This document shows, in pieces, positions 1-64,000 of a stretch of DNA of 64,000 nucleotides. The translations under genes and the position numbers were made by a program. Within the stretch, counting starts at the first letter, position 1, and every line of letters starts with the position of its first letter. The notes under the pieces are model-generated. The model had not been told where the DNA came from and did not search any database. It saw only the letters and a program-made list of their open reading frames with translations. Source of the stretch: a bacterium (GTDB lineage: Bacteria; Acidobacteriota; Thermoanaerobaculia; Multivoradales; JAHEKO01); assembly GCA_024224155.1 (NCBI GenBank), contig JAAENP010000099.1, positions 1 to 64,000 of the forward strand. The letters run 5' to 3'.

Positions 1-1811
1 GCCGCCGAACGCCAAAACCCGGCCAGGTCGAACTCGCTGGTTTCCAGCTTCGGCATGACGGCTTTGACGGCGATGGCCACCACGATGGATTCCAACCGCG
101 CGCGCCCCAGCAAGTTGGTCGCTTGCAGTAGACTGTTCACCTCGGTCGACAGCCCGTAAGACGCGGAGTTCACCGTCTTCAGGACCTTTACGTGCATCCC
201 CGGATCCATCTCCAGTCGTGCGGCGATCTCCGTGGACGAAGACTCCGGGTCGCGAAGCAGGCGGCCCGGCGGGCCGGCGAACAGGCCCCGTTCAAGCTCT
301 ACCCGCAGAGTCAGCTCGCCCGATCGCGACAGCTTGATAGGCGTCGGTCCTGTCGATAGTGCCAGGATTCGCCGCGGGATCGGGCGGCCTTCCAGGGCCT
401 GCAGGGTCGGGAGGTTGGTCACGAACAACAAGTAGTCGGGGGCGTTGGTCACGATCAGGTCTTGCTCCGCGATTCGACGGTCGGTGCCGAGGCTCGCGGC
501 GGCAAGGCGTATCGGGTCACCCAACGCCTGGATGCCTGCCGGCCCCGCGAGCAGGAGAAGGGGTGCCAGTCCGAGATGGGAGACGACGAATGCCCAGGCG
601 AGAGCCAGCCGAAAGCGACGGCCCCAACCGCCGGTGCTCGAACCCCGAGCCAGCGTCGTTTCGAGAAAACGGGCCAGCAGTCCCATAGCACCCAGCCCAA
701 CGAACAGAAGCAGACGGTTGGACGGGAAGGTCGCGGAAATAGGCAAGAGAGACAGCGCCATGCCGAGGCCCCAGAAGCGGGCCGTGTGGTCACCGCGCAG
801 CTCGGGCACCAGGGCCGCGAGGACGATGACGGCCAATACGACGGCCACGAGCCACCAGACGTGGCTCGCGTCCGGCGGCAGGAGGGCGCCGATCTCGGCC
901 GGCAACGGCGTCCACTGACCCATGAGTGAAAGCGGCGCCCGCTCGAACACGGCCTGGAGGTAGGCCACCGGACTCCGAAGCGGGTCGAGATAGAGCCCCG
1001 AACCGAAGGCGCCATAACCGCCGGCGACGTAGAGAGCGGCCCAGCCGGCGACCACGACCGCGCAGGGCCAGAGTGAGCGGAGACCGCGCCGACGGGGTCC
1101 TCCCGGCTCCAGGAAGAGGGCATGGGCGAAGAGGTATCCAGTCGTTGCGAGTGCGATCTCGCCGGAGAGCAGACCGAGGGCCAGAAGAACGGGAGCGATC
1201 CAGGCGCCGGGCCTCCAGTTGTCGCGACGCCAGCGATCGTGGGCCACCAGGCACAGCACGCCGAATAGCGTGGCCAGAAGCGCATTGCGGTTGGCCAGCC
1301 AGGCAGCGGGTGACGCGTGGGCGTCGTCCAGGGTAAACAGCAGCGCGGCCAGACCGCCGACCCACGCCGGTTCGATGATGCGTCGATAGAGGAGCGCCGT
1401 GGCCGCGACCAGGGCGGCGAACCACAACAGGCTCTGCCCATGCATCAGCGTCGAGGAATCCGGCCAGAGTTGGTAGTCGAGCCACAGGGTCGCGATCGCC
1501 AGAGGCCGCAAGAAAGCGAGGCGGAAGTCGTCGGGCGTCCACCACGGGAGGTACCCCAGGTCTCGATAGTGTCGGTTGAGCTCGGTGTCGCCGTCGAGGA
1601 CCGAGAACGCCGCCATCGGAGACAGATCTCCCGCGCCCCTCTCCAACATGACCAGCCGTTGGAAATGGTCGTCCATCTGCCAGCCGATACCGAGGGCGGG
1701 AAGCGTCAAGACGACGGCGGTGATCGCGAGAGCGGGTGGGAGACGCCGGGAGCACAGCCGGGCCCGTAGGGCCCGACCCAGTCGGCGGCGACGGCTTACG
1801 GGTTCGTTCAT
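1..1811 (-). CDS. multi-pass membrane protein reading in frame into an HDOD domain (3' end outside window)
   Basis: The reading frame is open from ATG 1811 (purine-rich GGGGGAA just upstream) to the left edge, about 603 codons, with no stop. Residues 1-420 hold roughly nine to ten hydrophobic segments, including a WLANRNALLATLFG stretch; this looks like a GT-C-like or uncharacterised polytopic membrane protein, followed by a soluble part of about 100 residues. From about residue 517 the sequence turns into an HDOD domain, seen in IAARLEMDPGMHVKVLKTVN and SASYGL, then QATNLLG. HDOD domains are normally found in signalling proteins, not after such a membrane domain. The switch is near 245-262 at the residues LLRDPES, which would suit both families. 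It may be a true fusion, a deletion joint or an assembly chimera. The exact function is unknown. Confidence 0.6.
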   Translation of the reverse strand, partial: MNEPVSRRRRLGRALRARLCSRRLPPALAITAVVLTLPALGIGWQMDDHFQRLVMLERGAGDLSPMAAFSVLDGDTELNRHYRDLGYLPWWTPDDFRLAFLRPLAIATLWLDYQLWPDSSTLMHGQSLLWFAALVAATALLYRRIIEPAWVGGLAALLFTLDDAHASPAAWLANRNALLATLFGVLCLVAHDRWRRDNWRPGAWIAPVLLALGLLSGEIALATTGYLFAHALFLEPGGPRRRGLRSLWPCAVVVAGWAALYVAGGYGAFGSGLYLDPLRSPVAYLQAVFERAPLSLMGQWTPLPAEIGALLPPDASHVWWLVAVVLAVIVLAALVPELRGDHTARFWGLGMALSLLPISATFPSNRLLLFVGLGAMGLLARFLETTLARGSSTGGWGRRFRLALAWAFVVSHLGLAPLLLLAGPAGIQALGDPIRLAAASLGTDRRIAEQDLIVTNAPDYLLFVTNLPTLQALEGRPIPRRILALSTGPTPIKLSRSGELTLRVELERGLFAGPPGRLLRDPESSSTEIAARLEMDPGMHVKVLKTVNSASYGLSTEVNSLLQATNLLGRARLESIVVAIAVKAVMPKLETSEFDLAGFWRSA

Positions 1812-1909
1812 CGGATTCCCCCGGTCCTCGGCCTACCTGGCCTCTACCGGTGAGCGCGACGTTCAGGCCTCGAGTCCGCAAGAGCCGGGTCCGGCCGTCT
1901 GAGCGCTAT

Positions 1910-2333
1910 TCCCGAGTCGATCGGCCTGTGCCTGTTCGGCCATCGAGATTCCGCTGCCACCCCGAGGGGCGGCAGCGGCCCCTGCCCTGACACGCGTTGC
2001 AGGTCGGCCGGCTCGGCCAAGGTGCGGAAGGACTGGTGACCTTCCAGTTCAGCTTCTCCAACCCGGGTGCCCGAAGCCTGGGGATGGGTGGGGCCTTCGC
2101 CGCCCTGGCCGACGACTCGACCGCGGCCTTCACGAACCCTGCCGGATCCCGATCACCGCAGCTGCGCGACCACCGAGGATCCCGTCGAGCGCTCGCTGTT
2201 CCGGCCTGGAACCGACGAGCTGCACCTGGCCTTCGGTCTCGGCTTGGCCTTTAGAAGATCGCAGCTGGATCTGGCGGTCGATTTTTCCGATCCTGCGGAC
2301 GTTGCCTCCCTGTCGAGCGTGCGCAGTTTTTGA
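1910..2333 (+). pseudogene. decayed outer membrane protein, OmpP1/FadL/TodX family
   Basis: Two pieces of one beta-barrel gene remain in different frames. From TTG 1997 the first frame reads TFQFSFSNPGARSLGMGGAF followed by AALADDSTAAFTNPAG, the usual start of a mature OmpP1/FadL-type barrel. Around 2150 this is lost, and another frame ends at 2333 with HLAFGLGLAFRRSQLDLAVD then FSDPADVASLSSV and a terminal RSF, the expected last strands with a C-terminal aromatic residue. Family members are about 400 residues, so most of the barrel is missing. Just upstream, in a third frame, an Ala-rich stretch may be the old signal peptide. The gene cannot make a working porin. An outer-membrane transport ancestor is likely. 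Confidence 0.7.
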
Positions 2334-2389
2334 GCTCGGCTCCTTGGGGCCCCACGCCCGAGAGCCAACCGGAGGCTTAGAATCAGGCG

Positions 2390-3355
2390 GTGGCTGCTGA
2401 ATCGGTGTCAAGGTCGACCCTGTCCTGGCTGCTGGCCGGCGACCCGGCCATCCGCTGGCAGGTGCGCCGGGACCTGATGGAAACGGCGGCCAGCACTCTC
2501 GCCCGAGAGCAGCGCAGGGTGGCGACCGAGGGCTGGGGAGCCCGGCTGCTCGCGCTGCAGGACCCCGAAGGTACCTGGGCCGGCCGGATGTATTCGCCCA
2601 AATGGATCTCCACCACCTACACCATGCTGTTGCTGCGCGACTTGGGGCTGCCGCCGGGGAATCGACAGGCACGCAGGGCTTGTGAGCTGTTGCTCGATCG
2701 GGGCCTCTACCGCGACGGCGGCATCGGTTTCGGTTGGGGGCGGTCCGAAACCTGCGTGACCGGAATGGTGCTCTCGATCTTGAGCTGGTTTCGTTTCGAC
2801 GACCAGCGCCTCGACATCATCGCCAGCCGTCTACTCGAGGAACAGATGGCCGACGGCGGCTGGAACTGCCAGCGGCCGCAGGGCGCCACGCATTCGTCGA
2901 TGAACACGACCATCCTGGCTCTCGAGGGCCTGCTGTACTACGAGCGGCATCGGGCGAGGGAGGCGAGAGAGCTCGGCGTCGTGCGCGCGGCCCAGCGACG
3001 GGGGCGCGAGTTTCTGCTCGCGCACCGCCTGTTTCGCTCGCATCGCACCGGCGAGGTGATCAAGCGAGACTTCCTGCGCCTCGCCTTTCCGCCGCAATGG
3101 CACTTCGACATCCTGCGCGCGCTGGACTACTTCCGCTCGGTCGACGCGCCCAGGGACACGCGCCTGGGCGACGCGATCGGGCTGCTGCGCAGCAAGCGGC
3201 GCCACGACGGACGCTGGATTCTGGAGTATCGCTATCGCGCCCGTTACTGGTTCCAGATGGAGTCGATCCGGCGGTCGTCGAGGTGGAACACGCTGAGAGC
3301 GTTGCGAGTGCTGCGGTGGTGGGAGGGTGGGGCGCGACCGCGGGCCGGTGCCTAG
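2390..3355 (+). CDS. squalene-cyclase/prenyltransferase-like alpha-alpha toroid protein
   Basis: A 321-residue protein starting at GTG 2390 behind GGAGG at about 2371. It carries repeated helical hairpins of the terpenoid cyclase/prenyltransferase toroid fold, with QW-like signatures: GLYRDGGIGFGWG around residues 105-117 and EEQMADGGWNCQ around 150-161. There is no signal peptide and no obvious DxDD acid motif of a true squalene-hopene cyclase, and the length is about half of that family, so it is probably a single-domain toroid protein of unknown substrate. It stands alone on the plus strand, after a dead porin gene and before a TonB receptor. A link to isoprenoids is not supported by the neighbours. 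Confidence 0.7.
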   Translation: MAAESVSRSTLSWLLAGDPAIRWQVRRDLMETAASTLAREQRRVATEGWGARLLALQDPEGTWAGRMYSPKWISTTYTMLLLRDLGLPPGNRQARRACELLLDRGLYRDGGIGFGWGRSETCVTGMVLSILSWFRFDDQRLDIIASRLLEEQMADGGWNCQRPQGATHSSMNTTILALEGLLYYERHRAREARELGVVRAAQRRGREFLLAHRLFRSHRTGEVIKRDFLRLAFPPQWHFDILRALDYFRSVDAPRDTRLGDAIGLLRSKRRHDGRWILEYRYRARYWFQMESIRRSSRWNTLRALRVLRWWEGGARPRAGA

Positions 3356-3529
3356 CCGGAGTCCCGAGCGCTTCGTCAGCGGGGGAATCGGCGGAGACCG
3401 TCCGGGTATCCGGGCTCCGCCCCGGTGAGGCTCCGTGTGCCCGGGTCATAGCGACCGTGCCTGCGGAGTCGCCGCCTGAAGAGCGCGTTACCCGTAGAGA
3501 GCCTAATTCGGATCGCCGAGGAGGACAGG

Positions 3530-5650
3530 ATGAGAACCAGCCAGCTTTTGTCGATGATCTGCATTCTGACGGTGGTGATGGCCGGCCCGGTGGCGGCGCA
3601 GGAGCTTGCCGAGGAGGAGACTCCCGAGGAGACCGCCGTTCCGGTAGCCCTCGACGAGATCGTGGTCACGGCCCGATACTCGCTGCTCAGAGACGAGCCC
3701 GTCACCGTGGTTGATCTGAACCGTGAGCAGATCATGGAGTTGCCGCACTTCGGCGACGACTTGTTTCGGGCGGTTTCGATTCTCCCGGGGATCTCGAGCA
3801 AGGACTTCTCGGCCCGCTTCAACGTCCGTGGCGGCCCCCACGAAGAGCTGCTCGTGCGGCTCGACGGCCTGGAGCTCTTCGAGCCTTTTCATCTCGAAGA
3901 CTTCGAAGGCGTATTTAATATTCTGGATCCCGAAGTGATCGGCGCCGTCGATCTCATCCCGGGCAGCTACCCGGCCGAGTACGGCGATCGGATGAGCGGT
4001 GTTCTGGATCTCACCACCAGCCGGCCGTCACAGCTGCGCACGAATCTCGGGGTGAGCTTCTCCAATCTGTGGGTGGGAGGCTCCGGCAGCTTTGCCGAGG
4101 ACAAAGGGCGCTGGCTGAGCTCGGCGCGGCGCGGCTACCTCGACTTGATCATGAACTTCGTCGGAGAGGATCAGGGCAAGTCGGACGACGACGAGTGGAA
4201 GCCACGCTACTGGGATCTGTTCACCAAGCTCGACTACGACCTCAACCCGAGTCACAGTGTTTCCTTCAAGCTGCTGAGCGCGGACGACAGCCTGACCATC
4301 GATGAGGTGGACGGTGCCGAGGAGCTCACGCTTCGGACCGCCTACGGCAATTCGACACTGGGCGCGAGCCATCGCGCCATTCTGGGCTCGAAGACCGTGG
4401 TCGAGAGCATCGTCTCGGCGGCCCGCGTAGATCGAGATCGATCGATCTTATGGAGCGAGTACGCGGAGCACTTCGACATGCTCGATGACCGCGTACTGGA
4501 CGTGCTGGATCTGCGCCAGGATTGGAGCATCGCAGCCTCTGATCGTCATTACTTGAAGGCCGGTCTCCAAGCGCGCTCGTGTGATGCCGACTACGACTAC
4601 TTCAACGAGATCGAAGACGATAACTTCATCGACGACCCGCGGTTTCCGCCGCCGGTGCGAACCACTCGCTACCTGGGTGTCGAAAGCGGCGAGCAGTACT
4701 CGCTCTGGATCGCCGATCGGACTCGGATCGGCAAGCACCTGACGGCGGAGGTTGGAGGGCGCTACGACGAGCAGACTCTCGCCGACGACAGCCAGGCGAG
4801 CCCGCGGCTCAATCTGGTGTGGGAGCTGGCTGAAGAGAGCGTGCTGCGCGCCGGCTGGGGGCATTTCTACCAGTCTCAAAGAGTCCACGAGTTGGACGTC
4901 GAGTTCGGCGAGACCGAGTTTTATCCGGTCCAGCGTGCCGAGCACTTGAACCTGGGCTTCGAGAAACGATGGTTTCAGGGCTACAGCCTCCGGATCGATG
5001 CCTACCGGCGTGAAGTCAGGGATCCTCGGCCGCGCTACGAGACGCTCTTCAACCCATTCGAGCCGATCGCCGAGGTCGCGCCCGACCTCATCCGGATCGC
5101 GCCTGACAGCGTGCTGGCAGAGGGCGTCGAGACCTACCTCAGGAGCCCGGTGCGGAGGAAGCTCAACTGGTGGCTGAGCTACACGTTCTCGTCGATCGAG
5201 GATGAGGTCGATGGGCGCAAGCAGTTGCGTTCGAACGATCAACCCCACGCCTTCACGGCTAACGCCAACTGGCACGTCGGCGAGAAATGGAATCTCAACT
5301 GGGTATGGTTGTTCCACACGGGTTGGCCGGCGACCGACGTCTCGGGCGAGTGGGTGAGGGAGCCCGACGGCTCGGGGCGCCTCGCCTATACAGTCGGCCC
5401 GTTCTATGCCGAGCGCTGGCCCGATTACCATCGGCTGGATCTTCGCGCGAGCCGGGTCACTCGGCTCCGAAACGGGCGCCTGACCTTCTTCGTCGACGTT
5501 CAGAACCTCTACGACCAGAACAATCTGCGCGGCATCGAGATCGATGGTTGGAGTTGGGTCCAGCAGCCGGACGGAGGCTACACTCCGGTCTTCAACGAAG
5601 AGTCCTGGTTCGGGATCATGCCGTCGCTGGGTTTGAGCTGGGAGCGCTAG
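3530..5650 (+). CDS. TonB-dependent outer membrane receptor
   Basis: 706 residues, starting at ATG 3530 close behind GAGGAGGACAGG. Residues 1-23 form a signal peptide ending in VAAQ. A TonB-box-like stretch (ALDEIVVTAR) follows near residue 42, then a plug domain with FNVRGGPHEELLVRLDGLEL and GSYPAEYGDRMSGVLDLTTS, and a beta-barrel to the end; the last strand ends in SLGLSWER, without the usual terminal phenylalanine. The protein should span the outer membrane and import a ligand using TonB energy. It has no N-terminal carboxypeptidase-regulatory domain, unlike the receptor at 15714-18722. The substrate is not evident; nearby genes do not name a siderophore or vitamin. Confidence 0.88.
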   Translation: MRTSQLLSMICILTVVMAGPVAAQELAEEETPEETAVPVALDEIVVTARYSLLRDEPVTVVDLNREQIMELPHFGDDLFRAVSILPGISSKDFSARFNVRGGPHEELLVRLDGLELFEPFHLEDFEGVFNILDPEVIGAVDLIPGSYPAEYGDRMSGVLDLTTSRPSQLRTNLGVSFSNLWVGGSGSFAEDKGRWLSSARRGYLDLIMNFVGEDQGKSDDDEWKPRYWDLFTKLDYDLNPSHSVSFKLLSADDSLTIDEVDGAEELTLRTAYGNSTLGASHRAILGSKTVVESIVSAARVDRDRSILWSEYAEHFDMLDDRVLDVLDLRQDWSIAASDRHYLKAGLQARSCDADYDYFNEIEDDNFIDDPRFPPPVRTTRYLGVESGEQYSLWIADRTRIGKHLTAEVGGRYDEQTLADDSQASPRLNLVWELAEESVLRAGWGHFYQSQRVHELDVEFGETEFYPVQRAEHLNLGFEKRWFQGYSLRIDAYRREVRDPRPRYETLFNPFEPIAEVAPDLIRIAPDSVLAEGVETYLRSPVRRKLNWWLSYTFSSIEDEVDGRKQLRSNDQPHAFTANANWHVGEKWNLNWVWLFHTGWPATDVSGEWVREPDGSGRLAYTVGPFYAERWPDYHRLDLRASRVTRLRNGRLTFFVDVQNLYDQNNLRGIEIDGWSWVQQPDGGYTPVFNEESWFGIMPSLGLSWER

Positions 5651-5818
5651 AGACCTGAGCGCAGGAGCGCGCCGCCGGTTCGAGCCCTCGGCATCGGAAG
5701 ACGTTGACCGCCCGTTCGAGTGGGGTAGGCCCACCTGCCGATGCGGTTCTTGCCGCGGCCGGAATGCCTAGGATAGTCGTTGGCTCTGTCTGTCGACCGA
5801 TCCAGGAGGTGCCCGAGA

Positions 5819-7039
5819 ATGCGAGAGTCAAAAGGCGGTTTCAACACCAGGTCCGTGCACGCGGGCGCTCGACCGGATCCGCTCCACGGCGCGGTCTCCG
5901 TGCCGATCTACCAGTCGTCTACCTTTGTTTTCGATTCCGTGGAGCAGGGCGCGGCTCGTTTCGAGGGCACCGCTGACGGCTACATCTACACCCGCATGGG
6001 GAATCCGACCGTGGCGGCCCTCGAAGAGGCGGTGGCCTCATTGGAAGGCGGCCATGCCGGGCTGGCGACGAGCTCGGGCATGGCGGCCATCTTCACGGTT
6101 CTCTTCACTTATCTCGAGGCCGGAGCTCACCTGGTCGGCACCGACTCGGTTTACGGGCCTTCCCGCGTTGTCGTGGAGAAGCACTTTCGCCGATTCGGGG
6201 TCCAGTCGAGTTTTGTAGACACGTCCAATCTGGACAACATAGTGGCCGCACTGCGGCCGGAGACCCGAATCCTCTACATCGAGACGCCCGAGAACCCGAC
6301 GATAAGGCTCTCCGACATCAGGGGTTGTGCCGAGATCGCGCGTCGGCAAGACCTCCTGCTGGTGGTCGACAACACCTTCGCGACGCCGGTGTTGCAGCGA
6401 CCTCTGGAGCTCGGGGCGGACGTCGTGGTGCATAGCATGACCAAGTTCCTGAACGGCCACGCCGATGTGGTGGCGGGGATGATCATCACCTCGACCGAGA
6501 GTCAACGCAAAGAGATCCGTGGGGTGCTCAACCACCATGGCGGCTGCATCGATCCGCATCAGGCCTGGTTGGTGCATAGGGGGCTCAAGACGCTGGGCCT
6601 GCGAGTGAGGCAAGCTCAGCTCAACGCGTCGGCGATCTCCGATGTGCTCCACGCGCATCGGGCGGTCGAATGGGTGAGATACCCGGGAGCGGCCGATCAC
6701 CCGCAGCGCGAGCTGGTTGCCAGGCAGATGGACGGGCCGGGTGCCATCCTCTGTTTCGGCGTGAGAGGTGGCCTCGAGAGCGGTCGGCTGCTGATGGAGA
6801 GGGTCAAGCTCGCGACCCTGGCCGTCTCTCTGGGAGGTGTCGAGACGCTGATCGAGCATCCGGCCTCGATGACCCACGCCAGCATGTCCCGCGAGGCCCG
6901 GGAAGCAGCCGGCATCACCGACAACCTGATCCGCCTGGCGGTCGGCTGCGAAGACACCGAGGATCTGGTCGAGGACCTGGAAGCCGCGCTCGATTCCCTG
7001 GTGGAAACGCCGGTCGCGGCCGGACTCGACTCCGCCTGA
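5819..7039 (+). CDS. PLP-dependent trans-sulfuration enzyme (cystathionine gamma-synthase / methionine gamma-lyase family)
   Basis: 406 residues from ATG 5819, which follows a clear AGGAGG at 5804-5809; an upstream TTG would add 13 poorly supported codons. The Cys/Met metabolism PLP-enzyme fold is evident throughout: NTRSVHAG at the start, YTRMGNPT, the phosphate-binding SSGMAAI, VVDNTFATP, and the Schiff-base lysine K209 in SMTKFLNGH. The family acts on homoserine esters, cystathionine or methionine. The cysteine that marks many methionine gamma-lyases (after the conserved YG in the active-site loop) is replaced here: the loop reads VYGPSR. A synthase, sulfhydrylase or lyase role cannot be separated by eye. 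It stands as a single transcription unit with no other methionine genes nearby. Confidence 0.87.
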   Translation: MRESKGGFNTRSVHAGARPDPLHGAVSVPIYQSSTFVFDSVEQGAARFEGTADGYIYTRMGNPTVAALEEAVASLEGGHAGLATSSGMAAIFTVLFTYLEAGAHLVGTDSVYGPSRVVVEKHFRRFGVQSSFVDTSNLDNIVAALRPETRILYIETPENPTIRLSDIRGCAEIARRQDLLLVVDNTFATPVLQRPLELGADVVVHSMTKFLNGHADVVAGMIITSTESQRKEIRGVLNHHGGCIDPHQAWLVHRGLKTLGLRVRQAQLNASAISDVLHAHRAVEWVRYPGAADHPQRELVARQMDGPGAILCFGVRGGLESGRLLMERVKLATLAVSLGGVETLIEHPASMTHASMSREAREAAGITDNLIRLAVGCEDTEDLVEDLEAALDSLVETPVAAGLDSA

Positions 7040-7103
7040 CGCTGGCGCTTGGGTTCAGCAGCCGATCCTGTATGAGGCGAAGGGGCCCGGGGTGCGAAGC
7101 CGG

Positions 7104-8084
7104 TTAGCTTCCCCCCAGATAGCGCACCATCTCTCGGGCGCTTGCTGCATCGGCGTCATCGGGAGCGAGCTCGAGAAACCGCTCGAGGTGCTCCCTGGCC
7201 TTGGCGTTGTCGCCTGAATTGACGTGACACATTCCCAGCATGTAGTGGCTGCGGGCGTGTCCGGGGTCGAGCTCGAGAACCTCGAGAAAAAGCGACTTGG
7301 CCTCCTCGATCGCGCCGGTGTTGAAGAGGCCGACTCCGCGGTTGTAGCGGTCAAGCTGCGCGGCCTCCGGACTGGCTGCCTGGAGCTCGGCCAGGGCCTG
7401 CGCGGCCTCCGCTTCATTGCCCAGGGCTTTGTGTGCCTGGTAGCGGATCTCCATGGCCCGGATGTTCCCGGGCTCGAGCTCCAGCGCTCTGTCCGCGGCC
7501 GTGGCCGCCTCGGCGAACCGGTCACTTGCGAGCCAGAGTGCCGACAGGGCGGCATGCGCTTCGGGAAGATCGGGGTCCAGGGTAATCGCCTCGTCGAACT
7601 TCTGCTCGGCGGTCTCGAGATCGCCCGCAGAGGCGGCTGCCGCTCCCTCGTTGAACACGAGGATTGCCGGATTGACGTGCACCGAGCCGGTTTCGGACTC
7701 GGTTGGGGTCGGGGCGGGCAAGTTCGCGGCGGAGGCCTGCAGAGACTCGAGCGAGGGCATGGTGAGGTTCTTCTCGAGATTCGAGTTGAACGGGATCTTG
7801 ATCGTCAGCTCCAAGGTCTGGAAGCCTTCCTTCTCGAACTGGCACAAGTAGGGCCTGGTGACGTCCTTGATCAAGAAAGCGTACTTCCCCTTCTTGTTGG
7901 TCTTCGTCGACAGACTGAACGACGACACCTCCGGGTCGGTCACGGTGACCTGGACGTCGGCAAGCGGCTTTCCGGTCTCGTCCGAGACGACGCCTGACAG
8001 CCTGCCGGGTGCTTGCGCCTGGAGTGTGGCGACTGCAAGAGAGCCGACGGCCAAGATGGCAAGAACTCTTGCTATTCCTCTCAT
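7104..8084 (-). CDS. secreted TPR protein with carboxypeptidase-regulatory-like domain
   Basis: 326 residues from ATG 8084, placed behind GGAGG at 8089-8093; the upstream TTG is less likely. Residues 1-24 are a signal peptide (ILAVGSLAVATLQAQA). A CarboxypepD_reg-like beta-sandwich follows (GRLSGVVSDETGKPLADVQV), and after a linker rich in Pro/Thr/Glu come about five tetratricopeptide repeats, for example GDLETAEQKFDEAITLDPDL and GNEAEAAQALAELQ. It is probably a periplasmic or envelope scaffold protein; the partner is unknown. It is transcribed away from the VWFA cluster beginning at 8287 and converges on the PLP enzyme gene. Confidence 0.82.
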   Translation of the reverse strand: MRGIARVLAILAVGSLAVATLQAQAPGRLSGVVSDETGKPLADVQVTVTDPEVSSFSLSTKTNKKGKYAFLIKDVTRPYLCQFEKEGFQTLELTIKIPFNSNLEKNLTMPSLESLQASAANLPAPTPTESETGSVHVNPAILVFNEGAAAASAGDLETAEQKFDEAITLDPDLPEAHAALSALWLASDRFAEAATAADRALELEPGNIRAMEIRYQAHKALGNEAEAAQALAELQAASPEAAQLDRYNRGVGLFNTGAIEEAKSLFLEVLELDPGHARSHYMLGMCHVNSGDNAKAREHLERFLELAPDDADAASAREMVRYLGGS

Positions 8085-8286
8085 CAATCCTCCGTTCCGT
8101 GGAACCTAGGGGGTATCCAGACCTGCTGGACGGCTCCCTGAAATCCGGCCCCCGGGAAAGTATAGGCGAAGCCCGTTCCTCTTTGTTCGGCGCGAAGAAC
8201 AGGAGTCGGGCGTGCTAGGATTTTTCTAGCCGCCGGTCGAGGCCCCGTGCACGCATTCCTCGCGCAAGCGGCACGGAGGGAACCAG

Positions 8287-9990
8287 ATGAAGCAACTCCC
8301 GGTTTCGTGGACCGTCGCTTTCATCTTGTCGGTGTCGCCCGGCCTTGCCGGACAAGACCGGCCCACGCCCGCAGACCCGGGCGAGACGTTTGTGGAGACG
8401 GTCGAGGTCAACGTCGTCAATGTCGAGGTCATCGTGACCGACAAGAAAGGGACACACGTCGGCGGGCTGACGCGCGACGACTTCGAGATCTACGAGGATG
8501 GTCGTCAGGTAGAAGTAACCAATTTCTACGCGCGCGAGACCGAAGACCAAGCCGGTCCGGCGACGGCTGCCGCGCCACCAGTACAGCCCGCGGTACCGGA
8601 ACGCGACAAGCCGCGGCCGGTTCCGCGCCGGCTCGAGGACCAACGTCTTCACCTCGTCGTGTTCATCGATAACTTCAACGTTCGCCCGCTGGACCGCAAT
8701 CGGGTACTGGGCCGGGTGCGGACGTTTCTCTTCGAGAACGTAGAAGAAGGGGACCAGGTGATGCTGGTCTCCTATGATCGATTCCTCAAGGTGGAACGTC
8801 CGTTCACGGGCGATATCGCGTCGATCGCCGAGGCACTTGTCGAGATGGAGTCGACGAGTGGGCATTTGACGAGGGCAGACGCAGAGCGTCGAGATCTGCT
8901 GGACGAGATCGAGAACAGCGATGCCGGCGACACTACGCAGCTGATCCATAGGATCCGCCAACACGCGCAGTCGGTCGCCAACGACCTTTCGTTCACGATC
9001 GACGCTCTCAAGAACTTCATCGGGCCTCTGTCCGGGTTGCCGGGGCGCAAGGCGATTCTCCATGTCAGCGACGGATTTCCGATGATTCCGGCTCAGGAGC
9101 TGTTCTATGCCGTCCAGCAGAGAAGCGACGACGTGTCGGTTCTGAGCGAAGTCCGTGCTTTCGATGCGTCGCGCCGGATTCAGGAGCTGGCCGCCACCGC
9201 GAACGCCAACCGGGTCACTTTCTACGCGATCGACGCCAGCGGATTGCGGACGTACGGAGCCGACGCGATCCAGCGCAAGGGCGGCGGCTGGGAGACGATC
9301 GGCCCCGACATCGACGCGCTGCATGTTGCGAATCTGCAGAGTCCGATTCGCTTTCTCGCCGATACCACGGGCGGCCTGGCCGTGGTCAATACCAACGACG
9401 TCGGGCCGGGCTTGCGACGGATCGCCGGCGATTTCACGTCGTACTACTCGCTCGGCTTCCGGCCGGCCCACGCCAGCGACGGCCGGTTTCACAAGATCGA
9501 GGTTCGGGTGCGGCGCGAAGACTTGCGGGTCCGCCATCGCGAGGGTTATCGGTCGAAGAGCGTCGAGAATCACATGGTGGACGGTACGACCTCCGCTTTG
9601 CTCTACGGGGTCGACAGCAACCCGGTGCGTGTCGGAGTCGATCTGGGAGCTCAGCGGCGACGAGAGGATGGGCTGTACCTGGTAACCTTGCTTGTCCGCG
9701 TGCCGTTCGATGAGGTCGTTCTGATTCCCCAGGGAGGCGAGCACCGAGCCCGAGTGCGAGTCTTCATCTCGGCCATGGACGAGGAGGGGGGGATCTCACC
9801 GGTGGAGCAGGCGCCGATTCCGATCCGGATTCCGAGCGAGCATCTCGAAGCGGCGCTCGAGGAGTCGCTGGTCTACGAGACCCAGCTCGTGATGAGACCC
9901 GGCCGGCACAAGGTAGCGATCGGGCTGCGCGACGACCTGGGCCACACCAGCTCGTTTGTCAGCCGCTACCTGGTTGTCGGAGAGGGCTAG
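8287..9990 (+). CDS. VWFA-related domain protein (Acidobacterial type), first of three
   Basis: 567 residues from ATG 8287 behind GGAGGGAACCAG. A signal peptide (residues 1-21) is followed by a short beta-domain with VEVIVTDKKGTHVGGLTRDD and FEIYEDG, the usual opening of VWFA-related Acidobacterial proteins. A von Willebrand A-like domain starts near residue 115 at LHLVVFIDNFNV; the MIDAS DxSxS is degenerate (DNFN). A second signature is GRKAILHVSDGFP around residue 255, followed by YSLGFRPAH near 395. It should be exported. The role of these proteins is not known; adhesion or cell-surface binding is only a guess. It lies 4 nt before the next VWFA gene, so the three genes probably form one operon. 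Confidence 0.82.
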   Translation: MKQLPVSWTVAFILSVSPGLAGQDRPTPADPGETFVETVEVNVVNVEVIVTDKKGTHVGGLTRDDFEIYEDGRQVEVTNFYARETEDQAGPATAAAPPVQPAVPERDKPRPVPRRLEDQRLHLVVFIDNFNVRPLDRNRVLGRVRTFLFENVEEGDQVMLVSYDRFLKVERPFTGDIASIAEALVEMESTSGHLTRADAERRDLLDEIENSDAGDTTQLIHRIRQHAQSVANDLSFTIDALKNFIGPLSGLPGRKAILHVSDGFPMIPAQELFYAVQQRSDDVSVLSEVRAFDASRRIQELAATANANRVTFYAIDASGLRTYGADAIQRKGGGWETIGPDIDALHVANLQSPIRFLADTTGGLAVVNTNDVGPGLRRIAGDFTSYYSLGFRPAHASDGRFHKIEVRVRREDLRVRHREGYRSKSVENHMVDGTTSALLYGVDSNPVRVGVDLGAQRRREDGLYLVTLLVRVPFDEVVLIPQGGEHRARVRVFISAMDEEGGISPVEQAPIPIRIPSEHLEAALEESLVYETQLVMRPGRHKVAIGLRDDLGHTSSFVSRYLVVGEG

Positions 9991-9994
9991 AGAG

Positions 9995-11836
9995 ATGTTC
10001 GGTGCCCGCCAGCCCATCACCGTTTGCTGCCGGCTGCGTCTTGCCGCATTCCCGGTCATCGGCCAGCTTCTCTTTCTCGCGAGCTCGGCGAGCGCCGGCG
10101 AGATGCCTCAGAGTTCGGTCGGGAGCCGAGTCGACGTTACCGCGGTGGGCATCGTACTCCAGGTCAGCGACGCGTCCGGCCACCTTCCCGCCGACCTCGC
10201 AATCGCGGATCTGGAAGTTCTCGAGGATGGCGTTTCGCAGTCCGTCATCGGGCTCGAGCTGCTGGGCGAGCCGCCGGCCGAGCCAGCATTTGAGCCGCTA
10301 GTCGAGACAGTGGCCGAGCCGTTGGCCGAGCCATTGGCTGAGCCCATGGCTGAGATAGCTCCGAGTGAACGAGCCGTCGCCATTGCGCGCGCAGGCCGCG
10401 AATGGAGAATCGTCATTTATCTGGACCAGGCTCTCTGCTCGCGGCGCGCCATCAAGGCGGCTTCCCGCACTCTTGCCGAACAAGCTCAGGCTCTCACCGA
10501 CCTGGGGCAAGTGGAGATCGTTGCCGCCACCACGGCTGTCGAGACCCTGCAGCCACCCACCCGCGACCCTGAGGTTCTCCGGCAGGCCCTCGTGCGAGCC
10601 GGTAGGAAGAACCCCGGTCGCGAGGCGGTGAGTCAAATCCGACGCAGATACATTCAAGGCTTGGATGACCGGTTGGCGGCCGAGGTTAGCAACCGCGGTG
10701 TCATCCGCGGAAACCGCACCCCCGGGTCGGCTGGTGCCAGCTCCGGAGGGCCGGCGAGCTTGCAGCCTCCGGAGAGGCGAAGCCTCGGCAGAGAGCACGG
10801 CAGCAGTCGGCGAATGCAGATTCGCTCCGCTCTGCAGCAGGAGGTTCGCGTCATCGACCACCAGCGAGATCTCTTGCTCGAGCATTTGGCCGTCTATCCA
10901 GCAAGTGGACCGCGGGCGTTGCTCTTGGTAAGCGACGGTTTCGACAGCGACCCTCGAGACTTCTATCTTGCTGGTGTTCCCGAGGAGATCCGCTCGGGCT
11001 TGAGCACTGAGCTCATGGAGGCGAGCTTCGGGCCCATGACCGATAGGATGGCTCGCCTGCTCGCCGCCAGCGGGTGGACGACCTTGAGTCTGGCGTTGGG
11101 AGATCTGCAGGCCAATCTGTCGGGCGCGGCCAGCGAGAGAGGGCGTTCCATCAGCCACAGTTTCAATGCCGGTGAACGCTCGCCGTCCGAGAGCTTGCCT
11201 CGCTTCTTGCTGTCGGCGCCGCTGGAGCCCCTCGCCAAGCTGGCGGATTTTACCGGCGGTGATCTGTTGACGGACCCGCGCGGCGTACCGTCCGCAGTTT
11301 CCGGGCTCAACGAGCGAGTTCTTTTGACATACCAGACGCCGCGGCCACCGGACGGAAAGATCCATCGCCTCGAGGTGCGATCTCGGCGCCCCGGCGTCGA
11401 GATCAAGGCGCCGCGTTGGGTCGGCTCGGCGACGCCGGAGGAGATCGCTCTCAGCCGCGCCCGGCAGATCGCTCAAGGTCGTCAGATCGGCGACTTGCGT
11501 CTCGAAGCGATGGTTCTGTTCGACTCGGCGAGAGACGGCGATCCCGGCGCCACTGTGGCTGCGCGGCTCGACTTGGTCCCGCTGGAACCGGTGCGCGGCG
11601 AACTGGAGCAAGCGACTCTCAGAGTGACGACGGCGGTCTATTTCCCGGACCGCGACCCCTTCGTTCACCATTCCATGCACTGGGCTCAGGATCTGAGCGA
11701 AGGAGATAATTGGGGCTACACCACAAGAATGAGCCTTCCTCAGAGCGCCGGCGGGGTCGTGGTCGTCGTCGAAGAGCTCGGCAGCGGCAGCTGGGGCGGT
11801 AGCGTCGCGCCACTCGTCCGCCCCAAAGGGGAGTGA
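9995..11836 (+). CDS. VWFA-related domain protein, second of three
   Basis: 613 residues from ATG 9995, 4 nt after the previous stop. The signal peptide runs to about residue 35 (LLFLASSASAG). A beta-domain (VGIVLQVSDASGHLPADLAI, DLEVLEDGVSQ) leads into a low-complexity Glu/Pro stretch near residues 95-120 with repeated AEPL/AEPM units. The A-like domain begins at WRIVIYLDQALCSRRAIKAA and continues with ALLLVSDGFDSDPRDFYLAG. The MIDAS motif is again degenerate (DQALC). A C-terminal beta-rich region ends in VVVVEELGSGSWGGSVAPLV. It is far closer to the third gene than to the first, so those two probably arose by tandem duplication. Confidence 0.78.
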   Translation: MFGARQPITVCCRLRLAAFPVIGQLLFLASSASAGEMPQSSVGSRVDVTAVGIVLQVSDASGHLPADLAIADLEVLEDGVSQSVIGLELLGEPPAEPAFEPLVETVAEPLAEPLAEPMAEIAPSERAVAIARAGREWRIVIYLDQALCSRRAIKAASRTLAEQAQALTDLGQVEIVAATTAVETLQPPTRDPEVLRQALVRAGRKNPGREAVSQIRRRYIQGLDDRLAAEVSNRGVIRGNRTPGSAGASSGGPASLQPPERRSLGREHGSSRRMQIRSALQQEVRVIDHQRDLLLEHLAVYPASGPRALLLVSDGFDSDPRDFYLAGVPEEIRSGLSTELMEASFGPMTDRMARLLAASGWTTLSLALGDLQANLSGAASERGRSISHSFNAGERSPSESLPRFLLSAPLEPLAKLADFTGGDLLTDPRGVPSAVSGLNERVLLTYQTPRPPDGKIHRLEVRSRRPGVEIKAPRWVGSATPEEIALSRARQIAQGRQIGDLRLEAMVLFDSARDGDPGATVAARLDLVPLEPVRGELEQATLRVTTAVYFPDRDPFVHHSMHWAQDLSEGDNWGYTTRMSLPQSAGGVVVVVEELGSGSWGGSVAPLVRPKGE

Positions 11837-11874
11837 TTCGACGGACGGAACTCAGATTCTCGAGAGGTGTTGAA

Positions 11875-13626
11875 ATGAGACGCAAGAGGCTTTGCGCGGC
11901 GGGTACCGCGGTCGGTCTGTGCTTCGGCGCGCTCTTGGCCGGGGCCGCTGCGCAGGACGAGGGAGAGAAGGGCGGTTCGTTCTCGGAGCGAATCGCCGTT
12001 ACCGCCGTCGATCTGTTCATTCTGGTCCGAGACCAGGGCGGCGGGCTGCCGGCGGATCTCGGACCGGACGACTTCGAAGTCCTGGAGGACGGCGTCATTC
12101 AACCGGTGATCGGAGTCGAGAGTGCTTCGCAAGCGCCTGCTACTGAAGCTCACTCGGGCGCGCCGCCCGCTGCGAAAGAAGGGGCTCGCAAGCGCGATTG
12201 GCACACCGTCATTTACTTCGATCAGGCTCTTTGCGGCCGAAGGGCGGTCAAGATCGCGGCTTTGAATCTCGCGGAGCAGGCCGGGCGGCTGGCGGACCTC
12301 GGTTTGGTGGAGGTTACCCTGGCCGAGGAGTCGGTCACGATACTTCAGGCAGCGACGCGTGACGCGGGAGCGGTCCGCACGGCGCTCGCCAGGGTCGCCA
12401 AAAAGGTGCGGGGACAGTCTCAGGTCGCGGGCGTCCGACGCAGGTACCTGCGGACGATCGCCGATCAGGAGGCCATCAGCTCGCAGCGCTCGCCGGGCGG
12501 GGTCGGGGGCAGTACTGCGCCTGCGGGGAGACCGGGGAGCGTCGAGAGTCTGGCGAGGCGACAGGCCGCTCGGCAGACCGATGAAGGTGGCCGCCAGTTG
12601 CAGATCCGCTCAGCGCTACTGCAGGAAAGGGCGATTATCCAGGCGCGGCGCGATCTGTTGCTGAGCCACCTCGCTCGCTACCGAGCCAAGAGCCCGCGGG
12701 CGCTGATTTTGGTCAGCGACGGCTACGACGTCGATCCGCGAGACTTCTACCTGGCGGGGGTGGAGGAGCGGCTCGAGTCGAGGCTCTCCCCTGAGCTCCA
12801 GGAGCTGGCCTTCGGATCGTTGACGGAGGAAATGGCGCGGGTGCTGGTGGGGAGCAACTGGACCATCGTCGGCGTTGCTCTCGGAGAGCTCGGGGCGGGG
12901 ATGGCGGCCCCGGCGAGCGAGAGCGGGACCTCGGTCGTCCAGGACGCCGGCTCCGGTCAGAGGACGAGCTCCCTCGGCGCTGCTAGGTTCCTGATGTCGA
13001 GGCCCCTGGAGCCCCTTCTCCAGCTCGCGCGGGACTCGGGCGGCGAGCTCCTGACCAGTGAGAAGGAGTTGGAGAACGCGGTGACCAACCTCGCCGACCG
13101 GATTCGTCTGACCTACCAGGCTTCCCGACTGCCGGACGGCAGGATCCACCGCCTCCAGGTCCGAGCCAAGCGCCCCGGTCTCAAGATCCAGGCGCCTCGC
13201 TGGGTGGGCTCCGAAACCCCGGAGGAGGTGGTATTGAATCGCGCGCAGCTGATCGCTCAGGGGCGGCGGCTGGGAGATCTCGAGCTCGAGTCGATGGTCC
13301 TGTTCGACTCCGCGGAAACGGAGGATCGCGGTGCCACGCTTGCGGCCCGACTTCATCTCGCTCCGCTCGACGCGGTACGACGCAGCCTCGACGGCGCGGC
13401 TCTTCGGGTCACGACGGCGATTTACTTTCCCGAGCGGGTGCCCTTCGTCCATCACGAGGTGGTGTGGGAGCAGGATTTGAGAGAGGGAGCGCACTGGGGG
13501 CACTCCGCTCACGTGACCCTGCCGCCTGACACGGGTGCCGTGGTGGTCGTGGTTGAGGAGCTCACCACGGGCAGTTGGGGTGGCAGTGTCGCTCCCCTTG
13601 TCCGCCCGCAGAAGAAGCCGCCCTAG
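11875..13626 (+). CDS. VWFA-related domain protein, third of three
   Basis: 583 residues from ATG 11875 with GAGAGG upstream; a GTG at 11833 overlapping the previous stop is an alternative but would precede the signal peptide by 14 residues. Signal peptide LCAAGTAVGLCFGALLAGAA. The same plan as its neighbour: LFILVRDQGGGLPADLGPDD, FEVLEDG, then HTVIYFDQALCGRRAVKIAA, ALILVSDGYDVDPRDFYLAG and the ending VVVVEELTTGSWGGSVAPLV. It lacks the Glu/Pro repeat of the second protein and has a shorter Ala-rich linker instead. Function unknown; an exported surface protein is likely. The gene converges on the phosphodiesterase gene with only 20 nt between stops. Confidence 0.78.
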   Translation: MRRKRLCAAGTAVGLCFGALLAGAAAQDEGEKGGSFSERIAVTAVDLFILVRDQGGGLPADLGPDDFEVLEDGVIQPVIGVESASQAPATEAHSGAPPAAKEGARKRDWHTVIYFDQALCGRRAVKIAALNLAEQAGRLADLGLVEVTLAEESVTILQAATRDAGAVRTALARVAKKVRGQSQVAGVRRRYLRTIADQEAISSQRSPGGVGGSTAPAGRPGSVESLARRQAARQTDEGGRQLQIRSALLQERAIIQARRDLLLSHLARYRAKSPRALILVSDGYDVDPRDFYLAGVEERLESRLSPELQELAFGSLTEEMARVLVGSNWTIVGVALGELGAGMAAPASESGTSVVQDAGSGQRTSSLGAARFLMSRPLEPLLQLARDSGGELLTSEKELENAVTNLADRIRLTYQASRLPDGRIHRLQVRAKRPGLKIQAPRWVGSETPEEVVLNRAQLIAQGRRLGDLELESMVLFDSAETEDRGATLAARLHLAPLDAVRRSLDGAALRVTTAIYFPERVPFVHHEVVWEQDLREGAHWGHSAHVTLPPDTGAVVVVVEELTTGSWGGSVAPLVRPQKKPP

Positions 13627-13646
13627 CAGGTTGGCCCTCCCAGGCG

Positions 13647-15653
13647 CTATTGCTGTAGTTGTCGCAAGTAGGCCTGCACCTGAGGTTGATTCGGGTCCAG
13701 AGAGAGTGATTGCCGGAAAGCGCGGGCTGCGCTTGCGGGCTCTTCCAGGCAGAGGTGCGCTACCCCCACCGAGGCGAAAATCGCCGGGTTCTCAGGCGCG
13801 AGCCGGCTCGCTTGCTGGAAGTCGGTCAGGGCATCCCGACAGGCGCCGGCACCGATGCGGTAGCGGCCCCGAAACAGCCACAATTCGGACTCGTCGGGGC
13901 GTACCTCCACGGCACGCTCGAGAAGGGCGAGACTACGCTCGACTTGGTCCGCACGCTGGTAGCCGATCGCTCGACCCACCAGGTATTGCACGCCCTCGGG
14001 GAGACCGTTGGCGAGAGCTCGTATCAGGAGCTCGTCCGAGCGATCGACGTCGCGTTCGTCCTGGAAGAGGTGATCGCTCAGGTTCCACAGCGCCGAGGCC
14101 TGATTCGGATCCTTGTCCAGAGCGTGCTCGAAGGCCTCCTGTGCCTTCTCCGGCCGTCCTTCGGCTCGGAGAAGGAGGCCGGCGTTGTTGTAGGCGCCGG
14201 AGGTCCAAGTCGGCTGTAGATCGGTTCGCTCGAGCTCGGCGCTCTCGGCTTCGCTGGTACCGAGATAGCCGAGGGCGCGGAGCTTGTCGAGCTCCCTCTC
14301 GGCCACCGCGGCGTCGACGGCCACTCCTTCGACCGGCCGATAGTGACTTCGGTAGTCGATCGGTTCGGAGTCATCCGAGCCGTTCTCGAGAAGCGACGGA
14401 CCGGTCACCCTCCGCCCCGGGGGCAGGCCGAGAAGGTCCATCAGGGTGGCACAAACCTGAGCCACCTTGCCCTGGCCACCGTGACCCTGAGTGGACTCGA
14501 CGCCGGGGCCCCACAGCAAGTAAATGCCGCTGAGTAGATGCCACTTGGCCGCGGTCGCCCCGGCGAAGCTGGAGAGATGCGTGGGGCGCCCCTCGTGCCA
14601 CTTGAACCCGTGGTCGGAGGCGAGCATGAGGATCGAGCCGGTGGCCTCGGCCCGGGCGCGGTACTCACCCAGCAGGCGGTCGACGTAGCGGAAGTAGAGC
14701 TCGGGGACCCGGTTGTAGCGCTGGTAGTCCTCGGCCGTGACCTCCTGCTGTCGCGGCGGAGCGTACGGAGCGAACACGTGGCCGATCGAGTCCGTTCCCT
14801 GAAGATAGATCACGGTGAGATCCGCTTGCTCGTCGCCGAGCGAGTCCATGGCCAGCGCGTGATAGAGCTCGGTCTCGATCAGGATGCGGCGCAGCGCGCT
14901 CACCGGGTGCGAGTAGGGGTCGTCGATACCACGAAGCCCCTCGAACTCCGCCCGCGAGAGCCACGGCAGGTACTCGGACAGCCGGTCGAAATCGACCGTC
15001 TCTTCGGCGCGCTCGAGTGCCGCCCGCGCCCAGGCTTCGCGCCCGGGCGGGTAGGCGACTCCCGACGGCGGCTCGTCCTCGTGAAAGAGGAACGAGAACA
15101 GGCGGTCGGACACGACCAGTCCGCGAATCGGCTCGGCCGGGTAGGTGGCCCAGAGCCCGAGGACCGTCGTGCTCTTGCCGGCATAGGTGAGCATGTTCCA
15201 TATCGCCGGAACTTTGCGCTCATCCGCCGTGATCGGCTCCTTGATTCCGCTCACCGGGTTGAAGCGGGCGAAGTCCAGTACCTCGTGCTCGAGCGGGCTG
15301 GTGCCGGTCATTATGGTCGTCCAGACCAAGGGCGAGAGAGCCGGTCGCAGCGACCAGAGCACGCCGCCCTGTCCCTCGTCGACCAGGCGCTCGAGACTGG
15401 GCATCGCGCCCTTGGCCATGTAGGGATCGAGCAGCGACCAGTCGGCGCCGTCGAGGCCGACGAAGATGACCCGGTTCCCTGGTTTCGCCTGACGGGCGAT
15501 CGTGGCGATCGAGGAAGCCACCGCTCGGGACGGATCGGATTCGTCCGGGGCTCCGCAACCGAGTTGAAGCGAGCCGATCACGAGCAGGCAGGCCAGCAGA
15601 GCGCGTCGAGCGAGTGCAGCTCGCGGGTGGTTCGGGAGGTGGTATTTCTTCAC
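13647..15653 (-). CDS. alkaline-phosphatase-superfamily phosphodiesterase lipoprotein with C-terminal TPRs
   Basis: About 668 residues. The start is uncertain: GTG 15653 or TTG 15662, neither with a good ribosome site; TTG lies in the T-run of the preceding terminator. The N-terminus is a lipoprotein signal with lipobox LQLGC. Residues about 45-420 are a type I phosphodiesterase/nucleotide pyrophosphatase domain: metal ligand in RVIFVGLDGADW, nucleophile Thr in PLVWTTIMTG, and SDHGFKWHEGR. After residue 480 at least four TPRs follow (AEGRPEKAQEAFEHALDKDP and others). It should sit as a membrane-anchored periplasmic hydrolase; the substrate is unknown. It follows the TonB receptor gene on the same strand but is separated from it by a hairpin terminator. 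Confidence 0.82.
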   Translation of the reverse strand: MKKYHLPNHPRAALARRALLACLLVIGSLQLGCGAPDESDPSRAVASSIATIARQAKPGNRVIFVGLDGADWSLLDPYMAKGAMPSLERLVDEGQGGVLWSLRPALSPLVWTTIMTGTSPLEHEVLDFARFNPVSGIKEPITADERKVPAIWNMLTYAGKSTTVLGLWATYPAEPIRGLVVSDRLFSFLFHEDEPPSGVAYPPGREAWARAALERAEETVDFDRLSEYLPWLSRAEFEGLRGIDDPYSHPVSALRRILIETELYHALAMDSLGDEQADLTVIYLQGTDSIGHVFAPYAPPRQQEVTAEDYQRYNRVPELYFRYVDRLLGEYRARAEATGSILMLASDHGFKWHEGRPTHLSSFAGATAAKWHLLSGIYLLWGPGVESTQGHGGQGKVAQVCATLMDLLGLPPGRRVTGPSLLENGSDDSEPIDYRSHYRPVEGVAVDAAVAERELDKLRALGYLGTSEAESAELERTDLQPTWTSGAYNNAGLLLRAEGRPEKAQEAFEHALDKDPNQASALWNLSDHLFQDERDVDRSDELLIRALANGLPEGVQYLVGRAIGYQRADQVERSLALLERAVEVRPDESELWLFRGRYRIGAGACRDALTDFQQASRLAPENPAIFASVGVAHLCLEEPASAARAFRQSLSLDPNQPQVQAYLRQLQQ

Positions 15654-15660
15654 GGAGTGC

Positions 15661-15689
15661 AAAAAAAGGGGCCTCCCGGAGGAGACCCC
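15661..15689 (-). terminator. Rho-independent terminator after TonB receptor gene
   Basis: On the minus strand a 9-bp stem with one mismatch (GGGGTCTCC, loop, GGAGGCCCC) is followed directly by seven T residues. It lies 25 nt after the receptor stop codon at 15714 and just before the start of the phosphodiesterase gene, so part of the messages should end here. Confidence 0.8.
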
Positions 15690-15713
15690 TTATATCACGC
15701 TGTCAGTGCGCGA

Positions 15714-18700
15714 TTACCAGCTCAAACGTACTCCTATCCGAGCCGTTCGCTGCCCGCTGTAATCGGTGCTGCGAAACGCCTTGGTGAGGAAGTTCGGGTT
15801 GGTGGAATCGCCCGGATTGACCGCCCCCAGCGCGTCGAGGGTGCCGGTCACGTTGCGGATGCCACCCATGTTGTTGCACAGGTCGAGATCGATGCCGGTC
15901 GTATTGCCATCGTCCGCACAGTGACCATCTTCAGGCCGGTTGAACCGCTCGTCGAGCCGGAAAGGCTTCTGGCGATCCAGGAGGTTGAAGATGTCCAGCA
16001 GGAAGTTGACCTCGAAGTTGCCCGCCTTCACGGGGTAGCCGAAATGGACGTCGATCTCATAGAGATCCGGACCTGAACCCAGCGATCCTCGTGGCACCAG
16101 ATACAGCTCGTGGTTGTTGTAAGCCGAGCTGTAGCCGTAGGCATTCAGCGGGAAGCCCGATTTGAACGAAGCCGAGGCTCCGATCGTCAAACCGTCCGCC
16201 TTGCCCTCGCTGAACCGGTAGCTGCCGTCGACGCGGAACTGGTGCTCGCGGTTGAGCGACAGGTCACCGTCGGCGTTGACCAGGAAATCGGCGTAGTCGA
16301 ACGCCGAGTTGATGGTCGGATCCAGCTGTCCGGTGGACACCTGGAAGGCACCGTCGTAGTCGCCCTCGAGCTGCGACCAGACATAGTTGCCGAGCAGCTG
16401 CCAGTTGTTGGAGAAACGCTTGCGCGCGGTGAATTGAACGCTCGTGTACTCACGCGTCGGCGAAGTGACCGGGGCGGTGAAGTCGGTGATCGGGTCACCG
16501 TTCGGGAAACCGTAGTCGACCCCGTAGTTGTACTGGGCACTGTAGTAGTAGTCGTAGAAGGTCACCGCGGTGCCGAGGCCTTCGCCCGGGTTGGCGATGA
16601 AGTAGTCGCCCTCTTCGACGACGAGAAAGTCCTCGACCACTCGGCCGAGATCGCGGTAGCTGGCCTGCACACCGACGACTAAGTCGGGCCGGACTTCGTA
16701 CTCGAAGCCGATCAGGTAATCATCGACGTATTGACCGGAGAGCGAGGGATCGACCGGCGTGCCGCCGGCGCCGAGCAGCCTCGAATTCTCGGGTGCATCC
16801 GGATCGGGCGCAAAGTCGGCCGGATCGGGCGAGAAGTTGTAGCAGAAACACTGCACCTCACCGCCAAACGCCCGGATGTTGATGTCCATCGGGATGCTGA
16901 GGAAGTAGCGGCCGTAGTTCGCAAACAGCTTGCTTCGACCGTCCTTCTTGACGTCCCAGACGACTCCGAGCCGAGCCGCCCAGTTGTCGTCCAGGTCAAT
17001 CTGGCTCACTCCGAACCGGTCGCCGATCTCCTGACGCTCGAAGCGTGCGCCGATGTTGGCGGTCAGGTTGGGCGTAGCCCGCCAGCTGTCCTGGGCGAAG
17101 TACGAGGTGTTGGTGGTCTCAGGCGTCGACACTAGAGGCGCCAGCAGCGTCCAAGTGGACGGGTCGTCCGCATCGAAGCCCGGGGCTTCGTCGTCGACGT
17201 AGAAGCGGTGACGATAGTGCTGCTGGTCCGTTCGCAGGGGCCGGATATAGATGCGCTGGCCGGCGCCACCGTTCCAGTTGGCGTTGACCGCCGACACGGT
17301 CTCCTCGTCGGCGCCGAGCTTGAACTCGTGGTCGCCGAGGAACTTGCTGACGTTGAGCTTCAAAACGTCGCGCTCGAACTCGGTGTCCTGGTGGAAACCG
17401 AAACCGCCCGAGGTCGGGCTACCCGATACGGACTGGTCGATGATATGAACGATGCTTTTGCCGGGTCCACTGATCTTGTCTTCCTCGTTGTGCGTGCCGA
17501 AGGCGGCCTCCGCCACCAAGGACGATCCGAAGACGCCGTCCCAGCGGCCGATGTAGTCGGTGCCGCCGAACTCCCGGTTACCCAGATAGGTGCTGGGTGG
17601 GCCGTCGATCTGTTGGTAGTCGAAGTTGGCGACGTCACCCGCCTCTTCACCCTTGTCGGAAAAAGCAGACATCGTCAGGGTGTTGCTGCTGTTGGCGCTC
17701 CAGGTCAGCTTGCCGGCCCAGAGATCGGTCTCGAAATCGGTGTCGACCGTATCGCCGGCCACGTTGCCGCCGGGCACCGGGATGTCTCGAATGAGCGTCT
17801 TTCTCTCGGTGTTCTCGACCCGGTTGAAGGCGCCGAAGAACCACAGCTTGTCCTTGACGAAGTAGCCGCCGAGGTCGAAGCCGATGTCCTGCTGGTCGGT
17901 GATCTCGACGACCTGGAAGGCGTCGTCCCGGAGGTCACCCTGAGTGGAGTTGTCGGCCTTGAGATCCGGATCCTCGAAGTAGCCGAAGGCATCGCCCTTG
18001 TAGGTGTTGCCGCCGGACTTGGTGATGGCGCTGACCACGCCACCGGTGATCCGGCCGTACTCGGCCGGCAGGCCGCCGGTGATGACCTGGACCTCTTCGA
18101 TGAACTCGAAATTGAGCGCCTTCTTCTGTTGCCCCAGCTCGACGCCGGTGGTGTTGAGACCCTCGACGATGTACTGGTTCTCGACGCTGGTCGCGCCGGA
18201 GATCGTGGTTCCCTCGCGGTCCTCACCGGTCCCCGCGGCGACCTGGGCGACCTTGTAGAAGTCGCGCCCGAGCGGAATCTGGTCGAAGAGATCGTCGGTG
18301 ATGTTGACACCTGACGACGAGCTCTGGGTGTCGACGAGGGGTGTCTCCGAGGTGACGATGATCTGGTCCGAAACCGTCGCCGGCGCCATCTGCATCGCGA
18401 TCGTGGCGGTCCGGTCGATACCTACCTTGACCCCCTCGCGTTCCAGAGTGGTGAAGGTATCGAGCTCCGCTTTGATGGTGTAGACGCCCGGTGGCACCGT
18501 CGGGAAGCGGAAGTTGCCGTTCGAGTCGGTCACGACCACGCGCGGCCCTTGCAGACTATCGCTGGTCGCCGTGATCGTGACTCCGGGGAAGGCCGATCCT
18601 TCGACCCCCACCACCTGGCCTTCAATGCGGCCGGTGGTCTGGCCGAACGCGTCCGGCGCTACCAGTGGCATCGCCAGGAGTAGCGTCGCCACGGCGGCCA

Positions 18701-18722
18701 CGAAGCCTGAGTTCCTCCTCAT
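15714..18722 (-). CDS. TonB-dependent receptor with N-terminal carboxypeptidase-regulatory domain
   Basis: 1002 residues from ATG 18722, which has AAGGAGA 6 nt upstream; a TTG 36 nt earlier is less likely. Signal peptide to about residue 27 (PDAFG). Then comes a CarboxypepD_reg-like domain (GRIEGQVVGVEGSAFPGVTI, GNFRFPTVPPGVYTIKAEL), a plug domain with VDTQSSSSGVNITDD and YIVEGLNTTGVELG, GGLPAEYGRITGGVVSAITK, and a large beta-barrel ending in RTARIGVRLSW with a terminal Trp. This SusC/OmpA-receptor-like plan is common in Acidobacteriota. The ligand is not known; these receptors often take up oligosaccharides or peptides. It has its own promoter candidate and terminator, so it is probably monocistronic. 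Confidence 0.88.
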   Translation of the reverse strand: MRRNSGFVAAVATLLLAMPLVAPDAFGQTTGRIEGQVVGVEGSAFPGVTITATSDSLQGPRVVVTDSNGNFRFPTVPPGVYTIKAELDTFTTLEREGVKVGIDRTATIAMQMAPATVSDQIIVTSETPLVDTQSSSSGVNITDDLFDQIPLGRDFYKVAQVAAGTGEDREGTTISGATSVENQYIVEGLNTTGVELGQQKKALNFEFIEEVQVITGGLPAEYGRITGGVVSAITKSGGNTYKGDAFGYFEDPDLKADNSTQGDLRDDAFQVVEITDQQDIGFDLGGYFVKDKLWFFGAFNRVENTERKTLIRDIPVPGGNVAGDTVDTDFETDLWAGKLTWSANSSNTLTMSAFSDKGEEAGDVANFDYQQIDGPPSTYLGNREFGGTDYIGRWDGVFGSSLVAEAAFGTHNEEDKISGPGKSIVHIIDQSVSGSPTSGGFGFHQDTEFERDVLKLNVSKFLGDHEFKLGADEETVSAVNANWNGGAGQRIYIRPLRTDQQHYRHRFYVDDEAPGFDADDPSTWTLLAPLVSTPETTNTSYFAQDSWRATPNLTANIGARFERQEIGDRFGVSQIDLDDNWAARLGVVWDVKKDGRSKLFANYGRYFLSIPMDINIRAFGGEVQCFCYNFSPDPADFAPDPDAPENSRLLGAGGTPVDPSLSGQYVDDYLIGFEYEVRPDLVVGVQASYRDLGRVVEDFLVVEEGDYFIANPGEGLGTAVTFYDYYYSAQYNYGVDYGFPNGDPITDFTAPVTSPTREYTSVQFTARKRFSNNWQLLGNYVWSQLEGDYDGAFQVSTGQLDPTINSAFDYADFLVNADGDLSLNREHQFRVDGSYRFSEGKADGLTIGASASFKSGFPLNAYGYSSAYNNHELYLVPRGSLGSGPDLYEIDVHFGYPVKAGNFEVNFLLDIFNLLDRQKPFRLDERFNRPEDGHCADDGNTTGIDLDLCNNMGGIRNVTGTLDALGAVNPGDSTNPNFLTKAFRSTDYSGQRTARIGVRLSW

Positions 18723-18785
18723 GATCGTTCTCCTTTCTTGGTTAACGATTGGAAGCAAGAGAGTCCATCCCCCTGCTTTTGTAAT

Positions 18786-18813
18786 TTATTATGCAACCTA
18801 CAGTCTTTCACAA
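18786..18813 (-). promoter_or_regulatory. candidate sigma-70 promoter of the TonB receptor gene
   Basis: On the minus strand TTGTGA (18813-18808) and TAATAA (18791-18786) are 16 nt apart in the only AT-rich patch of this spacer, about 65-90 nt upstream of the receptor start codon. Confidence 0.5.
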
Positions 18814-19186
18814 ACATCCGCAACCTGCCAGCACGGTCGGGCAGGTGATATCCCGCCCGGATGCACGGGCCTTCGTAGCCGTCGCCACATCACAATGGTG
18901 AGAGTTGCATAGGCTGTGCCCTCTAATCGGCGCGAGTGCTTTCTTGCTATCTGCATTGCTAGGAAAGGATTAGCCAGTGGCGCAAGAACCCCGTTCTGAG
19001 GCGCGATTCAATTGGATGCACCGGCTCGATTCAAGAAATTGCACCCCCCGACGCCAACTGGAAGGAGCCAATTGTTCGTGCCGGCGAGAGTCCCGCCCGG
19101 CGGGGTAGGGGTGCCGACTTCCTTTTGCCGCCGCGTCGGTCGATCGCCAGGGCTCGCCGCCCCTCGGGCGGGGGCTTGAGGGGCCT
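18814..19186. other. non-coding spacer, no gene recognised
   Basis: Some 370 nt lie between the receptor promoter and the end of the Crp/Fnr gene. I see no convincing ORF with a ribosome site, no tRNA and no clear hairpin terminator. It may hold upstream regulatory sites. Confidence 0.5.
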
Positions 19187-20005
19187 CTACCGAGCGGCGG
19201 TGGCGGTGGTTGAAGAGGCTTCTTCGGCACCCGGGTCTCGGTAGAGTCGCCCAGGACCCGGGCAGCCCCAGCGTTGCTCGCATCTCTGGCACATGAGACC
19301 CGCCCGCATCGCTTCGGTTTGTACGATCAGAGCGTCCCCCTCCTCGTGCAGGTAGTCACATTCTTTGAGCCGAGTCAGGATTCTGGACAGGGTCTCCGGC
19401 TGGATTGAGAGGTGGGCGGCCAGAGTGCCCTTGGGCAGCGCCAGCTCCAGGCGTTGCGGCCCGCCGTCGTCACCGACCTGGTCCAGCAGATAGGCCATGA
19501 GTCGCTGGGTGGCGTCCTGGAGAGTCAGTCGCTCGATGTGATCGAGAAGTAGTTTCTGCCGTCGGTACAAGGTACCCATGAGGCGGAAGCCGAGCGACGG
19601 CGAGCTTTTCAGAAACGAGCGAAATCGCTGCCGGTCGATGCAGAGTAGAGTGCACTCGCCCACGGCTCTGGCGTTGAGGTCGTGGCTGGCGCTCTCCAAA
19701 AAAAGGAGCTCTTCGCCGAAAACCTCGTCCGGGCCGACGATTGCGATGATGCTTTCGCGACCCTCGGCCGACTGCCGGAAAAGGGCTATGTGCCCCGCCC
19801 GCAGGACGTAGAACCAGCGTGCCGAGTCGCCCTGGCTGAAGAGGCCATGGCCGTCTTCGAGGTTGGTGATTCGAGTGCCGGCTACGACCTCTTCGATCTG
19901 CCGATCGGTGAGGTCCTGGAACAGGTGGGTTTGCCTCAGGTAGTCCGGAAGGCGTTCCTCGCAGACCAGCTCAGCGGCGTGGTCGTCCACGCAGGCGATG
20001 CACAT
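19187..20005 (-). CDS. Crp/Fnr-family transcription regulator with terminal cysteine clusters
   Basis: 272 residues from ATG 20005. An N-terminal CxxC...C motif (C2, C5, C15 in MCIACVDDHAAELVC) precedes a cyclic-nucleotide-binding-type beta-roll of about residues 30-150 (FSQGDSARWFYVLRAGHIAL, GEELLFLESASHDLNARAVG). A dimerisation helix and a Crp-type winged helix (KGTLAAHLSIQPETLSRILT) follow at about 180-225. A second cluster C239, C242, C248 (CQRCEQRWGC) lies near the C-terminus. In classic Fnr the cluster cysteines are N-terminal; here both ends could hold an Fe-S cluster or zinc, an inference. It is divergent from the decayed TonB gene at 20161, and an FNR-like box lies between them, so autoregulation or local control is likely. 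Confidence 0.85.
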   Translation of the reverse strand: MCIACVDDHAAELVCEERLPDYLRQTHLFQDLTDRQIEEVVAGTRITNLEDGHGLFSQGDSARWFYVLRAGHIALFRQSAEGRESIIAIVGPDEVFGEELLFLESASHDLNARAVGECTLLCIDRQRFRSFLKSSPSLGFRLMGTLYRRQKLLLDHIERLTLQDATQRLMAYLLDQVGDDGGPQRLELALPKGTLAAHLSIQPETLSRILTRLKECDYLHEEGDALIVQTEAMRAGLMCQRCEQRWGCPGPGRLYRDPGAEEASSTTATAAR

Positions 20006-20084
20006 GGAGGTGATTGTGGACCGATTTAGTCCGATTTTTCAAGCCCCGGCCGGGCTCCGGCCCCGGAGCGCGCTGGGCCGCGCT

Positions 20085-20098
20085 TGACCTAGATCAAT
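20085..20098. promoter_or_regulatory. FNR/Crp-type binding site
   Basis: TTGAC-CTAG-ATCAA matches the FNR consensus TTGAT-N4-ATCAA in nine of ten positions. It lies in the 155-nt space between the divergent Crp/Fnr gene (start 20005) and the decayed TonB gene (start 20161), about 63 nt before the latter. The Fnr-like protein encoded next door is the natural candidate to bind it. Confidence 0.6.
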
Positions 20099-20160
20099 GA
20101 CACTGGGCCCGAGAGCCGCAAAGCTCGGGACGTCATCCCGGGGCGGGCTGGTCCGCTCCG

Positions 20161-21432
20161 ATGCGATCGCTCTTGATAGGCGTCACAAGACGAATGATCA
20201 CCTCCCGCAAGATTGGTCGGTGCGCTCTCGCTCTGGCACAGCTGGCACTGCCGGCGTTGCTGGCAGGCGAGCCGCGTGTGCTCGCCGATGTCAACGGCGA
20301 GCCCGAGCGCCCGTCGGAGACAGCGGCAGCCGGTTCGTCGCAAGACAGCCCTGCCGAGCCGGAAGAGCTCTTCGAGCAGCTCCTGGTGATCGGCACACCC
20401 GAGGAGGCTCGCCGCATTCCCGGCTCGGCCCACGTCATCACCGCGGAGGAGCTCGAGCGGCAAGAGTACTCGGACATTCACCGGGTATTGCGTCAGACGC
20501 CGGGGCTCAACATTCAGGAGGAAGACGGCTACGGCTTGCGCCCGAATATCGGCATTCGAGGCACCGGAGTCGAGCGCAGTCAGAAGATCACTCTTCTCGA
20601 GGACGGTGTACTCATCGCCCCGGCTCCCTACGCCGCCCCTTCGGCCTACTACTCGCCGACGGCCGGGCGCATGGAGGGCTTCGAGATTCTGAAGGGCTCG
20701 GGCGCCATACGGCAGGGGCCCTACACGAATGGCGGAGCGATCAACTACCTGTCGGCGAGTATTCCGGACTCCATGCGAGCTCGCGTCAGCTTCAGCGTGG
20801 GGCAGGAGGGGTTCGCGCGCGCCCGGGCGAGCGTAGGTGATTCCGGCGAGCGCTTCGGTTGGCTTGTCGAGACCTTCCAACTCGAGAGTGACGGTTTCAA
20901 GCGGATCGACGGAGGTGGCGGTAGTGGAGACAGGGTCGACAGGGTCGGCAGGGGCGGCACGGGCTTCGACCTCGACGATTACATGGGCAAGTTCCGGTTC
21001 AGCAGTCCCATCGGAGCCCGCGTCTATCAGGCCCTCGAAGTCAAGCTCGGCAAGACCGAACAGGTCGGAAACGAGACCTATCTGGGACTCACGCAGGAGG
21101 ATTTCGATCGCGATCCCTTCCGGCGGTACTCCTCGTCGGCTGGCGACCGGATCACGACAGATCACGAGCAGATCCAGCTGAGCTACTACCTCCAGCCGAG
21201 AGATCGCTGGAACCTAACCGCGACCGACGACTACGAGAACCTGCTGGGCAACGACACCGTTTCGAGCGGTGGGCAGGGAACCGGCAATCAATTCAATGGT
21301 GGAGAGGTGCAGGTCAAGGGCCTCGAGGCGTCGCGGCCCGGCGCCCAGCCGGGCTCAGGCCGGGCCGGCCGCAAGCCGTCCTGTTCGGCTTTTCGCTCGG
21401 CTTTTCAGGGTCGCAGGGACACGGCTAGATGA
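20161..21432 (+). pseudogene. truncated TonB-dependent receptor (FecA-like), probably inactive
   Basis: The frame is open for 423 codons, but FecA-like receptors have about 700. A signal region is followed by a good plug domain (VITAEELERQEYSDIHRVLR, QTPGLNIQEEDGYGLRPNIG, GSGAIRQGPYTNGGAINYLS) and the first barrel strands to about residue 365 (RDRWNLTATDDYENLLGND). Then it jumps to GNQFNGGEVQVKGLEAS, which in such receptors belongs to the later part of the barrel, and ends in an Arg/Ser-rich tail that is not barrel-like and lacks the terminal aromatic residue. An internal deletion and a 3' frameshift explain this. No good ribosome site is seen before ATG 20161. The ancestor probably took up ferric chelates. 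Confidence 0.7.
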
Positions 21433-21572
21433 AACTCAAATCGAGCTGCTGCGAGAAGTACCGGCGCAAGGCCAAGGCCTGCAGGCGTTGTCCGGCGCTG
21501 GCGGCGCTGAGCAAGAAGCAGCGCAAGCGTAAGCTCAAGAGGCTCCGTAAGGGCCTCGAGAGGGTGGCCTAG
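21429..21572 (+). CDS. small basic cysteine-containing protein, 47 residues
   Basis: ATG 21429 overlaps the stop of the TonB remnant as ATGA. The product is MKLKSSCCEKYRRKAKACRR, then CPALAALSKKQRKRKLKRLR and KGLERVA. Four cysteines sit as CC-x9-C-x2-C in the first half, followed by a very basic helix with 10 Lys/Arg in 16 residues. The codon pattern looks coding, and small proteins of this shape (MKLKS-CC, later CxxCP, basic tail) are, to my memory, found as conserved hypotheticals in several bacteria; I could not check this. Metal or nucleic acid binding is a guess. If real, it is now expressed only by coupling to the dead receptor gene or by its own promoter. Confidence 0.55.
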   Translation: MKLKSSCCEKYRRKAKACRRCPALAALSKKQRKRKLKRLRKGLERVA

Positions 21573-21630
21573 CCGGGATGGTCCACCAGGTTTTTTGTGC
21601 CGCAGACCCGGGGTGACAGTCCCGGCCAGC

Positions 21631-23499
21631 TCAGCCCGGCTGGCGAAACGGTATCCTCAGCGAGTACACGTTCCCCTCGAGCCGGCTTTCCAGAGCGTAA
21701 CCGCAGCCGTGGAAGACGCGCAGCATCTTCTTGTTGTCGGCCAGCACGTCCGCGGTGAAGCCGGCGATGCCCTGGATCTGCGCGGCCTGCGCCAGGGCGG
21801 TCATCAACCGGGTGCCGATGCCCTTGCCCTGCCAATCGTCGCGCACCAGGAATGCCGCCTCGGCGAAGTTGCTGTGGGCATCTTTCAGGTAGTGCGCGAT
21901 GGCGATCATCTGGGCCCCCTCGTCGGTTGAACCCGTGAGCACCACCAGGGCCATGTCGGCTTCGTAGTCGATCCGTAGGAACTGCTGCAACTTCTCGTGC
22001 GGCATGGTCTTGATCAGCTGAAAGAACCGGTAGTTGATCGACTCGGGTGAGAGTTTGTAGAAGAGATCCCGCACCAGGCCCTCGTCGGAGAGCTTGAGCG
22101 GCCTCAGAAAAGCGCGCGAGCCGTCCTCGAGCTCCAGCCAGCGCTCCAACTCTTCGGGATACGTCGAAGGTCGGATGGGCAGCTCGATTTGATCGGCGTA
22201 GACCAGATGCCTCTCCTTCGCCTCAGCCATCAACCAGGGGCGAAACTTGGGATGAGCGATGTTGATCAACGCCACCGCCCGCTCGCGGACGGTCTTGCCG
22301 TGGAGATAGGCCGAGCCGTATTCCGTTACGACGTAGTGAACGTCGCCGCGGCTGGTCACGACCCCGGCGCCCGGCTTGAGGGTAGGCACGATCCTCGAGA
22401 CGGTCTCTCCCTTGACCGTCGACGGCAACGCGATGATCGGCCTCCCACCCTTGGACCTCGAAGCCCCGCGGGTGAAGTCCACCTGCCCGCCGATACCGCT
22501 GTAGAACATCTTGCCGAGCGAATCCGAGCAAACCTGGCCGGTGAGGTCGACCTCGATAGCCGAGTTGATCGAGATCATCTTTTCGTTCTGGGCGATGATG
22601 AACGGATCGTTGGTGTATTCGGTGGGGTGGAACTCGATCAGCGGGTTGTTGTCGATGAAATCGTAGAGCTTGCGCGAGCCCATGACGAAACTCGCGATGA
22701 TCTTGCCCCTGTGCAAGGTCTTCTTCGAGTTGTTGATCACGCCCTGCTCGACCAGGGGGATGAGGCCGTCGCTGAACATCTCCGTGTGGACGCCCAGGTC
22801 TTTGAAATCGGTCAGGTAGTGGAGGACGGCGTCCGGAACGGTACCGATGCCGAGCTGCAGGGTGGCGCCGTCGACGATCAGATTGGCGATGTGACGGGCG
22901 ATTCGTTTCGAGAGCTCGTCCGGCTGCCCCTGGACCGCTTCGAGAATCGGCAGGTCGCTGGGAACCATCAGATCGAGCTTGTCGGCGTGAATAAAGCAAT
23001 CCCCGGACACTCGTGGCATCTGACTGTTGACCTCGGCCACCACGAAGTCGGCAGACTCGGCCGCGGCCTTGACGATGTCCGTGGATACGCCGTAGCTACA
23101 GTAGCCACGCTCGTCGGGCGGGCTGACTTCGATCATTGCCACGTCGATCACCACGCGACCGGACCGGAAGAGCCTGGGGATCTCGGAAAGGAAGATGGGA
23201 GTGTAGTCGGCGCGACCTTCCCGGACGGCATCGCGGACGTTGGGACCGATGAAGTAGGCGTTGTGACGAAAACGGTTGCCCAATCGGGGCTCCGCGTACG
23301 TCGCCACCCCAAGAGTCAGAATGTGAACGATCTCGGTGTCCTGGAGATCGTCGCGGGCCGACAGGGCCTCGACCAGCGCTTGGGGCTCGCCGGCTCCGGA
23401 CCCGACAAACACTCGGTTACCGGGTTTGACCACCGCGGCCGCCTCGGCCGCGGTGGTCACTTTGTCCGCGAAGCGCTTCTGCCAGTTGATTTGCGACAT
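21631..23499 (-). CDS. acetyl-CoA hydrolase/transferase fused to a GNAT acetyltransferase domain
   Basis: 622 residues from ATG 23499, directly after the multicopper oxidase stop. Residues 1-430 are an acetyl-CoA hydrolase / 4-hydroxybutyrate CoA-transferase-type protein: GNRVFVGSGAGEPQALVEAL, DVAMIEVSPPDERGYCSYG, the region VHTEMFSDGL that carries the catalytic glutamate, and YVVTEYGSAYLHGKTVRERA. Residues about 445-622 are a GNAT domain (RPLKLSDEGLVRDLFYKLSP, LVRDDWQGKGIGTRLMTALA with the acetyl-CoA loop QGKGIG). It probably moves CoA between carboxylates in the cytosol; the GNAT part may acetylate proteins or be regulatory. No adjacent pathway gene reveals the substrate. Confidence 0.88.
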   Translation of the reverse strand: MSQINWQKRFADKVTTAAEAAAVVKPGNRVFVGSGAGEPQALVEALSARDDLQDTEIVHILTLGVATYAEPRLGNRFRHNAYFIGPNVRDAVREGRADYTPIFLSEIPRLFRSGRVVIDVAMIEVSPPDERGYCSYGVSTDIVKAAAESADFVVAEVNSQMPRVSGDCFIHADKLDLMVPSDLPILEAVQGQPDELSKRIARHIANLIVDGATLQLGIGTVPDAVLHYLTDFKDLGVHTEMFSDGLIPLVEQGVINNSKKTLHRGKIIASFVMGSRKLYDFIDNNPLIEFHPTEYTNDPFIIAQNEKMISINSAIEVDLTGQVCSDSLGKMFYSGIGGQVDFTRGASRSKGGRPIIALPSTVKGETVSRIVPTLKPGAGVVTSRGDVHYVVTEYGSAYLHGKTVRERAVALINIAHPKFRPWLMAEAKERHLVYADQIELPIRPSTYPEELERWLELEDGSRAFLRPLKLSDEGLVRDLFYKLSPESINYRFFQLIKTMPHEKLQQFLRIDYEADMALVVLTGSTDEGAQMIAIAHYLKDAHSNFAEAAFLVRDDWQGKGIGTRLMTALAQAAQIQGIAGFTADVLADNKKMLRVFHGCGYALESRLEGNVYSLRIPFRQPG

Positions 23500-25014
23500 C
23501 TAGACGACCCGGTAATTGCGCATCATTCCGGCGTCCTCGTGCTCGAGGTTGTGGCAGTGGTGCAGGAAGAGCCCGCGATAATCGTCGAAGCGACGTAAGA
23601 ACCGAACGCGCTCCCCCGGCATCAAGAGCACCGTGTCCTTCCAGCCCTTGTCGACATAGCCGTCCGCGACCGTGTCCCAGACGGCTCGGTAGCGATCCGG
23701 CACCGAGCGCTCGATCACCTGGAACTGTTGCCCATGGAGATGGACCGGGTGAGGCATGAGCATGCCGCCCTCGCCGGTACCCGAATCGCCCGATTGATTG
23801 ACCACGTCCCACACCTCTTGGGTGCCAAGGTCGCATGTTTCTTCCTTCGCGACGGCTTCCATCTCAAAGGTGCGACCGTTGATGGTCCAGCGCCCGGCAT
23901 CCATGCGGTAGCGGAACTTCTTCGGCCGGTCGGCATTGACCGAGTCGGCAAGCTTGAGTTTCGGGAATCTCGAAAGCCGCCTGGGGACGGGCTGAGGAGT
24001 GTCGACCTCACGTGCGATCCGGAAGCGCATGACGTCGAAGGTCGCTCCCTGAGGGAGCGCGCCGCCCGTCATTCCCATGCCGAAACCGCCGTGGTCGAAC
24101 TCTAGGCTGCGGAGCACGAGCTCCTCTCCGGCGCTTCGGTTTCCGAAGTCGACCCAGAGCTCGAGCCGCTCGGCCGGACCCAGTGTCAGATAGGGCCGCT
24201 TGAGCGGCTTGCGCAGCAGACCACCATCGGTGCCGATGACCCGCACCCGTGTCCGATCGCTGAACTCGAGTTTGTAGATCCGCGAGTTGGAGCCGTTCAG
24301 CAGTCGCAGGCGGTAAGGGCGGCTGTCGACGTCGAGGACGTAGTCGGGGCGGCCGTTGACGAGAATCGTCTCGCCCAGGAAGCCGACCCGGGCATTGCCG
24401 TCATAGCGGAGCTCGTTCGTCGAGTTGAAATTTCGATCCTGGATGACCAGGGGAACGTCGTAGTCGCCGCGGGGAAGGTCCAGCGCTCGTTCTTCGGCAT
24501 CGCTGACGATGATCAGCCCCGCCAAGCCCCGATAGACCTGCGGGCCGGTTCTCTCATGGGGATGGGGGTGGTACCAGTAGGTGCCGGCGCGATTGTGGAC
24601 CTCGAACGAGTAGTGGTAGTTATCTCCCGGTCCCACCGCCAGTCGCGGGTGGCCGTCGGCCGCCTCCGGCACGTGCAAGCCGTGCCAGTGCACGATGCTC
24701 GGCTCGGCGAGACGGTTCTTGAAGGTGAGCGCCACGCGGTCGCCGGTGTCGAGCCGCAGGATCGGTCCCAGGTACGAGCCCGGGATCGACTCGAGCCGAT
24801 CTTTGCCGCCTTCAAGGACTCGGCCCTTGAAAGACCAGACCGGAGTGCGGGCGCCGGGCAAAATGGCCACTCTGCGCGGCCGGGCCTTGAGGGTGAGCTT
24901 GACATCTGGAGCGATCGCGGCAGCTTCCCCCGCAAGGGCCTCCAGCCGTCGCTCGAGGCCAAGGGCCCGACCGGCGGGGACCGCGAGCAAGGCCACGAGC
25001 GAACGGGCAGACAA
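23500..25014 (-). CDS. multicopper oxidase, probably Tat-exported
   Basis: 504 residues if started at TTG 25014. All four copper motifs are present: HWHG, HPHPHE, HPVHLHGQQF and HHCHNLEHEDAGM, the last with the type 1 Cys and an axial Met. Three cupredoxin domains make it a CueO/CotA/bilirubin-oxidase-like enzyme that oxidises a substrate and reduces O2 to water. The start is odd: upstream in the same frame lie HRRRFLDLSARS, a good twin-arginine motif, preceded by ATA (25038-25036) and then an in-frame TAG. There is no ATG or GTG. Either ATA is used or an ATG was lost or misread; a TTG start would remove the export signal. It lies between nrdJ and the CoA-transferase on one strand. Confidence 0.85.
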   Translation of the reverse strand: MSARSLVALLAVPAGRALGLERRLEALAGEAAAIAPDVKLTLKARPRRVAILPGARTPVWSFKGRVLEGGKDRLESIPGSYLGPILRLDTGDRVALTFKNRLAEPSIVHWHGLHVPEAADGHPRLAVGPGDNYHYSFEVHNRAGTYWYHPHPHERTGPQVYRGLAGLIIVSDAEERALDLPRGDYDVPLVIQDRNFNSTNELRYDGNARVGFLGETILVNGRPDYVLDVDSRPYRLRLLNGSNSRIYKLEFSDRTRVRVIGTDGGLLRKPLKRPYLTLGPAERLELWVDFGNRSAGEELVLRSLEFDHGGFGMGMTGGALPQGATFDVMRFRIAREVDTPQPVPRRLSRFPKLKLADSVNADRPKKFRYRMDAGRWTINGRTFEMEAVAKEETCDLGTQEVWDVVNQSGDSGTGEGGMLMPHPVHLHGQQFQVIERSVPDRYRAVWDTVADGYVDKGWKDTVLLMPGERVRFLRRFDDYRGLFLHHCHNLEHEDAGMMRNYRVV

Positions 25015-25061
25015 GTCCAGAAACCGTCGCCGGTGTATCTAGTTAGAGAAAGCGAGCGGGC

Positions 25062-27782
25062 CTAACCACATCCGCTGGTGGCACCGCAGTTGAGGCAGTG
25101 GTAACAGGTGCCATTGCGCACCATGATCGAGCCACAATCCTGACAGCTGGGCGCATCGGTCTGCAACTGGAACGTAGCGGCCGCGCTCGTCGTGAGCTCG
25201 TCTTCGTCAACCTCCGCGGCCGCGATCTCCTCCCCGCCGTCTGCCGATTCACGCAGCACGATGCCCAGCTCGCGTTTCTTCTCGGGACTCAGGAACTTCG
25301 AGCCCAACCAGCGAAACATGTAGTCTGAAACGGACTTGGCGATCGGGATCTCGGGGTTGTTGGTGAAGCCCGAGGGCTCGAAGCGTGTGTGCGCGAACTT
25401 GGCGATCAGAGTCTCGAGCGGCACGTGATGCTGCAGAGCGATAGAGATGGCTGTGGCGAAGGCATCCATCAGACCGGAGATGGTCGAGCCTTCTTTGGCC
25501 ATGACCACGAAGATCTCTCCGGGAGTTCCATCATCGTAGAGACCCACCGTCAGATACCCCTTGTGGCCGCTGACTACGAATTTGTGGGTAATTGCCCGGC
25601 GCTCGTCCGGGAGCTTGCGGCGAACCGGTTTGGCCTTCGCCGTCGCCGAGACCTTCGAGGAGAGTGGCTGGCTGCGCTTGCAGCCGTTGCGATAGATCGC
25701 GATCGCCTTCAAGCCCAGCTTCCAGCCCTCGATGTAGGCCGCCTCGATTTCCTCGGGGGTCGCCTCATCGGGCATGTTGATGGTCTTGCTGATTGCCCCT
25801 GAAACGAAGGGCTGCACCGCTCCGAGCATCTCGAGGTGGCCCCGAAAGTGGATCGAGCGCTTGCCACTGGCCGGTTTAAAGGCGCAGTCGAAAACCGGCA
25901 GGTGCTCGGGCCGCAGGTCGCGTGCGCCCTCGATGGTGTCGCTCTCATTCACGAATGTGACGATCCTCTCGGCCTCGGACGCGCTGTAGCCGAGACGTTT
26001 GAGCGCCAGCGGTACCGTGCGGTTCACGATCTTGAGCATGCCGCCGCCGACCAGGCGCTTGTACTTCACCAGGGCGATATCGGGCTCGATCCCGGTGGTG
26101 TCGCAGTCCATCATGAAAGCGATGGTGCCGGTTGGCGCGATCACCGAGATCTGGCTGTTGCGCATTCCCTGGGTTTTGCCGAGCTCGATCACCTCATCCC
26201 AGCTTTCCTTGGCGCGCTGGAGAATCTCCAGCGGCACGTGCGCGGCGTCGATGCGCTGGATGGAGTCACGGTGCTTCTTGAGGACCCGCAGCATCGGACG
26301 GCGATTTTCGTCGAAGCCTGGAAAGGAACCTCGGGCCGCCGCCATCCGGCCCGATTGGGCGTAGGCCGCTCCCGACATGAGCGCGGCAATCGCGGCGGCG
26401 TAGTCCCGGCCCGCGTCCGAGTCGTACGGTAGTCCGCGAGCCATCAGCAGGGCGCCCAGATTGGCGAATCCGAGCCCTAGGGGACGAAAGTCGTGGGAGT
26501 TCTTCGCGATCGAAGGACGCGGATAACCGGCGTTGTCGACCAGGATCTCCTGGGCCGTGATCAAGATCTCGCAGGCACGCTCGAAGCGGCTCACTTCGAA
26601 GCGTTCCTCGTCGCCGTCGTAAAAGGCCATCAGGTTGAGCGACGCCAGGTTGCAGGCGGTGTCATCCAGGAACATGAACTCGCTGCAAGGATTGCTGGCG
26701 GTGATGGCAGCCGTGTTGGAACAGGTGTGCCATTCGTTGATCCGGGTGTCGAACTGGACACCGGGGTCACCGCAGACCCAAGTGGCCTCGGCGATCTTGC
26801 GCATCAGGTGACGGGCGGAGTACGAGTCCATCGCCTGGCCGCCCTGAACGGCATGGGTCGTCCACTCGCCGTCGTGCTCGACCGCCTCCATGAACTCGTC
26901 GGTGAGCCGGACCGAGTGGTTGGCGTTCTGGAAGAGAATCGAGTCGTAGGCGCCGCCCGGGACGTTGAAACCTCCGTCGTAGCCGGCCTCGATCAGGGCC
27001 CAGGCCTTCTTCTCTTCGTTGGCCTTGCTGTCGATGAACTCGACGATGTCAGGGTGGTCGATGTCGAGCATGACCATCTTGGCGGCGCGCCGCGTCTTAC
27101 CGCCGCTCTTGATGACGCCGGCGAAGGCGTCGAATCCCCTCATGAAGGACACCGGACCGGAAGAGGTGCCGCCGCCCTTGAGACCCTCTCGCGAGGATCG
27201 CAGCGTCGAGAGATTACTACCCGTGCCGGAGCCGTACTTGAACAGCATGCCCTCGGTCTTGGCCAGGTCGAGAATCGACGGCAGGGTGTCTTCGACCGAG
27301 TTGATGAAACAGGCCGAGCACTGCGGCTGGTCCTCGATACCGACGTTGAACCAGACCGGTGAGTTGAACGAGGCCATCTGGTGGAGCAGGATGTGACACA
27401 GCTCCGAAGCGAAGACCTCCGCGTCCTGGTCGGTGGCGAAGTAGCCATCGGCCCGGCCCCAGCCCGTGATCGTGTTCACGACGCGATCGAACGGTTGGCG
27501 CAAAGTGTTTTCGCGCGACGAGGTCCCGGCGGTTCCGCGAAAGTACTTGTTCGTGACCACGTTGGTGGCCTGCAAGCTCCAGAACTCGGGAAACTCCACG
27601 CCCTTCTGCTCGAATACGGTGTTGCCGCTCTCGTCCTTGATCGCGGCGTCACGCCGTTCCCATGCGACAGCATCGTAGGGGTGGACACCGGGCTCGGTGA
27701 ACCGACGCCCGAAGCGCAGTGCCGGTCGGTCTTTGGGTTCTGCCTGCTCGGCGTCCTGCTGGTTGAGCCTATTGGGATCCAC
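25062..27782 (-). CDS. nrdJ: adenosylcobalamin-dependent (class II) ribonucleotide reductase
   Basis: 906 residues from GTG 27782, which has AGGAG at 27788-27792; a GTG 33 nt upstream gives 917 but has a poorer site. The protein reduces ribonucleotides to deoxyribonucleotides using coenzyme B12, without oxygen. Signatures: CSACFINSVEDTLPSILDLA, NPCSEFMFLDDTACNLASLN, ISVIAPTGTIAFMMDCDTTG, and a C-terminal zinc-ribbon-like CQDCGSIMVRNGTCYHCLNC, typical of the long bacterial NrdJ type. The length fits the family (about 850-1000). It is the first of three genes on the minus strand. I looked for a cobalamin riboswitch in 27783-27978 and saw no B12-box. Confidence 0.93.
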   Translation of the reverse strand: MDPNRLNQQDAEQAEPKDRPALRFGRRFTEPGVHPYDAVAWERRDAAIKDESGNTVFEQKGVEFPEFWSLQATNVVTNKYFRGTAGTSSRENTLRQPFDRVVNTITGWGRADGYFATDQDAEVFASELCHILLHQMASFNSPVWFNVGIEDQPQCSACFINSVEDTLPSILDLAKTEGMLFKYGSGTGSNLSTLRSSREGLKGGGTSSGPVSFMRGFDAFAGVIKSGGKTRRAAKMVMLDIDHPDIVEFIDSKANEEKKAWALIEAGYDGGFNVPGGAYDSILFQNANHSVRLTDEFMEAVEHDGEWTTHAVQGGQAMDSYSARHLMRKIAEATWVCGDPGVQFDTRINEWHTCSNTAAITASNPCSEFMFLDDTACNLASLNLMAFYDGDEERFEVSRFERACEILITAQEILVDNAGYPRPSIAKNSHDFRPLGLGFANLGALLMARGLPYDSDAGRDYAAAIAALMSGAAYAQSGRMAAARGSFPGFDENRRPMLRVLKKHRDSIQRIDAAHVPLEILQRAKESWDEVIELGKTQGMRNSQISVIAPTGTIAFMMDCDTTGIEPDIALVKYKRLVGGGMLKIVNRTVPLALKRLGYSASEAERIVTFVNESDTIEGARDLRPEHLPVFDCAFKPASGKRSIHFRGHLEMLGAVQPFVSGAISKTINMPDEATPEEIEAAYIEGWKLGLKAIAIYRNGCKRSQPLSSKVSATAKAKPVRRKLPDERRAITHKFVVSGHKGYLTVGLYDDGTPGEIFVVMAKEGSTISGLMDAFATAISIALQHHVPLETLIAKFAHTRFEPSGFTNNPEIPIAKSVSDYMFRWLGSKFLSPEKKRELGIVLRESADGGEEIAAAEVDEDELTTSAAATFQLQTDAPSCQDCGSIMVRNGTCYHCLNCGATSGCG

Positions 27783-27978
27783 GATTCCTCCTGAGTTCCG
27801 CGCCGGTTTTGCCACCGCCCGCCCCGGTTTTTCCCGACCTTTCGTGCTCTTGTTCGTGCTGCCCGATTGGGCGGTTTGAGGTTACGGAGGGGACGGTGCC
27901 CCCGCCACACCCCAACGGGTAGGGTAGGGCAAAAAGTTCTTTTTTGAAAGCTATTTAGATGGATGCGAGTCACAGTGC

Positions 27979-28821
27979 CTAAACCCCTGCAGCGGTGGGG
28001 GTTGCAGCTGGCAAGACGGCCGGATCGGGCCTGGTAAGTCGCCGATAGCCGAGAAAGGCCGCTCCAAGGGACCCGGCGAACTGAACCAGGTCGCCCTCCG
28101 GTACGTTGACACGGCTGCCGAGAGTGCCGAGGCTACGCCGCACTTCGGTGGCCATCGTCGGGAAGCGCAGGATTCCTCCCAGGAGCGTGTACTCGGGCTC
28201 CATCCTCACTCGCTTCATGAGCTGCACGGCGCGTCCCACCAGCGAGACGATCGCGCCTTGCATGATGTCAGCGGGAGGCCGTCCAAGAGACAAGTGGTTG
28301 ATCACCTCCGACTCGGCAAAGACCGCGCATACGCCCGAGATCGGGGCCGGGTCCTTGGAGGTCGCCGCCAAGGCGCCGACCTCGTCTGTGCGATAGCCCA
28401 TGTACTGGGCGGTCTTCTCGATAAAGGCGCCGGTTCCGGCGGCGCACTTGTCGTTGAGGCGGAAGGACTTGACCTTGGAGGCGTCGTCGATCCTGGATGC
28501 CTTCATGGTCTGGCCGCCGATGTCGAGCACCGTGCGGGTCGCGGGGAAGAAGAAGCTTGCGGCTCGAGCGGCAGCGGTGAGATCCGTGACCCGGACGTCG
28601 CAGAAGGGCACTTGATGGCGGCCGAAACCGGTGGCGACGACGTAGGAAACCTGTTTCTCACGCAGAGAGCCGGCTTCGAGAGCCTCACCGTAAACGCGTC
28701 GTGAAACCTCGGGCAGGCGGAATCCGGTTCGAGCGATCGCAGTGCCGACGATTTCTCTGCCGTCCGCCAGGATGACCGCCTTGGCGTAGGTCGATCCGAC
28801 GTCGATTCCGGCGGTCAGCAT
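27979..28821 (-). CDS. bzdQ: benzoyl-CoA reductase activator ATPase subunit (BcrA/BadF/BzdQ family), last gene of operon
   Basis: 280 residues from ATG 28821, overlapping the previous stop as ATGA behind AGGAGG. An ASKHA-fold ATPase of the BadF/BadG/BcrA/BcrD family: LTAGIDVGSTYAKAVILADG, VLDIGGQTMKASRID, Fe-S ligand regions [10 protein letters not shown] and CAVFAESEV, and GGILRFPTM. In class I benzoyl-CoA reductase two such subunits share a [4Fe-4S] cluster and use two ATP per electron pair to drive ring reduction. Both activators here are about 280 residues, as in the Azoarcus Bzd type, not the mixed sizes of Thauera BcrA/BcrD. The symbol is given by gene order; P and Q could be exchanged. 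Reading can be carried further upstream, but that would overlap the neighbour. Confidence 0.8.
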   Translation of the reverse strand: MLTAGIDVGSTYAKAVILADGREIVGTAIARTGFRLPEVSRRVYGEALEAGSLREKQVSYVVATGFGRHQVPFCDVRVTDLTAAARAASFFFPATRTVLDIGGQTMKASRIDDASKVKSFRLNDKCAAGTGAFIEKTAQYMGYRTDEVGALAATSKDPAPISGVCAVFAESEVINHLSLGRPPADIMQGAIVSLVGRAVQLMKRVRMEPEYTLLGGILRFPTMATEVRRSLGTLGSRVNVPEGDLVQFAGSLGAAFLGYRRLTRPDPAVLPAATPTAAGV

Positions 28822-29654
28822 CAGGAGACCTCCTGGCGCAGGCGGTTCGATCGGAGGAGCGCCGGGCGCTGGCCTGCTCGAATTCGATCGAGACCGAACA
28901 AGCCTGCGCCCAAGGCGCCCAGGAAGTGCGATTCGGAGCTGACGTTGATCGGAAAGCCGAGCTTCCTTTCGAGGGTCTTGACCATACCGACGTTCTTCGC
29001 GACGCCGCCGCTGAACGTCAGTTCTTGCTCTATTCCGACGCGCCTCAACAGCCCGAGCGAGCGCGAGGCGATGGACTCGTGAACGCCCAGAAGGATGTCC
29101 TCGATCTTCTGCCCGCGTCCGAGCCACGAGAGAATCTCGGATTCGGCGAAGACAGTACATGTCGTGCTGATTCGAACCGATTTCTGGGCGGCTAGAGCGG
29201 TGGGGCCGAGGTCGTCGAGCGGGATCTCGAGGGCGGTCGAGGCCGCTCCCAGGAATCGACCGGTGCCGGCAGCGCACTTGTCATTCATGCAGAAATCCAG
29301 GATGTCTCCCGCCGGGGCCACGCTGATTGCCTTGGTGTCCTGGCCGCCCATGTCGAGGACGGTGCGGGTTTCCGGGAACATGTGGGTGGCGCCCCGCGCA
29401 TGGCAGCTGATCTCGGTGACTTGGTCGTGGCCGAAGTTGATCTGATAGCGGCCATAACCGGTTCCGATCACGCATTCGATGTCCTGGTCGGTGGCTTCGG
29501 CGTCCGCCATGGCGAGCTCGAAGGCCTTCTCGGCCGCGGTCACGACGTTGGCGCCGGTGTCGATGAGGGCGCGGCCGGCGATCCGCTCGTGCTCGTCGAG
29601 CACGACCGCCTTAGTCTGGGTCGAGCCGATGTCTACTCCAGCTGCAAAAGCCAT
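28821..29654 (-). CDS. bzdP: benzoyl-CoA reductase activator ATPase subunit (BcrD/BadG/BzdP family)
   Basis: 277 residues from ATG 29654. It has the same ASKHA plan as its downstream neighbour: [64 protein letters not shown] and CTVFAESEI for the bridging Fe-S cluster, and [15 protein letters not shown]. It resembles the 2-hydroxyacyl-CoA dehydratase activators as well, but the linked oah, had and dch genes make benzoyl-CoA reductase the best reading. It should form the ATPase half of the enzyme with the product of 27979-28821. The gene lies 28 nt after bzdO. The symbol is by order of the Azoarcus operon bzdNOPQ. Confidence 0.82.
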
Positions 29655-29682
29655 TGACTACTCCTCTCCTGTGGCTCGCGGC

Positions 29683-30975
29683 CTAGCCAGCCGCCTCTCG
29701 CAGCCGGCGCGCGGCGAGGCCTTCGAAGAAGGCGTCGGCGCGGTTCTTGAGTTGGGCCTCCGAGACGACGCGCTTGTCCATCATGTCCGACTCGATGAAG
29801 AGCGTCGGTACATCATGGGCCGCCAGCAACGCCCGGCGGCTGTCCGCAAGGCCGGTCGAAACCGTGCGGCAGCTCTTGATTGGGTGGTATACGACGCCAT
29901 CAATGGAGAACTCTTCGATCATGCTGCCGATCACCCGATCGCTTTGGAACATCGAGTCCATGGCATCGCGGACCGAAAGCAGAACGCCTTCCGCCAGGCT
30001 CTCGAGGGGGTGCTCCAGGTCGTACTCGAAACCCAGATTGGTGCCCCCGGAAGCGAACCACAGATAGGTGGAGTTGACGAAGACACCACCCCAGTCGGTG
30101 AAGAGCTCGTTGAACCGGCGAAAGATCGGGTAGCAGGGAACGCCGACGAAGGTCAACCGGTAGTCCTCCTCGGTGCGCGTGCCGATGCCGTTCTCAGCCT
30201 TGTACTCGAGCTCCTCGACCAGGTCGGAGAAATAGCCCGCCGCTTCGGGAGTGCCTCTCAGGCCGTTGGCCACACCCAGAAACACGGTACCGTCGGTGAG
30301 CGCGTTGAACACCGCCGGTCGGCTCCGGTTGAGATCGATGATTCGCTTCCAGGAGCTGCTGACCGTGTTGCAGTCGCTCAGTACCTGGCGTAGGCGGTCG
30401 ATATCGAAGGCCTTGCCGGTGATCTCTTCGCAGGCGCCGATCAACTCGCGTATCTGCCCCTCGACGTACCGTCGGTCGGTCTCGAAGTCGCTGCTACCGG
30501 GGCGGCTGGTGGCACCCACCTCCCGAGTCCCAGGCACGTCCAGGGTGAAGACCCGGGTGCCGTGCAGGCGCTCCCAGATCTCGGCCCACTTGATGTAGGT
30601 GTTGCAGGCGTTGGTCAAAACCGCCAGGGTGGGAGTCGGAATGCGGCCGGCGGGGTGCTCGCCCCCGCGTAGCTGAACCGCCACGTCGGCTTTGACGTAG
30701 CCGCAGATATCGGGTGAAAAGCCGAAGTCTTCGGCTTCGTTGAGGTAATCGTGGGCGACGTGGCGGACCGCCATCTGCAGAGAGTTGATCTCGGGGAAGA
30801 CCACCGGCAGGTCGAAGCAGCGGAGGATCTCGACGAAGCTGCCCATTACGAAGACGTAGGCCGATGCCTCGCTGCGCTCGGCAACTCCCGAGAGACCATC
30901 GAACCAGTTCTTGAACAGCAATGAGCCCTGCTCGTGGCCGCGTCCGATGATCTTCGTGGTGTCGTGTGCTTCCAT
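29683..30975 (-). CDS. bzdO: benzoyl-CoA reductase catalytic subunit (BcrB/BzdO family)
   Basis: 430 residues from ATG 30975 with AGAGGTG upstream; longer upstream reading overlaps bzdN and is not needed. A 2-hydroxyglutaryl-CoA dehydratase D-component-type protein: FVMGSFVEILRCFDLPVVFP near residue 45, EDFGFSPDICGYVKADV, VLTNACNTYIKWAEIW, VGVPCYPIFRRFNELFTDWG and YHPIKSCRTVSTG. In class I reductases the two such subunits hold the benzoyl-CoA site and its [4Fe-4S] cluster. The size matches BzdO (about 450 residues) rather than BcrC. It lies 14 nt after bzdN in a run of genes with very short gaps, so co-transcription is near certain. Confidence 0.85.
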   Translation of the reverse strand: MEAHDTTKIIGRGHEQGSLLFKNWFDGLSGVAERSEASAYVFVMGSFVEILRCFDLPVVFPEINSLQMAVRHVAHDYLNEAEDFGFSPDICGYVKADVAVQLRGGEHPAGRIPTPTLAVLTNACNTYIKWAEIWERLHGTRVFTLDVPGTREVGATSRPGSSDFETDRRYVEGQIRELIGACEEITGKAFDIDRLRQVLSDCNTVSSSWKRIIDLNRSRPAVFNALTDGTVFLGVANGLRGTPEAAGYFSDLVEELEYKAENGIGTRTEEDYRLTFVGVPCYPIFRRFNELFTDWGGVFVNSTYLWFASGGTNLGFEYDLEHPLESLAEGVLLSVRDAMDSMFQSDRVIGSMIEEFSIDGVVYHPIKSCRTVSTGLADSRRALLAAHDVPTLFIESDMMDKRVVSEAQLKNRADAFFEGLAARRLREAAG

Positions 30976-30989
30976 CTGTTGGGCACCTC

Positions 30990-32150
30990 TCAGGCGAAGA
31001 GAAGGTTCTCGGCGAAGGTCTCGAGCTGAAGCTCCATGTGCTCGAAGCTCGACATCGATTCCTGAAACTCGGTGACGAAGTAGGGGATGTCGTGCTCGTC
31101 GAGAGCCTGCGTGTAGGCGACCTGCTCTTCGAGGCCTGGCTCGCACATCTTGGCGGCCCCAACGATCGCGGCGTCGGCTCCCGAGCTTTCGATCCGGGCC
31201 AGCAGCATCTTCTCTTTGGGCTTGCGTAGGTCATGCTGGACCGGGCTATAGGACGAGGTCTCCAGGTACGCCCGCGCCAGATCTGCCAGCGGGTCTCCGG
31301 TCGCGATCACGTCTTGGACCAGCCAGCGAAGGCCGATCAGGAAGTCATCGTCGACTAGGTAGCAGGAGCGGCCGATGGTTCGAATGAGGTCGAGCGGCGG
31401 CTGTTCGCAGAAGCCGCCTTCGAACACCACCCGGATGCGGTCTTGACGCTTGCGGTCGCGTTTTCGAATCAACGGCAGCAGCCATTCGAGAAGCTCGTTG
31501 TGCTCCTCGCGCGGCAAGATGCCCGCGAGCGAGGTGAGGACGTAGCCTTCCTCGGCAGAGAGCAGCCAGGGTGTGTCGCGCTTGATGGCATAGAGCTGGC
31601 GCAGAAGTGCTCGGTTTTCGTTGAAGACGGCGATCGAGGCGCGCAGGTCGGTCTCGCTCACCGATCGGCCGGCGACTTTCTCGAGAGTGCGCAGCATGCG
31701 AGCGTACTCTTGGGTGAGGTACTCGGCGGTGTGGGCCGAGTTGGCATTCTGGGGCAAATAGAGAATCTGGCTGGGATAGTCGACGTTCCGTCCCCAGATC
31801 GCGGCCAGGTTGCGGGCGGCGTCGCAAATCGGATGACTGACGAAGAGGTCGAGCTCGAGATTCCCGGAAAGGGCCAACTCCAGGGAGGTCTTCAGGATCG
31901 AGCACAGATAGGAGCCGAATCGCGACTCCGCCTGGGTGGCTTCGACGACCGCCCCCCGCACCTTGACCGGCAAAAGGCCCGCGGCATGTGCGAGCTCTTC
32001 GGGGAAGTAGACCTGAAAATGGCCCACTACCTTGCCGCCACTCTGACGCCACTTCCTGACGGTCGGGAAGCTCGTATCTTCGAGCAGCTCACGGCAAGCC
32101 GCGAGGACCCCGTCCGGATCGTCTTTCTTCCAGCTGAAGACTCGGCTCAC
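30990..32150 (-). CDS. bzdN: benzoyl-CoA reductase catalytic subunit (BcrC/BzdN family)
   Basis: 386 residues from GTG 32150 behind AGAGAG, 8 nt after the dch stop. It is a second dehydratase D-component-like protein: [80 protein letters not shown] and [12 protein letters not shown]. Cysteines in SYLC, HPIC and KMCEP are placed as expected for an Fe-S ligand set. The length equals BzdN/BcrC (about 385). It should pair with the bzdO product to bind benzoyl-CoA and pass electrons to the ring, giving cyclohexa-1,5-diene-1-carbonyl-CoA. No ferredoxin gene, the usual electron donor, is found beside it. Confidence 0.86.
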
Positions 32151-32158
32151 GGCTCTCT

Positions 32159-32920
32159 CTAGGCGTTGACCCAGGCTGGATCACGCTTGTCGAGGAAGGC
32201 GCTGATGCCCTCCTCGGCGTCCTGTGTGGCCATGAGATCGACGAGGTAACGACGCTCGAGCTCCGGCAGGCGATGGCGGACCGTTTCGTTCAGCGTCTCC
32301 CGGAGTGCGCGCGTCGCCAGTCGTAAGGCTTTCGCCGAGCGCGGCAGGATCGACTGCTTGAGGAACGCGTCGACGGCCTGCTCGAGCTCACCTTCCTCAC
32401 ACAGCCGGGTCACCAGGCCACAGGCGACCGCGTCTCCAGCGGCAAGCTGTTGACTCCCCAGGACCAAGTTATCCGTAATCGCCGGTCCCAGCAGTTCCGG
32501 GAAGATAGCGCAGGCCACCGGCGGAAAGACGCCGAGCTGAATCTCGGGTAAGGCGAAGACGGCGTTGGTCTCCGCGACAAGGAAGTGGCAGAAACCCGCC
32601 AGTTCGAAGGCGCCGCCCAGGCATCGGCCGCGCACCGCCGCAACCGCAGGTACGTCGCTCGCCATCAAGGCCTCGAAGACGTCGTGGAAAGCCGGCAGAA
32701 AGGTCTCTACCTCCCCTCGAACGTGCTGCTGGACGCTGGCTCCGTAGGAGAAGTTCTTGCCGCCGGCCGTCAGCAGGAAGGCCTTGAGATCGGCATCGCC
32801 TCCGTGCACCCGGATGGCTTCGGCCAGCTCGAGGCAGAGCGCGTGATCCAGGATGTTGCCGGGTGGCGCATCGAGGTGCAGCCGGCAGACATCGGAGGTT
32901 CTGTGAACGGTCAGGGTCAT
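32159..32920 (-). CDS. dch: cyclohexa-1,5-diene-1-carbonyl-CoA hydratase (enoyl-CoA hydratase family)
   Basis: 253 residues from ATG 32920, overlapping the oah stop as ATGA, with AAGGAG upstream. A crotonase-fold protein: [40 protein letters not shown] for the first oxyanion strand, and [20 protein letters not shown] for the second. The benzoyl-CoA-pathway dienoyl-CoA hydratases are about 255-260 residues and lack one of the usual crotonase acid pairs; the length fits. Its place between oah and bzdN supports the role of adding water to the diene made by the reductase. By sequence alone it could be another enoyl-CoA hydratase. Confidence 0.83.
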
Positions 32921-34029
32921 CGGGCAATCTCCTTCTTCTTTGGAGGCGAGACCGCGGCGATCAACTCGTCGTTCCAGGCCTGGCCGGCGGCGAGGCGGCG
33001 TCGAAGGTCGAGGAAGTCGACTTCCCGATGACCACGCTCTCCGAAATGAAAGGCCGGGAATCCGGCTTTGGCTTCGGTAGCCATATTCAGAGCCAGCCAA
33101 GCTCGATTGGACTCGCGGTTGCGGTGCCAGTGCTGCAGCTTGTGTTTGCGCAGTGATTCGATCGTTTTGGTCGTGCAGTCGGGCATCGTGAGTGCCAGTT
33201 TCCAGGCCAGCTCTTCCACGCTGGCGTCGAGGCGGGAGAAGTCGATCTGGCAGGCGCGCAAGCGCTCCTTGGCTCGAACGAGCTCTTCGCCCTGCTTGAG
33301 CTCGCCATGAACGATGTGACCCTCCTTGTCGAGCCAGCGGTCGGTGATCACCCGCGGGTCGGCGACCCACTCGCCGTCGTCTCGGAGCACTCGCTCGATA
33401 CCGTTGACAAGCCCGAAGCGCTCGGCCTGGTAGGCGCTCCATACCTCGCACAGAGTGCAAGACTCCATCGCTCGGGCGAAGCCGACGTAGAGCGGAAGAA
33501 AGTCGGTCGATCCGCCGTCCGGCGCGGAACCGTGCTTGGGGCCGGCTTGACCGAAGACCGAGGTGTCCGCGGCAAGGGTGAAGTCGCAAGCCATGCCGAT
33601 CTCCTGCCCTCCGGCCAACCGCATCCCGTTGACGCGATTGATCACCGGTTTGTCACACTCGAGAATCGCGGTCACCATGTCGTTGAAGAGCCGCATGTAC
33701 TGGCGGTACTCGAGCGGTCGGCCGGCATAGACCTCCGCATACTCGGCCGTGTTGCCGCCGGTGCAGAAGGCGCGGTCGCCGACCGCCGTGAAGACAGCGC
33801 ACACCACGTCGCGCTCCATGGACGCGCGGCGAAAGGCCAGAATCAGCTCCTTCACCGCATCCGTCGTGTAGGAGTTGAGCTGGCGAGGATTATCGAGTAC
33901 GACCCAGGCGTTGAAGAGTCCCTCGACCGCTTGGCCGTCCGGCTGCCGCAGGGGTCGGCGCTCGTATTGAATGTGCCGAAACTCGACGTCGGCCAGAAGC
34001 TCGTGGTTTTTGGTGGCTGGTTCTCGCAT
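32917..34029 (-). CDS. oah: 6-oxocyclohex-1-ene-1-carbonyl-CoA hydrolase (BamA/Oah)
   Basis: 370 residues from ATG 34029. A long crotonase-family enzyme that adds water and opens the ring, making 3-hydroxypimelyl-CoA. The stretches used as markers for this enzyme are present: GLFNAWVVLDNPRQLNSYTT, AVGDRAFCTGGNTAEYAEVY, NRVNGMRLAGGQEIGMACDF and GQAGPKHGSAPDGGSTDFLP. Family members are about 375-380 residues, so the gene is complete. This is the best single proof that the cluster is for anaerobic aromatic degradation, because oah/bamA occurs in all known benzoyl-CoA degraders. It lies 62 nt downstream of had and overlaps dch. Confidence 0.93.
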   Translation of the reverse strand: MREPATKNHELLADVEFRHIQYERRPLRQPDGQAVEGLFNAWVVLDNPRQLNSYTTDAVKELILAFRRASMERDVVCAVFTAVGDRAFCTGGNTAEYAEVYAGRPLEYRQYMRLFNDMVTAILECDKPVINRVNGMRLAGGQEIGMACDFTLAADTSVFGQAGPKHGSAPDGGSTDFLPLYVGFARAMESCTLCEVWSAYQAERFGLVNGIERVLRDDGEWVADPRVITDRWLDKEGHIVHGELKQGEELVRAKERLRACQIDFSRLDASVEELAWKLALTMPDCTTKTIESLRKHKLQHWHRNRESNRAWLALNMATEAKAGFPAFHFGERGHREVDFLDLRRRLAAGQAWNDELIAAVSPPKKKEIAR

Positions 34030-34091
34030 CAGAGATCTCCTCAGCAGTCCGTGATAGGGCGCTCGGTCATCTGGCCGTCTAGCACGGGCTG

Positions 34092-35141
34092 CTAAAAGTC
34101 CGGAATCAGGATCGGCCGGCGGCGATGGTGCTCGTCGGCCAGGAGTTCGTTGAGGCGTCGCATCGGGTGGTAATCGACGAAGGCCTCGATCTCGAGTTCA
34201 CCTCCGGCGATGAGATCGAGGATCTCGGGGAAGTGCTCGGGCAAGCAACCCCAGTTGCCGAACGCCGTCGCGTCGAAGGCCATCAGGTTGGAAAGCCGGA
34301 GCTCGGTTTTCTGCATGGTGAAGCCGACGACCGCGAGCGATGCGTTGTGGGTGAGAAGCGAATAGGCGGTCTGCTGACCGGCGCCGGTACCTGAGCACTC
34401 GATGATTTTTCGTCGATGGCGTTGGCCGCCCTCTCTGCCCTCGAAGTCCGCGATCGCACTCCGAATCTCCTTGACGCTCGACTCGGCGGCGTTCAGGGGC
34501 AAGTCGATGTAGCTCGAGATCGCCTGCAAACGACCCTCATCGATATCGATTGCGACGACCCGCGCACCCAGGTACTTGGCTGTCTGGACGGCAAAGGTGC
34601 CGACACCGCCGGCGCCGACCACGACGACCAGGTCGCCCGCGGCAGTTCCGGCACGCAGTACCGATTGGTAGGCGGTGCCGACGGCATCGGCGACGACGGA
34701 CAGACTCTCGAGCTTGGTCAGGCTCTCAGGGACCGGACACAGGAACCGAGCGGGGCCGAGAAAATGCGAAGCGAAGCCACCGTGGAAGTCGTTGCCGGGC
34801 ATCTTCTGTCGCCGGCAAACGTTGCCGCGGCCGGAGCGGCAAAGGGCGCAGTCGCCGCAAGGCAGGACGGCCGGGACCAGCAGGTTCCTGCCGACGAGAT
34901 CCTCGGCGCCGGGGCCGGCCGCGACCGCTTGTCCCACGATCTCGTGGCCGAGTGTCAAGGGCAGCGGTGCGTTCGGCCGGACTCCTCCGTAGAGAAACGA
35001 GAAGTCGGTATGGCAAAGGCCGCAGGCCGTGATTCTCAAAAGCACCTCACCTGGCTCTGGTTTGGGTAGGGGATTCTCCTGCAGCTCCAGGGGCTGGCCG
35101 GCCTCGGTCATGCGCCAGGAAGAGAGGCGATCGGCGGTCAT
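34092..35141 (-). CDS. had: 6-hydroxycyclohex-1-ene-1-carbonyl-CoA dehydrogenase (zinc MDR family)
   Basis: 349 residues from ATG 35141, overlapping the stop of the TetR gene as ATGA. A medium-chain dehydrogenase: catalytic zinc region ITACGLCHTDFSFLYGG and TLGHEIVGQAVAAG, structural zinc CGDCALCRSGRGNVC, Rossmann loop VVVGAGGVGTFAVQTAKYLG with an acidic residue after the second strand (AIDID), so NAD is likely. Place between the regulator and oah fits the NAD-dependent oxidation of the 6-hydroxy to the 6-oxo compound in the benzoyl-CoA pathway. The family length fits. Without the neighbours it could only be called an alcohol dehydrogenase. Confidence 0.88.
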   Translation of the reverse strand: MTADRLSSWRMTEAGQPLELQENPLPKPEPGEVLLRITACGLCHTDFSFLYGGVRPNAPLPLTLGHEIVGQAVAAGPGAEDLVGRNLLVPAVLPCGDCALCRSGRGNVCRRQKMPGNDFHGGFASHFLGPARFLCPVPESLTKLESLSVVADAVGTAYQSVLRAGTAAGDLVVVVGAGGVGTFAVQTAKYLGARVVAIDIDEGRLQAISSYIDLPLNAAESSVKEIRSAIADFEGREGGQRHRRKIIECSGTGAGQQTAYSLLTHNASLAVVGFTMQKTELRLSNLMAFDATAFGNWGCLPEHFPEILDLIAGGELEIEAFVDYHPMRRLNELLADEHHRRRPILIPDF

Positions 35142-35875
35142 CAGCTGGCCCTCCTTTGCCTCGAAGCCGGACCGCCGACCAGCGGCAGCGTTTCGATTAC
35201 CTCGAGGTTGGGCTCGAGCTCGGTTTGCGATTCGATCGCGGGGCAGCTCTTGACAGCGCCACAGAGGATGAGGTGGCGCATCGTGCGAGCCAGCTCGCGA
35301 GCGTCTCCGTGACGCTTGGGCTCGTACCAGCTGTAGATCCAGTTGAGCATTCCGAAAAGGCTGTAGGTAATGCGCTCGAGCTCGACCGGGCTCGCCGTGT
35401 CCGTGGCCGATCGTCCCGAGGCGCCCGGCCGGCCACAGCCTTCCTCGAGAACCTGCTCAAGCACCTCTCTTCCGACTTCGAAATAGCGCCTCTTGAGTTT
35501 CCGGATCACGCTCCGCTTGGCCGGCGGCAGCGACCCGGCTTCATGAACCAACACGCGCATGACGTCGGCGTGAGCGGTGAAGTAGGAGATGTGGTTGAGA
35601 ATGAACACATACAGCCGCTCGCTCGGCGGCCGGACCTCTTCGAGGGCCCTCTCGGCCGCGTGGATCAAAGACTTGAACGCCTCTTCTTGCAGGGCGAAGA
35701 GAATCTCCTCCTTTGATGAGAAGTAGTTGTATGCGGTCGCGAGACTCCTGCTCGTGGCCTTGGCCAGGGCGCGCATGGTCATCCCGTGGTAGCCGTTTCT
35801 GGCGATGAACCGGGCCGCGGCCTCCAGGATCTTCCGTCTCTGCTGTTGCAGCCGGCGGGGATCATTTCGTTTCAT
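35141..35875 (-). CDS. TetR-family regulator of the benzoyl-CoA cluster
   Basis: 244 residues from ATG 35875. Residues about 10-60 form a TetR helix-turn-helix (ILEAAARFIARNGYHGMTMR, ALAKATSRSLATAYNYFSSK), followed by a helical ligand domain of the long type. The C-terminal 25 residues look disordered. TetR proteins that control acyl-CoA pathways bind CoA thioesters, and benzoyl-CoA or a ring product would be a sensible ligand here, an inference. Azoarcus uses the unrelated BzdR and other organisms use BadR or BgeR types, so control differs. The stop overlaps had, so the regulator heads the operon, and a perfect palindrome sits 16 nt upstream of its start, pointing to autoregulation. Confidence 0.87.
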   Translation of the reverse strand: MKRNDPRRLQQQRRKILEAAARFIARNGYHGMTMRALAKATSRSLATAYNYFSSKEEILFALQEEAFKSLIHAAERALEEVRPPSERLYVFILNHISYFTAHADVMRVLVHEAGSLPPAKRSVIRKLKRRYFEVGREVLEQVLEEGCGRPGASGRSATDTASPVELERITYSLFGMLNWIYSWYEPKRHGDARELARTMRHLILCGAVKSCPAIESQTELEPNLEVIETLPLVGGPASRQRRAS

Positions 35876-35881
35876 GAGCCC

Positions 35882-35923
35882 AGTCTAGATTAACGAACGT
35901 TCGTTAGTCAACTGTGCTAGACT
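35882..35923. promoter_or_regulatory. TetR operator and divergent promoter region with nested inverted repeats
   Basis: TAACGAACGTTCGTTA at 35891-35906 is a perfect 16-bp palindrome. It is flanked by a second inverted repeat, AGTCTAG (35882-35888) and CTAGACT (35917-35923). For the minus strand TTGACT (35911-35906) and TAGACT (35887-35882), 18 nt apart, would make a promoter with the operator inside it, so a bound repressor would block RNA polymerase. The plus strand shows an extended -10 (TGTGCTAGACT) before the hemerythrin gene. Confidence 0.72.
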
Positions 35924-35946
35924 GCGCCCGACGAGGAGGTCCCGAC

Positions 35947-36546
35947 ATGACGCAAGCAGAGGGTTCACAAGCGCAGATCGCCCCGACCGCCGAGCTCAAG
36001 AACGAGCACAAAGTCATCCTGAGAGTCTTGGCGGTGTTGGAGGCGCTGGTAAGGAGGGCTCGCGCCGGGGAAGGCTTCGAAGCCGACTCGTTTGCCAGCG
36101 CGGTCGAGTTCTTCCGCCTTTTCGCCGACGCCTGCCACCATGCCAAGGAGGAAGATCTGCTCTTTCCGGTGCTCGAGGTCCGTGGCATCCCCAGGGACGG
36201 CGGTCCGATCGGCGTCATGCTCGAGGAGCATCGTCTCGCCCGTGGCTACACGCGCGAGATGGGACAGGCCCTGGAGGCCAGGAGCGCCAATGCCGGAGCA
36301 GGAGCCGACGAAGCTGAGGATCGCTTCCTCGCTGCCGCGGACAACTACCTGTTGCTGTTGACGAATCACATCTTCAAGGAGGACAACGTTCTCTTTCAGA
36401 TGGGAGACCGAGTGCTGAGCGAGGCGGACCAGGAGTCGCTGCGACTGAAGTTCTGCGACGTCGGTTGCAGAGCGTTCGACGGCAAGACCCGAGAGCAGCT
36501 CGAGGAAATCGCCGTTCGGCTCGAGACCAGGTGGAATCTCGCCTAG
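35947..36546 (+). CDS. hemerythrin-domain protein
   Basis: 199 residues from ATG 35947, behind GAGGAGG at about 35932. The iron-ligand pattern of hemerythrin HHE proteins is visible: His in LKNEHKVILRVL near residue 24, HHAKEEDLLFPVLE near 68, LEEHRLARGYTREM near 100, and HIFKEDNVLFQMGDR near 140. Such proteins bind a di-iron site and are linked to O2, NO or iron sensing and storage. It is transcribed divergently from the benzoyl-CoA operon across the shared operator region, so the same regulator may affect it. An oxygen-scavenging role for the oxygen-sensitive reductase is an attractive guess. Confidence 0.85.
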   Translation: MTQAEGSQAQIAPTAELKNEHKVILRVLAVLEALVRRARAGEGFEADSFASAVEFFRLFADACHHAKEEDLLFPVLEVRGIPRDGGPIGVMLEEHRLARGYTREMGQALEARSANAGAGADEAEDRFLAAADNYLLLLTNHIFKEDNVLFQMGDRVLSEADQESLRLKFCDVGCRAFDGKTREQLEEIAVRLETRWNLA

Positions 36547-36577
36547 GTCACCCCAATTCCGGAGGGGCAGCGCCACC

Positions 36578-37318
36578 ATGCCGACACCTACACCTCACAT
36601 CAGTGCACAATCCGGCGACTTTGCGGAAGCCGTCCTGCTCCCCGGCGATCCTCTCAGAGCTCGGCACATCGCCGAGCATCACCTCGACGACGCCAGAGAA
36701 GTCACGGCCGTGCGCAGTATGCTGGGGTTCACCGGAAGCTACAAAGACATGCCGGTTTCGGTAATGGGAACCGGGATGGGAGTCCCCTCGGCTTCTATCT
36801 ACGCCACCGAGTTGATCGCGGAGTACGGAGTGCGTCGATTGGTGCGGGTCGGTAGCTGCGGTGCGGTACGAGGCGACGTGAAGCTGCGAGAGATAATTCT
36901 GGCAGTAGGAGCCTGCACTGATTCGTTTGTGAACCGCCGTCGCTATGGTGGCGATGACTTCGCCGCGGTTGCCGATTTTTGGTTACTCCGAGCGGCGGCG
37001 CGGGTTGCCGACGAGCAAGCAATCGCGACCAGGGCCGGGTTGGTTCACACCTCCGATCTGTTCTACGACATGCGGCCCGAACCCTTTGAAGCCATGCGAA
37101 GAATGGGGGTTCTCGCGGTAGAGATGGAGGCGGCCGGGCTCTACGGTCTCGCCGCCGAGCGTGGCGCGCGCTGTCTGGCGATTCTCACGGTCAGCGACCA
37201 GATCGTCACCGATGAGCACCTGGGTTCGGACGAGCGTCAGACGACGTTCGACGGCATGGTGCACTTGGCTCTGGAGGCACTCCTCTTGGATGGCCATTTG
37301 TCCGGGCGGACCGACTAG
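36578..37318 (+). CDS. deoD: purine nucleoside phosphorylase, DeoD type
   Basis: 246 residues from ATG 36578, 31 nt after the hemerythrin gene. Hexameric-type nucleoside phosphorylase family: AVLLPGDPLRARHIAEHHL with the phosphate-binding region, MGTGMGVPSASIYATELI, LVRVGSCGAVR, and the ribose-binding VEMEAAGLYGLAAE; the catalytic Asp corresponds to the D of TVSDQI. It splits purine nucleosides with phosphate for salvage in the cytosol. Length (about 235-240) is normal. It may be read with the hemerythrin gene and the following small genes; no functional link is seen. Confidence 0.93.
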   Translation: MPTPTPHISAQSGDFAEAVLLPGDPLRARHIAEHHLDDAREVTAVRSMLGFTGSYKDMPVSVMGTGMGVPSASIYATELIAEYGVRRLVRVGSCGAVRGDVKLREIILAVGACTDSFVNRRRYGGDDFAAVADFWLLRAAARVADEQAIATRAGLVHTSDLFYDMRPEPFEAMRRMGVLAVEMEAAGLYGLAAERGARCLAILTVSDQIVTDEHLGSDERQTTFDGMVHLALEALLLDGHLSGRTD

Positions 37319-37337
37319 CAAGATCAAAGGAGACTGC

Positions 37338-37658
37338 ATGAGCTCAGAGCCAAAGCCCCCCAAGGCCTTTATCGCGTTCACCCAGAGGTATCCAAGACTC
37401 GCCGAGGCGTGGGAGCTGATCCATGAGGAGGGAAAATCCGGGCCACTGGACGAGAAGACGGCCCGTTTGGTAAAGCTCGGCGTCGCCATCGGAGCGCTTC
37501 GCCAGGGCGCCGTTCATTCGAGCGCTCGCAAGGCTCTGGCCATGGGAATCACGCCTGAGGAGCTGGCGCAGACGGTCGCTCTGGCAGCCGGGACTCTCGG
37601 GATGCCGTCGACCGTGGCAGCATACTGCTGGGTTCAGGACATCGTGGGCAAGGAATAG
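37338..37658 (+). CDS. carboxymuconolactone decarboxylase-family protein
   Basis: 106 residues from ATG 37338 with AAAGGAG just upstream, 19 nt after deoD. A single AhpD-like domain: DEKTARLVKLGVAIGALRQG, VHSSARKALAMGITPEELAQ, VALAAGTLGMPST. The usual CxxC of AhpD peroxidases is not present; the site reads GAVHSSARKA with only the histidine kept, so a peroxidase reaction is unlikely. Many family members of this size, near aromatic or redox genes, have no known reaction. The gene is followed by a small flavin-binding-type gene. Confidence 0.82.
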   Translation: MSSEPKPPKAFIAFTQRYPRLAEAWELIHEEGKSGPLDEKTARLVKLGVAIGALRQGAVHSSARKALAMGITPEELAQTVALAAGTLGMPSTVAAYCWVQDIVGKE

Positions 37659-37677
37659 GGCAACCCCGGAACCGGTA

Positions 37678-38169
37678 ATGGCCGAATCCAGCAGGCGACC
37701 GACAGCAGACTCGAAAGGGGGAGAGCACTTGCGTCGCCTGCTCGGAGGGGCGCGCCTGCTTGCGCTCGGGGTGCTGGCCGAGGACCGGCCTTACGTCGGG
37801 CAAGTGCCGTTCGCCGCCTGGCCCGGTCGGGGATCTCTCCTGATTCACGTTTCGGCGCTGGCGCGCCACAGTCGCGGGTTGGGAGACGGGGCCCCATGGA
37901 GCGGTCTCGTCGGCGCGGCGGCCGAACCCGAGAGTGATCCCTTTCAGGTTCCGAGGGTCAGCCTGGAGGGCACGGTCCGCCGGATCGGGAGAGCCGACAA
38001 CGACTATGAAGAGGCGCGCGCTGTCTATCTCGAACGGCTCCCGTCAGGCCGTCGGCACTTTGCACTCGCTGACTTCTCGCTGATCGAGCTGGAGGTGAGC
38101 AAGGGCCGCTTGGTCGCGGGCTTCGGCAGCACCTTCAATCTGACGGCCGCGCATCTGCGCGACCTCTAG
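37678..38169 (+). CDS. pyridoxamine 5'-phosphate oxidase-related FMN-binding-type protein
   Basis: 163 residues from ATG 37678, 19 nt after the previous stop. A split-barrel protein like HugZ and other PNPOx relatives: LGGARLLALGVLAEDRPYVG, SLLIHVSALARHSRGLGDG, and VSLEGTVRRIGR, then FSLIELEVSKGRLVAGFGST. Relatives bind FMN, F420 or heme; this one keeps the typical first and second strands but the cofactor cannot be told from sequence. The last stretch VAGFGSTFNLTAAHLRD is like the pattern seen in heme-utilisation HugZ proteins. A role in redox stress or heme handling is possible. Confidence 0.72.
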   Translation: MAESSRRPTADSKGGEHLRRLLGGARLLALGVLAEDRPYVGQVPFAAWPGRGSLLIHVSALARHSRGLGDGAPWSGLVGAAAEPESDPFQVPRVSLEGTVRRIGRADNDYEEARAVYLERLPSGRRHFALADFSLIELEVSKGRLVAGFGSTFNLTAAHLRDL

Positions 38170-38222
38170 TGACCGTCCGGGCTCTGGCTGGCCGCGATGG
38201 TGGGGAGTAGAGTCGAAGTGCC

Positions 38223-38693
38223 ATGATAGCCGCAAAGATCGTAGTGGCTGACCCTCGAAGCGTCGATGCCCGCTGGTGCCTGGCCGAGTACTACTCGGAG
38301 CTCGAGGAGAGGTTCGAGGGCGGCTTCGATCCCGACAGCCACCCCGGGCCGAGCCCGGAGGAACTGACTCCGCCGGTTGGAGTGTTTCTCGTCGCCAGGC
38401 TGGGGCATGAGTCGGTGGGATGCGGGGCACTCACGACCGGCTGGCCCGGAATTGGACTCATCACGCGGATGTGGGTTGCAGCGTCGGTCCGTGGCACTGG
38501 TTTGGGTGGAAGACTCTTGGAGGCACTGGAAGCCCATGCGGTGAAACTCGGCCACCGGATGGTTCGGCTCGACACCAATCGAGCTCTTCACGAGGCCCAG
38601 GTGATGTATCGCAAACGCGGCTATCAGGAAGTCGCGCCCTTCAATGACAATCCGTGTGCCCACCTCTGGTTCGAGAAGGAACTGACGACGTAG
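38223..38693 (+). CDS. GNAT-family N-acetyltransferase
   Basis: 156 residues from ATG 38223. The GNAT fold is clear in the middle: LVARLGHESVGCGALTTGWP, then ITRMWVAASVRGTGLGGRLL with the acetyl-CoA loop RGTGLG, and LEAHAVKLGHRMVRLDTNRA. The final part MYRKRGYQEVAPFNDNPCAH is the standard ending. The acceptor is unknown. It seems to finish a small group of plus-strand genes; the following 400 nt carry no convincing gene. Confidence 0.85.
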   Translation: MIAAKIVVADPRSVDARWCLAEYYSELEERFEGGFDPDSHPGPSPEELTPPVGVFLVARLGHESVGCGALTTGWPGIGLITRMWVAASVRGTGLGGRLLEALEAHAVKLGHRMVRLDTNRALHEAQVMYRKRGYQEVAPFNDNPCAHLWFEKELTT

Positions 38694-39098
38694 CTGTCGG
38701 CAGGCGATTCTCCAGGGGCCGGCTCGAGCTAGGAGGCCTTCAACGGATCGGGCTCTCGCCTGCGCGCCGCTTCGCGCAAACCGTCAGTGGTCTCCGCGTG
38801 CTTTCGGGCCTAGACGCCGGTGTCGACCTCGTCGTGGCTGAGCCAGTGTGAGGCGGTGCGAGGATCCGGCGTGGCGAGTGGAGGCGAGTCGAGGAGTGTC
38901 CATCCTGGTCGTTACATGTCCCTGCGCTCTCGGTCTGGCTCGTGCTCCTGCTGGCGCTGTTGATGGCGGGAAGCCTGGCGACGGTCCATTGGGTGAGAGG
39001 GCTCTCTGCTTTTCCTGCCCGCGAGGGTGGTGCACTCCGGGCAGAACGACCGCTAGGCTCGCATTCGGCGTTCTTACCAACCACAGGAGCCCCTTCCC
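38694..39098. other. spacer with a possible P-type ATPase motif remnant
   Basis: No full gene is recognised. At 38902-38940 (plus strand) the frame reads ILVVTCPCALGLA, the metal-binding CPC helix found in heavy-metal P1B-type ATPases, but neither the preceding nor the following residues match that family, so only a scrap remains. A hydrophobic stretch in another frame (PALSVWLVLLLALLMAGSLA, about 38930-38990) partly overlaps it and lacks a good start. Promoter elements for the transporter gene at 39099 may also lie here. Confidence 0.35.
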
Positions 39099-40712
39099 AT
39101 GCCAGCCCCCATAACCTCATCTTCGACAACTTCAACCGGCTACACGCGCTTCGGCGTTCTGGTCGGCGCCATCATGGTCCAGCTCATCTTGGGAACGGTG
39201 TACGGCTACAGCATTTTCTGGGAGCCGCTGACAGCTGAGGTGTTTCCCGACGTCATCTCCGAGGCTACCTATGCGGATCTCGTAGCGTCAGGTGAACCGG
39301 TTGCGAGCCTCAAGGTGGTTGCCACCGAGGAAGAGGTGGCCCGAGAGGTGGCGGTCTCACAGGGTTACTTGAAGTACGCGTTCTCGATCTGCATTCTGAC
39401 GTTTGCTCTGGTGATGGTGGTCGCCGGGAGGTTCCAGGACCTCAAGGGGCCACGTCTTCCCGCGATCATCGGAGCCGTCCTGATGGGCGCCGGCTTCCTC
39501 CTGAGCGCCTTCATGAACAACTCGATCGTGTTCTACATTGCTCATGCGGTCTTCGCGGGATTCGTCTGCCTGGTTGCGCTCATGCTCTACCACGCTCTCT
39601 TCGGCCACCTCGACACCGAGCGGCGTGTGATGGCGCGCTACGGTCCGATCGCGATCGCCACCACGGTGATCGTGGCCGCGGTCTTGCTGGGCAACCAGTA
39701 CGTGGGCAAGCTCGAGTCTCTTGATCGGCTCTTCGTGCTTTGGGGGACGATCGGTTTTGTGGTGGGTGCTGGGATCGGCTTTGCCTACGTCTGCCCGATC
39801 GCGGCTCTGGTCAAGTGGTTCCCGCAGCACAAGGGACTGGTCAGCGGTCTGGCGGTTGCAGGCTTCGGCTTCGGCGCTTATCTGTTCAGCCGTGAATTCG
39901 GAGCTCTCGGCTTCATCCGCGAATTCGGCATCGTGCCTTTCTTCGTGGTGCACGGTCTCGTGTGTTTCGTGGTCGTGACCCTCGGGGCGCTGCTACTCAA
40001 GAACCCGCCGACCGTCGAGCAGGCGAGCGCCACCGCGCAGGCAGCCACCGTTGCGGACACGGAGGAATCCACCTGGCAGCAGACCGTGCGTCAACCGGCT
40101 TTCTACGCCCTCTGGTTGATGTTCTTCAGCGGCGCGATGGCGGGTTTGATGGTGATCGGCATCATCAAGGTGTTTGCGGGCGAGCAGCTCGTTGCCGCGG
40201 CCGAAGCCGTGGGTTCGCTGACGTCCGCCGATCAAAGCGGCCTGATGCTGAAAGGCGCAGCCGCGGTCGGCTGGCTAGCGATTTTCAATGCCCTGGGCCG
40301 GATTGTCTGGGGCTTTGTCTCGGACTCGATCGGCCGCACGATGACGTTCGTTGCGATGTTCACCTTGCAGGCGATCACGTTGTTCGTGCTCGCGGGCATG
40401 CAAACCGAGGTCACGCTGGCGATCGCGGCGTCCGTCGTCGGATTCAACTTCGGCGGCAACTTCGCGCTCTTTCCCTCAGCCACGGCGGATCTCTTCGGTG
40501 CCAGCAACCTGGGCGCGAACTACGGTTGGGTGTTCACCTCCTACGGCATCGCCGGTGTGGTCGGCATCATTGCCGGCAACGCCGCCAAGGTCATGACCGG
40601 CAGTTATGCCGCGGCGTTCTCGCTCGCGGCCGTGCTCTGCCTGGTGTCGGCGGCACTGGCGCTATCCCTCAAGTATCTGCCGCACCGCCCGGAGCCGGTC
40701 GGCGGGGCCTGA
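39099..40712 (+). CDS. OFA-family (oxalate/formate antiporter-like) MFS transporter
   Basis: 537 residues from ATG 39099 with an AGGAGC-like site about 10 nt upstream. A 12-helix major facilitator: first helix GVLVGAIMVQLILGTVYGYS with the OFA-like pattern, FQDLKGPRLPAIIGAVLMGA after helix 2, and KWFPQHKGLVSGLAVAGFGF. A loop of about 50 residues between helices 1 and 2 (near residues 40-85) is longer than usual. OFA members carry oxalate, formate, lactate or similar monocarboxylates. Lying before the hydrogenase operon it could supply or export formate or another acid, but the substrate is not proven. Confidence 0.87.
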   Translation: MPAPITSSSTTSTGYTRFGVLVGAIMVQLILGTVYGYSIFWEPLTAEVFPDVISEATYADLVASGEPVASLKVVATEEEVAREVAVSQGYLKYAFSICILTFALVMVVAGRFQDLKGPRLPAIIGAVLMGAGFLLSAFMNNSIVFYIAHAVFAGFVCLVALMLYHALFGHLDTERRVMARYGPIAIATTVIVAAVLLGNQYVGKLESLDRLFVLWGTIGFVVGAGIGFAYVCPIAALVKWFPQHKGLVSGLAVAGFGFGAYLFSREFGALGFIREFGIVPFFVVHGLVCFVVVTLGALLLKNPPTVEQASATAQAATVADTEESTWQQTVRQPAFYALWLMFFSGAMAGLMVIGIIKVFAGEQLVAAAEAVGSLTSADQSGLMLKGAAAVGWLAIFNALGRIVWGFVSDSIGRTMTFVAMFTLQAITLFVLAGMQTEVTLAIAASVVGFNFGGNFALFPSATADLFGASNLGANYGWVFTSYGIAGVVGIIAGNAAKVMTGSYAAAFSLAAVLCLVSAALALSLKYLPHRPEPVGGA

Positions 40713-40772
40713 CGACCGGTCGGCGTTGGCTTCTACCCCCTCACGGGTCGGGTAGCTCCCCACCCACCCTAA

Positions 40773-40794
40773 GACGGGGCTTCGGGCCTCCGTC
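40773..40794 (+). terminator. hairpin after the OFA transporter
   Basis: GACGGGGC-TTCG-GGCCTCCGTC forms a hairpin with a TTCG loop and one bulge about 60 nt after the transporter stop. There is no T-run, so it may be a weak terminator or an mRNA end structure that separates this gene from hoxF. Confidence 0.3.
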
Positions 40795-40868
40795 ATTAGG
40801 GTCGTGCGGAGGATCGGGAAGCTCCCTAGAATCCCTAAAGAAGGCGAAGGTTCCAAGGAGGTAAACGG

Positions 40869-42710
40869 ATGAATGCCTTGAGCCAAGAAGCTGTCACCGA
40901 CATCTGCGAGTCCTTCGACAGCGATCGAACCCGCCTGCTCGACATCCTGATTGCGGTGCAGGAACAGCACGGGTGCGTGGCCGGCGAGGCGATGGACCTC
41001 GTGGCGGCGCAGCTCGGAGTCTCGAGGGTGGAGGTCGAGGGCGTGGTCTCGTTCTACACGTTTCTGTACTCGGAGCCGCGTGGCAAGATCGTGATTCGCC
41101 TGTGCAACGACGTGATCGACCGGCTCAAGGGAGCCGATCGGGTCGCGGCGGGCCTGGAGGAGGAACTGGGGATCCGTTTCGGAGAGACGACTGCCGATGG
41201 CCTCTTCAGCCTCGAGTACGCGTCGTGCATCGGCATGTCCGATCAGGCGCCTGCGGCTATGGTCAATGACCTGGTGATGCCGAAGTTGGGTCCGAGCACC
41301 GCTCGGCGCGGCATCCAGGTGCTCAAGGAGAATGGCAACGCCGATGACCTCAGGAAGCTCCTGATCCGTGACTACGGTGACGGCAACAACGCCCACGACC
41401 TGGTGCGCTCGGCGGTGCACAACAACTTGCGCCAGCCGGGCCCGGTGATTTTCGGGAAGATGACGCCGGGCTCCGCGCTGCAGCGGGCACTGGCCATGAG
41501 TCCGGTCGAGGTGATTCGCGAGATCAAGACGGCTCGGCTGCGTGGCAGAGGTGGCGCCGGGTTTCCGACCGGCATGAAGTGGGAGTTCACCCGTGCCGCG
41601 GGCGGAGACGAGCGCTACCTGATCTGCAACGCCGACGAGGGCGAGCCGGGGACCTTCAAGGACCGCGTGATTCTGACCGAGCGACCCGATCTGCTCTTCG
41701 AGGGGATGACCGTGGCCGGCTATGCGATCGGAGCCCGACGGGGCATCGTCTATCTGCGAGCCGAGTACGCGTACTTGCGACAGTTCCTCGAGCACGTTCT
41801 CGAGGAACGCCGGCGCCTTGGCCTCCTGGGCGAGAACGTCTGCGGCCGAAACTGTTTCGACTTCGATATTCGTATCCAAATGGGCGCTGGCGCCTACATC
41901 TGTGGCGAGGAGACGGCGCTCATCACTTCGATGGAGGGGCTTCGCGGAGAACCGAAGACCCGTCCGCCGTTTCCGGCGCAGCAGGGTTACCTGGGCAAGC
42001 CGACTTCGGTCAACAACGTCGAGACGCTTTGCTGCGCGGCGCGCATTCTGGAGATGGGCTCGGGTTGGTTTTCGTCGATGGGGACTCCGGCAGCGACCGG
42101 CACCAAGCTGCTTTCGGTTTCGGGCGACATTCGACGCCCGGGTGTCTACGAAGTGCCGTTCGGAATCCGATTGCGCGAAGTTCTCGAGATATGCGGAGCG
42201 GACGAGCCGTTCGCGGTTCAGGTCGGCGGCCCGAGCGGTCGAATGGTGGGTGAGAGAGACTTCGACCGGACCATTTGTTTCGACGATCTGTCGACCGGTG
42301 GGGCGATCGCCGTTTTCGGCCCCGATCGCAACGTTCCAGAGATCGCCGGCGAGTATCTGAAGTTCTTCATCCATGAAAGCTGCGGCTACTGCACGCCCTG
42401 CCGGGTCGGCAACGTGCTGTTGAAGGAGCGGCTGGACCGGATCCTGGCCGGCAACGCCGAGGAGGCCGATCTCGAGTACCTCGAAGAGCTCGCGCAGACC
42501 GTCAAGACCACGAGCCGCTGCGGACTTGGTCAGACGTCGCCGCATCCGGTGCTCTCGACCCTGGAGAACTTTCGCGGCGAGTACGAGAAGCTCTTGAGCG
42601 AGCCCACCGACGGTCAGCTCGCCACCTTCGATATCCAGGCGGCGCTCGGTGAGGCAAAGAGCCTGACCGGCCGCGAATCCGTTCATTTCGGCGCAGAACG
42701 GGAGTCGTGA
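40869..42710 (+). CDS. hoxF: NAD-linked hydrogenase diaphorase subunit HoxF (NuoE-NuoF fusion)
   Basis: 613 residues from ATG 40869 behind a perfect AAGGAGG. Residues 1-150 are NuoE-like and the rest NuoF-like, the arrangement of the soluble NAD-reducing hydrogenase of Cupriavidus. The FMN/NADH region is GRGGAGFPTGMKWEF and NADEGEPGTFKDRV, with GAGAYICGEETALITSMEG; the [4Fe-4S] ligands are ESCGYCTPCRVGN plus the later Cys in SRCGLGQ. In the NuoE-like part two of four expected [2Fe-2S] cysteines are changed: RLCNDVID lacks the second and CIGMSDQAP the fourth. It passes electrons between NAD(H) and the hydrogenase module. First gene of a tight hoxFUYH operon. Confidence 0.93.
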   Translation: MNALSQEAVTDICESFDSDRTRLLDILIAVQEQHGCVAGEAMDLVAAQLGVSRVEVEGVVSFYTFLYSEPRGKIVIRLCNDVIDRLKGADRVAAGLEEELGIRFGETTADGLFSLEYASCIGMSDQAPAAMVNDLVMPKLGPSTARRGIQVLKENGNADDLRKLLIRDYGDGNNAHDLVRSAVHNNLRQPGPVIFGKMTPGSALQRALAMSPVEVIREIKTARLRGRGGAGFPTGMKWEFTRAAGGDERYLICNADEGEPGTFKDRVILTERPDLLFEGMTVAGYAIGARRGIVYLRAEYAYLRQFLEHVLEERRRLGLLGENVCGRNCFDFDIRIQMGAGAYICGEETALITSMEGLRGEPKTRPPFPAQQGYLGKPTSVNNVETLCCAARILEMGSGWFSSMGTPAATGTKLLSVSGDIRRPGVYEVPFGIRLREVLEICGADEPFAVQVGGPSGRMVGERDFDRTICFDDLSTGGAIAVFGPDRNVPEIAGEYLKFFIHESCGYCTPCRVGNVLLKERLDRILAGNAEEADLEYLEELAQTVKTTSRCGLGQTSPHPVLSTLENFRGEYEKLLSEPTDGQLATFDIQAALGEAKSLTGRESVHFGAERES

Positions 42711-43423
42711 TGACAAACCAGAGGATCCAACTGACCATCGACGGCCGGAAGATCGAGGCCAGTTCCGGACAGAGCATCCTGGCGGCCGCCGAAGACGCCG
42801 GCGTCTACATCCCGCGGTTGTGCTGGATGAAGGGCCTGTCGCCGGCGGGCTCGTGCCGGGTGTGCACGGTGCGAGTGAACGGGCGGCCTCAGTCGGCCTG
42901 CACGCAGCCCGTGACTCCCGGGATGATCGTCGAGAACGACACCGAAGAGCTGCGCGGCCTGCGGCGGAACCTGATCGACATGCTCTTCGTCGAGGGTAAT
43001 CACTTCTGCATGTTCTGCGAGAAGAGCGGCAACTGCGAGCTTCAGGCTCTTGCCTACAGATTCGGCATCACGGCACCGAAGTACCCGTTCATGTTCCCAC
43101 AACGTGAGCTGGACGCCACCCATCCCGAGGTGTTCATCGACCGCAACCGCTGCATCCTCTGCAGCCGCTGTGTTCGAGCCTCGGGAGAGTTGGACGGTAA
43201 GCACGCTTTTGGCTTTGTCGGCCGCGGTCCGGACAAGCGACTCGCGGTGAACGCCGAGGGAGGTTTGGGTGATACAGAGGTTGCGGTGGACGACGAGGCC
43301 GTCGGTGCCTGCCCGACCGGCTCGCTCTTGAAGAAGCGGGTCGGGTTTGAGGTGCCGGTTGGGGCGCGGCGTTTCGATCACGTGACGATTGGCTCGGACG
43401 TGGAAGAGGGGACGGCGAAATGA
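42710..43423 (+). CDS. hoxU: NAD-linked hydrogenase diaphorase subunit HoxU (NuoG N-terminal-like)
   Basis: 237 residues from ATG 42710, overlapping the hoxF stop as TGATG. A ferredoxin-type [2Fe-2S] domain comes first: IPRLCWMKGLSPAGSCRVCT and later SACTQPV. Next is the His/Cys [4Fe-4S] site HFCMFCEKSGNCELQ, then a set in DRNRCILCSRCVRASGELDG with GACPTGSL. It relays electrons between HoxF and HoxY. The size is that of HoxU (about 235-240). Its stop overlaps the hoxY start by ATGA, so the subunits are made together. Confidence 0.93.
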   Translation: MTNQRIQLTIDGRKIEASSGQSILAAAEDAGVYIPRLCWMKGLSPAGSCRVCTVRVNGRPQSACTQPVTPGMIVENDTEELRGLRRNLIDMLFVEGNHFCMFCEKSGNCELQALAYRFGITAPKYPFMFPQRELDATHPEVFIDRNRCILCSRCVRASGELDGKHAFGFVGRGPDKRLAVNAEGGLGDTEVAVDDEAVGACPTGSLLKKRVGFEVPVGARRFDHVTIGSDVEEGTAK

Positions 43424-43965
43424 GCAAACCTAAAATCGCGACGACCTCGCTGTGTGGCTGCTTTGGCTGCCACATGTCGTTACTCGATATCGATGAGCGA
43501 ATCTTGAAGCTGATCGAGCTGGTCGACTTCGACCGCTCACCGATCAATGACCTCAAGCACATTCAGGGCCCGGTTGACATCGGATTCGTCGAGGGCGGTT
43601 GCGCGAACGAGGAGAACGTCAAGGTACTGCAGGAGTTCCGCAAGAACTGCAGAGTATTGATCTCGGTCGGCGACTGCGCGATCAACGGCGGCATTCCGGC
43701 GATGCGCAACATGGTGCCGCTCGAGGAATGCTACGAAGAGGCCTTTGTCAACGGCCCGACCGTGGTGAATCCGACCGGTGAGGTGCCGAACGATGTCGAG
43801 ATCCCGCTGCTTCTCGACAAGGTCTACCCCTGCCACGAGGTGGTCAAGGTCGACTACCACCTGCCCGGGGGCCCGCCGTCTGCGGACACCCTCTGGGCGG
43901 CGCTCAGCGCGCTCCTGACGGACCAGCCGGTCGAGCTGCCCTACGAGCTCGTCAAGTACGACTAG
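43420..43965 (+). CDS. hoxY: [NiFe] hydrogenase small subunit HoxY
   Basis: 181 residues from ATG 43420. The proximal [4Fe-4S] cluster ligands are seen as LCGCFGCHMSLLD at the N-terminus, then FVEGGCANEENV, SVGDCAINGGIPAMRN and VYPCHEVVKVDYHLPGGPPS. The short form without a second ferredoxin-like domain and without a Tat signal is typical of the group 3d enzymes, which are cytosolic. It carries electrons from the Ni-Fe site of HoxH to HoxU. It is 9 nt before hoxH. Confidence 0.93.
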   Translation: MSKPKIATTSLCGCFGCHMSLLDIDERILKLIELVDFDRSPINDLKHIQGPVDIGFVEGGCANEENVKVLQEFRKNCRVLISVGDCAINGGIPAMRNMVPLEECYEEAFVNGPTVVNPTGEVPNDVEIPLLLDKVYPCHEVVKVDYHLPGGPPSADTLWAALSALLTDQPVELPYELVKYD

Positions 43966-43974
43966 GAGATACTC

Positions 43975-45429
43975 ATGCCGAACACCAAGACCGAGAGAAT
44001 CGTCATCGAGCCCGTCACCCGGGTCGAGGGTCACGGCAAGGTGACGATCCTGCTCGACGAAGACCGAAAGGTCTCGGAGGCTCGCCTCCATATTGTCGAG
44101 TTTCGCGGTTTCGAGCGGTTCATTCAGGGCCGTCCGTTCTGGGAGCTGCCGGTGCTGGTGCAGCGCCTGTGTGGAATCTGCCCGGTGAGCCATCATCTCT
44201 GCGCCGCCAAGGCGGTCGACGGCATTATTGGAGCGGATGAGCTCACTCCGACCGCCGAGAAAATGCGTCGGCTGATGCACTACGGCCAGATGTTTCAGTC
44301 TCACGCACTGCACTTCTTCCATCTGGCCTCGCCCGATCTTTTGTTCGGATTCGACGCCCCCGTGGAGAAGCGCAACGTCATCGGCGTCATTGCTGAGCAT
44401 CCGGACCTGGCCGTCCAAGGCGTCATGATGCGCAAGTTCGGCCAAGAGATCATCAAGGTCACGGCCGGCAAGAAGGTGCACGGAACCGGCGCCATTCCGG
44501 GCGGCATCAACAAGAACCTGTCGATCGCTGAGCGCGACGTCTTACTGGCCGAAATGGACCAGATGCTGGGGTGGAGCCTCGAAGCCGTGAAACTCGCCAA
44601 GGGCTATACCCTCGACAATATCGATTGGGTGGCGGCCTTCGGCTCTTTCGACTCCAACCACCTGTCCATCGTTCGACCGGACGGTGCCATGGACCTGTAC
44701 CACGGCAATCTCAGGGCGGTTGACTCCATGGGCGACTCGATCATCGATCAGGTGGATCCGAACGACTACCTGGACGTCATCGCCGAAGAAGTCAGGCCCT
44801 GGTCGTACATGAAGTTCCCGTTCTTGAAGAAACTCGGACCGGAGACCGGTTGGTACCGGGTCGGGCCGCTGGCGCGAGTCAACACTTGCGACTTCATCGA
44901 CACGCCGCTTGCCGAGGGGGCCAGGAAGGAGTTCTTCGAGGCGATCGGAGGCGGGGTTGGCGCTCCCTGCAACGTCACCATGGCCTACCACTGGGCTCGG
45001 ATGATCGAGCTCCTGCACTCCGCCGAGAAGATCGGTGAGTTGCTCCACGACCACGACCTTCAGGGCGAGGACATCGTGGTTCCGCCGGGCGAGCGCCGGG
45101 AGGAGTTCGTGGCCATGATCGAGGCGCCGCGGGGAACACTTACCCACCACTACCGGGTTGATGAGAGCGACCAGGTCACCATGGCGAATCTGATCGTTTC
45201 GACCACTTGCAACAACGAACCGATGAACCGCGCTGTGCGGGGAATCGCGGAAGAGCACCTGTCCGGAGTGTCCGAGATCACCGAGGGCCTTCTCAACCAC
45301 ATCGAGGTCGGGATTCGCGCGTATGATCCTTGCCTGTCGTGCGCGACTCACGCGATGGGACAGATGCCGCTCGAGGTGACCCTGCAAACCGCCGACGGCC
45401 AGACCATCGATCGGAGAACCAAGCCCTAA
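43975..45429 (+). CDS. hoxH: [NiFe] hydrogenase large subunit HoxH (group 3d)
   Basis: 484 residues from ATG 43975 with AGGAGATAC upstream. Nickel ligands: C66 and C69 in RLCGICPVSHH and C453 and C456 in DPCLSCATH. The 25 residues after His459 are the C-terminal extension to be cut by the maturation protease encoded directly downstream. With HoxF, U and Y it forms a bidirectional, cytosolic NAD-reducing hydrogenase. Unlike the second hydrogenase at the right edge, the nickel-binding cysteine here is an ordinary TGC/TGT cysteine. The stop overlaps the protease start (TAATG). Confidence 0.95.
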   Translation: MPNTKTERIVIEPVTRVEGHGKVTILLDEDRKVSEARLHIVEFRGFERFIQGRPFWELPVLVQRLCGICPVSHHLCAAKAVDGIIGADELTPTAEKMRRLMHYGQMFQSHALHFFHLASPDLLFGFDAPVEKRNVIGVIAEHPDLAVQGVMMRKFGQEIIKVTAGKKVHGTGAIPGGINKNLSIAERDVLLAEMDQMLGWSLEAVKLAKGYTLDNIDWVAAFGSFDSNHLSIVRPDGAMDLYHGNLRAVDSMGDSIIDQVDPNDYLDVIAEEVRPWSYMKFPFLKKLGPETGWYRVGPLARVNTCDFIDTPLAEGARKEFFEAIGGGVGAPCNVTMAYHWARMIELLHSAEKIGELLHDHDLQGEDIVVPPGERREEFVAMIEAPRGTLTHHYRVDESDQVTMANLIVSTTCNNEPMNRAVRGIAEEHLSGVSEITEGLLNHIEVGIRAYDPCLSCATHAMGQMPLEVTLQTADGQTIDRRTKP

Positions 45430-45956
45430 TGCCGAATTTCCGGACGTTGGTCCTGGGTTGGGGAAACCCCGGCCGCGGCGATGACGGATTGGGTCCGGCT
45501 CTGGCCGGAATAATCGAGGCCCAGGCCGACGACGGCCTCACGGTCGAGTCGGACTACCAACTGCAGGTCGAGGATGCGGCCGAGATCGCGCGCCACGACC
45601 GGGTTGTCTTCGTCGATGCGGACCGAAGCGGCCCCGAGCCGTTCTCGTGCCGCCGGCTCGCCCCGGCCGAAACGGGGCTCAGCTTCACTTCCCACAGCGT
45701 CAGCCCCGAGGCTCTGCTGAAGTTGACCGGCGAGCTGTTCGGCAGAGAGCCGGAAACCTGGTTGGTGGGGATTCGAGGCTATGACTTTGACACGTTTGAC
45801 GAGACTCTGAGCCCGCGCGCGCGGGCCAACCTGGCAGCGACTGCAGGTTTTCTCAGCGACGCCTTGCGCGATGGGTGTTTTGAGGAACGACCGGGTCCGG
45901 GGCGGAGCGAGTCAACATGCGGCGGCCGACCGGCCGATTCGGAGGATGTGAAATGA
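45429..45956 (+). CDS. hoxW: hydrogenase maturation protease for HoxH (HoxW type)
   Basis: 175 residues from ATG 45429. Signature of the HyaD/HoxW endopeptidases: LVLGWGNPGRGDDGLGPALA near residue 5 with the metal-binding Asp/Glu, the second acidic site VVFVDADRSGPEPF near 55, and the His of FTSHSVSPEALLKL near 88. It cuts the C-terminal peptide of HoxH after nickel insertion. The overlap with hoxH supports this pairing. Its stop overlaps the following response regulator start, which ties regulator and hydrogenase into one operon. Confidence 0.88.
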   Translation: MPNFRTLVLGWGNPGRGDDGLGPALAGIIEAQADDGLTVESDYQLQVEDAAEIARHDRVVFVDADRSGPEPFSCRRLAPAETGLSFTSHSVSPEALLKLTGELFGREPETWLVGIRGYDFDTFDETLSPRARANLAATAGFLSDALRDGCFEERPGPGRSESTCGGRPADSEDVK

Positions 45957-46345
45957 CCGAGAAGAAGCCGTTGGTTCTGTGTATCGACGATGACCCCGAT
46001 ATTCTTTCGTACTTGGAGATCGTCCTGGAAGCCGAAGGATTTGATTTCGCCGGCGCCGCGAGCGCCGAAGAAGGACTGCTCGAGTACAAGAAGGCCGTTC
46101 CCGATGTGATTATTCTCGACTTGATGATGGAAGAGGTCGATGCCGGGACCGGTTTCGCGAGAGAGCTCAAGCTGCTCGACAACGAGGCCCCGGTCTTCAT
46201 GCTGAGCTCCGTCGGCGACAATCTCAGCATGACGACCGACTACGCCGCCCTGGGGCTCGCCGGGATCTTCCAGAAGCCGCTCGAGAAGGACCGCCTGTTA
46301 GCGGTTCTGCGTGCGGCGCTGCCGGCCGTCGAAGCTACAGGTTGA
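45953..46345 (+). CDS. single-domain response regulator linked to the Hox hydrogenase
   Basis: 130 residues from ATG 45953, overlapping hoxW by ATGA. A lone receiver domain: LVLCIDDDPDILSYLEIVLE (acidic pair), phospho-acceptor Asp in IILDLMMEEVDAGTGF, FMLSSVGDN, and the Lys of IFQKPLEK. There is no DNA-binding or enzyme domain, so it must act on a protein partner. The histidine kinase gene at 46429-48360, on the opposite strand and ending 84 nt away, is the likely partner. A closely similar set (protease, single receiver, kinase) lies beside the second hydrogenase at 60205-62545. Confidence 0.88.
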   Translation: MTEKKPLVLCIDDDPDILSYLEIVLEAEGFDFAGAASAEEGLLEYKKAVPDVIILDLMMEEVDAGTGFARELKLLDNEAPVFMLSSVGDNLSMTTDYAALGLAGIFQKPLEKDRLLAVLRAALPAVEATG

Positions 46346-46392
46346 GACCTCGCGCCGAGGCGACACCGGCGGCCTACCATCGGTAGCCAAGA

Positions 46393-46414
46393 CGGTCGGT
46401 CTCCGTGCCGACCG
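46393..46414. terminator. hairpin between convergent genes
   Basis: CGGTCGG and CCGACCG make a 7-bp stem with an 8-nt loop in the 83-nt space between the receiver gene and the convergent kinase gene. A T-run is missing on both strands; a two-way terminator is possible. Confidence 0.3.
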
Positions 46415-46428
46415 AACCGCGCCGCGAT

Positions 46429-48360
46429 CTAAGAGGGGGTCCTTTCCGGTCGCGCGTTGAGGGCTGCCTCCCGATCGAGCGGAAGCGTGATCGTGACTTT
46501 GGTGCCCTGCCCCTCCTCGCTGCTCAGATCGAGCTCGCCGGCGTGACGTTCGACCGTTTGTTTGACCAGTACGAGACCCAGGCCGGTGCCGAGTGCGGTC
46601 GTCCGGCGGGCGTTGCTCGCTCGGAAGAACTCGCGGAAGAGTTTGCCCTTCTCGTCGCTGGGGATTCCGATGCCGGTGTCCTCGACCTCGATCCTCACCG
46701 AGGCGGTGTCGGGGTGCTCGAAACGGACTTCGACCCGGCCTCCCTCGGGCGTGTATTTGATCGCGTTCGAGACCAGGTTGTCCATGAGGCTCTCGAGAAG
46801 CCCGAGGCCGCTGGCGATTGGGGGTAGGTCGGCATCGGCGGGGACCCGAAAGGCGGGAGCCTGTGCGGCGGCTTCGTTCTTGAAGGTCTGTTCGGTATAG
46901 CGCGCCAAAGCGCCGAGGTCGACGACCACGTCTTCGATCTCGCGGCTTCGATCCCGGGTCCGGGCAATGGCCAGGAGTTCGCCGATGGTCTGGTTGAGCG
47001 CTCTCAGCCGGCTCTCGAGACGATCCAGGTGATCTCTCTGCGGCTCGGCCAGCTCACCCAGATAGCCCTCGGTCAGGAGGTCTATGATGCTCAGGCCCGC
47101 GGCCAGGGGAGCCCGCAAGTTATGCGCAACCTCGAGCATGAACTCGGTGCGCTCGCGCATCAGGGTCTCGATTGCCTCATAGGCTCGGGCGTGATCGATG
47201 GCGATGGCCACGAGCTCGGCTGCGAGCTGAAGAAAGTCGTGATCGCGAGCACTGAACCGGTCGCACGAGCGGTCGTAAAAGCCCAAGGTTCCGATCACCC
47301 GGTCCTCGACCTTCAGTGGCGCCAGCACCGCGGACCGGATCCCGAGCTCGCGCAGCTCTTCCTGCAGCTGCATCTGGTCGCCGCTTTCGAGGCGGCTCTC
47401 CAAGAGGATCTTCTCCTCGACGACCCGCTGGTTGATCGGGCTTTGGTCCACGTAGACGACCTTGTCGGCGGTGACACTGGCGGGAAGGCCATGAGCCGCC
47501 ACGTAACGAAGCTCTTTGCCGTCTTCGCTCAGGAGTTTGACCGCGACGGCTTGGACTTTCGTGACCTTGGACAGCTCTTCGGTGACCGTCTCGAGTAGCG
47601 GCTGCATCCGCCGCTCCGCGCCGATTGCCGAGAGCATGCGGTAGAGGCTTCTCAGTCGGACGTTGGCCCGCGCGACGCTGGAGGTCGCGTCGGCGAGATC
47701 TCCGACCCTGGCCCGGAGACGGTCCGCGAGGCGGCCGACAATTCCGGCCGTAAAGAAGAGGGTTGCAGTGAAAGCCGACAGGACGACTATCGCGTAGGGC
47801 GGCTGATCGAGATAGTGGAGCGGCGCCGCGCGGTAGGCGACATGGTGGCATTGAAGCCAGCCTCCGATCTGTCCGATGAGAAAGATCCAGAGTCCTCCGG
47901 CGGCGACACCGGCCAGGGCGTAAGCGGTGCCGGTCGGAAACTGGATCGCGGCGATGATGACGTGGAAGATGAGGAACACCGATAGCGGGCTCGAGACACC
48001 GCCGGTGTAGTAAATGAGTAGGAACATCGCCGCGTAGTCGACGAACACCCCAGTCGTAGTGAAGATCCGATTCAGGCGCGGATCGGCCTCGATCCGATTG
48101 CGATGACGGCTGTACACCCAGGCAAACAGAGCGTTGTAGGCGGGGCTCGCAAGAGCAATGATCAGGATCGGCACGACCTGAAACTCGAAGCCCAGTGCTC
48201 TCCCGGCGGCGACCGCGACGATCATCAGTGGAGCCACGGCCCAGCGCAGGCGGATTTGCCAGAAGCCCTGATGTCCCCAGAGCCGCGGCAGACCGTCACG
48301 TCCTGCAGCCAGGTCCAACGTGAATCGCCTTCTGGGACGTTTGCGGCGGTCGATGTTCAT
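46429..48360 (-). CDS. membrane sensor histidine kinase with GAF domain
   Basis: 643 residues from ATG 48360. The first 210 residues contain about six hydrophobic helices with IYYTGGVSSPLSVFLIFHVI and a Cys-His segment (WLQCHHVAYR) between late helices. A GAF domain covers about 245-400 (RMQPLLETVTEELSKVTKVQ, APLKVEDRVIGTLGFYDRSC), then HisKA with the phospho-histidine in EVAHNLRAPLAAG and an HATPase (DNLVSNAIKYTPEGG, DTGIGIPSDEKG, GTGLGLVLVKQ). The membrane sensor is of the same family as that of the kinase at 60205-61602. It converges on the hox operon, whose last gene is a lone receiver. The signal is unknown; redox or quinone state is a guess. Confidence 0.88.
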   Translation of the reverse strand: MNIDRRKRPRRRFTLDLAAGRDGLPRLWGHQGFWQIRLRWAVAPLMIVAVAAGRALGFEFQVVPILIIALASPAYNALFAWVYSRHRNRIEADPRLNRIFTTTGVFVDYAAMFLLIYYTGGVSSPLSVFLIFHVIIAAIQFPTGTAYALAGVAAGGLWIFLIGQIGGWLQCHHVAYRAAPLHYLDQPPYAIVVLSAFTATLFFTAGIVGRLADRLRARVGDLADATSSVARANVRLRSLYRMLSAIGAERRMQPLLETVTEELSKVTKVQAVAVKLLSEDGKELRYVAAHGLPASVTADKVVYVDQSPINQRVVEEKILLESRLESGDQMQLQEELRELGIRSAVLAPLKVEDRVIGTLGFYDRSCDRFSARDHDFLQLAAELVAIAIDHARAYEAIETLMRERTEFMLEVAHNLRAPLAAGLSIIDLLTEGYLGELAEPQRDHLDRLESRLRALNQTIGELLAIARTRDRSREIEDVVVDLGALARYTEQTFKNEAAAQAPAFRVPADADLPPIASGLGLLESLMDNLVSNAIKYTPEGGRVEVRFEHPDTASVRIEVEDTGIGIPSDEKGKLFREFFRASNARRTTALGTGLGLVLVKQTVERHAGELDLSSEEGQGTKVTITLPLDREAALNARPERTPS

Positions 48361-48751
48361 CACCGTCCTCAGGCCCAAGCTCGGACCAAGGGTACCCTCG
48401 GCTGATCGGTTGGCGGAGTAGTGGCCGGCCCGCGGGCGGCTTCCATGGTGCACCACTCGGCGCGCTCTGAGACTTCGGTGAGAATTGGCGACGAAAGACG
48501 ATGGGCCATACTGAGCTCTCAAGTCTCGCTGTTGATCCGGCGGCGCTCAAGCCGTTGTCGACGGACCCGGCGCGGGACGTCACCGTTCGAAGAAACCGCA
48601 TTTCAGCATGAAATGCGGCCCGGTGCGCGGCAATACCCGAAGGGGTGGGCCTCACGACGGCGGAACCAGCGCCGCCACCGGCCAGGAGTCCAAGCGGGTC
48701 ACCGTGCCTGCTGCCAGGACGGGAGTAGCGAGCGTATGATCACGCTCGAGG
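48361..48751. other. divergent intergenic region between kinase and hypF
   Basis: About 390 nt separate the kinase start and hypF. Both promoters must lie here. The one striking element is the perfect palindrome at 48596-48618. I see no gene, no tRNA and no clear sigma-54 (GG-N10-GC) promoter at the expected distance. Confidence 0.5.
48596..48618. promoter_or_regulatory. perfect inverted repeat upstream of hypFCDE
   Basis: CCGCATTTC-AGCAT-GAAATGCGG is a 9-bp perfect inverted repeat with a 5-nt centre, about 134 nt before hypF. In its middle TTTCA and TGAAA face each other. It could bind a dimeric activator controlling the maturation operon or the divergent kinase gene. Confidence 0.45.
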
Positions 48752-51094
48752 TTGACCTTGTCTTCGGCTACGACACAGCGCTTGCGCCTCGAGATTTCGG
48801 GCGCGGTTCAGGGGGTTGGATTCAGGCCCTTCGTGTATCGCCTCGCCCGTGAAGCACGGATTGCGGGCTGGGTCCTCAACGACAGCCGGGGTGTCATCCT
48901 GGAAGTGGAGGGTGGGCATGCGGTGCTCGAGCGATTTGCCGAGAGAGTCCGGAGTGAGCATCCGGAGCATGCAGTGCTTGATCGTTTCGACTCGGCCTGG
49001 CTCGAGCCGGTGGGCCTGAGCGGCTTCGAGATCCGATCGAGCGAAGGAGCTGGAGACAAGACAGTGTCGGTGCTGCCGGACATCGCTACCTGCGGCCAGT
49101 GCCTTCGGGAGGTACTCGGCAGGGACAATCGACGCTACGGTTACCCGTTCACCAATTGCACCGATTGCGGACCTAGGTTCTCGATCATCGAGTCGCTGCC
49201 GTACGACCGCCCCAATACGACCATGCGCGGCTTTATCATGTGTGAGCGGTGCCAGCGGGAATACGAGGACCCCGCCGATCGGCGCTTCCACGCTCAGCCC
49301 AACGCCTGTGCTGAGTGTGGTCCTCGCCTCACTCTCGCGAATAGCGTGGGCAGAGAACTGGCTCGCGGGGAAGCAGCCTTGAAGGCGGCGGCGGCGGCGG
49401 TTCGCCGGGGACGAATCGTCGCGGTCAAGGGCCTGGGCGGGTTCCACTTGATGGTGGATGCGACTGACGGCGAGGCAGTGGCCTTGCTGCGTCGGCGCAA
49501 GGGTCGCTATGAAAAACCACTGGCTCTGATGGTGCGCCATCTCGACGAGGTCCGCGCCCTGGTCAAGGTCGCGACCGCGGCGGCTGATCTCCTGACTTCG
49601 TCACGGGCCCCGATCGTGCTTCTGCCCAGGCTTGCCGAGTCGGAGATCGCCGACGGAGTGGCTCCCGGGAATCCGAACCTGGGTGTAATGCTCGCCTACA
49701 CCCCGCTTCACCATCTCTTACTGGCTGAAATCGACAAGCCGGTGGTAGCTACCAGCGGCAATCTGTCGGACGAGCCGATTGCGATCGACAATGAAGAGGC
49801 ACTGGCGCGGCTGGCTCGAATCGCGGACTTGTTTCTCCTACACGACCGGCCGATCGAGCGTCATGTCGACGACAGCGTGTTCCACATGGTGGAAGAACAG
49901 GCCCAGCCACTTCGGCGGGCGCGAGGCTGGGCACCACTGCCGGTTTCGGTGCCGGCGGAGTTGCCGTGCATTCTGGGAGTGGGTGCACATCTCAAGAACA
50001 CCGTAGCGCTCGCCGTCGGTGACAAGGTTTTCATCAGCCAGCACATCGGCGACATGGAGACGCCCCAGGCGGTCGCGGCCTTTGAGCGCGTGATCGAGGA
50101 CTTTCTGGATCTCTACGAGGTGCTGCCGGTAGCGATTGCGCGGGATCTTCATCCCGACTACCACTCGTCTCGTTGGCCGGCGGCCACGATTCTCAAACCA
50201 CTGGCAGCGCTTCCGACGATCGCGGTGCAGCATCATCACGCCCATCTCGCCGCCTGCCTGGCGGATAACGACGAGCCGGGCAAGGCGCTCGGCGTGATCT
50301 GGGACGGGACCGGCTATGGCACCGATGGCTCGGTGTGGGGCGGCGAGTTTCTCTCGGGGGACGCGGCCGCCTTCGAGCGCGTGGCCTCGCTGCGACCGTT
50401 CCGACTGCCGGGCGGCGATGCCGCGGTGAGAGAGCCTCGACGGGTCGCGCTGGCTCTGTTGTGGGAGACCTTCGGCGAGGCTGGGTTCGAGCGCCACGAT
50501 CTGGCCTCGGTTCGAAGTTTCGAGAACGGCGAGCGGGCGCCACTGGCCCGGATGCTCGCGAGCGGTTTCGGCTCGCCGGTGACCACCAGCGCGGGCCGGT
50601 TGTTCGACGGTGTGGCCGCACTGCTGGATTTGCGCCAGAGGGTGGCGTTCGAGGGGCAGGCGGCGATGGCGCTCGAGTTCATCGCGGACCGCGAGGAGCG
50701 GGGTGCCTATCCGTTGCCTCTCGAGTCACGTGAAGCCGGTAGCGAGACGAGCCATCACGACGGCTTGTCGGTGGCGCTCGAACTGGACTGGCGGCCTCTG
50801 GTCGAGGCGGTGCTTGGCGATTTCCGGCGGGGCATCGCAGTGGGTATCATTGCGGCCAGGTTTCATCGTGCTCTGGTCGAGGCCATCGTGGACGTCGCCA
50901 GCGAGCTGGGAGAAGAGCGCGTGGCTCTCGCCGGAGGGTGCTTTCAGAACCGGCTGCTGTCGGAGTGGTCGGCCGAGCGGTTGCGTCGGGCCGGCTTCGA
51001 GGTTCTGATGCATCGACGGTTGCCGCCCAACGATGGCAGTATCAGCTTTGGACAGGTGGTTGTTGCAGCGGCCCGGCTCGAGAGAGGAGTCTGA
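48752..51094 (+). CDS. hypF: carbamoyltransferase HypF
   Basis: 780 residues from TTG 48752; a TTG two codons later, better spaced from GAGG, is equally possible, and an in-frame stop at 48737 limits extension. Domains in order: acylphosphatase-like (LEISGAVQGVGFRPFVYRLA), zinc region with repeated CxxC pairs (CGQCLREVLG, NCTDCGPRFS, MCERCQREYE, CAECGPRL), YrdC-like (VKGLGGFHLMVDATDGEAV) and a Kae1-like carbamoyl-transferase part with HHHAHLAAC and WDGTGYGTDGSVWGGEF. It makes the cyanide ligands of the [NiFe] active site from carbamoyl phosphate with HypE. First gene of hypFCDE; hypA and hypB are not in the window. Confidence 0.95.
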   Translation: MTLSSATTQRLRLEISGAVQGVGFRPFVYRLAREARIAGWVLNDSRGVILEVEGGHAVLERFAERVRSEHPEHAVLDRFDSAWLEPVGLSGFEIRSSEGAGDKTVSVLPDIATCGQCLREVLGRDNRRYGYPFTNCTDCGPRFSIIESLPYDRPNTTMRGFIMCERCQREYEDPADRRFHAQPNACAECGPRLTLANSVGRELARGEAALKAAAAAVRRGRIVAVKGLGGFHLMVDATDGEAVALLRRRKGRYEKPLALMVRHLDEVRALVKVATAAADLLTSSRAPIVLLPRLAESEIADGVAPGNPNLGVMLAYTPLHHLLLAEIDKPVVATSGNLSDEPIAIDNEEALARLARIADLFLLHDRPIERHVDDSVFHMVEEQAQPLRRARGWAPLPVSVPAELPCILGVGAHLKNTVALAVGDKVFISQHIGDMETPQAVAAFERVIEDFLDLYEVLPVAIARDLHPDYHSSRWPAATILKPLAALPTIAVQHHHAHLAACLADNDEPGKALGVIWDGTGYGTDGSVWGGEFLSGDAAAFERVASLRPFRLPGGDAAVREPRRVALALLWETFGEAGFERHDLASVRSFENGERAPLARMLASGFGSPVTTSAGRLFDGVAALLDLRQRVAFEGQAAMALEFIADREERGAYPLPLESREAGSETSHHDGLSVALELDWRPLVEAVLGDFRRGIAVGIIAARFHRALVEAIVDVASELGEERVALAGGCFQNRLLSEWSAERLRRAGFEVLMHRRLPPNDGSISFGQVVVAAARLERGV

Positions 51095-51097
51095 ACA

Positions 51098-51391
51098 ATG
51101 TGTCTTGGCGTTCCAGGCAAGGTGGTTTCGATCGAGGAGAATCCGCTCGGCATGAATATGGGCCGAGTCAGCTTCGGCGGCATCGTCAAGGAGGTGTGCC
51201 TCGCCTACACGCCCGAGGCCGAGATCGGGGACTATGTCGTGGTTCATGTCGGCTTCGCGATCAGCAAGATCGATGAAGACGAGGCGGCGAAGGTGTTCGA
51301 GTATCTGAGGGAGATGGACGAGCTCGGCGAGCTCGAAGTGCCGCAGCCGGGCGAGGTCCCAGGGGACGAGACTCGTGGGGGCGCGGCATGA
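51098..51391 (+). CDS. hypC: hydrogenase assembly chaperone HypC
   Basis: 97 residues from ATG 51098 with GAGAGGAG upstream. The N-terminal [12 protein letters not shown] contains the essential Cys2 after Met removal, and the OB-like body with [17 protein letters not shown] is standard. It holds iron with HypD during ligand delivery and docks on the large subunit. The C-terminus is about 15 residues longer than in E. coli HypC and rich in Glu/Gly/Pro. The gene lies 3 nt after hypF and overlaps hypD by ATGA. Confidence 0.95.
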
Positions 51392-52482
51392 GGTTTGTCG
51401 ACGAGTATCGCTCCGAGCCCGAGGCCCGGAAATTCGTCGACGCGATCCATGGTGTTGTTACCAAGCCCTGGAGCTTGATGGAGATCTGCGGAGGCCAGAC
51501 CCACACTCTGATCAAGTCCGGCATCGATCGGCTCTTGCCGGAGCAGGTGACGTTGGTTCACGGCCCGGGGTGCCCGGTGTGCGTGACGCCGCTCGAGCAG
51601 ATCGAGCGCGCCCTCGCGATCGCCCGGCGGCCGGAGGTGATCTTCACCTCCTTCGGCGACATGTTGAGAGTGCCCGGAACGTCGGCGGATCTCCTGAGTG
51701 TCAAGTCGCAAGGCGGCGACGTCCGCATCGTCTATTCGCCACTGGACGCGGTTAAACTCGCGGAGCAGAATCCGAACCGTCAGGTGGTGTTTTTCGCCGT
51801 CGGCTTCGAGACGACGGCGCCTGCTAACGCCATGTCGGTATGGACCGCCCACAGACAAGGATTGGAGAACTTCTCGATTCTGTGCTCGCACGTTCTGGTG
51901 CCGCCGGCGATGGAGGCTATCTTGAGCGCGCCGCACAATCAGGTACAGGGTTTCATGGCCGCGGGGCACGTCTGCGCGGTGATGGGCTACTGGCAGTACG
52001 GGCCGATCGCCGACAAGTACGAGATTCCGATCGTGGTGACCGGATTTGAGCCGTTGGATCTGCTCCAGGGCTGCTACATGACATTGAAGGCTCTCGAGGA
52101 AGGACGCTCGGGCGTTGAGAATCAGTACACACGGTCGGTCACCTACGAAGGCAACCGGCCCGCGCAGAGACTGCTTCGCCAAGTCTTCGAGCCGTGCGAC
52201 CGTGCCTGGCGGGGCATCGGTTCGATCCCGGAGAGCGGGTATCGGCTGCGATCTGAGTATGCCACCTACGACGCCGAGACCCGATTTGACGTTGGCGATA
52301 TCGAGGCCGCAGAATCCGAAGAGTGCATCGCCGGCGAGATCTTGCAGGGCTTGCGGAAACCGCACGAGTGCTCGGCCTTCGGATCCAAATGCACACCGGA
52401 GAATCCTTTGGGCGCGCCGATGGTGTCGTCGGAAGGCGCTTGCGCGGCGTACTACCACTACGGCCGGGTGAAAGTCTCCTGA
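51388..52482 (+). CDS. hypD: hydrogenase iron-ligand assembly protein HypD
   Basis: 364 residues from ATG 51388. The conserved cysteine motifs are intact: [54 protein letters not shown], and the C-terminal [4Fe-4S] ligand set with [20 protein letters not shown] and SEGACAAYY. HypD carries the Fe(CN)2CO unit with HypC and moves electrons for ligand attachment. The length (about 370) fits. It is 26 nt before hypE in the same operon. Confidence 0.95.
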
Positions 52483-52508
52483 CCGACCACTCGGAGAGTA
52501 GGGGAGTC

Positions 52509-53600
52509 ATGTCCGACAAAGATCCACTGCCCAGGTTCGCCGGCTCCTGCCCGATCCCGATCAGCGACTATCCGATGGTGCAAATGGCCCATGGAGGGGG
52601 TGGGCGACTTAGCCAGATGCTGATCGAGAAGCTGTTCGTTCCGGCCTTCGACAATCCGGTGCTCGAGAATCTCCACGACGGGGCGGTGCTGGGCCTGAGT
52701 TCGGGGTCGGAGCGCTCTCCCGGGCAGCAGCGGCTGGCGTTTTCGACCGACTCGTTCGTCGTGCGGCCGCTCTTCTTTCCGGGTGGCGACATCGGATCGC
52801 TCGCGGTTCACGGCACGGTCAACGACGTCGCGATGTGCGGCGCCAAGCCGATGGCGATCTCGGCCGGCTTCATTCTCGAAGAAGGCTTCGCGATGGGAGA
52901 TCTCTGGCGAATCGTCGAGTCGATGCGGGATGCCGCCCTAGAGGCGGGTGTCTGGGTGGTAACCGGCGACACCAAGGTGGTCGACAAGGGCAAGGGGGAC
53001 GGCGTCTACATCAATACCACCGGCGTGGGTCTGCTGCGCGACGGCGTCGAGATCTCGCCCGAGGGGGCGTCGGTCGGCGACAAGATCCTGATCAACGGAC
53101 CGATCGCCGAGCACGGCATCGCGATCATGTCGGTTCGGGAGGGCCTCGAGTTCGAGACCCGGCTCGAGACCGATTCGGCGGCCCTCTATCCGTTGGTCGA
53201 GCTGCTTCTCGACAACTTGCCGGATGACCTGCGGGTGCTCCGGGATCCCACCCGCGGAGGAGTCGCGAGCGCTCTCAACGAGATCGCCGGTCAATCGAAC
53301 GCGGGCGTCCTTCTCGAAGAGGATCGGATTCCACTGTCCGAGGAGGTCCGCGGTGCCTGTGAGATCCTGGGCTTCGATCCACTCTACGTAGCCAATGAGG
53401 GCAAATGTCTGGCCATCATCGCCGCCGATCGTGCCGAGGAAGCGCTCGAGCTCTGGCGCTCGCACCGCCTCGGCGCCCAGGCGGCAATCATAGGCGAGGT
53501 CGTCGACGACCACCCCGGCCGTGTCGTCCTGCGCTCGTCCATCGGCGGCCTGCGAGTCGTCGACATGCTCTCCGGCGAGCAGCTGCCACGCATCTGCTGA
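52509..53600 (+). CDS. hypE: carbamoyl dehydratase HypE
   Basis: 363 residues from ATG 52509 behind GGGGAG. PurM/ThiL-like ATP-dependent fold: MAHGGGGRLSQMLIEKLFVP, LAFSTDSFVVRPLFFPGGDI, LAVHGTVNDVAMCGAKPMAI, RDPTRGGVASALNEIAGQSN. The protein ends in LPRIC, whose C-terminal Cys accepts the carbamoyl group from HypF and is dehydrated to thiocyanate. The ending agrees with the function, so the gene is complete. It is the last gene of the group and converges on the minus-strand redox operon, whose last stop is at 53605. Confidence 0.95.
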   Translation: MSDKDPLPRFAGSCPIPISDYPMVQMAHGGGGRLSQMLIEKLFVPAFDNPVLENLHDGAVLGLSSGSERSPGQQRLAFSTDSFVVRPLFFPGGDIGSLAVHGTVNDVAMCGAKPMAISAGFILEEGFAMGDLWRIVESMRDAALEAGVWVVTGDTKVVDKGKGDGVYINTTGVGLLRDGVEISPEGASVGDKILINGPIAEHGIAIMSVREGLEFETRLETDSAALYPLVELLLDNLPDDLRVLRDPTRGGVASALNEIAGQSNAGVLLEEDRIPLSEEVRGACEILGFDPLYVANEGKCLAIIAADRAEEALELWRSHRLGAQAAIIGEVVDDHPGRVVLRSSIGGLRVVDMLSGEQLPRIC

Positions 53601-53604
53601 CCGG

Positions 53605-53730
53605 TCAAGGTTCCTTGTCGGGGCCTCTGAGGTACCTCACCAGGAAGACAAAAAGAACCAGGAAGGCCATGAGAAGCAGGTACTCCAGCCCCTTGGTCTC
53701 GAAGATATTGACGTAGTAGTAGGTCTCCAT
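53605..53730 (-). CDS. 41-residue single-helix membrane protein of the NrfD complex
   Basis: ATG 53730 follows AGGGAG about 12 nt upstream and the nrfD-like stop by 12 nt. The product begins METYYYVNIFETKGLEYLLL and continues MAFLVLFVFLVRYLRGPDKE, P: one hydrophobic helix of about 18 residues flanked by charged ends. A tiny membrane subunit of this kind closes the Nhc and Hmc operons of sulfate reducers (NhcD, HmcD). The hydrophobic core, the ribosome site and the place directly after the NrfD-like gene make it likely to be real. It probably stabilises the membrane part of the complex. Confidence 0.75.
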   Translation of the reverse strand: METYYYVNIFETKGLEYLLLMAFLVLFVFLVRYLRGPDKEP

Positions 53731-53742
53731 TTCTCGTGCTCC

Positions 53743-55011
53743 CTACACCGTGGTCGATGGTATCGGCGCGCCGGCTCTGGCTCGCTGCGCAGGCAGCTCA
53801 TGCGCTTCCCGGAGAACCGGCATTCGAAGCACGATCCAGCGGAACACCCAGATTTCCGTGAACACCACCATCAGCGTCACCACGATCTCCTGCCAGGACG
53901 GGTAGTAGCGGACCGCCGCGGTCCAGTTGTAGGCGATGACCGAGGTGTTGAGACGATTGAGGATGATGCCCACCAGAGCCATGACGGCGGCAACGCGCAC
54001 CGTGCCGACACTGCGGTTGCGCACGCCATAGGCGAAAAGTACACACGGAAACAGCACGAAGCCCAGTATCTCGACCAGGTACCAGGCGCCCCAGCCGTCG
54101 GTGAGCAAGGTCCACTGCCGGTCGTGGACGAAAGTGAGCAACTTGAAGAAGTAGTAAACGAAGAGCGAAATCGCGGCTCCTTTGCCGAGCCCGAGAATGA
54201 TGTCTTCGAAAGTATGGTGCTTGGCGGGATCGATCTGGTCCTTGAACACGCGATGGCTGATCGTGCCCTCGACGATGATCATCGACAGACCGGCAAAGAT
54301 GCTCGATACCAGGAAAAAAATCGGGATGAACTCCGAGTACCACAGGGGATGGATCTTCGATTTGGCCATGAGAAACAGGGCGCCGAGGCCGGACTGGTGC
54401 AGGCTGGACAGCGTGACACCGAAGATCACGGTTCCCAATGTCAGCGCGCCCAGGATCCGGCGGAGTTTCTTCCAGCCCGCCCACTCCGCAATCACCGGGG
54501 AGAACTCCACCAGCTCGGCCAGCATGTAGAGCATGAAGTGCCACGACACGAGGAAGAGCACGGAGTTGTAACCGAAGGAGTTGCCGATGATCGGATTGAT
54601 GATGTGCCAGGGCCGGCCGAGATCCAGAACCAGCGCCCCGGCATAGAACACATAGGCGAGAAGACCGGAGAGCACCGTGGGCCTGACGATGGGGTGGTAC
54701 TTCTCGAGCTTCATCACGTAGACGGCGAAGGTGATTGCGTAGGCACCGCCGGCGAAGGCCACGCCAGTGACGACATCGAAGCCGATCCAGAACCCCCAGG
54801 GGAATTCCTGAGAGAGGTTGGTGACCGCTCCCAGGCCCTTTGTGAACCGGACCACCAGAATGCCGAGGCCGAGCAGGATGACCGGGATCGAGATGACGTT
54901 AAAAGGAGTCAGCAGCTTGCCCTTGGGCCTGGCCTCGGAGAGCAGCAACCTGCCGAAGCGCCTGAGCTCTCCACCAAGATCGCGATTCTCCAGCATCGAC
55001 GGCCTTCTCAC
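53743..55011 (-). CDS. NrfD/PsrC-family quinone-interacting membrane subunit
   Basis: 422 residues from GTG 55011, overlapping the Fe-S subunit stop as GTGA; ATG 54996 is possible. It has about ten hydrophobic helices, with NVISIPVILLGLGILVVRFT first, GFDVVTGVAFAGGAYAITFA and ADLGRPWHI-like sequence VLDLGRPWHIINPIIGNSFG, then SVLFLVSWHFMLYMLAELVE. NrfD proteins accept electrons to or from quinone without their own cofactor and some move protons. It should take electrons from the Fe-S subunit encoded just before it, linking the pentaheme cytochrome to the quinone pool. HmcC, NhcC and DsrP are the relatives. Confidence 0.9.
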   Translation of the reverse strand: MRRPSMLENRDLGGELRRFGRLLLSEARPKGKLLTPFNVISIPVILLGLGILVVRFTKGLGAVTNLSQEFPWGFWIGFDVVTGVAFAGGAYAITFAVYVMKLEKYHPIVRPTVLSGLLAYVFYAGALVLDLGRPWHIINPIIGNSFGYNSVLFLVSWHFMLYMLAELVEFSPVIAEWAGWKKLRRILGALTLGTVIFGVTLSSLHQSGLGALFLMAKSKIHPLWYSEFIPIFFLVSSIFAGLSMIIVEGTISHRVFKDQIDPAKHHTFEDIILGLGKGAAISLFVYYFFKLLTFVHDRQWTLLTDGWGAWYLVEILGFVLFPCVLFAYGVRNRSVGTVRVAAVMALVGIILNRLNTSVIAYNWTAAVRYYPSWQEIVVTLMVVFTEIWVFRWIVLRMPVLREAHELPAQRARAGAPIPSTTV

Positions 55012-55856
55012 GGCTCCGACTCCTTCTCGGCGAGCAAGCTCAAGCCGAGAAGCAGTGCCGGCAGTCCGAAAAGGACAAGCGGCACGCCGTAGAGAAAATC
55101 ACGGGTGAACTCGGGATAGGGAGTCGTCCCGAGATCGGTTCGGAAACCCAACTCCTCGAAGGGCACTGCCGATAGATACAGCCAGCCGGTACCTCCCACT
55201 TCGTGCTCGCCGTAGATGTTGTGAACGTACTTGTCTGGATGGTTGTAGATACGAATGCGGGCGATCTCCATCAGGTCGCGCTTCCTGCCGAACATCAGCG
55301 CGTCGGTCGGGCAGGATTCGACACAGGCCGGTTTCTTGCCCTCTCCCAGCCTTTCCCAGCACATGTTGCACTTCTGGATCTTCGGATTCCACGAGTTGTA
55401 CTCGAACTTGGGGATCTCGAAGGGGCAGGAGACCATGCAGAAACGACATCCCATGCATTTGTCCGGATGCCAGATCACCGGCCCTTTGCGGGTCTTGTGC
55501 ATGGCGTTGGTGAGGCACGCCGCGGTGCAAGCCGGTTGCCAGCAATGCATGCATTGTCTCTTGACGAACACCTCGCCGCGGCTGGTTTCATAGCGATTGA
55601 CCACCATCCACTGATGGTCTGAGGTCGGTCTTTCGTGCTCGAGCAGATCGTCGTTCTCGATGTCGGGTACGGGGAGATCGTGAGTCAGCGAGCACGAGCG
55701 CTCGCACGCGCGGCAGCCGATGCAGCGGGTGGTGTCGACGAGAACGCCCCAGAACTCAGGGCTGTCCGGTTCCGGAGGGGAGTCAGCTCTGGCCGGCCCG
55801 GTAGCCGCCGCGGCTCCGGCCGCTCCGGCGAGTTTGAGAAACCCTCTCCTATCCAT
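55008..55856 (-). CDS. Tat-exported ferredoxin-like 4x[4Fe-4S] subunit with C-terminal anchor
   Basis: 282 residues from ATG 55856 with AAGGGG upstream, overlapping the cytochrome stop by a few nt. Twin-arginine signal MDRRGFLKLAGAAGAAAAT. Cysteine runs for four clusters: DTTRCIGCRACERSCSLTHD, KRQCMHCWQPACTAACLTNA, HPDKCMGCRFCMVSCPFEIP, and KCNMCWERLGEGKKPACVES followed by CPTDAL. Residues about 255-278 form a membrane helix (YGVPLVLFGLPALLLGLSLL). It is of the HybA/HmcB/NrfC type and should lie on the periplasmic side between the cytochrome and the NrfD-like protein. Confidence 0.92.
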   Translation of the reverse strand: MDRRGFLKLAGAAGAAAATGPARADSPPEPDSPEFWGVLVDTTRCIGCRACERSCSLTHDLPVPDIENDDLLEHERPTSDHQWMVVNRYETSRGEVFVKRQCMHCWQPACTAACLTNAMHKTRKGPVIWHPDKCMGCRFCMVSCPFEIPKFEYNSWNPKIQKCNMCWERLGEGKKPACVESCPTDALMFGRKRDLMEIARIRIYNHPDKYVHNIYGEHEVGGTGWLYLSAVPFEELGFRTDLGTTPYPEFTRDFLYGVPLVLFGLPALLLGLSLLAEKESEP

Positions 55857-56373
55857 GCTGATCCCCTTCTTTCGCGTCGGAAGCGTCTGCCTTGTGGCAG
55901 AGGCTGCAACCGCGTGACGCGTCTCGGCCGGTGCCGCCTTCGTGGCATTCGAAGCAACTCCGGTGAATGACGACCTTGGCACTCAGGGTCTCGTCGGCAA
56001 TGGTGGTGGGTGACGAGTGGTGGCAGGCTGAGCAGGCCTGAGGAGAGGCGGGCGGAGCTTCGGACAGGTGACAGGTCTGGCACTCGATCCAGAAGTCATC
56101 GAAGTACTCCTGATGGGGAATGCTCAGTGCCGCGGCGTTGGTCTCGTGATGGCAGGTAACACATTCGATCTCGAAATCGGAGGCGTGCATCGAGTGAGGA
56201 AAGTCGACGGTTCCCGCGACCGTGAAACTGGTGATGACCTCGGGCGGCTCGCGATCGAGCTCCGGGGATTGGCTTTCGGCCGGCAGCGCCATCAGAAGAG
56301 CGGTCAGGACGACGGCTGGGCGGAACGCGAACATTTTTCTTCGGCTCGTCCGATGCTTCCGACCGCCGGTCAT
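55849..56373 (-). CDS. periplasmic pentaheme cytochrome c (class III / c7-like)
   Basis: 174 residues from ATG 56373, overlapping the previous stop as ATGA. A signal peptide runs to about residue 34 (VVLTALLMALPAESQS). Five CxxCH heme motifs begin at residues 71, 98, 114, 140 and 156 (CVTCH, CQTCH, CSACH, CFECH, CSLCH). Distal histidine candidates are FPHSMHAS, IPHQEY and VVIHRS, the pattern of bis-His c7/c3 cytochromes. It should receive electrons in the periplasm, for example from a hydrogenase or formate dehydrogenase, and hand them to the Fe-S/NrfD pair. NhcA of Desulfovibrio has nine hemes and QrcA six, so this one is a smaller relative in function rather than in sequence. Confidence 0.9.
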   Translation of the reverse strand: MTGGRKHRTSRRKMFAFRPAVVLTALLMALPAESQSPELDREPPEVITSFTVAGTVDFPHSMHASDFEIECVTCHHETNAAALSIPHQEYFDDFWIECQTCHLSEAPPASPQACSACHHSSPTTIADETLSAKVVIHRSCFECHEGGTGRDASRGCSLCHKADASDAKEGDQHG

Positions 56374-57530
56374 GCGGCTTGCGAGTTCAGGAAGGCGTGG
56401 GCGAAAGCGGACCACGCGAGGTCGAAGGAGCGACTCTCCTCGTTTGCGCCGGGCTCCTGCGCGTCGCCCGCTTCCTGTTCGAGAGCTTGCGCAGCGGAAC
56501 GAAGTTTCACGATCTCCTGCTCGTACCAGGGCACCGCATCGCAGCCGATAGTCAGCTCGGTCAGATCCGCACTCAGGTTGTCGGGCTCGACCGAGCAGAT
56601 CCAGCCCAGCTGGTAGGGACGGCGCCTGAGCAGGTCGAGGTGATAGGTGAGCTCGTGGTTTGCCCGCGTGATCTTTCCGTCCAGTGGCGAAGGAAAGGTG
56701 AGCGAGCGCTCGCCCCTCGAGATCGTAAACAGTGGTGCCCCCTTTCTGACCTTGGTGCCCGGATCGGGGAAGGTGATGTCGTCCGTCGGTCCGAGCGACT
56801 TGTGAATGAAGTCGTCAAGGCCGATTCGGGCTTCGCCGTTGACTTCGACGCTCACCCAGGTGTGATGGGGCGAGACGAAGATGCCGCCGGGAACGTTGAC
56901 CACATGATTGGACTCGGATTCTTGAGACGAGGCGGTGACCAGGCGCACCCTGGGTGGGGTCTGCCGCTCGATTCGGTCCTGGCGCCGGATGACGAGTTGG
57001 TCGGTGAAATCGACCAACTCGTCCTCGGTGAACGGTTTCTGCACATAGTCCATGGCGCCGTACTTCATCGCGTCGACCGCGGACTCGATCGTGGCATAGC
57101 CGGTGATCATCACGACGTCGATGTCGGGTCTCAGATGCTTCGAGGCCTTGGTGACGTCCAACCCGTCGAGACCCGGCATCTTCAAGTCGGTGAAGACGAA
57201 GTCGTAGTCGTTCTTTCGTAACAGGCTCAGAGCCTCTTGGCCCGTTTCGACGGTGTCCACCGAGTAGCCTGCCAGGACGAGGATCTTGCGGAAGCTGTCG
57301 AGGATTACCGGTTCGTCGTCGATCGCCAGGATTCTGGCCTTGGGCTTTTCGACGGTCACCCGCTTCAGACTCCGGGCCTCGTCTGCGAACTCGAGCTTGA
57401 GTCCGATGTCCAGCGCCTTCTCCCGCTCTCTGCGCTGGCGAGACTGCTCGATCTTCTTGAGCGACACGCGCAGTGCCAGGTCGACGAGAAAGAAGACAAC
57501 AACTGTGAGGATGACGAGAACTGCAACCAT
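56370..57530 (-). CDS. membrane-anchored response regulator fused to a non-lipoylated GcvH-like domain
   Basis: 386 residues from ATG 57530, 4 nt after the previous stop. Residues 2-19 are one membrane helix, 20-60 a charged linker, 65-180 a receiver (DDEP at 71-74, phospho-Asp D115 in FVFTDLKMPGLDG, VMITGYATIES, VQKPF). Residues about 214-318 match the glycine cleavage H-protein fold: HHTWVSVEVNGEARIGLDDF, LGPTDDITFPDPGTKVRKGA, SPLDGKITRANHEL, PYQLGWICSV. Where GcvH has its lipoyl-lysine, this protein has E274 (SRGERS), so no lipoyl group can be attached. The tail of 60 residues is unassigned. No DNA-binding domain is present. It probably acts at the membrane, perhaps on the NrfD complex genes next to it. 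Confidence 0.82.
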   Translation of the reverse strand: MVAVLVILTVVVFFLVDLALRVSLKKIEQSRQRREREKALDIGLKLEFADEARSLKRVTVEKPKARILAIDDEPVILDSFRKILVLAGYSVDTVETGQEALSLLRKNDYDFVFTDLKMPGLDGLDVTKASKHLRPDIDVVMITGYATIESAVDAMKYGAMDYVQKPFTEDELVDFTDQLVIRRQDRIERQTPPRVRLVTASSQESESNHVVNVPGGIFVSPHHTWVSVEVNGEARIGLDDFIHKSLGPTDDITFPDPGTKVRKGAPLFTISRGERSLTFPSPLDGKITRANHELTYHLDLLRRRPYQLGWICSVEPDNLSADLTELTIGCDAVPWYEQEIVKLRSAAQALEQEAGDAQEPGANEESRSFDLAWSAFAHAFLNSQAA

Positions 57531-57534
57531 GGTG

Positions 57535-58329
57535 CTACTCCATCTGAAGCCAGCGTTGATCGAGGAAATCGAGCTCGCGGTCGAGGTTGTCGGGGATAAT
57601 CCGGGTCAGCCAGCCCTTGCCGAACGGATCTCGATTGATGAGCTCGATCGAGTCGCGGATCAGCGGATTGGCGGTCAGTACGATGCCGCTCAGCGGAGAC
57701 CTGACCCGGTGGACTATCTCCCCGGGAGTGAGAATCCGGGCGAGAAGTCTGCCTTGCATCGTGCGCTGTTCGGGCTCGAGCAACTCGATCGTTTCGATTT
57801 CGCCGAGCAGGTCCGGGAACGTCTCGGCCAGGCCGAGAGTAGCCGAGCCGTCGGAGTCCAGTCTGGCCCACGAGTGTCGACCGAGAAAGTAGCTGGGCGC
57901 GCCCGGCACGGCGCCGATCCCACTGCCGGCCGTGCCCGGTGCGGTTCCGAGCTTCTTGTCTGAGAACTCGAGGGCCCGTCGCACGACCCCCAAGAGCTCG
58001 CCGATGTCGAAGGGCTTGGCGACGAAGTCGAAGCCGCCCTTGCGAAACGTCATCAGGGCGTTGTCGAGCGTCGCGTAGCCGGTGATCACCACCACCTCGA
58101 TGTCGGGCCAACGGTCTTGAATCAGCTCGAGGAGGTCGAAGCCCGAGGCTCCGGGAAGCTTGAGGTCCGATAGAACCAGGCGGCATCGAGTATCTCGCAG
58201 GATCTCGCAGGCCTCGTTGACGTCGTTCGCCGTCACGACCTCCAGATCGTCCTCTCTGAGGATCTTCCGAGCGGCGGCTACCACTACCGGCTCGTCCTCG
58301 ACGACCAGAACGTCGATCCGTCGGGTCAT
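57535..58329 (-). CDS. response regulator fused to a non-lipoylated GcvH-like domain
   Basis: 264 residues from ATG 58329, overlapping the heme kinase stop by ATGA. Receiver at 1-125: VLVVEDEPVV, D55 in LVLSDLKLPGASGFD, VVITGYATLDN, VAKPFDIGEL, of NtrC-like type. After a Gly/Ala/Pro linker, residues 145-252 are GcvH-like: GRHSWARLDSDGSATLGLAE, LLGEIETIELLEPEQ, SPLSGIVLTANPLI, PFGKGWLTRIIPDNL. The lipoyl position again holds a glutamate, E204 in TPGEIV. It lacks the membrane helix of its neighbour. Two regulators with the same rare output domain in one operon suggest a pair that acts in sequence or as a heterodimer. glycine cleavage partners gcvT and gcvP are absent. Confidence 0.83.
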   Translation of the reverse strand: MTRRIDVLVVEDEPVVVAAARKILREDDLEVVTANDVNEACEILRDTRCRLVLSDLKLPGASGFDLLELIQDRWPDIEVVVITGYATLDNALMTFRKGGFDFVAKPFDIGELLGVVRRALEFSDKKLGTAPGTAGSGIGAVPGAPSYFLGRHSWARLDSDGSATLGLAETFPDLLGEIETIELLEPEQRTMQGRLLARILTPGEIVHRVRSPLSGIVLTANPLIRDSIELINRDPFGKGWLTRIIPDNLDRELDFLDQRWLQME

Positions 58330-59849
58330 CGGGCCTCCTCGGCGTCGGTCAAGCCGGTTCCGGGCTCTGCCGGAAGAAGCAGCGTGAAGGTCGTGCCGCG
58401 CTCGGGCTTGCTGTTGACCGACACCGTGCCGCCGTGCTCCTGGACAATCCCCCAGACAACCGCCAGCCCCAGACCGGTACCTTCGGTGGCTTTGGTCGTG
58501 AAGAAAGGCTCGAAGATCCTGTCGATGTGGTCGCGCGGAATTCCGCAACCGCTGTCTGCTACCTTGATCTCGACCTGCCGGCCGTTCTCCGGGTCCATGA
58601 CGTCGGAGGATATGAAGATCTCGCCGCCCCCTTCACCGATGGCGTCTGCGGCGTTGACGAGCAGGTTGATCAGCACCTGTACGAGTTGGTTTCCATCTCC
58701 CATCACCCTGGGGAGCTCCGGCTGCAGGGTCTTGGTGACTCCGATATTGCCGACACTGAGTTGGTTGTCGACGATGTCGAGTGATCGCTCTATAACCTGG
58801 TTGCAGTCTATGTAGGTCTTGTGGGTCGGTGCTTGTCGTGAGAAATCGAGTAAGCCCTTGACGATCTCGCGACACCTCTTGGCCTCGCGAACAACGGTCA
58901 CGAGGTCTTGCTTCGTTTCTGAATCGTCGGGTGCGCGTTTGAGCAGGAAGCTGCTGTAGGTCAGAACTCCGGTCAGAGGGTTGTTGATCTCGTGCGCGAT
59001 TCCGGCCGTGAGCTGACCGAGCGACGCCAGTTTGTTGGACTGGTAGATCTGCTTTTGCGCCTCAGCCAGCTTCTCGGTCATTGTGTTGAAGGACTCGTCG
59101 AGCTGGCCGAACTCGTCGTTGCGCTTGACCTCGAGCTTGTAGTCCAGATTGCCCGAAGCCACCGCATCGGTGGCTTTCAAGAGCTGCAGCAACGGCTTGT
59201 CGACGAGGAAGCGGAACAAGATCCAGATGATTGCGCTGGCGGCAAGGATGGCGCTTGGAACCAGGATCAGCGCTCTGTTCCTGTTTGCGGCCATGTGGCG
59301 GTCGACGCTTTCCAGCGACATCGTCACGTCCAGGACACCGAGGACCGTCTGAGCCGCAGGGTGCGCGTGGCATTCACCGTTAGAACAGCTTGTCTCGTTA
59401 TAGATAGGGTTGATGATCCCCAACGTGCGGAAGCCGTTTTCGGTCATGAAGGTACGAGTGCGTTGGCTCATCGACAACCGCTCGAGTGGTGCGTCAGCGG
59501 CATGACAGGCGTAGCAAGACTCCGCGTCCTTGTCGACGAAGGTGCCGATCAGCAGTTTGTCGTCGGCGTAGGAGACCTCGCCCTCCTTGTTGAAGACCCG
59601 CACTCGGTCGATGCCCTCCTGTCGGCCGATGGTGTCGATGATCTCGTGCACCTGGTCGGGTCGATTCCTGAGCATCGCGTAGCGGGTGCTGCTCTTGATT
59701 GTCTCGCTGAGCTGATTGGCCTGGAGCTCGATCTCCGAGGTCATGGCCGCGTGCTGAGATCCGATCAGCCACACGACGAAAAGGCCGAAGGCGAGAAGGG
59801 TAGTAGCCGCCACGGCCGCCATGAGTCTGTGACTGATCTTGGGCCTCAT
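58326..59849 (-). CDS. sensor histidine kinase with a periplasmic diheme domain
   Basis: 507 residues from ATG 59849, overlapping the small ORF stop by ATGA. One membrane helix at 10-30 and another near 192-215 bound a periplasmic domain with two heme c motifs: C112-C115-H116 (CYACH) and a CX4CH motif C155-C160-H161 (CSNGECH). HAMP follows at 216-270, then HisKA with H286 in GIAHEINNPLTGVLTYSSFL and an HATPase (LINLLVNAADAI, DSGCGIPRDHIDRIFEPFFT, GTGLGLAVVWGI). It should sense the redox state or a small ligand such as NO or O2 at the hemes. The two following receiver genes are its likely targets. The CX4CH form is known from some multiheme cytochromes. Confidence 0.9.
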   Translation of the reverse strand: MRPKISHRLMAAVAATTLLAFGLFVVWLIGSQHAAMTSEIELQANQLSETIKSSTRYAMLRNRPDQVHEIIDTIGRQEGIDRVRVFNKEGEVSYADDKLLIGTFVDKDAESCYACHAADAPLERLSMSQRTRTFMTENGFRTLGIINPIYNETSCSNGECHAHPAAQTVLGVLDVTMSLESVDRHMAANRNRALILVPSAILAASAIIWILFRFLVDKPLLQLLKATDAVASGNLDYKLEVKRNDEFGQLDESFNTMTEKLAEAQKQIYQSNKLASLGQLTAGIAHEINNPLTGVLTYSSFLLKRAPDDSETKQDLVTVVREAKRCREIVKGLLDFSRQAPTHKTYIDCNQVIERSLDIVDNQLSVGNIGVTKTLQPELPRVMGDGNQLVQVLINLLVNAADAIGEGGGEIFISSDVMDPENGRQVEIKVADSGCGIPRDHIDRIFEPFFTTKATEGTGLGLAVVWGIVQEHGGTVSVNSKPERGTTFTLLLPAEPGTGLTDAEEAR

Positions 59850-59989
59850 CTCTGGGTGCCGGATTCGACCGAGAACAGGTTTCCTGCAATGCAACCACGG
59901 CGACGAATGCCGACAGTTGTTCCCGGAGAGTCCCCCCGGCCGAGGTCGCGCCGGTCGGCCGACCCGAGAGGCGGTTGAGGAATGGGCAT
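59846..59989 (-). CDS. 47-residue ORF translationally coupled to the heme kinase
   Basis: ATG 59989 has an excellent ribosome site, GGAGGTGA, a few nt upstream, and its stop overlaps the kinase ATG as ATGA, while the kinase itself has only a poor site. The product starts MPIPQPPLGSADRRDLGRGD and ends SVESGTQR; it is Arg/Gly-rich, has one Cys, no membrane helix and no known motif. Either it is a leader ORF that loads ribosomes onto the kinase gene or a small protein of its own. The peptide sequence does not look strongly conserved in type, so a coupling role is more likely. Confidence 0.45.
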   Translation of the reverse strand: MPIPQPPLGSADRRDLGRGDSPGTTVGIRRRGCIAGNLFSVESGTQR

Positions 59990-60204
59990 CGTCACCTCCC
60001 TGGAGCGAATCCCGTCCTGGGAGATACTCCTTTCTAACTCCCTAACTAAACCCAGTTTCGAATCCGGGCAAGACCCGGCAGGGTAGTCTCGAGCACCCCT
60101 CCGTCGGGTGGGCCGTCTCTTCGTCGTGGACGCTAAGGTGATGGATCGATCGAAGCGCAAGTGCGTTGGATCTGCTGACCGGGAGAGAGACGAAGCTTCC
60201 CAGC
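59990..60204. other. spacer upstream of the heme-kinase operon, likely promoter region
   Basis: The 215 nt between the upstream kinase stop and the small ORF are the largest gap in the minus-strand island. On the minus strand there is a repeat-like GTTTAGTTAGGGAGTTAG near 60055-60033. No sigma-70 or sigma-54 promoter can be named with confidence. Confidence 0.4.
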
Positions 60205-61602
60205 TCAGGGGGCCACGGCGGCCGCTGCGCGGGCCTCGGCCGGAAGTGAGTTGCGCAGGGGCAGTGACACCGTGATCTTCGTTCCAGCGCCTTGTTGGCT
60301 CGACAGGGCGACGCTTCCGCCGTGCAGCTCGATGGCGGCCTTGACGATGGTCAGCCCCAGACCTGTTCCGTTGGGTTCAAGGTGTTTCGCCTCGGGTCCG
60401 CGAACGAACTCCAGAAACACCCCGGGCTGGAGATCCTCAGGGATACCGATGCCCTGGTCCGCCACGGTGATCGTGGTCCGCTCTCCAGCCGGGACCACCG
60501 ATACCTTGACCTCGCCCTCGGGGCGAGAGTAGCGGATCGCGTTGTCGATCAAGTTGTCGAACGCGAAGCGAAGGTCGGGCGGCACGCCCCAGCGCAGTAT
60601 CGGCCTTCCCTCGAGGTTGGAGATGAGACGGACACCGCGGCTCCTGGCGAAGGGCTCGAGGGAATCCAGCGCCGCGGCGAGGATGTCGTTGATGTCCACT
60701 CCGCGAGTCCACGGTGCCCGCTCCTGCCCTTCCCGGATCTTGGCCAGCTCCAGGAGATCGTTGACGATCGCCAGCAGATGATCGGCCCGCTCGACAGCAC
60801 CCGACAGCAACCTTCCTCCTCGTTGTGAGCGGGGATCTACGAAGCCCTGTGTGAGTACCTCGAGCAAAGTCTTGACGGTGGCAAGCGGAGAGCGCAACTG
60901 GTGCGCCGAGATCCGCATGTAGTGCGACTTCCTGTGTTCGAGGTCTCGGATCTCGTTCAACACGTGCTCGAGCCGGACGGTTTTTCTCCGCAATTGCAGA
61001 GTGGTTTCCCGAAGCTCGACACTCTTCAGCTTGGATCGCTCGGTGACGGTGCCCATCAGATAGACGATCCCGAAAAGCGCGACGATGAGCGCCGCCAAGT
61101 TGAAGTCGCACAACCGGCCGCAGGCCGGAGCGGCAGGATCGAGGGTCTGACGCGCCAGCAGGCCGTATGATTCCGCAAGATGGAGAGCGGCCGCACCGGC
61201 GCAAGCCCCGGCCGCGATCTCGTACATCGTTCGAGTGGACAGCATCGTCGTGCCGATGGCCATGTGAAAGACGAAGAAGATCAAGGCCGGGCTTGCCAGG
61301 CCGCCGGTGAAGTGCACGGTCACCAGCAGCATCGTGAGGTCGAGAAGGATCTCGGTGATGCCGAGCACCTTCAACCGAGTATCCGAGTAACTCTCGCGCT
61401 GCTTGCGAAGGAAGAAGTGGAAGCAGAAGTTGTAGGCGCCCACAATGACGGCGACGATCAGCAGGCTCGGCCACAGATGGGGTAGCTCCAGGAGGTCTCC
61501 AAGCAGGGATGCAGCGGCCAGCCCGCCGGCCGCCAGCCAGCGGAGCTTCTCGAACCAGCGCAGCCGTTCCAAAAACTCGGGGGGAAGCGTGAGAGCTTGC
61601 AT
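60205..61602 (-). CDS. membrane sensor histidine kinase linked to the [NiFeSe] hydrogenase
   Basis: 465 residues from ATG 61602. About six helices in the first 200 residues, with VHFTGGLASPALIFFVFHMA closely resembling IYYTGGVSSPLSVFLIFHVI of the kinase at 46429-48360. Between the late helices a small loop holds two Cys (ACGRLCDFN). A coiled coil (ELRETTLQLRRKTVRLEHVL) leads to HisKA with the His of ISAHQLRSPLATVKTLLEVL and an HATPase (FDNLIDNAIRYSRPEG, DQGIGIPEDLQPG, GTGLGLTIVKAAI). There is no GAF domain, unlike its relative. It follows the lone receiver gene of the hydrogenase group by 53 nt and should phosphorylate it. Signal unknown. Confidence 0.88.
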   Translation of the reverse strand: MQALTLPPEFLERLRWFEKLRWLAAGGLAAASLLGDLLELPHLWPSLLIVAVIVGAYNFCFHFFLRKQRESYSDTRLKVLGITEILLDLTMLLVTVHFTGGLASPALIFFVFHMAIGTTMLSTRTMYEIAAGACAGAAALHLAESYGLLARQTLDPAAPACGRLCDFNLAALIVALFGIVYLMGTVTERSKLKSVELRETTLQLRRKTVRLEHVLNEIRDLEHRKSHYMRISAHQLRSPLATVKTLLEVLTQGFVDPRSQRGGRLLSGAVERADHLLAIVNDLLELAKIREGQERAPWTRGVDINDILAAALDSLEPFARSRGVRLISNLEGRPILRWGVPPDLRFAFDNLIDNAIRYSRPEGEVKVSVVPAGERTTITVADQGIGIPEDLQPGVFLEFVRGPEAKHLEPNGTGLGLTIVKAAIELHGGSVALSSQQGAGTKITVSLPLRNSLPAEARAAAAVAP

Positions 61603-61655
61603 TCCGATCAGCCTTGAGCGCCGGCAGAGCGCCGGCTGGAGATCCCGCTGTGCTT

Positions 61656-62045
61656 TCAGGCTCGCCGGGGCGCCAGGACGTCCTCGATCACCTCCAGCAT
61701 AGTCTCGGGTGCGACGGGCTTCTCCAGATAGCGGTCGTGGGGAACGTAAGAGTCCTGGACCTCCATCCGGAAGTCGTAGACCTGGTCCACGGCGGTGAGC
61801 ATGATCACCGGAATATGGCTGGTCTCCGGATCGGCCTTGACTCTACGGGCCACGTCGAACCCCTCGGACAGATGGTTCATCATCACGTCCAGCACCAGAA
61901 CATCTGGTCTCTCGCGTTGAAGCTGGACCAAGGCCTCGGTCCCATTGGCCGCAGTCACGACGTCGAAGCGGGTCTCCAGAACGGCGCTTAGCGCGTCAAC
62001 GAACACGGCATCGTCGTCCACCAGAAGTACTCGTTTTCTCTGCAT
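61656..62045 (-). CDS. single-domain response regulator linked to the [NiFeSe] hydrogenase
   Basis: 129 residues from ATG 62045, 11 nt after the protease stop. A lone receiver: VLLVDDDAVFVDALSAVLET, phospho-Asp in VLVLDVMMNHLSEGFD, VIMLTAVDQVYDFRMEVQDS and Lys in DRYLEKPVAPETM. The VMLTAVDxxxDFRMEV insert is unusual in length before the final Lys helix. No output domain. Its place between a hydrogenase protease and a membrane kinase copies the order of the hox region, so the regulator probably acts on hydrogenase-related proteins or on a partner kinase. Confidence 0.88.
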   Translation of the reverse strand: MQRKRVLLVDDDAVFVDALSAVLETRFDVVTAANGTEALVQLQRERPDVLVLDVMMNHLSEGFDVARRVKADPETSHIPVIMLTAVDQVYDFRMEVQDSYVPHDRYLEKPVAPETMLEVIEDVLAPRRA

Positions 62046-62056
62046 GGTGTTCTCCG

Positions 62057-62545
62057 TCAGGGGCGGAGCATTCGGATCACGAGATCCGCAGCCTCGGTAA
62101 CCGCGCTCCGCATCGGTTCGGACAGCCCCGGTCGTACCTCCTCGAGCTCGGCGGCGGTCTGGGCCGCCACGATGGTGACCCGGATGCCGCTCGCGTCTTG
62201 AAGCTCCTTGAGGAGATTGGTGGTGGGGAACTGGTGAAATGAGTAGTCGGCGATCTTTTTTTCTGGGATCTCATCCACCGAGATCTCGAATACCTCTCCC
62301 GGCGCACGCTCGGGCTTGTCGACCGCGTCGAGAACGATGATGTGCTCGGGACGGCGGTCGAGGAGGGCGATGTCGAATAGGATGCCGCGAATGCTGGTGC
62401 CCACGTCCTCGGGGTGAGCGTCGTCGGGGAGATCGCCCCGTTCGCGCAGCCTCTCGATCACCGCCGGTCCGAAGCCGTCATCGCCCAGCAGTACATTGCC
62501 GCAGCCGAAGATCAGCACCCTCTTGGTCTCGATCTCCTTGAACAT
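62057..62545 (-). CDS. hydrogenase maturation protease for the [NiFeSe] large subunit
   Basis: 162 residues from ATG 62545, which follows the large-subunit TAG without a gap. Endopeptidase family of HycI/HyaD: RVLIFGCGNVLLGDDGFGPA near residue 9 with the nickel-sensing Asp, IIVLDAVDKPERAPGEVFEI near 68 for the second acidic ligand, and the His of YSFHQFPTTNLLKELQ near 102. It should trim the C-terminal tail of the large subunit just upstream. It is only distantly like hoxW, so each hydrogenase has its own protease. Confidence 0.9.
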   Translation of the reverse strand: MFKEIETKRVLIFGCGNVLLGDDGFGPAVIERLRERGDLPDDAHPEDVGTSIRGILFDIALLDRRPEHIIVLDAVDKPERAPGEVFEISVDEIPEKKIADYSFHQFPTTNLLKELQDASGIRVTIVAAQTAAELEEVRPGLSEPMRSAVTEAADLVIRMLRP

Positions 62546-63997
62546 CTAGAAGTTTCGCAGTCTCTCGATCTCTTCTCCTTCGCTGTCGACCAGGCTGATC
62601 TCCAGATCCATGCCGCCATCCAGGCGGTGGGTGGCACAGCTCAGTCACGGATCATAGGCGCGTATGGCCATCTCCACTCTGTTGAGAAGTCCCTGATCGT
62701 AGTTGGCGTCCTTGATCAACGCCGAAGCCGCCTGCTTGATCGACATGTTGATGGGCGCCTGGTTATGGGTAGTACCCACGATCAGGTTGGCCTTGGCAAT
62801 CATACCGTCGTCGTCGCCGGAGTAGTGGTGGATCAGGGTCCCACGCGGCGCCTCGACGCATCCCACGCCCTCGCCGGCCCGGACCTCCACCTGGGCGCGG
62901 ATGTCGCGGCCGGTGATCTCCGGATCTTCGAGCAGCTCGATGGCCCGCTCGCAGTTGTGGACCAGCTCGATCAGGCGCGCCCAGTGATAGAGGAGCGTCA
63001 GCTGCGCCGGCCGGCCGAACTCGGCACGGAACAGCTCGAGCTCTTGCTGTGCCTCCGGAGTGCTAATCCGCTCGCAGACGTTGATGCGGGAGAGCGCGTT
63101 GCTGCGGTAGATCCCCAGCGGGTCGTCCAGATCCATCGAGAACTGCCCGTTCGCCCAGCGCTTGGCGAAGGGCATCTTGGCGTAGCTCCAGGGCTCGATG
63201 TGCTCGCCGATGTGGTCCGTGTAGTCCTCATAGGCAAAGTCGTCGAAGGTACCGTCGGGCTTCATCAGACGGATCTTGCCGTCGTAGATGTCGTGGGTAC
63301 CGTCGTCGGTCACCGTGCCGATAAAGCCGGTGTTGATGACGCCCAGGGTCTTGACCGTGTCGAGGTACTTGGGGAAGACCTCGGTCTTGGCGTAGTCGAT
63401 CGAGAACTTGGCGAACTCGAGCTGCTCTCTGGTCTCGGCCAAGAACTCCAGGCGCTCCTCTTCGAGCAGCGGCCGAGAGAAACCGCCGGCGACCGCCGCC
63501 ACCGGATGGATGACCTTGCCCAGCCACTTCTCGAGCAGCATGGCGCCGCGGTAGCGGTGCTGGACCACTTTGCGAGCCAGCTCGGGGGCCTCCTTGGCGA
63601 TGCCGATGACGTTGCGGACCGCCGGGTCGGCATCGGGCCCGAGGACGAAATCCGGCGCGGCCAGGAAGTAGAAGTGCAGCAGCTTGTCCGGGATCCAGGC
63701 CAGGTGCTGGGCCAGTCGACGCAACTTGACCGCGGTCGGGGGCGGCTCGACCCCGAAGACGCGATCGGCGGCCTTGACCGAGGCCAGATGGTGATTCCAC
63801 GGACAGATGCCGCAGATACGGTTGACGATGCGTGGCATCTCCTCGACCGGCCGGCCCTCGCAGAACTTCTCGAAGCCGCGCAGCGCCATCACGTGGAACC
63901 TGGCGTCGTTGACGTTCCCCGCATCGTCGAGCTCGATCGCTACTCGCGCGTGCCCCTCGATCCGGGTGATCGGTTGGATGTTGATGGTTTGTCCCAT
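62546..63997 (-). CDS. [NiFeSe] hydrogenase large subunit with selenocysteine encoded by in-frame TGA
   Basis: 483 residues from ATG 63997 to TAG 62546 if the TGA at 62647-62645 is read as selenocysteine. N-terminal nickel ligands C62 and C65 are in [20 protein letters not shown]. The C-terminal motif is DP-U451-LSC-ATH with C454 and H457, where hydrogenases normally have DPCxxCxxH; the Sec replaces exactly the cysteine that is Sec in known [NiFeSe] enzymes. The frame goes on for 26 residues after His457 ([13 protein letters not shown] and on), a removable tail, and stops 1 nt before the protease start. A hairpin follows the TGA. The short length and sequence fit group 3, closest to the Mvh/Vhu type. 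The small subunit should lie outside the window. Standard translation would end at DP, with no nickel site. Confidence 0.9.
62613..62627 (-). promoter_or_regulatory. candidate bacterial SECIS hairpin
   Basis: On the minus strand CCGCC-TGGAT-GGCGG forms a perfect 5-bp stem starting 17 nt after the TGA codon, and CCA/TGG can extend it across a 2-nt bulge. The loop begins with T then G, 22 nt after the TGA. Bacterial SECIS elements lie directly downstream of the UGA with a small apical loop and an early conserved G at about this distance, so it is a good candidate for SelB recruitment. Confidence 0.6.
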
Positions 63998-64000
63998 GAT

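Follow-up and report, generated by a model that had tools for sequence, protein, structure and literature searches.

Hmc (HmcABCDEF) and kindred NrfD complexes of sulfate reducers, and the HybA/HybB subunits of E. coli hydrogenase 2, are the described systems closest to the respiratory genes discussed here. Regulation of respiration in bacteria is generally attributed for the most part to gene expression. On the signalling side the nearest counterparts are the NtrC-type systems, with ZraS/AtoS-like kinases and sigma-54 activators, and the heme c sensors of Geobacter chemotaxis receptors, with receivers bearing protein-binding outputs being an already known kind of regulator. The locus described here lies in a window of 64,000 nucleotides (the whole stretch of DNA that was analysed), and places a diheme sensor kinase and two receiver proteins with GcvH-like domains beside an NrfD-type complex. 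We know of no counterpart to such GcvH-like subunits and two-component genes in the Hmc or HybA/HybB systems.

The gene cluster and its NrfD-type complex

The cluster comprises seven genes on the minus strand, running from 59849 to 53605 (Table 1), and all seven stand in the order given by an earlier sequence-only reading, from the kinase through the two receiver-GcvH regulators, the cytochrome, the Fe-S subunit, and NrfD to a small membrane peptide, with the first Met of the kinase at 59849 and not at 59989. That reading had also described the genes as overlapping by ATGA, which is true of the TM-RR-GcvH2/cytochrome junction and of the kinase/RR-GcvH1 junction, where a regulator thus directly adjoins its presumed cognate kinase, whereas the Fe-S/NrfD overlap is GTGA and the two regulators, and NrfD and the peptide, are separated by gaps of 4 and 12 bases respectively. 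With neighbouring genes either overlapping slightly or lying 4–12 bases apart, the cluster is very probably transcribed as one unit.

Table 1. Genes of the cluster, with positions in the window and the evidence for each assignment.
Feature	Position	Strand	Evidence
Sensor histidine kinase: TM helix, periplasmic domain with CXXCH and CX4CH, TM helix, HAMP, HisKA, HATPase	58326..59849	-	Pfam, aligned kinases
RR-GcvH1, soluble: receiver and GcvH-like domain	57535..58329	-	Pfam Response_reg 2.3e-24, GCV_H 2.7e-16
TM-RR-GcvH2: N-terminal TM helix, receiver, GcvH-like domain, C-terminal helices	56370..57530	-	Pfam Response_reg 6.1e-30, GCV_H 6.8e-17; AlphaFold; Foldseek
Pentaheme cytochrome c, periplasmic	55849..56373	-	Five CXXCH (P0003), Cytochrom_CIII 7e-10, start at ATGA overlap
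HmcB/HybA-like Fe-S subunit, Tat signal, C-terminal membrane anchor	55008..55856	-	NCBIfam HmcB 9.3e-100, HybA 1.8e-66
HmcC/HybB-like NrfD integral membrane subunit	53743..55011	-	NCBIfam HmcC 2.9e-124, HybB 8e-79
41-residue single-TM subunit, near-invariant core NIFETKGLEYLL	53605..53730	-	Directly behind NrfD in ~30 loci

A Tat Fe-S protein and an NrfD membrane protein, recognised by both Pfam and NCBIfam, make this an NrfD-type module in the broad sense (HybA/HybB, HmcB/HmcC), with the best NCBIfam matches of the two subunits being HmcB/HybA-like and HmcC/HybB-like. A further resemblance to Hmc is that the operon includes a multiheme cytochrome as well as a small membrane peptide. Whilst HmcB and HmcC are the best matches, their scores fall below the curated cut-offs (333.7 bits against 420, and 415.2 against 550), and the window cytochrome has five CXXCH motifs compared with the sixteen hemes of the hexadecaheme HmcA; identification of the operon as an Hmc equivalog was rejected on these grounds. 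No HmcE- or HmcF-like genes occur in the window operon.

The sensor kinase, the receivers and the GcvH-like domains

The core of the window kinase is nearest to AtoS and ZraS, however its sensor differs from those of NtrC-type kinases in bearing two heme c motifs, CYACH and CSNGECH, the second being CX4CH rather than CXXCH. As expected of a heme c sensor kinase, the motifs lie in a predicted extracytoplasmic domain between two transmembrane helices, and both, together with the H-box and the ATP-binding residues, are invariant in 21/21 aligned kinases. Structure searches with the kinase matched kinase cores only, with none to the sensor. A likeness to the heme c sensors of the Geobacter chemotaxis receptors (PDB 3b42; Pfam Mcp40H-20_sensor) consists in a periplasmic sensor with covalent heme, predicted in the window protein, the match being weak (E = 3e-4 with Pfam and 0.05 in a second search), and the window protein differs from these in having two heme motifs, placed in a histidine kinase.

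The receivers are nearest to NtrC/NtrX receivers, with the acidic pair, phospho-acceptor Asp, Thr/Ser, and Lys of TM-RR-GcvH2 (D71/D72, D115, T143, and K165) invariant in an alignment of 42 rows. In contrast to NtrC-type regulators, the window regulators lack AAA+ and Fis-type DNA-binding domains and have a GcvH-like domain. The earlier claim that neither regulator has a DNA-binding domain is borne out by Pfam, which finds no such output domain in the window pair (P0001 and P0002), nor in 42/42 sequences of the second type, where the matches are, bar one stray, to receiver and GcvH/barrel-sandwich domains. TM-RR-GcvH2 has its own transmembrane helix, followed by basic residues, and the positive-inside rule therefore puts its receiver and GcvH-like domain on the cytoplasmic side.

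An AlphaFold2 model of TM-RR-GcvH2, built from a 42-sequence alignment, has a mean pLDDT of 89.2, and H-proteins stand at the top of its Foldseek matches (1onl, E = 6.9e-12, TM-score 0.88 by target), with receivers behind them. With the Pfam profile and the predicted structure in agreement, the H-protein fold proposed from the sequence can be taken as established at the level of profile and model. The likeness to GcvH is thus one of fold and profile match, whereas the window domains differ from it in lacking the lipoyl lysine, in being fused to a receiver, and in lying in a respiratory operon. P0001 scores 56.7 bits against the NCBIfam GcvH cut-off of 117, and the relatives tested score far under the cut-offs of both TIGR03077 (not_gcvH) and NF045810 (GcvH-related).

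Lysine at the lipoyl position is found in only 2/56 domains of the RR-GcvH1 type and 3/94 of the TM-RR-GcvH2 type (5/150 in total), compared with 7/7 true GcvH proteins, and the domains are predicted from this to carry no lipoyl group. The sequence-only reading had drawn attention to a Glu in its place; this is indeed present in both window proteins, however it is not conserved among relatives (12/56 RR-GcvH1-type and 6/94 TM-RR-GcvH2-type), which leaves a special role for Glu unsupported. A conserved Glu replacing the lipoyl Lys was rejected accordingly, the position varying freely, and no other conserved substitute is found there among the receiver-GcvH domains. Since neither Lys nor Glu is kept, the hairpin tip at the lipoylation position simply varies. 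The lysine is retained in short single-domain relatives of Desulfobacterota (loci L262 and L265).

Neighbourhoods, fusions and receiver-less relatives

In a sample of 396 genomes from the window's phylum, a model of the membrane-GcvH family gave its members scores of ~110–253 bits, whereas ordinary GcvH proteins, which are short, reached 106 bits at most, a gap narrow enough that lone borderline matches are not reliable. A scan of named genomes found 80 TM-RR-GcvH2 loci in Acidobacteriota, KSB1, Beta- and Gammaproteobacteria (Pseudomonadota), Bacteroidota, Ignavibacteriota, Calditrichota, Gemmatimonadota, Spirochaetota, Myxococcota, and others, and receiver-GcvH neighbourhoods are also known from Cloacimonetes and Rhodothermota; the module is found in ~10 phyla, usually as one compact operon. 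Ten TM-RR-GcvH2 genomes searched whole contain RR-GcvH genes besides short, GcvH-sized genes.

To annotate the neighbourhoods, genes were predicted with a simple caller and compared by BLAST with the window proteins. Removal of duplicates and a requirement for at least 6 kb on each side left 44 receiver-GcvH loci, with which 34 receiver-less loci were compared. HmcC-type NrfD is present in 42/44 receiver-GcvH loci (41 on the same strand), as are HmcB (42/44) and a kinase bearing two or more heme motifs (42/44), in a sample that is biased, most named loci having been chosen by likeness to TM-RR-GcvH2, and in which related loci are not independent. Chance proximity is negligible, as a 17-kb stretch makes up ~0.3% of a 5.7-Mb genome. 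The exceptions are L146, in which no kinase lies within range, together with L258 and L259, both from one Desulfobacterota genome (G436), with the receiver-GcvH gene of L258 adjoining cytochrome b and multiheme genes. Two distant receiver-GcvH loci, L107 and L108, lie on contigs of 7–8 kb with kinases that lack hemes and with no NrfD present. The fusions are therefore strongly tied to NrfD operons rather than scattered, and of the two outcomes that the sequence-only reading had named as refuting it, lack of an H-protein fold and scattered fusions, neither is seen. However, the fusions are not always beside NrfD, which is missing nearby in L107, L108, L258, and L259.

Gene fusions bear on physical contact, as does the membrane anchoring of TM-RR-GcvH2 with its domains on the cytoplasmic side. 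A profile built from free copies of the 41-residue peptide, a conserved subunit, recovered 37 free peptides and 14 fusions of its transmembrane segment to GcvH-like domains, with only two other long matches, which resemble free peptides translated from a start further upstream; in a first peptide search the first non-GcvH match among 5652 ORFs had an E value of 0.68. Furthermore, L259 encodes a single receiver-GcvH-HdrC protein, the last part being an Fe-S domain like CoB-CoM heterodisulfide reductase C (TIGR03290, E = 1.4e-32). Together the peptide-GcvH and receiver-GcvH-HdrC fusions suggest direct contact with an electron-transfer complex, and it is from them that docking on the NrfD complex is inferred; operon linkage by itself would also be expected of a structural subunit to which a receiver happens to be attached.

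In receiver-less modules, a diheme kinase of like type stands beside an NtrC-type activator, with such a sigma-54 activator present in 23/34 receiver-less compared with 6/44 receiver-GcvH loci (Fisher p = 1e-6). An archaemetzincin protease (Pfam Peptidase_M54, E = 9e-24) is present in 19/34 receiver-less against 0/44 receiver-GcvH loci (Fisher p = 3e-9), and a C-terminal DGG motif on GcvH-like proteins in 28/34 against 1/44 (Fisher p = 3e-14). In the GcvH-domain tree TM-RR-GcvH2 is nested in the receiver-less TM-GcvH clade, with RR-GcvH1 elsewhere, and in the receiver tree the two likewise form separate clades. Within this one module, GcvH-like proteins have therefore gained a receiver on at least two occasions, and this points to the GcvH-like protein as the target of control. 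Derivation of the fusion receiver from the module's own NtrC partner is unsupported, the TM-RR-GcvH2 receivers forming their own clade.

Proposed mechanism and alternatives

We consider it somewhat probable, by a little over an even chance, that these genes encode a two-component redox system that controls the NrfD complex post-translationally, through phosphorylation by the kinase of regulators docked on it. Through its periplasmic diheme domain the kinase would sense how oxidised or reduced the electron pool of the periplasm is, perhaps the pentaheme cytochrome itself, and would phosphorylate the receivers of both the soluble and the membrane-anchored regulator, as gene adjacency and intact receiver sites suggest. 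The lipoyl-free GcvH-like domains would be the part that docks, from the cytoplasmic side, onto the HmcC/NrfD core and the 41-residue subunit, in keeping with the fusions, with phosphorylation of the receiver altering docking such that electron or proton flow through the complex may be opened or throttled. The output would then be a protein-protein contact with a quinone-linked respiratory complex, and not with DNA. In related modules the GcvH-like subunit is retained but bears no receiver, and the kinase is in most cases accompanied by a DNA-binding regulator of the NtrC type. More tentatively, and with rather less than even confidence, these may belong to a widespread class of NrfD complexes with a cytoplasmic GcvH-like regulatory subunit, switched by a diheme kinase via a built-in receiver, whereas in sister modules the subunit would be reached by way of synthesis under NtrC control, and possibly by the action of archaemetzincin on the C-terminal DGG.

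The membrane anchor, the fusions to the 41-residue subunit, and the occurrence of receiver-less relatives within such operons are also compatible with a structural function, in which GcvH-like structural or chaperone subunits recruit or stabilise the NrfD complex and phosphorylation sets the amount assembled, not its speed. The archaemetzincin of the receiver-less loci would suit such control of subunit amount, however two different receiver-bearing GcvH proteins per operon would not be needed for it, and we know of no assembly factor with an H-protein fold; we regard control of assembly or localisation as rather unlikely. Indirect control of transcription, with RR-GcvH modulating a separate DNA-binding regulator or acting as a phosphate sink for the kinase, draws on the NtrC-type regulators found in a few receiver-GcvH loci and on the clear pairing of kinases of this kind with such regulators elsewhere. 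This appears improbable, as 38/44 loci have no NtrC-type regulator within 8.5 kb, TM-RR-GcvH2 is membrane-anchored, and the fusions point at the complex and not at transcription. That the GcvH-like domains are lipoylated or carry a cofactor, and themselves take part in chemistry or electron transfer, is suggested by the H-protein fold and by the lysine of the short Desulfobacterota relatives, but is very improbable given the rarity of lysine at the lipoyl position and the lack of a conserved substitute there.

If docked regulators do act on the NrfD complex as proposed, a phosphorelay ending on a complex-docked subunit would give direct and fast control of electron flow, and would assign a function to a large family of GcvH-like proteins which lack the lysine and can readily pass for parts of the glycine-cleavage system. 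Within the open-licence literature searched, no description was found of receiver-GcvH proteins, of such regulation, or of a GcvH-like output linked to a respiratory complex, though one may exist elsewhere. The retrieved passages of a paper on Melioribacter roseus respiration (PMC5492636) make no mention of the cluster, while MAGs that bear the name Melioribacter roseus do carry the module (L171 and L173). The occurrence of the module in many phyla, usually as a compact operon, opens the idea to test in a cultured host. Among named loci the closest to the window is L109, with a regulator 80% identical, and the RR-GcvH1 domain is 49% identical to one in L010.

Receiver and GcvH-domain divergence

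In TM-RR-GcvH2, the GcvH-domain and receiver trees show the receiver to evolve far more slowly than the GcvH domain, with end branches of a few hundredths for the receiver and several tenths for the GcvH domain. Because of this difference, the partner surface of the receiver seems to be tightly held.

Related GcvH-like proteins

The Desulfobacterota genome G436 carries several receiver-GcvH genes, one of which (locus L258) adjoins heme kinase and cytochrome b/multiheme genes, with a fusion to HdrC at L259 (Table). The lysine of the short Desulfobacterota proteins at L262 and L265 stands in an unusual KW context, and they form a separate paralogue that is probably lipoylatable.

A third class, lacking the lysine, bears a Cys-rich N-terminal segment (CVWMxxGxxxYKLCxxxYxCExC; L074, L079, L082, L103, L266, L267, and L280), often neighbouring a kinase, NtrC, and archaemetzincin, with NrfD present or absent. 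An archaemetzincin of ~180 residues is encoded behind the NtrC-type regulator in 19 of the 34 receiver-less loci, compared with none of the 44 receiver-GcvH loci. Unrelated MFS transporters adjoining a Cys-rich GcvH-like gene (L287 and L272) end in LGATMADGGEK, resembling the C-terminal DGG motif of the GcvH-like proteins; this shared end is possibly a common tag or protease recognition motif.

Genes flanking the module

Upstream of the module, on the same strand (window 60205-63997 and its contig continuation, L297), another histidine kinase is encoded, along with a protease for hydrogenase maturation. This stretch also holds genes for a [NiFe] hydrogenase, with large Nuo/Hdr-like subunits; the hydrogenase large subunit most closely matches VhuA.

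Table. Features of the window and related loci
Feature	Location	Remarks
Lone receiver	window 61656-62045	same strand as module, upstream
hyp genes	window 48752-53600	converging on module from its other side
Receiver-GcvH-HdrC fusion	L259:7233-8585	450 aa
Short GcvH-like protein	L262:1107-1550	lysine kept; Desulfobacterota
Short GcvH-like protein	L265:9569-9997	lysine kept; Desulfobacterota
Archaemetzincin	L280:13391-13939	Peptidase_M54
Archaemetzincin	L271:11305-11847	Peptidase_M54
Archaemetzincin	L267:7999-8535	Peptidase_M54
Archaemetzincin	L287:5702-6283	Peptidase_M54
MFS transporter	L287:7092-8444	ends LGATMADGGEK
MFS transporter	L272:10031-11356	ends LGATMADGGEK
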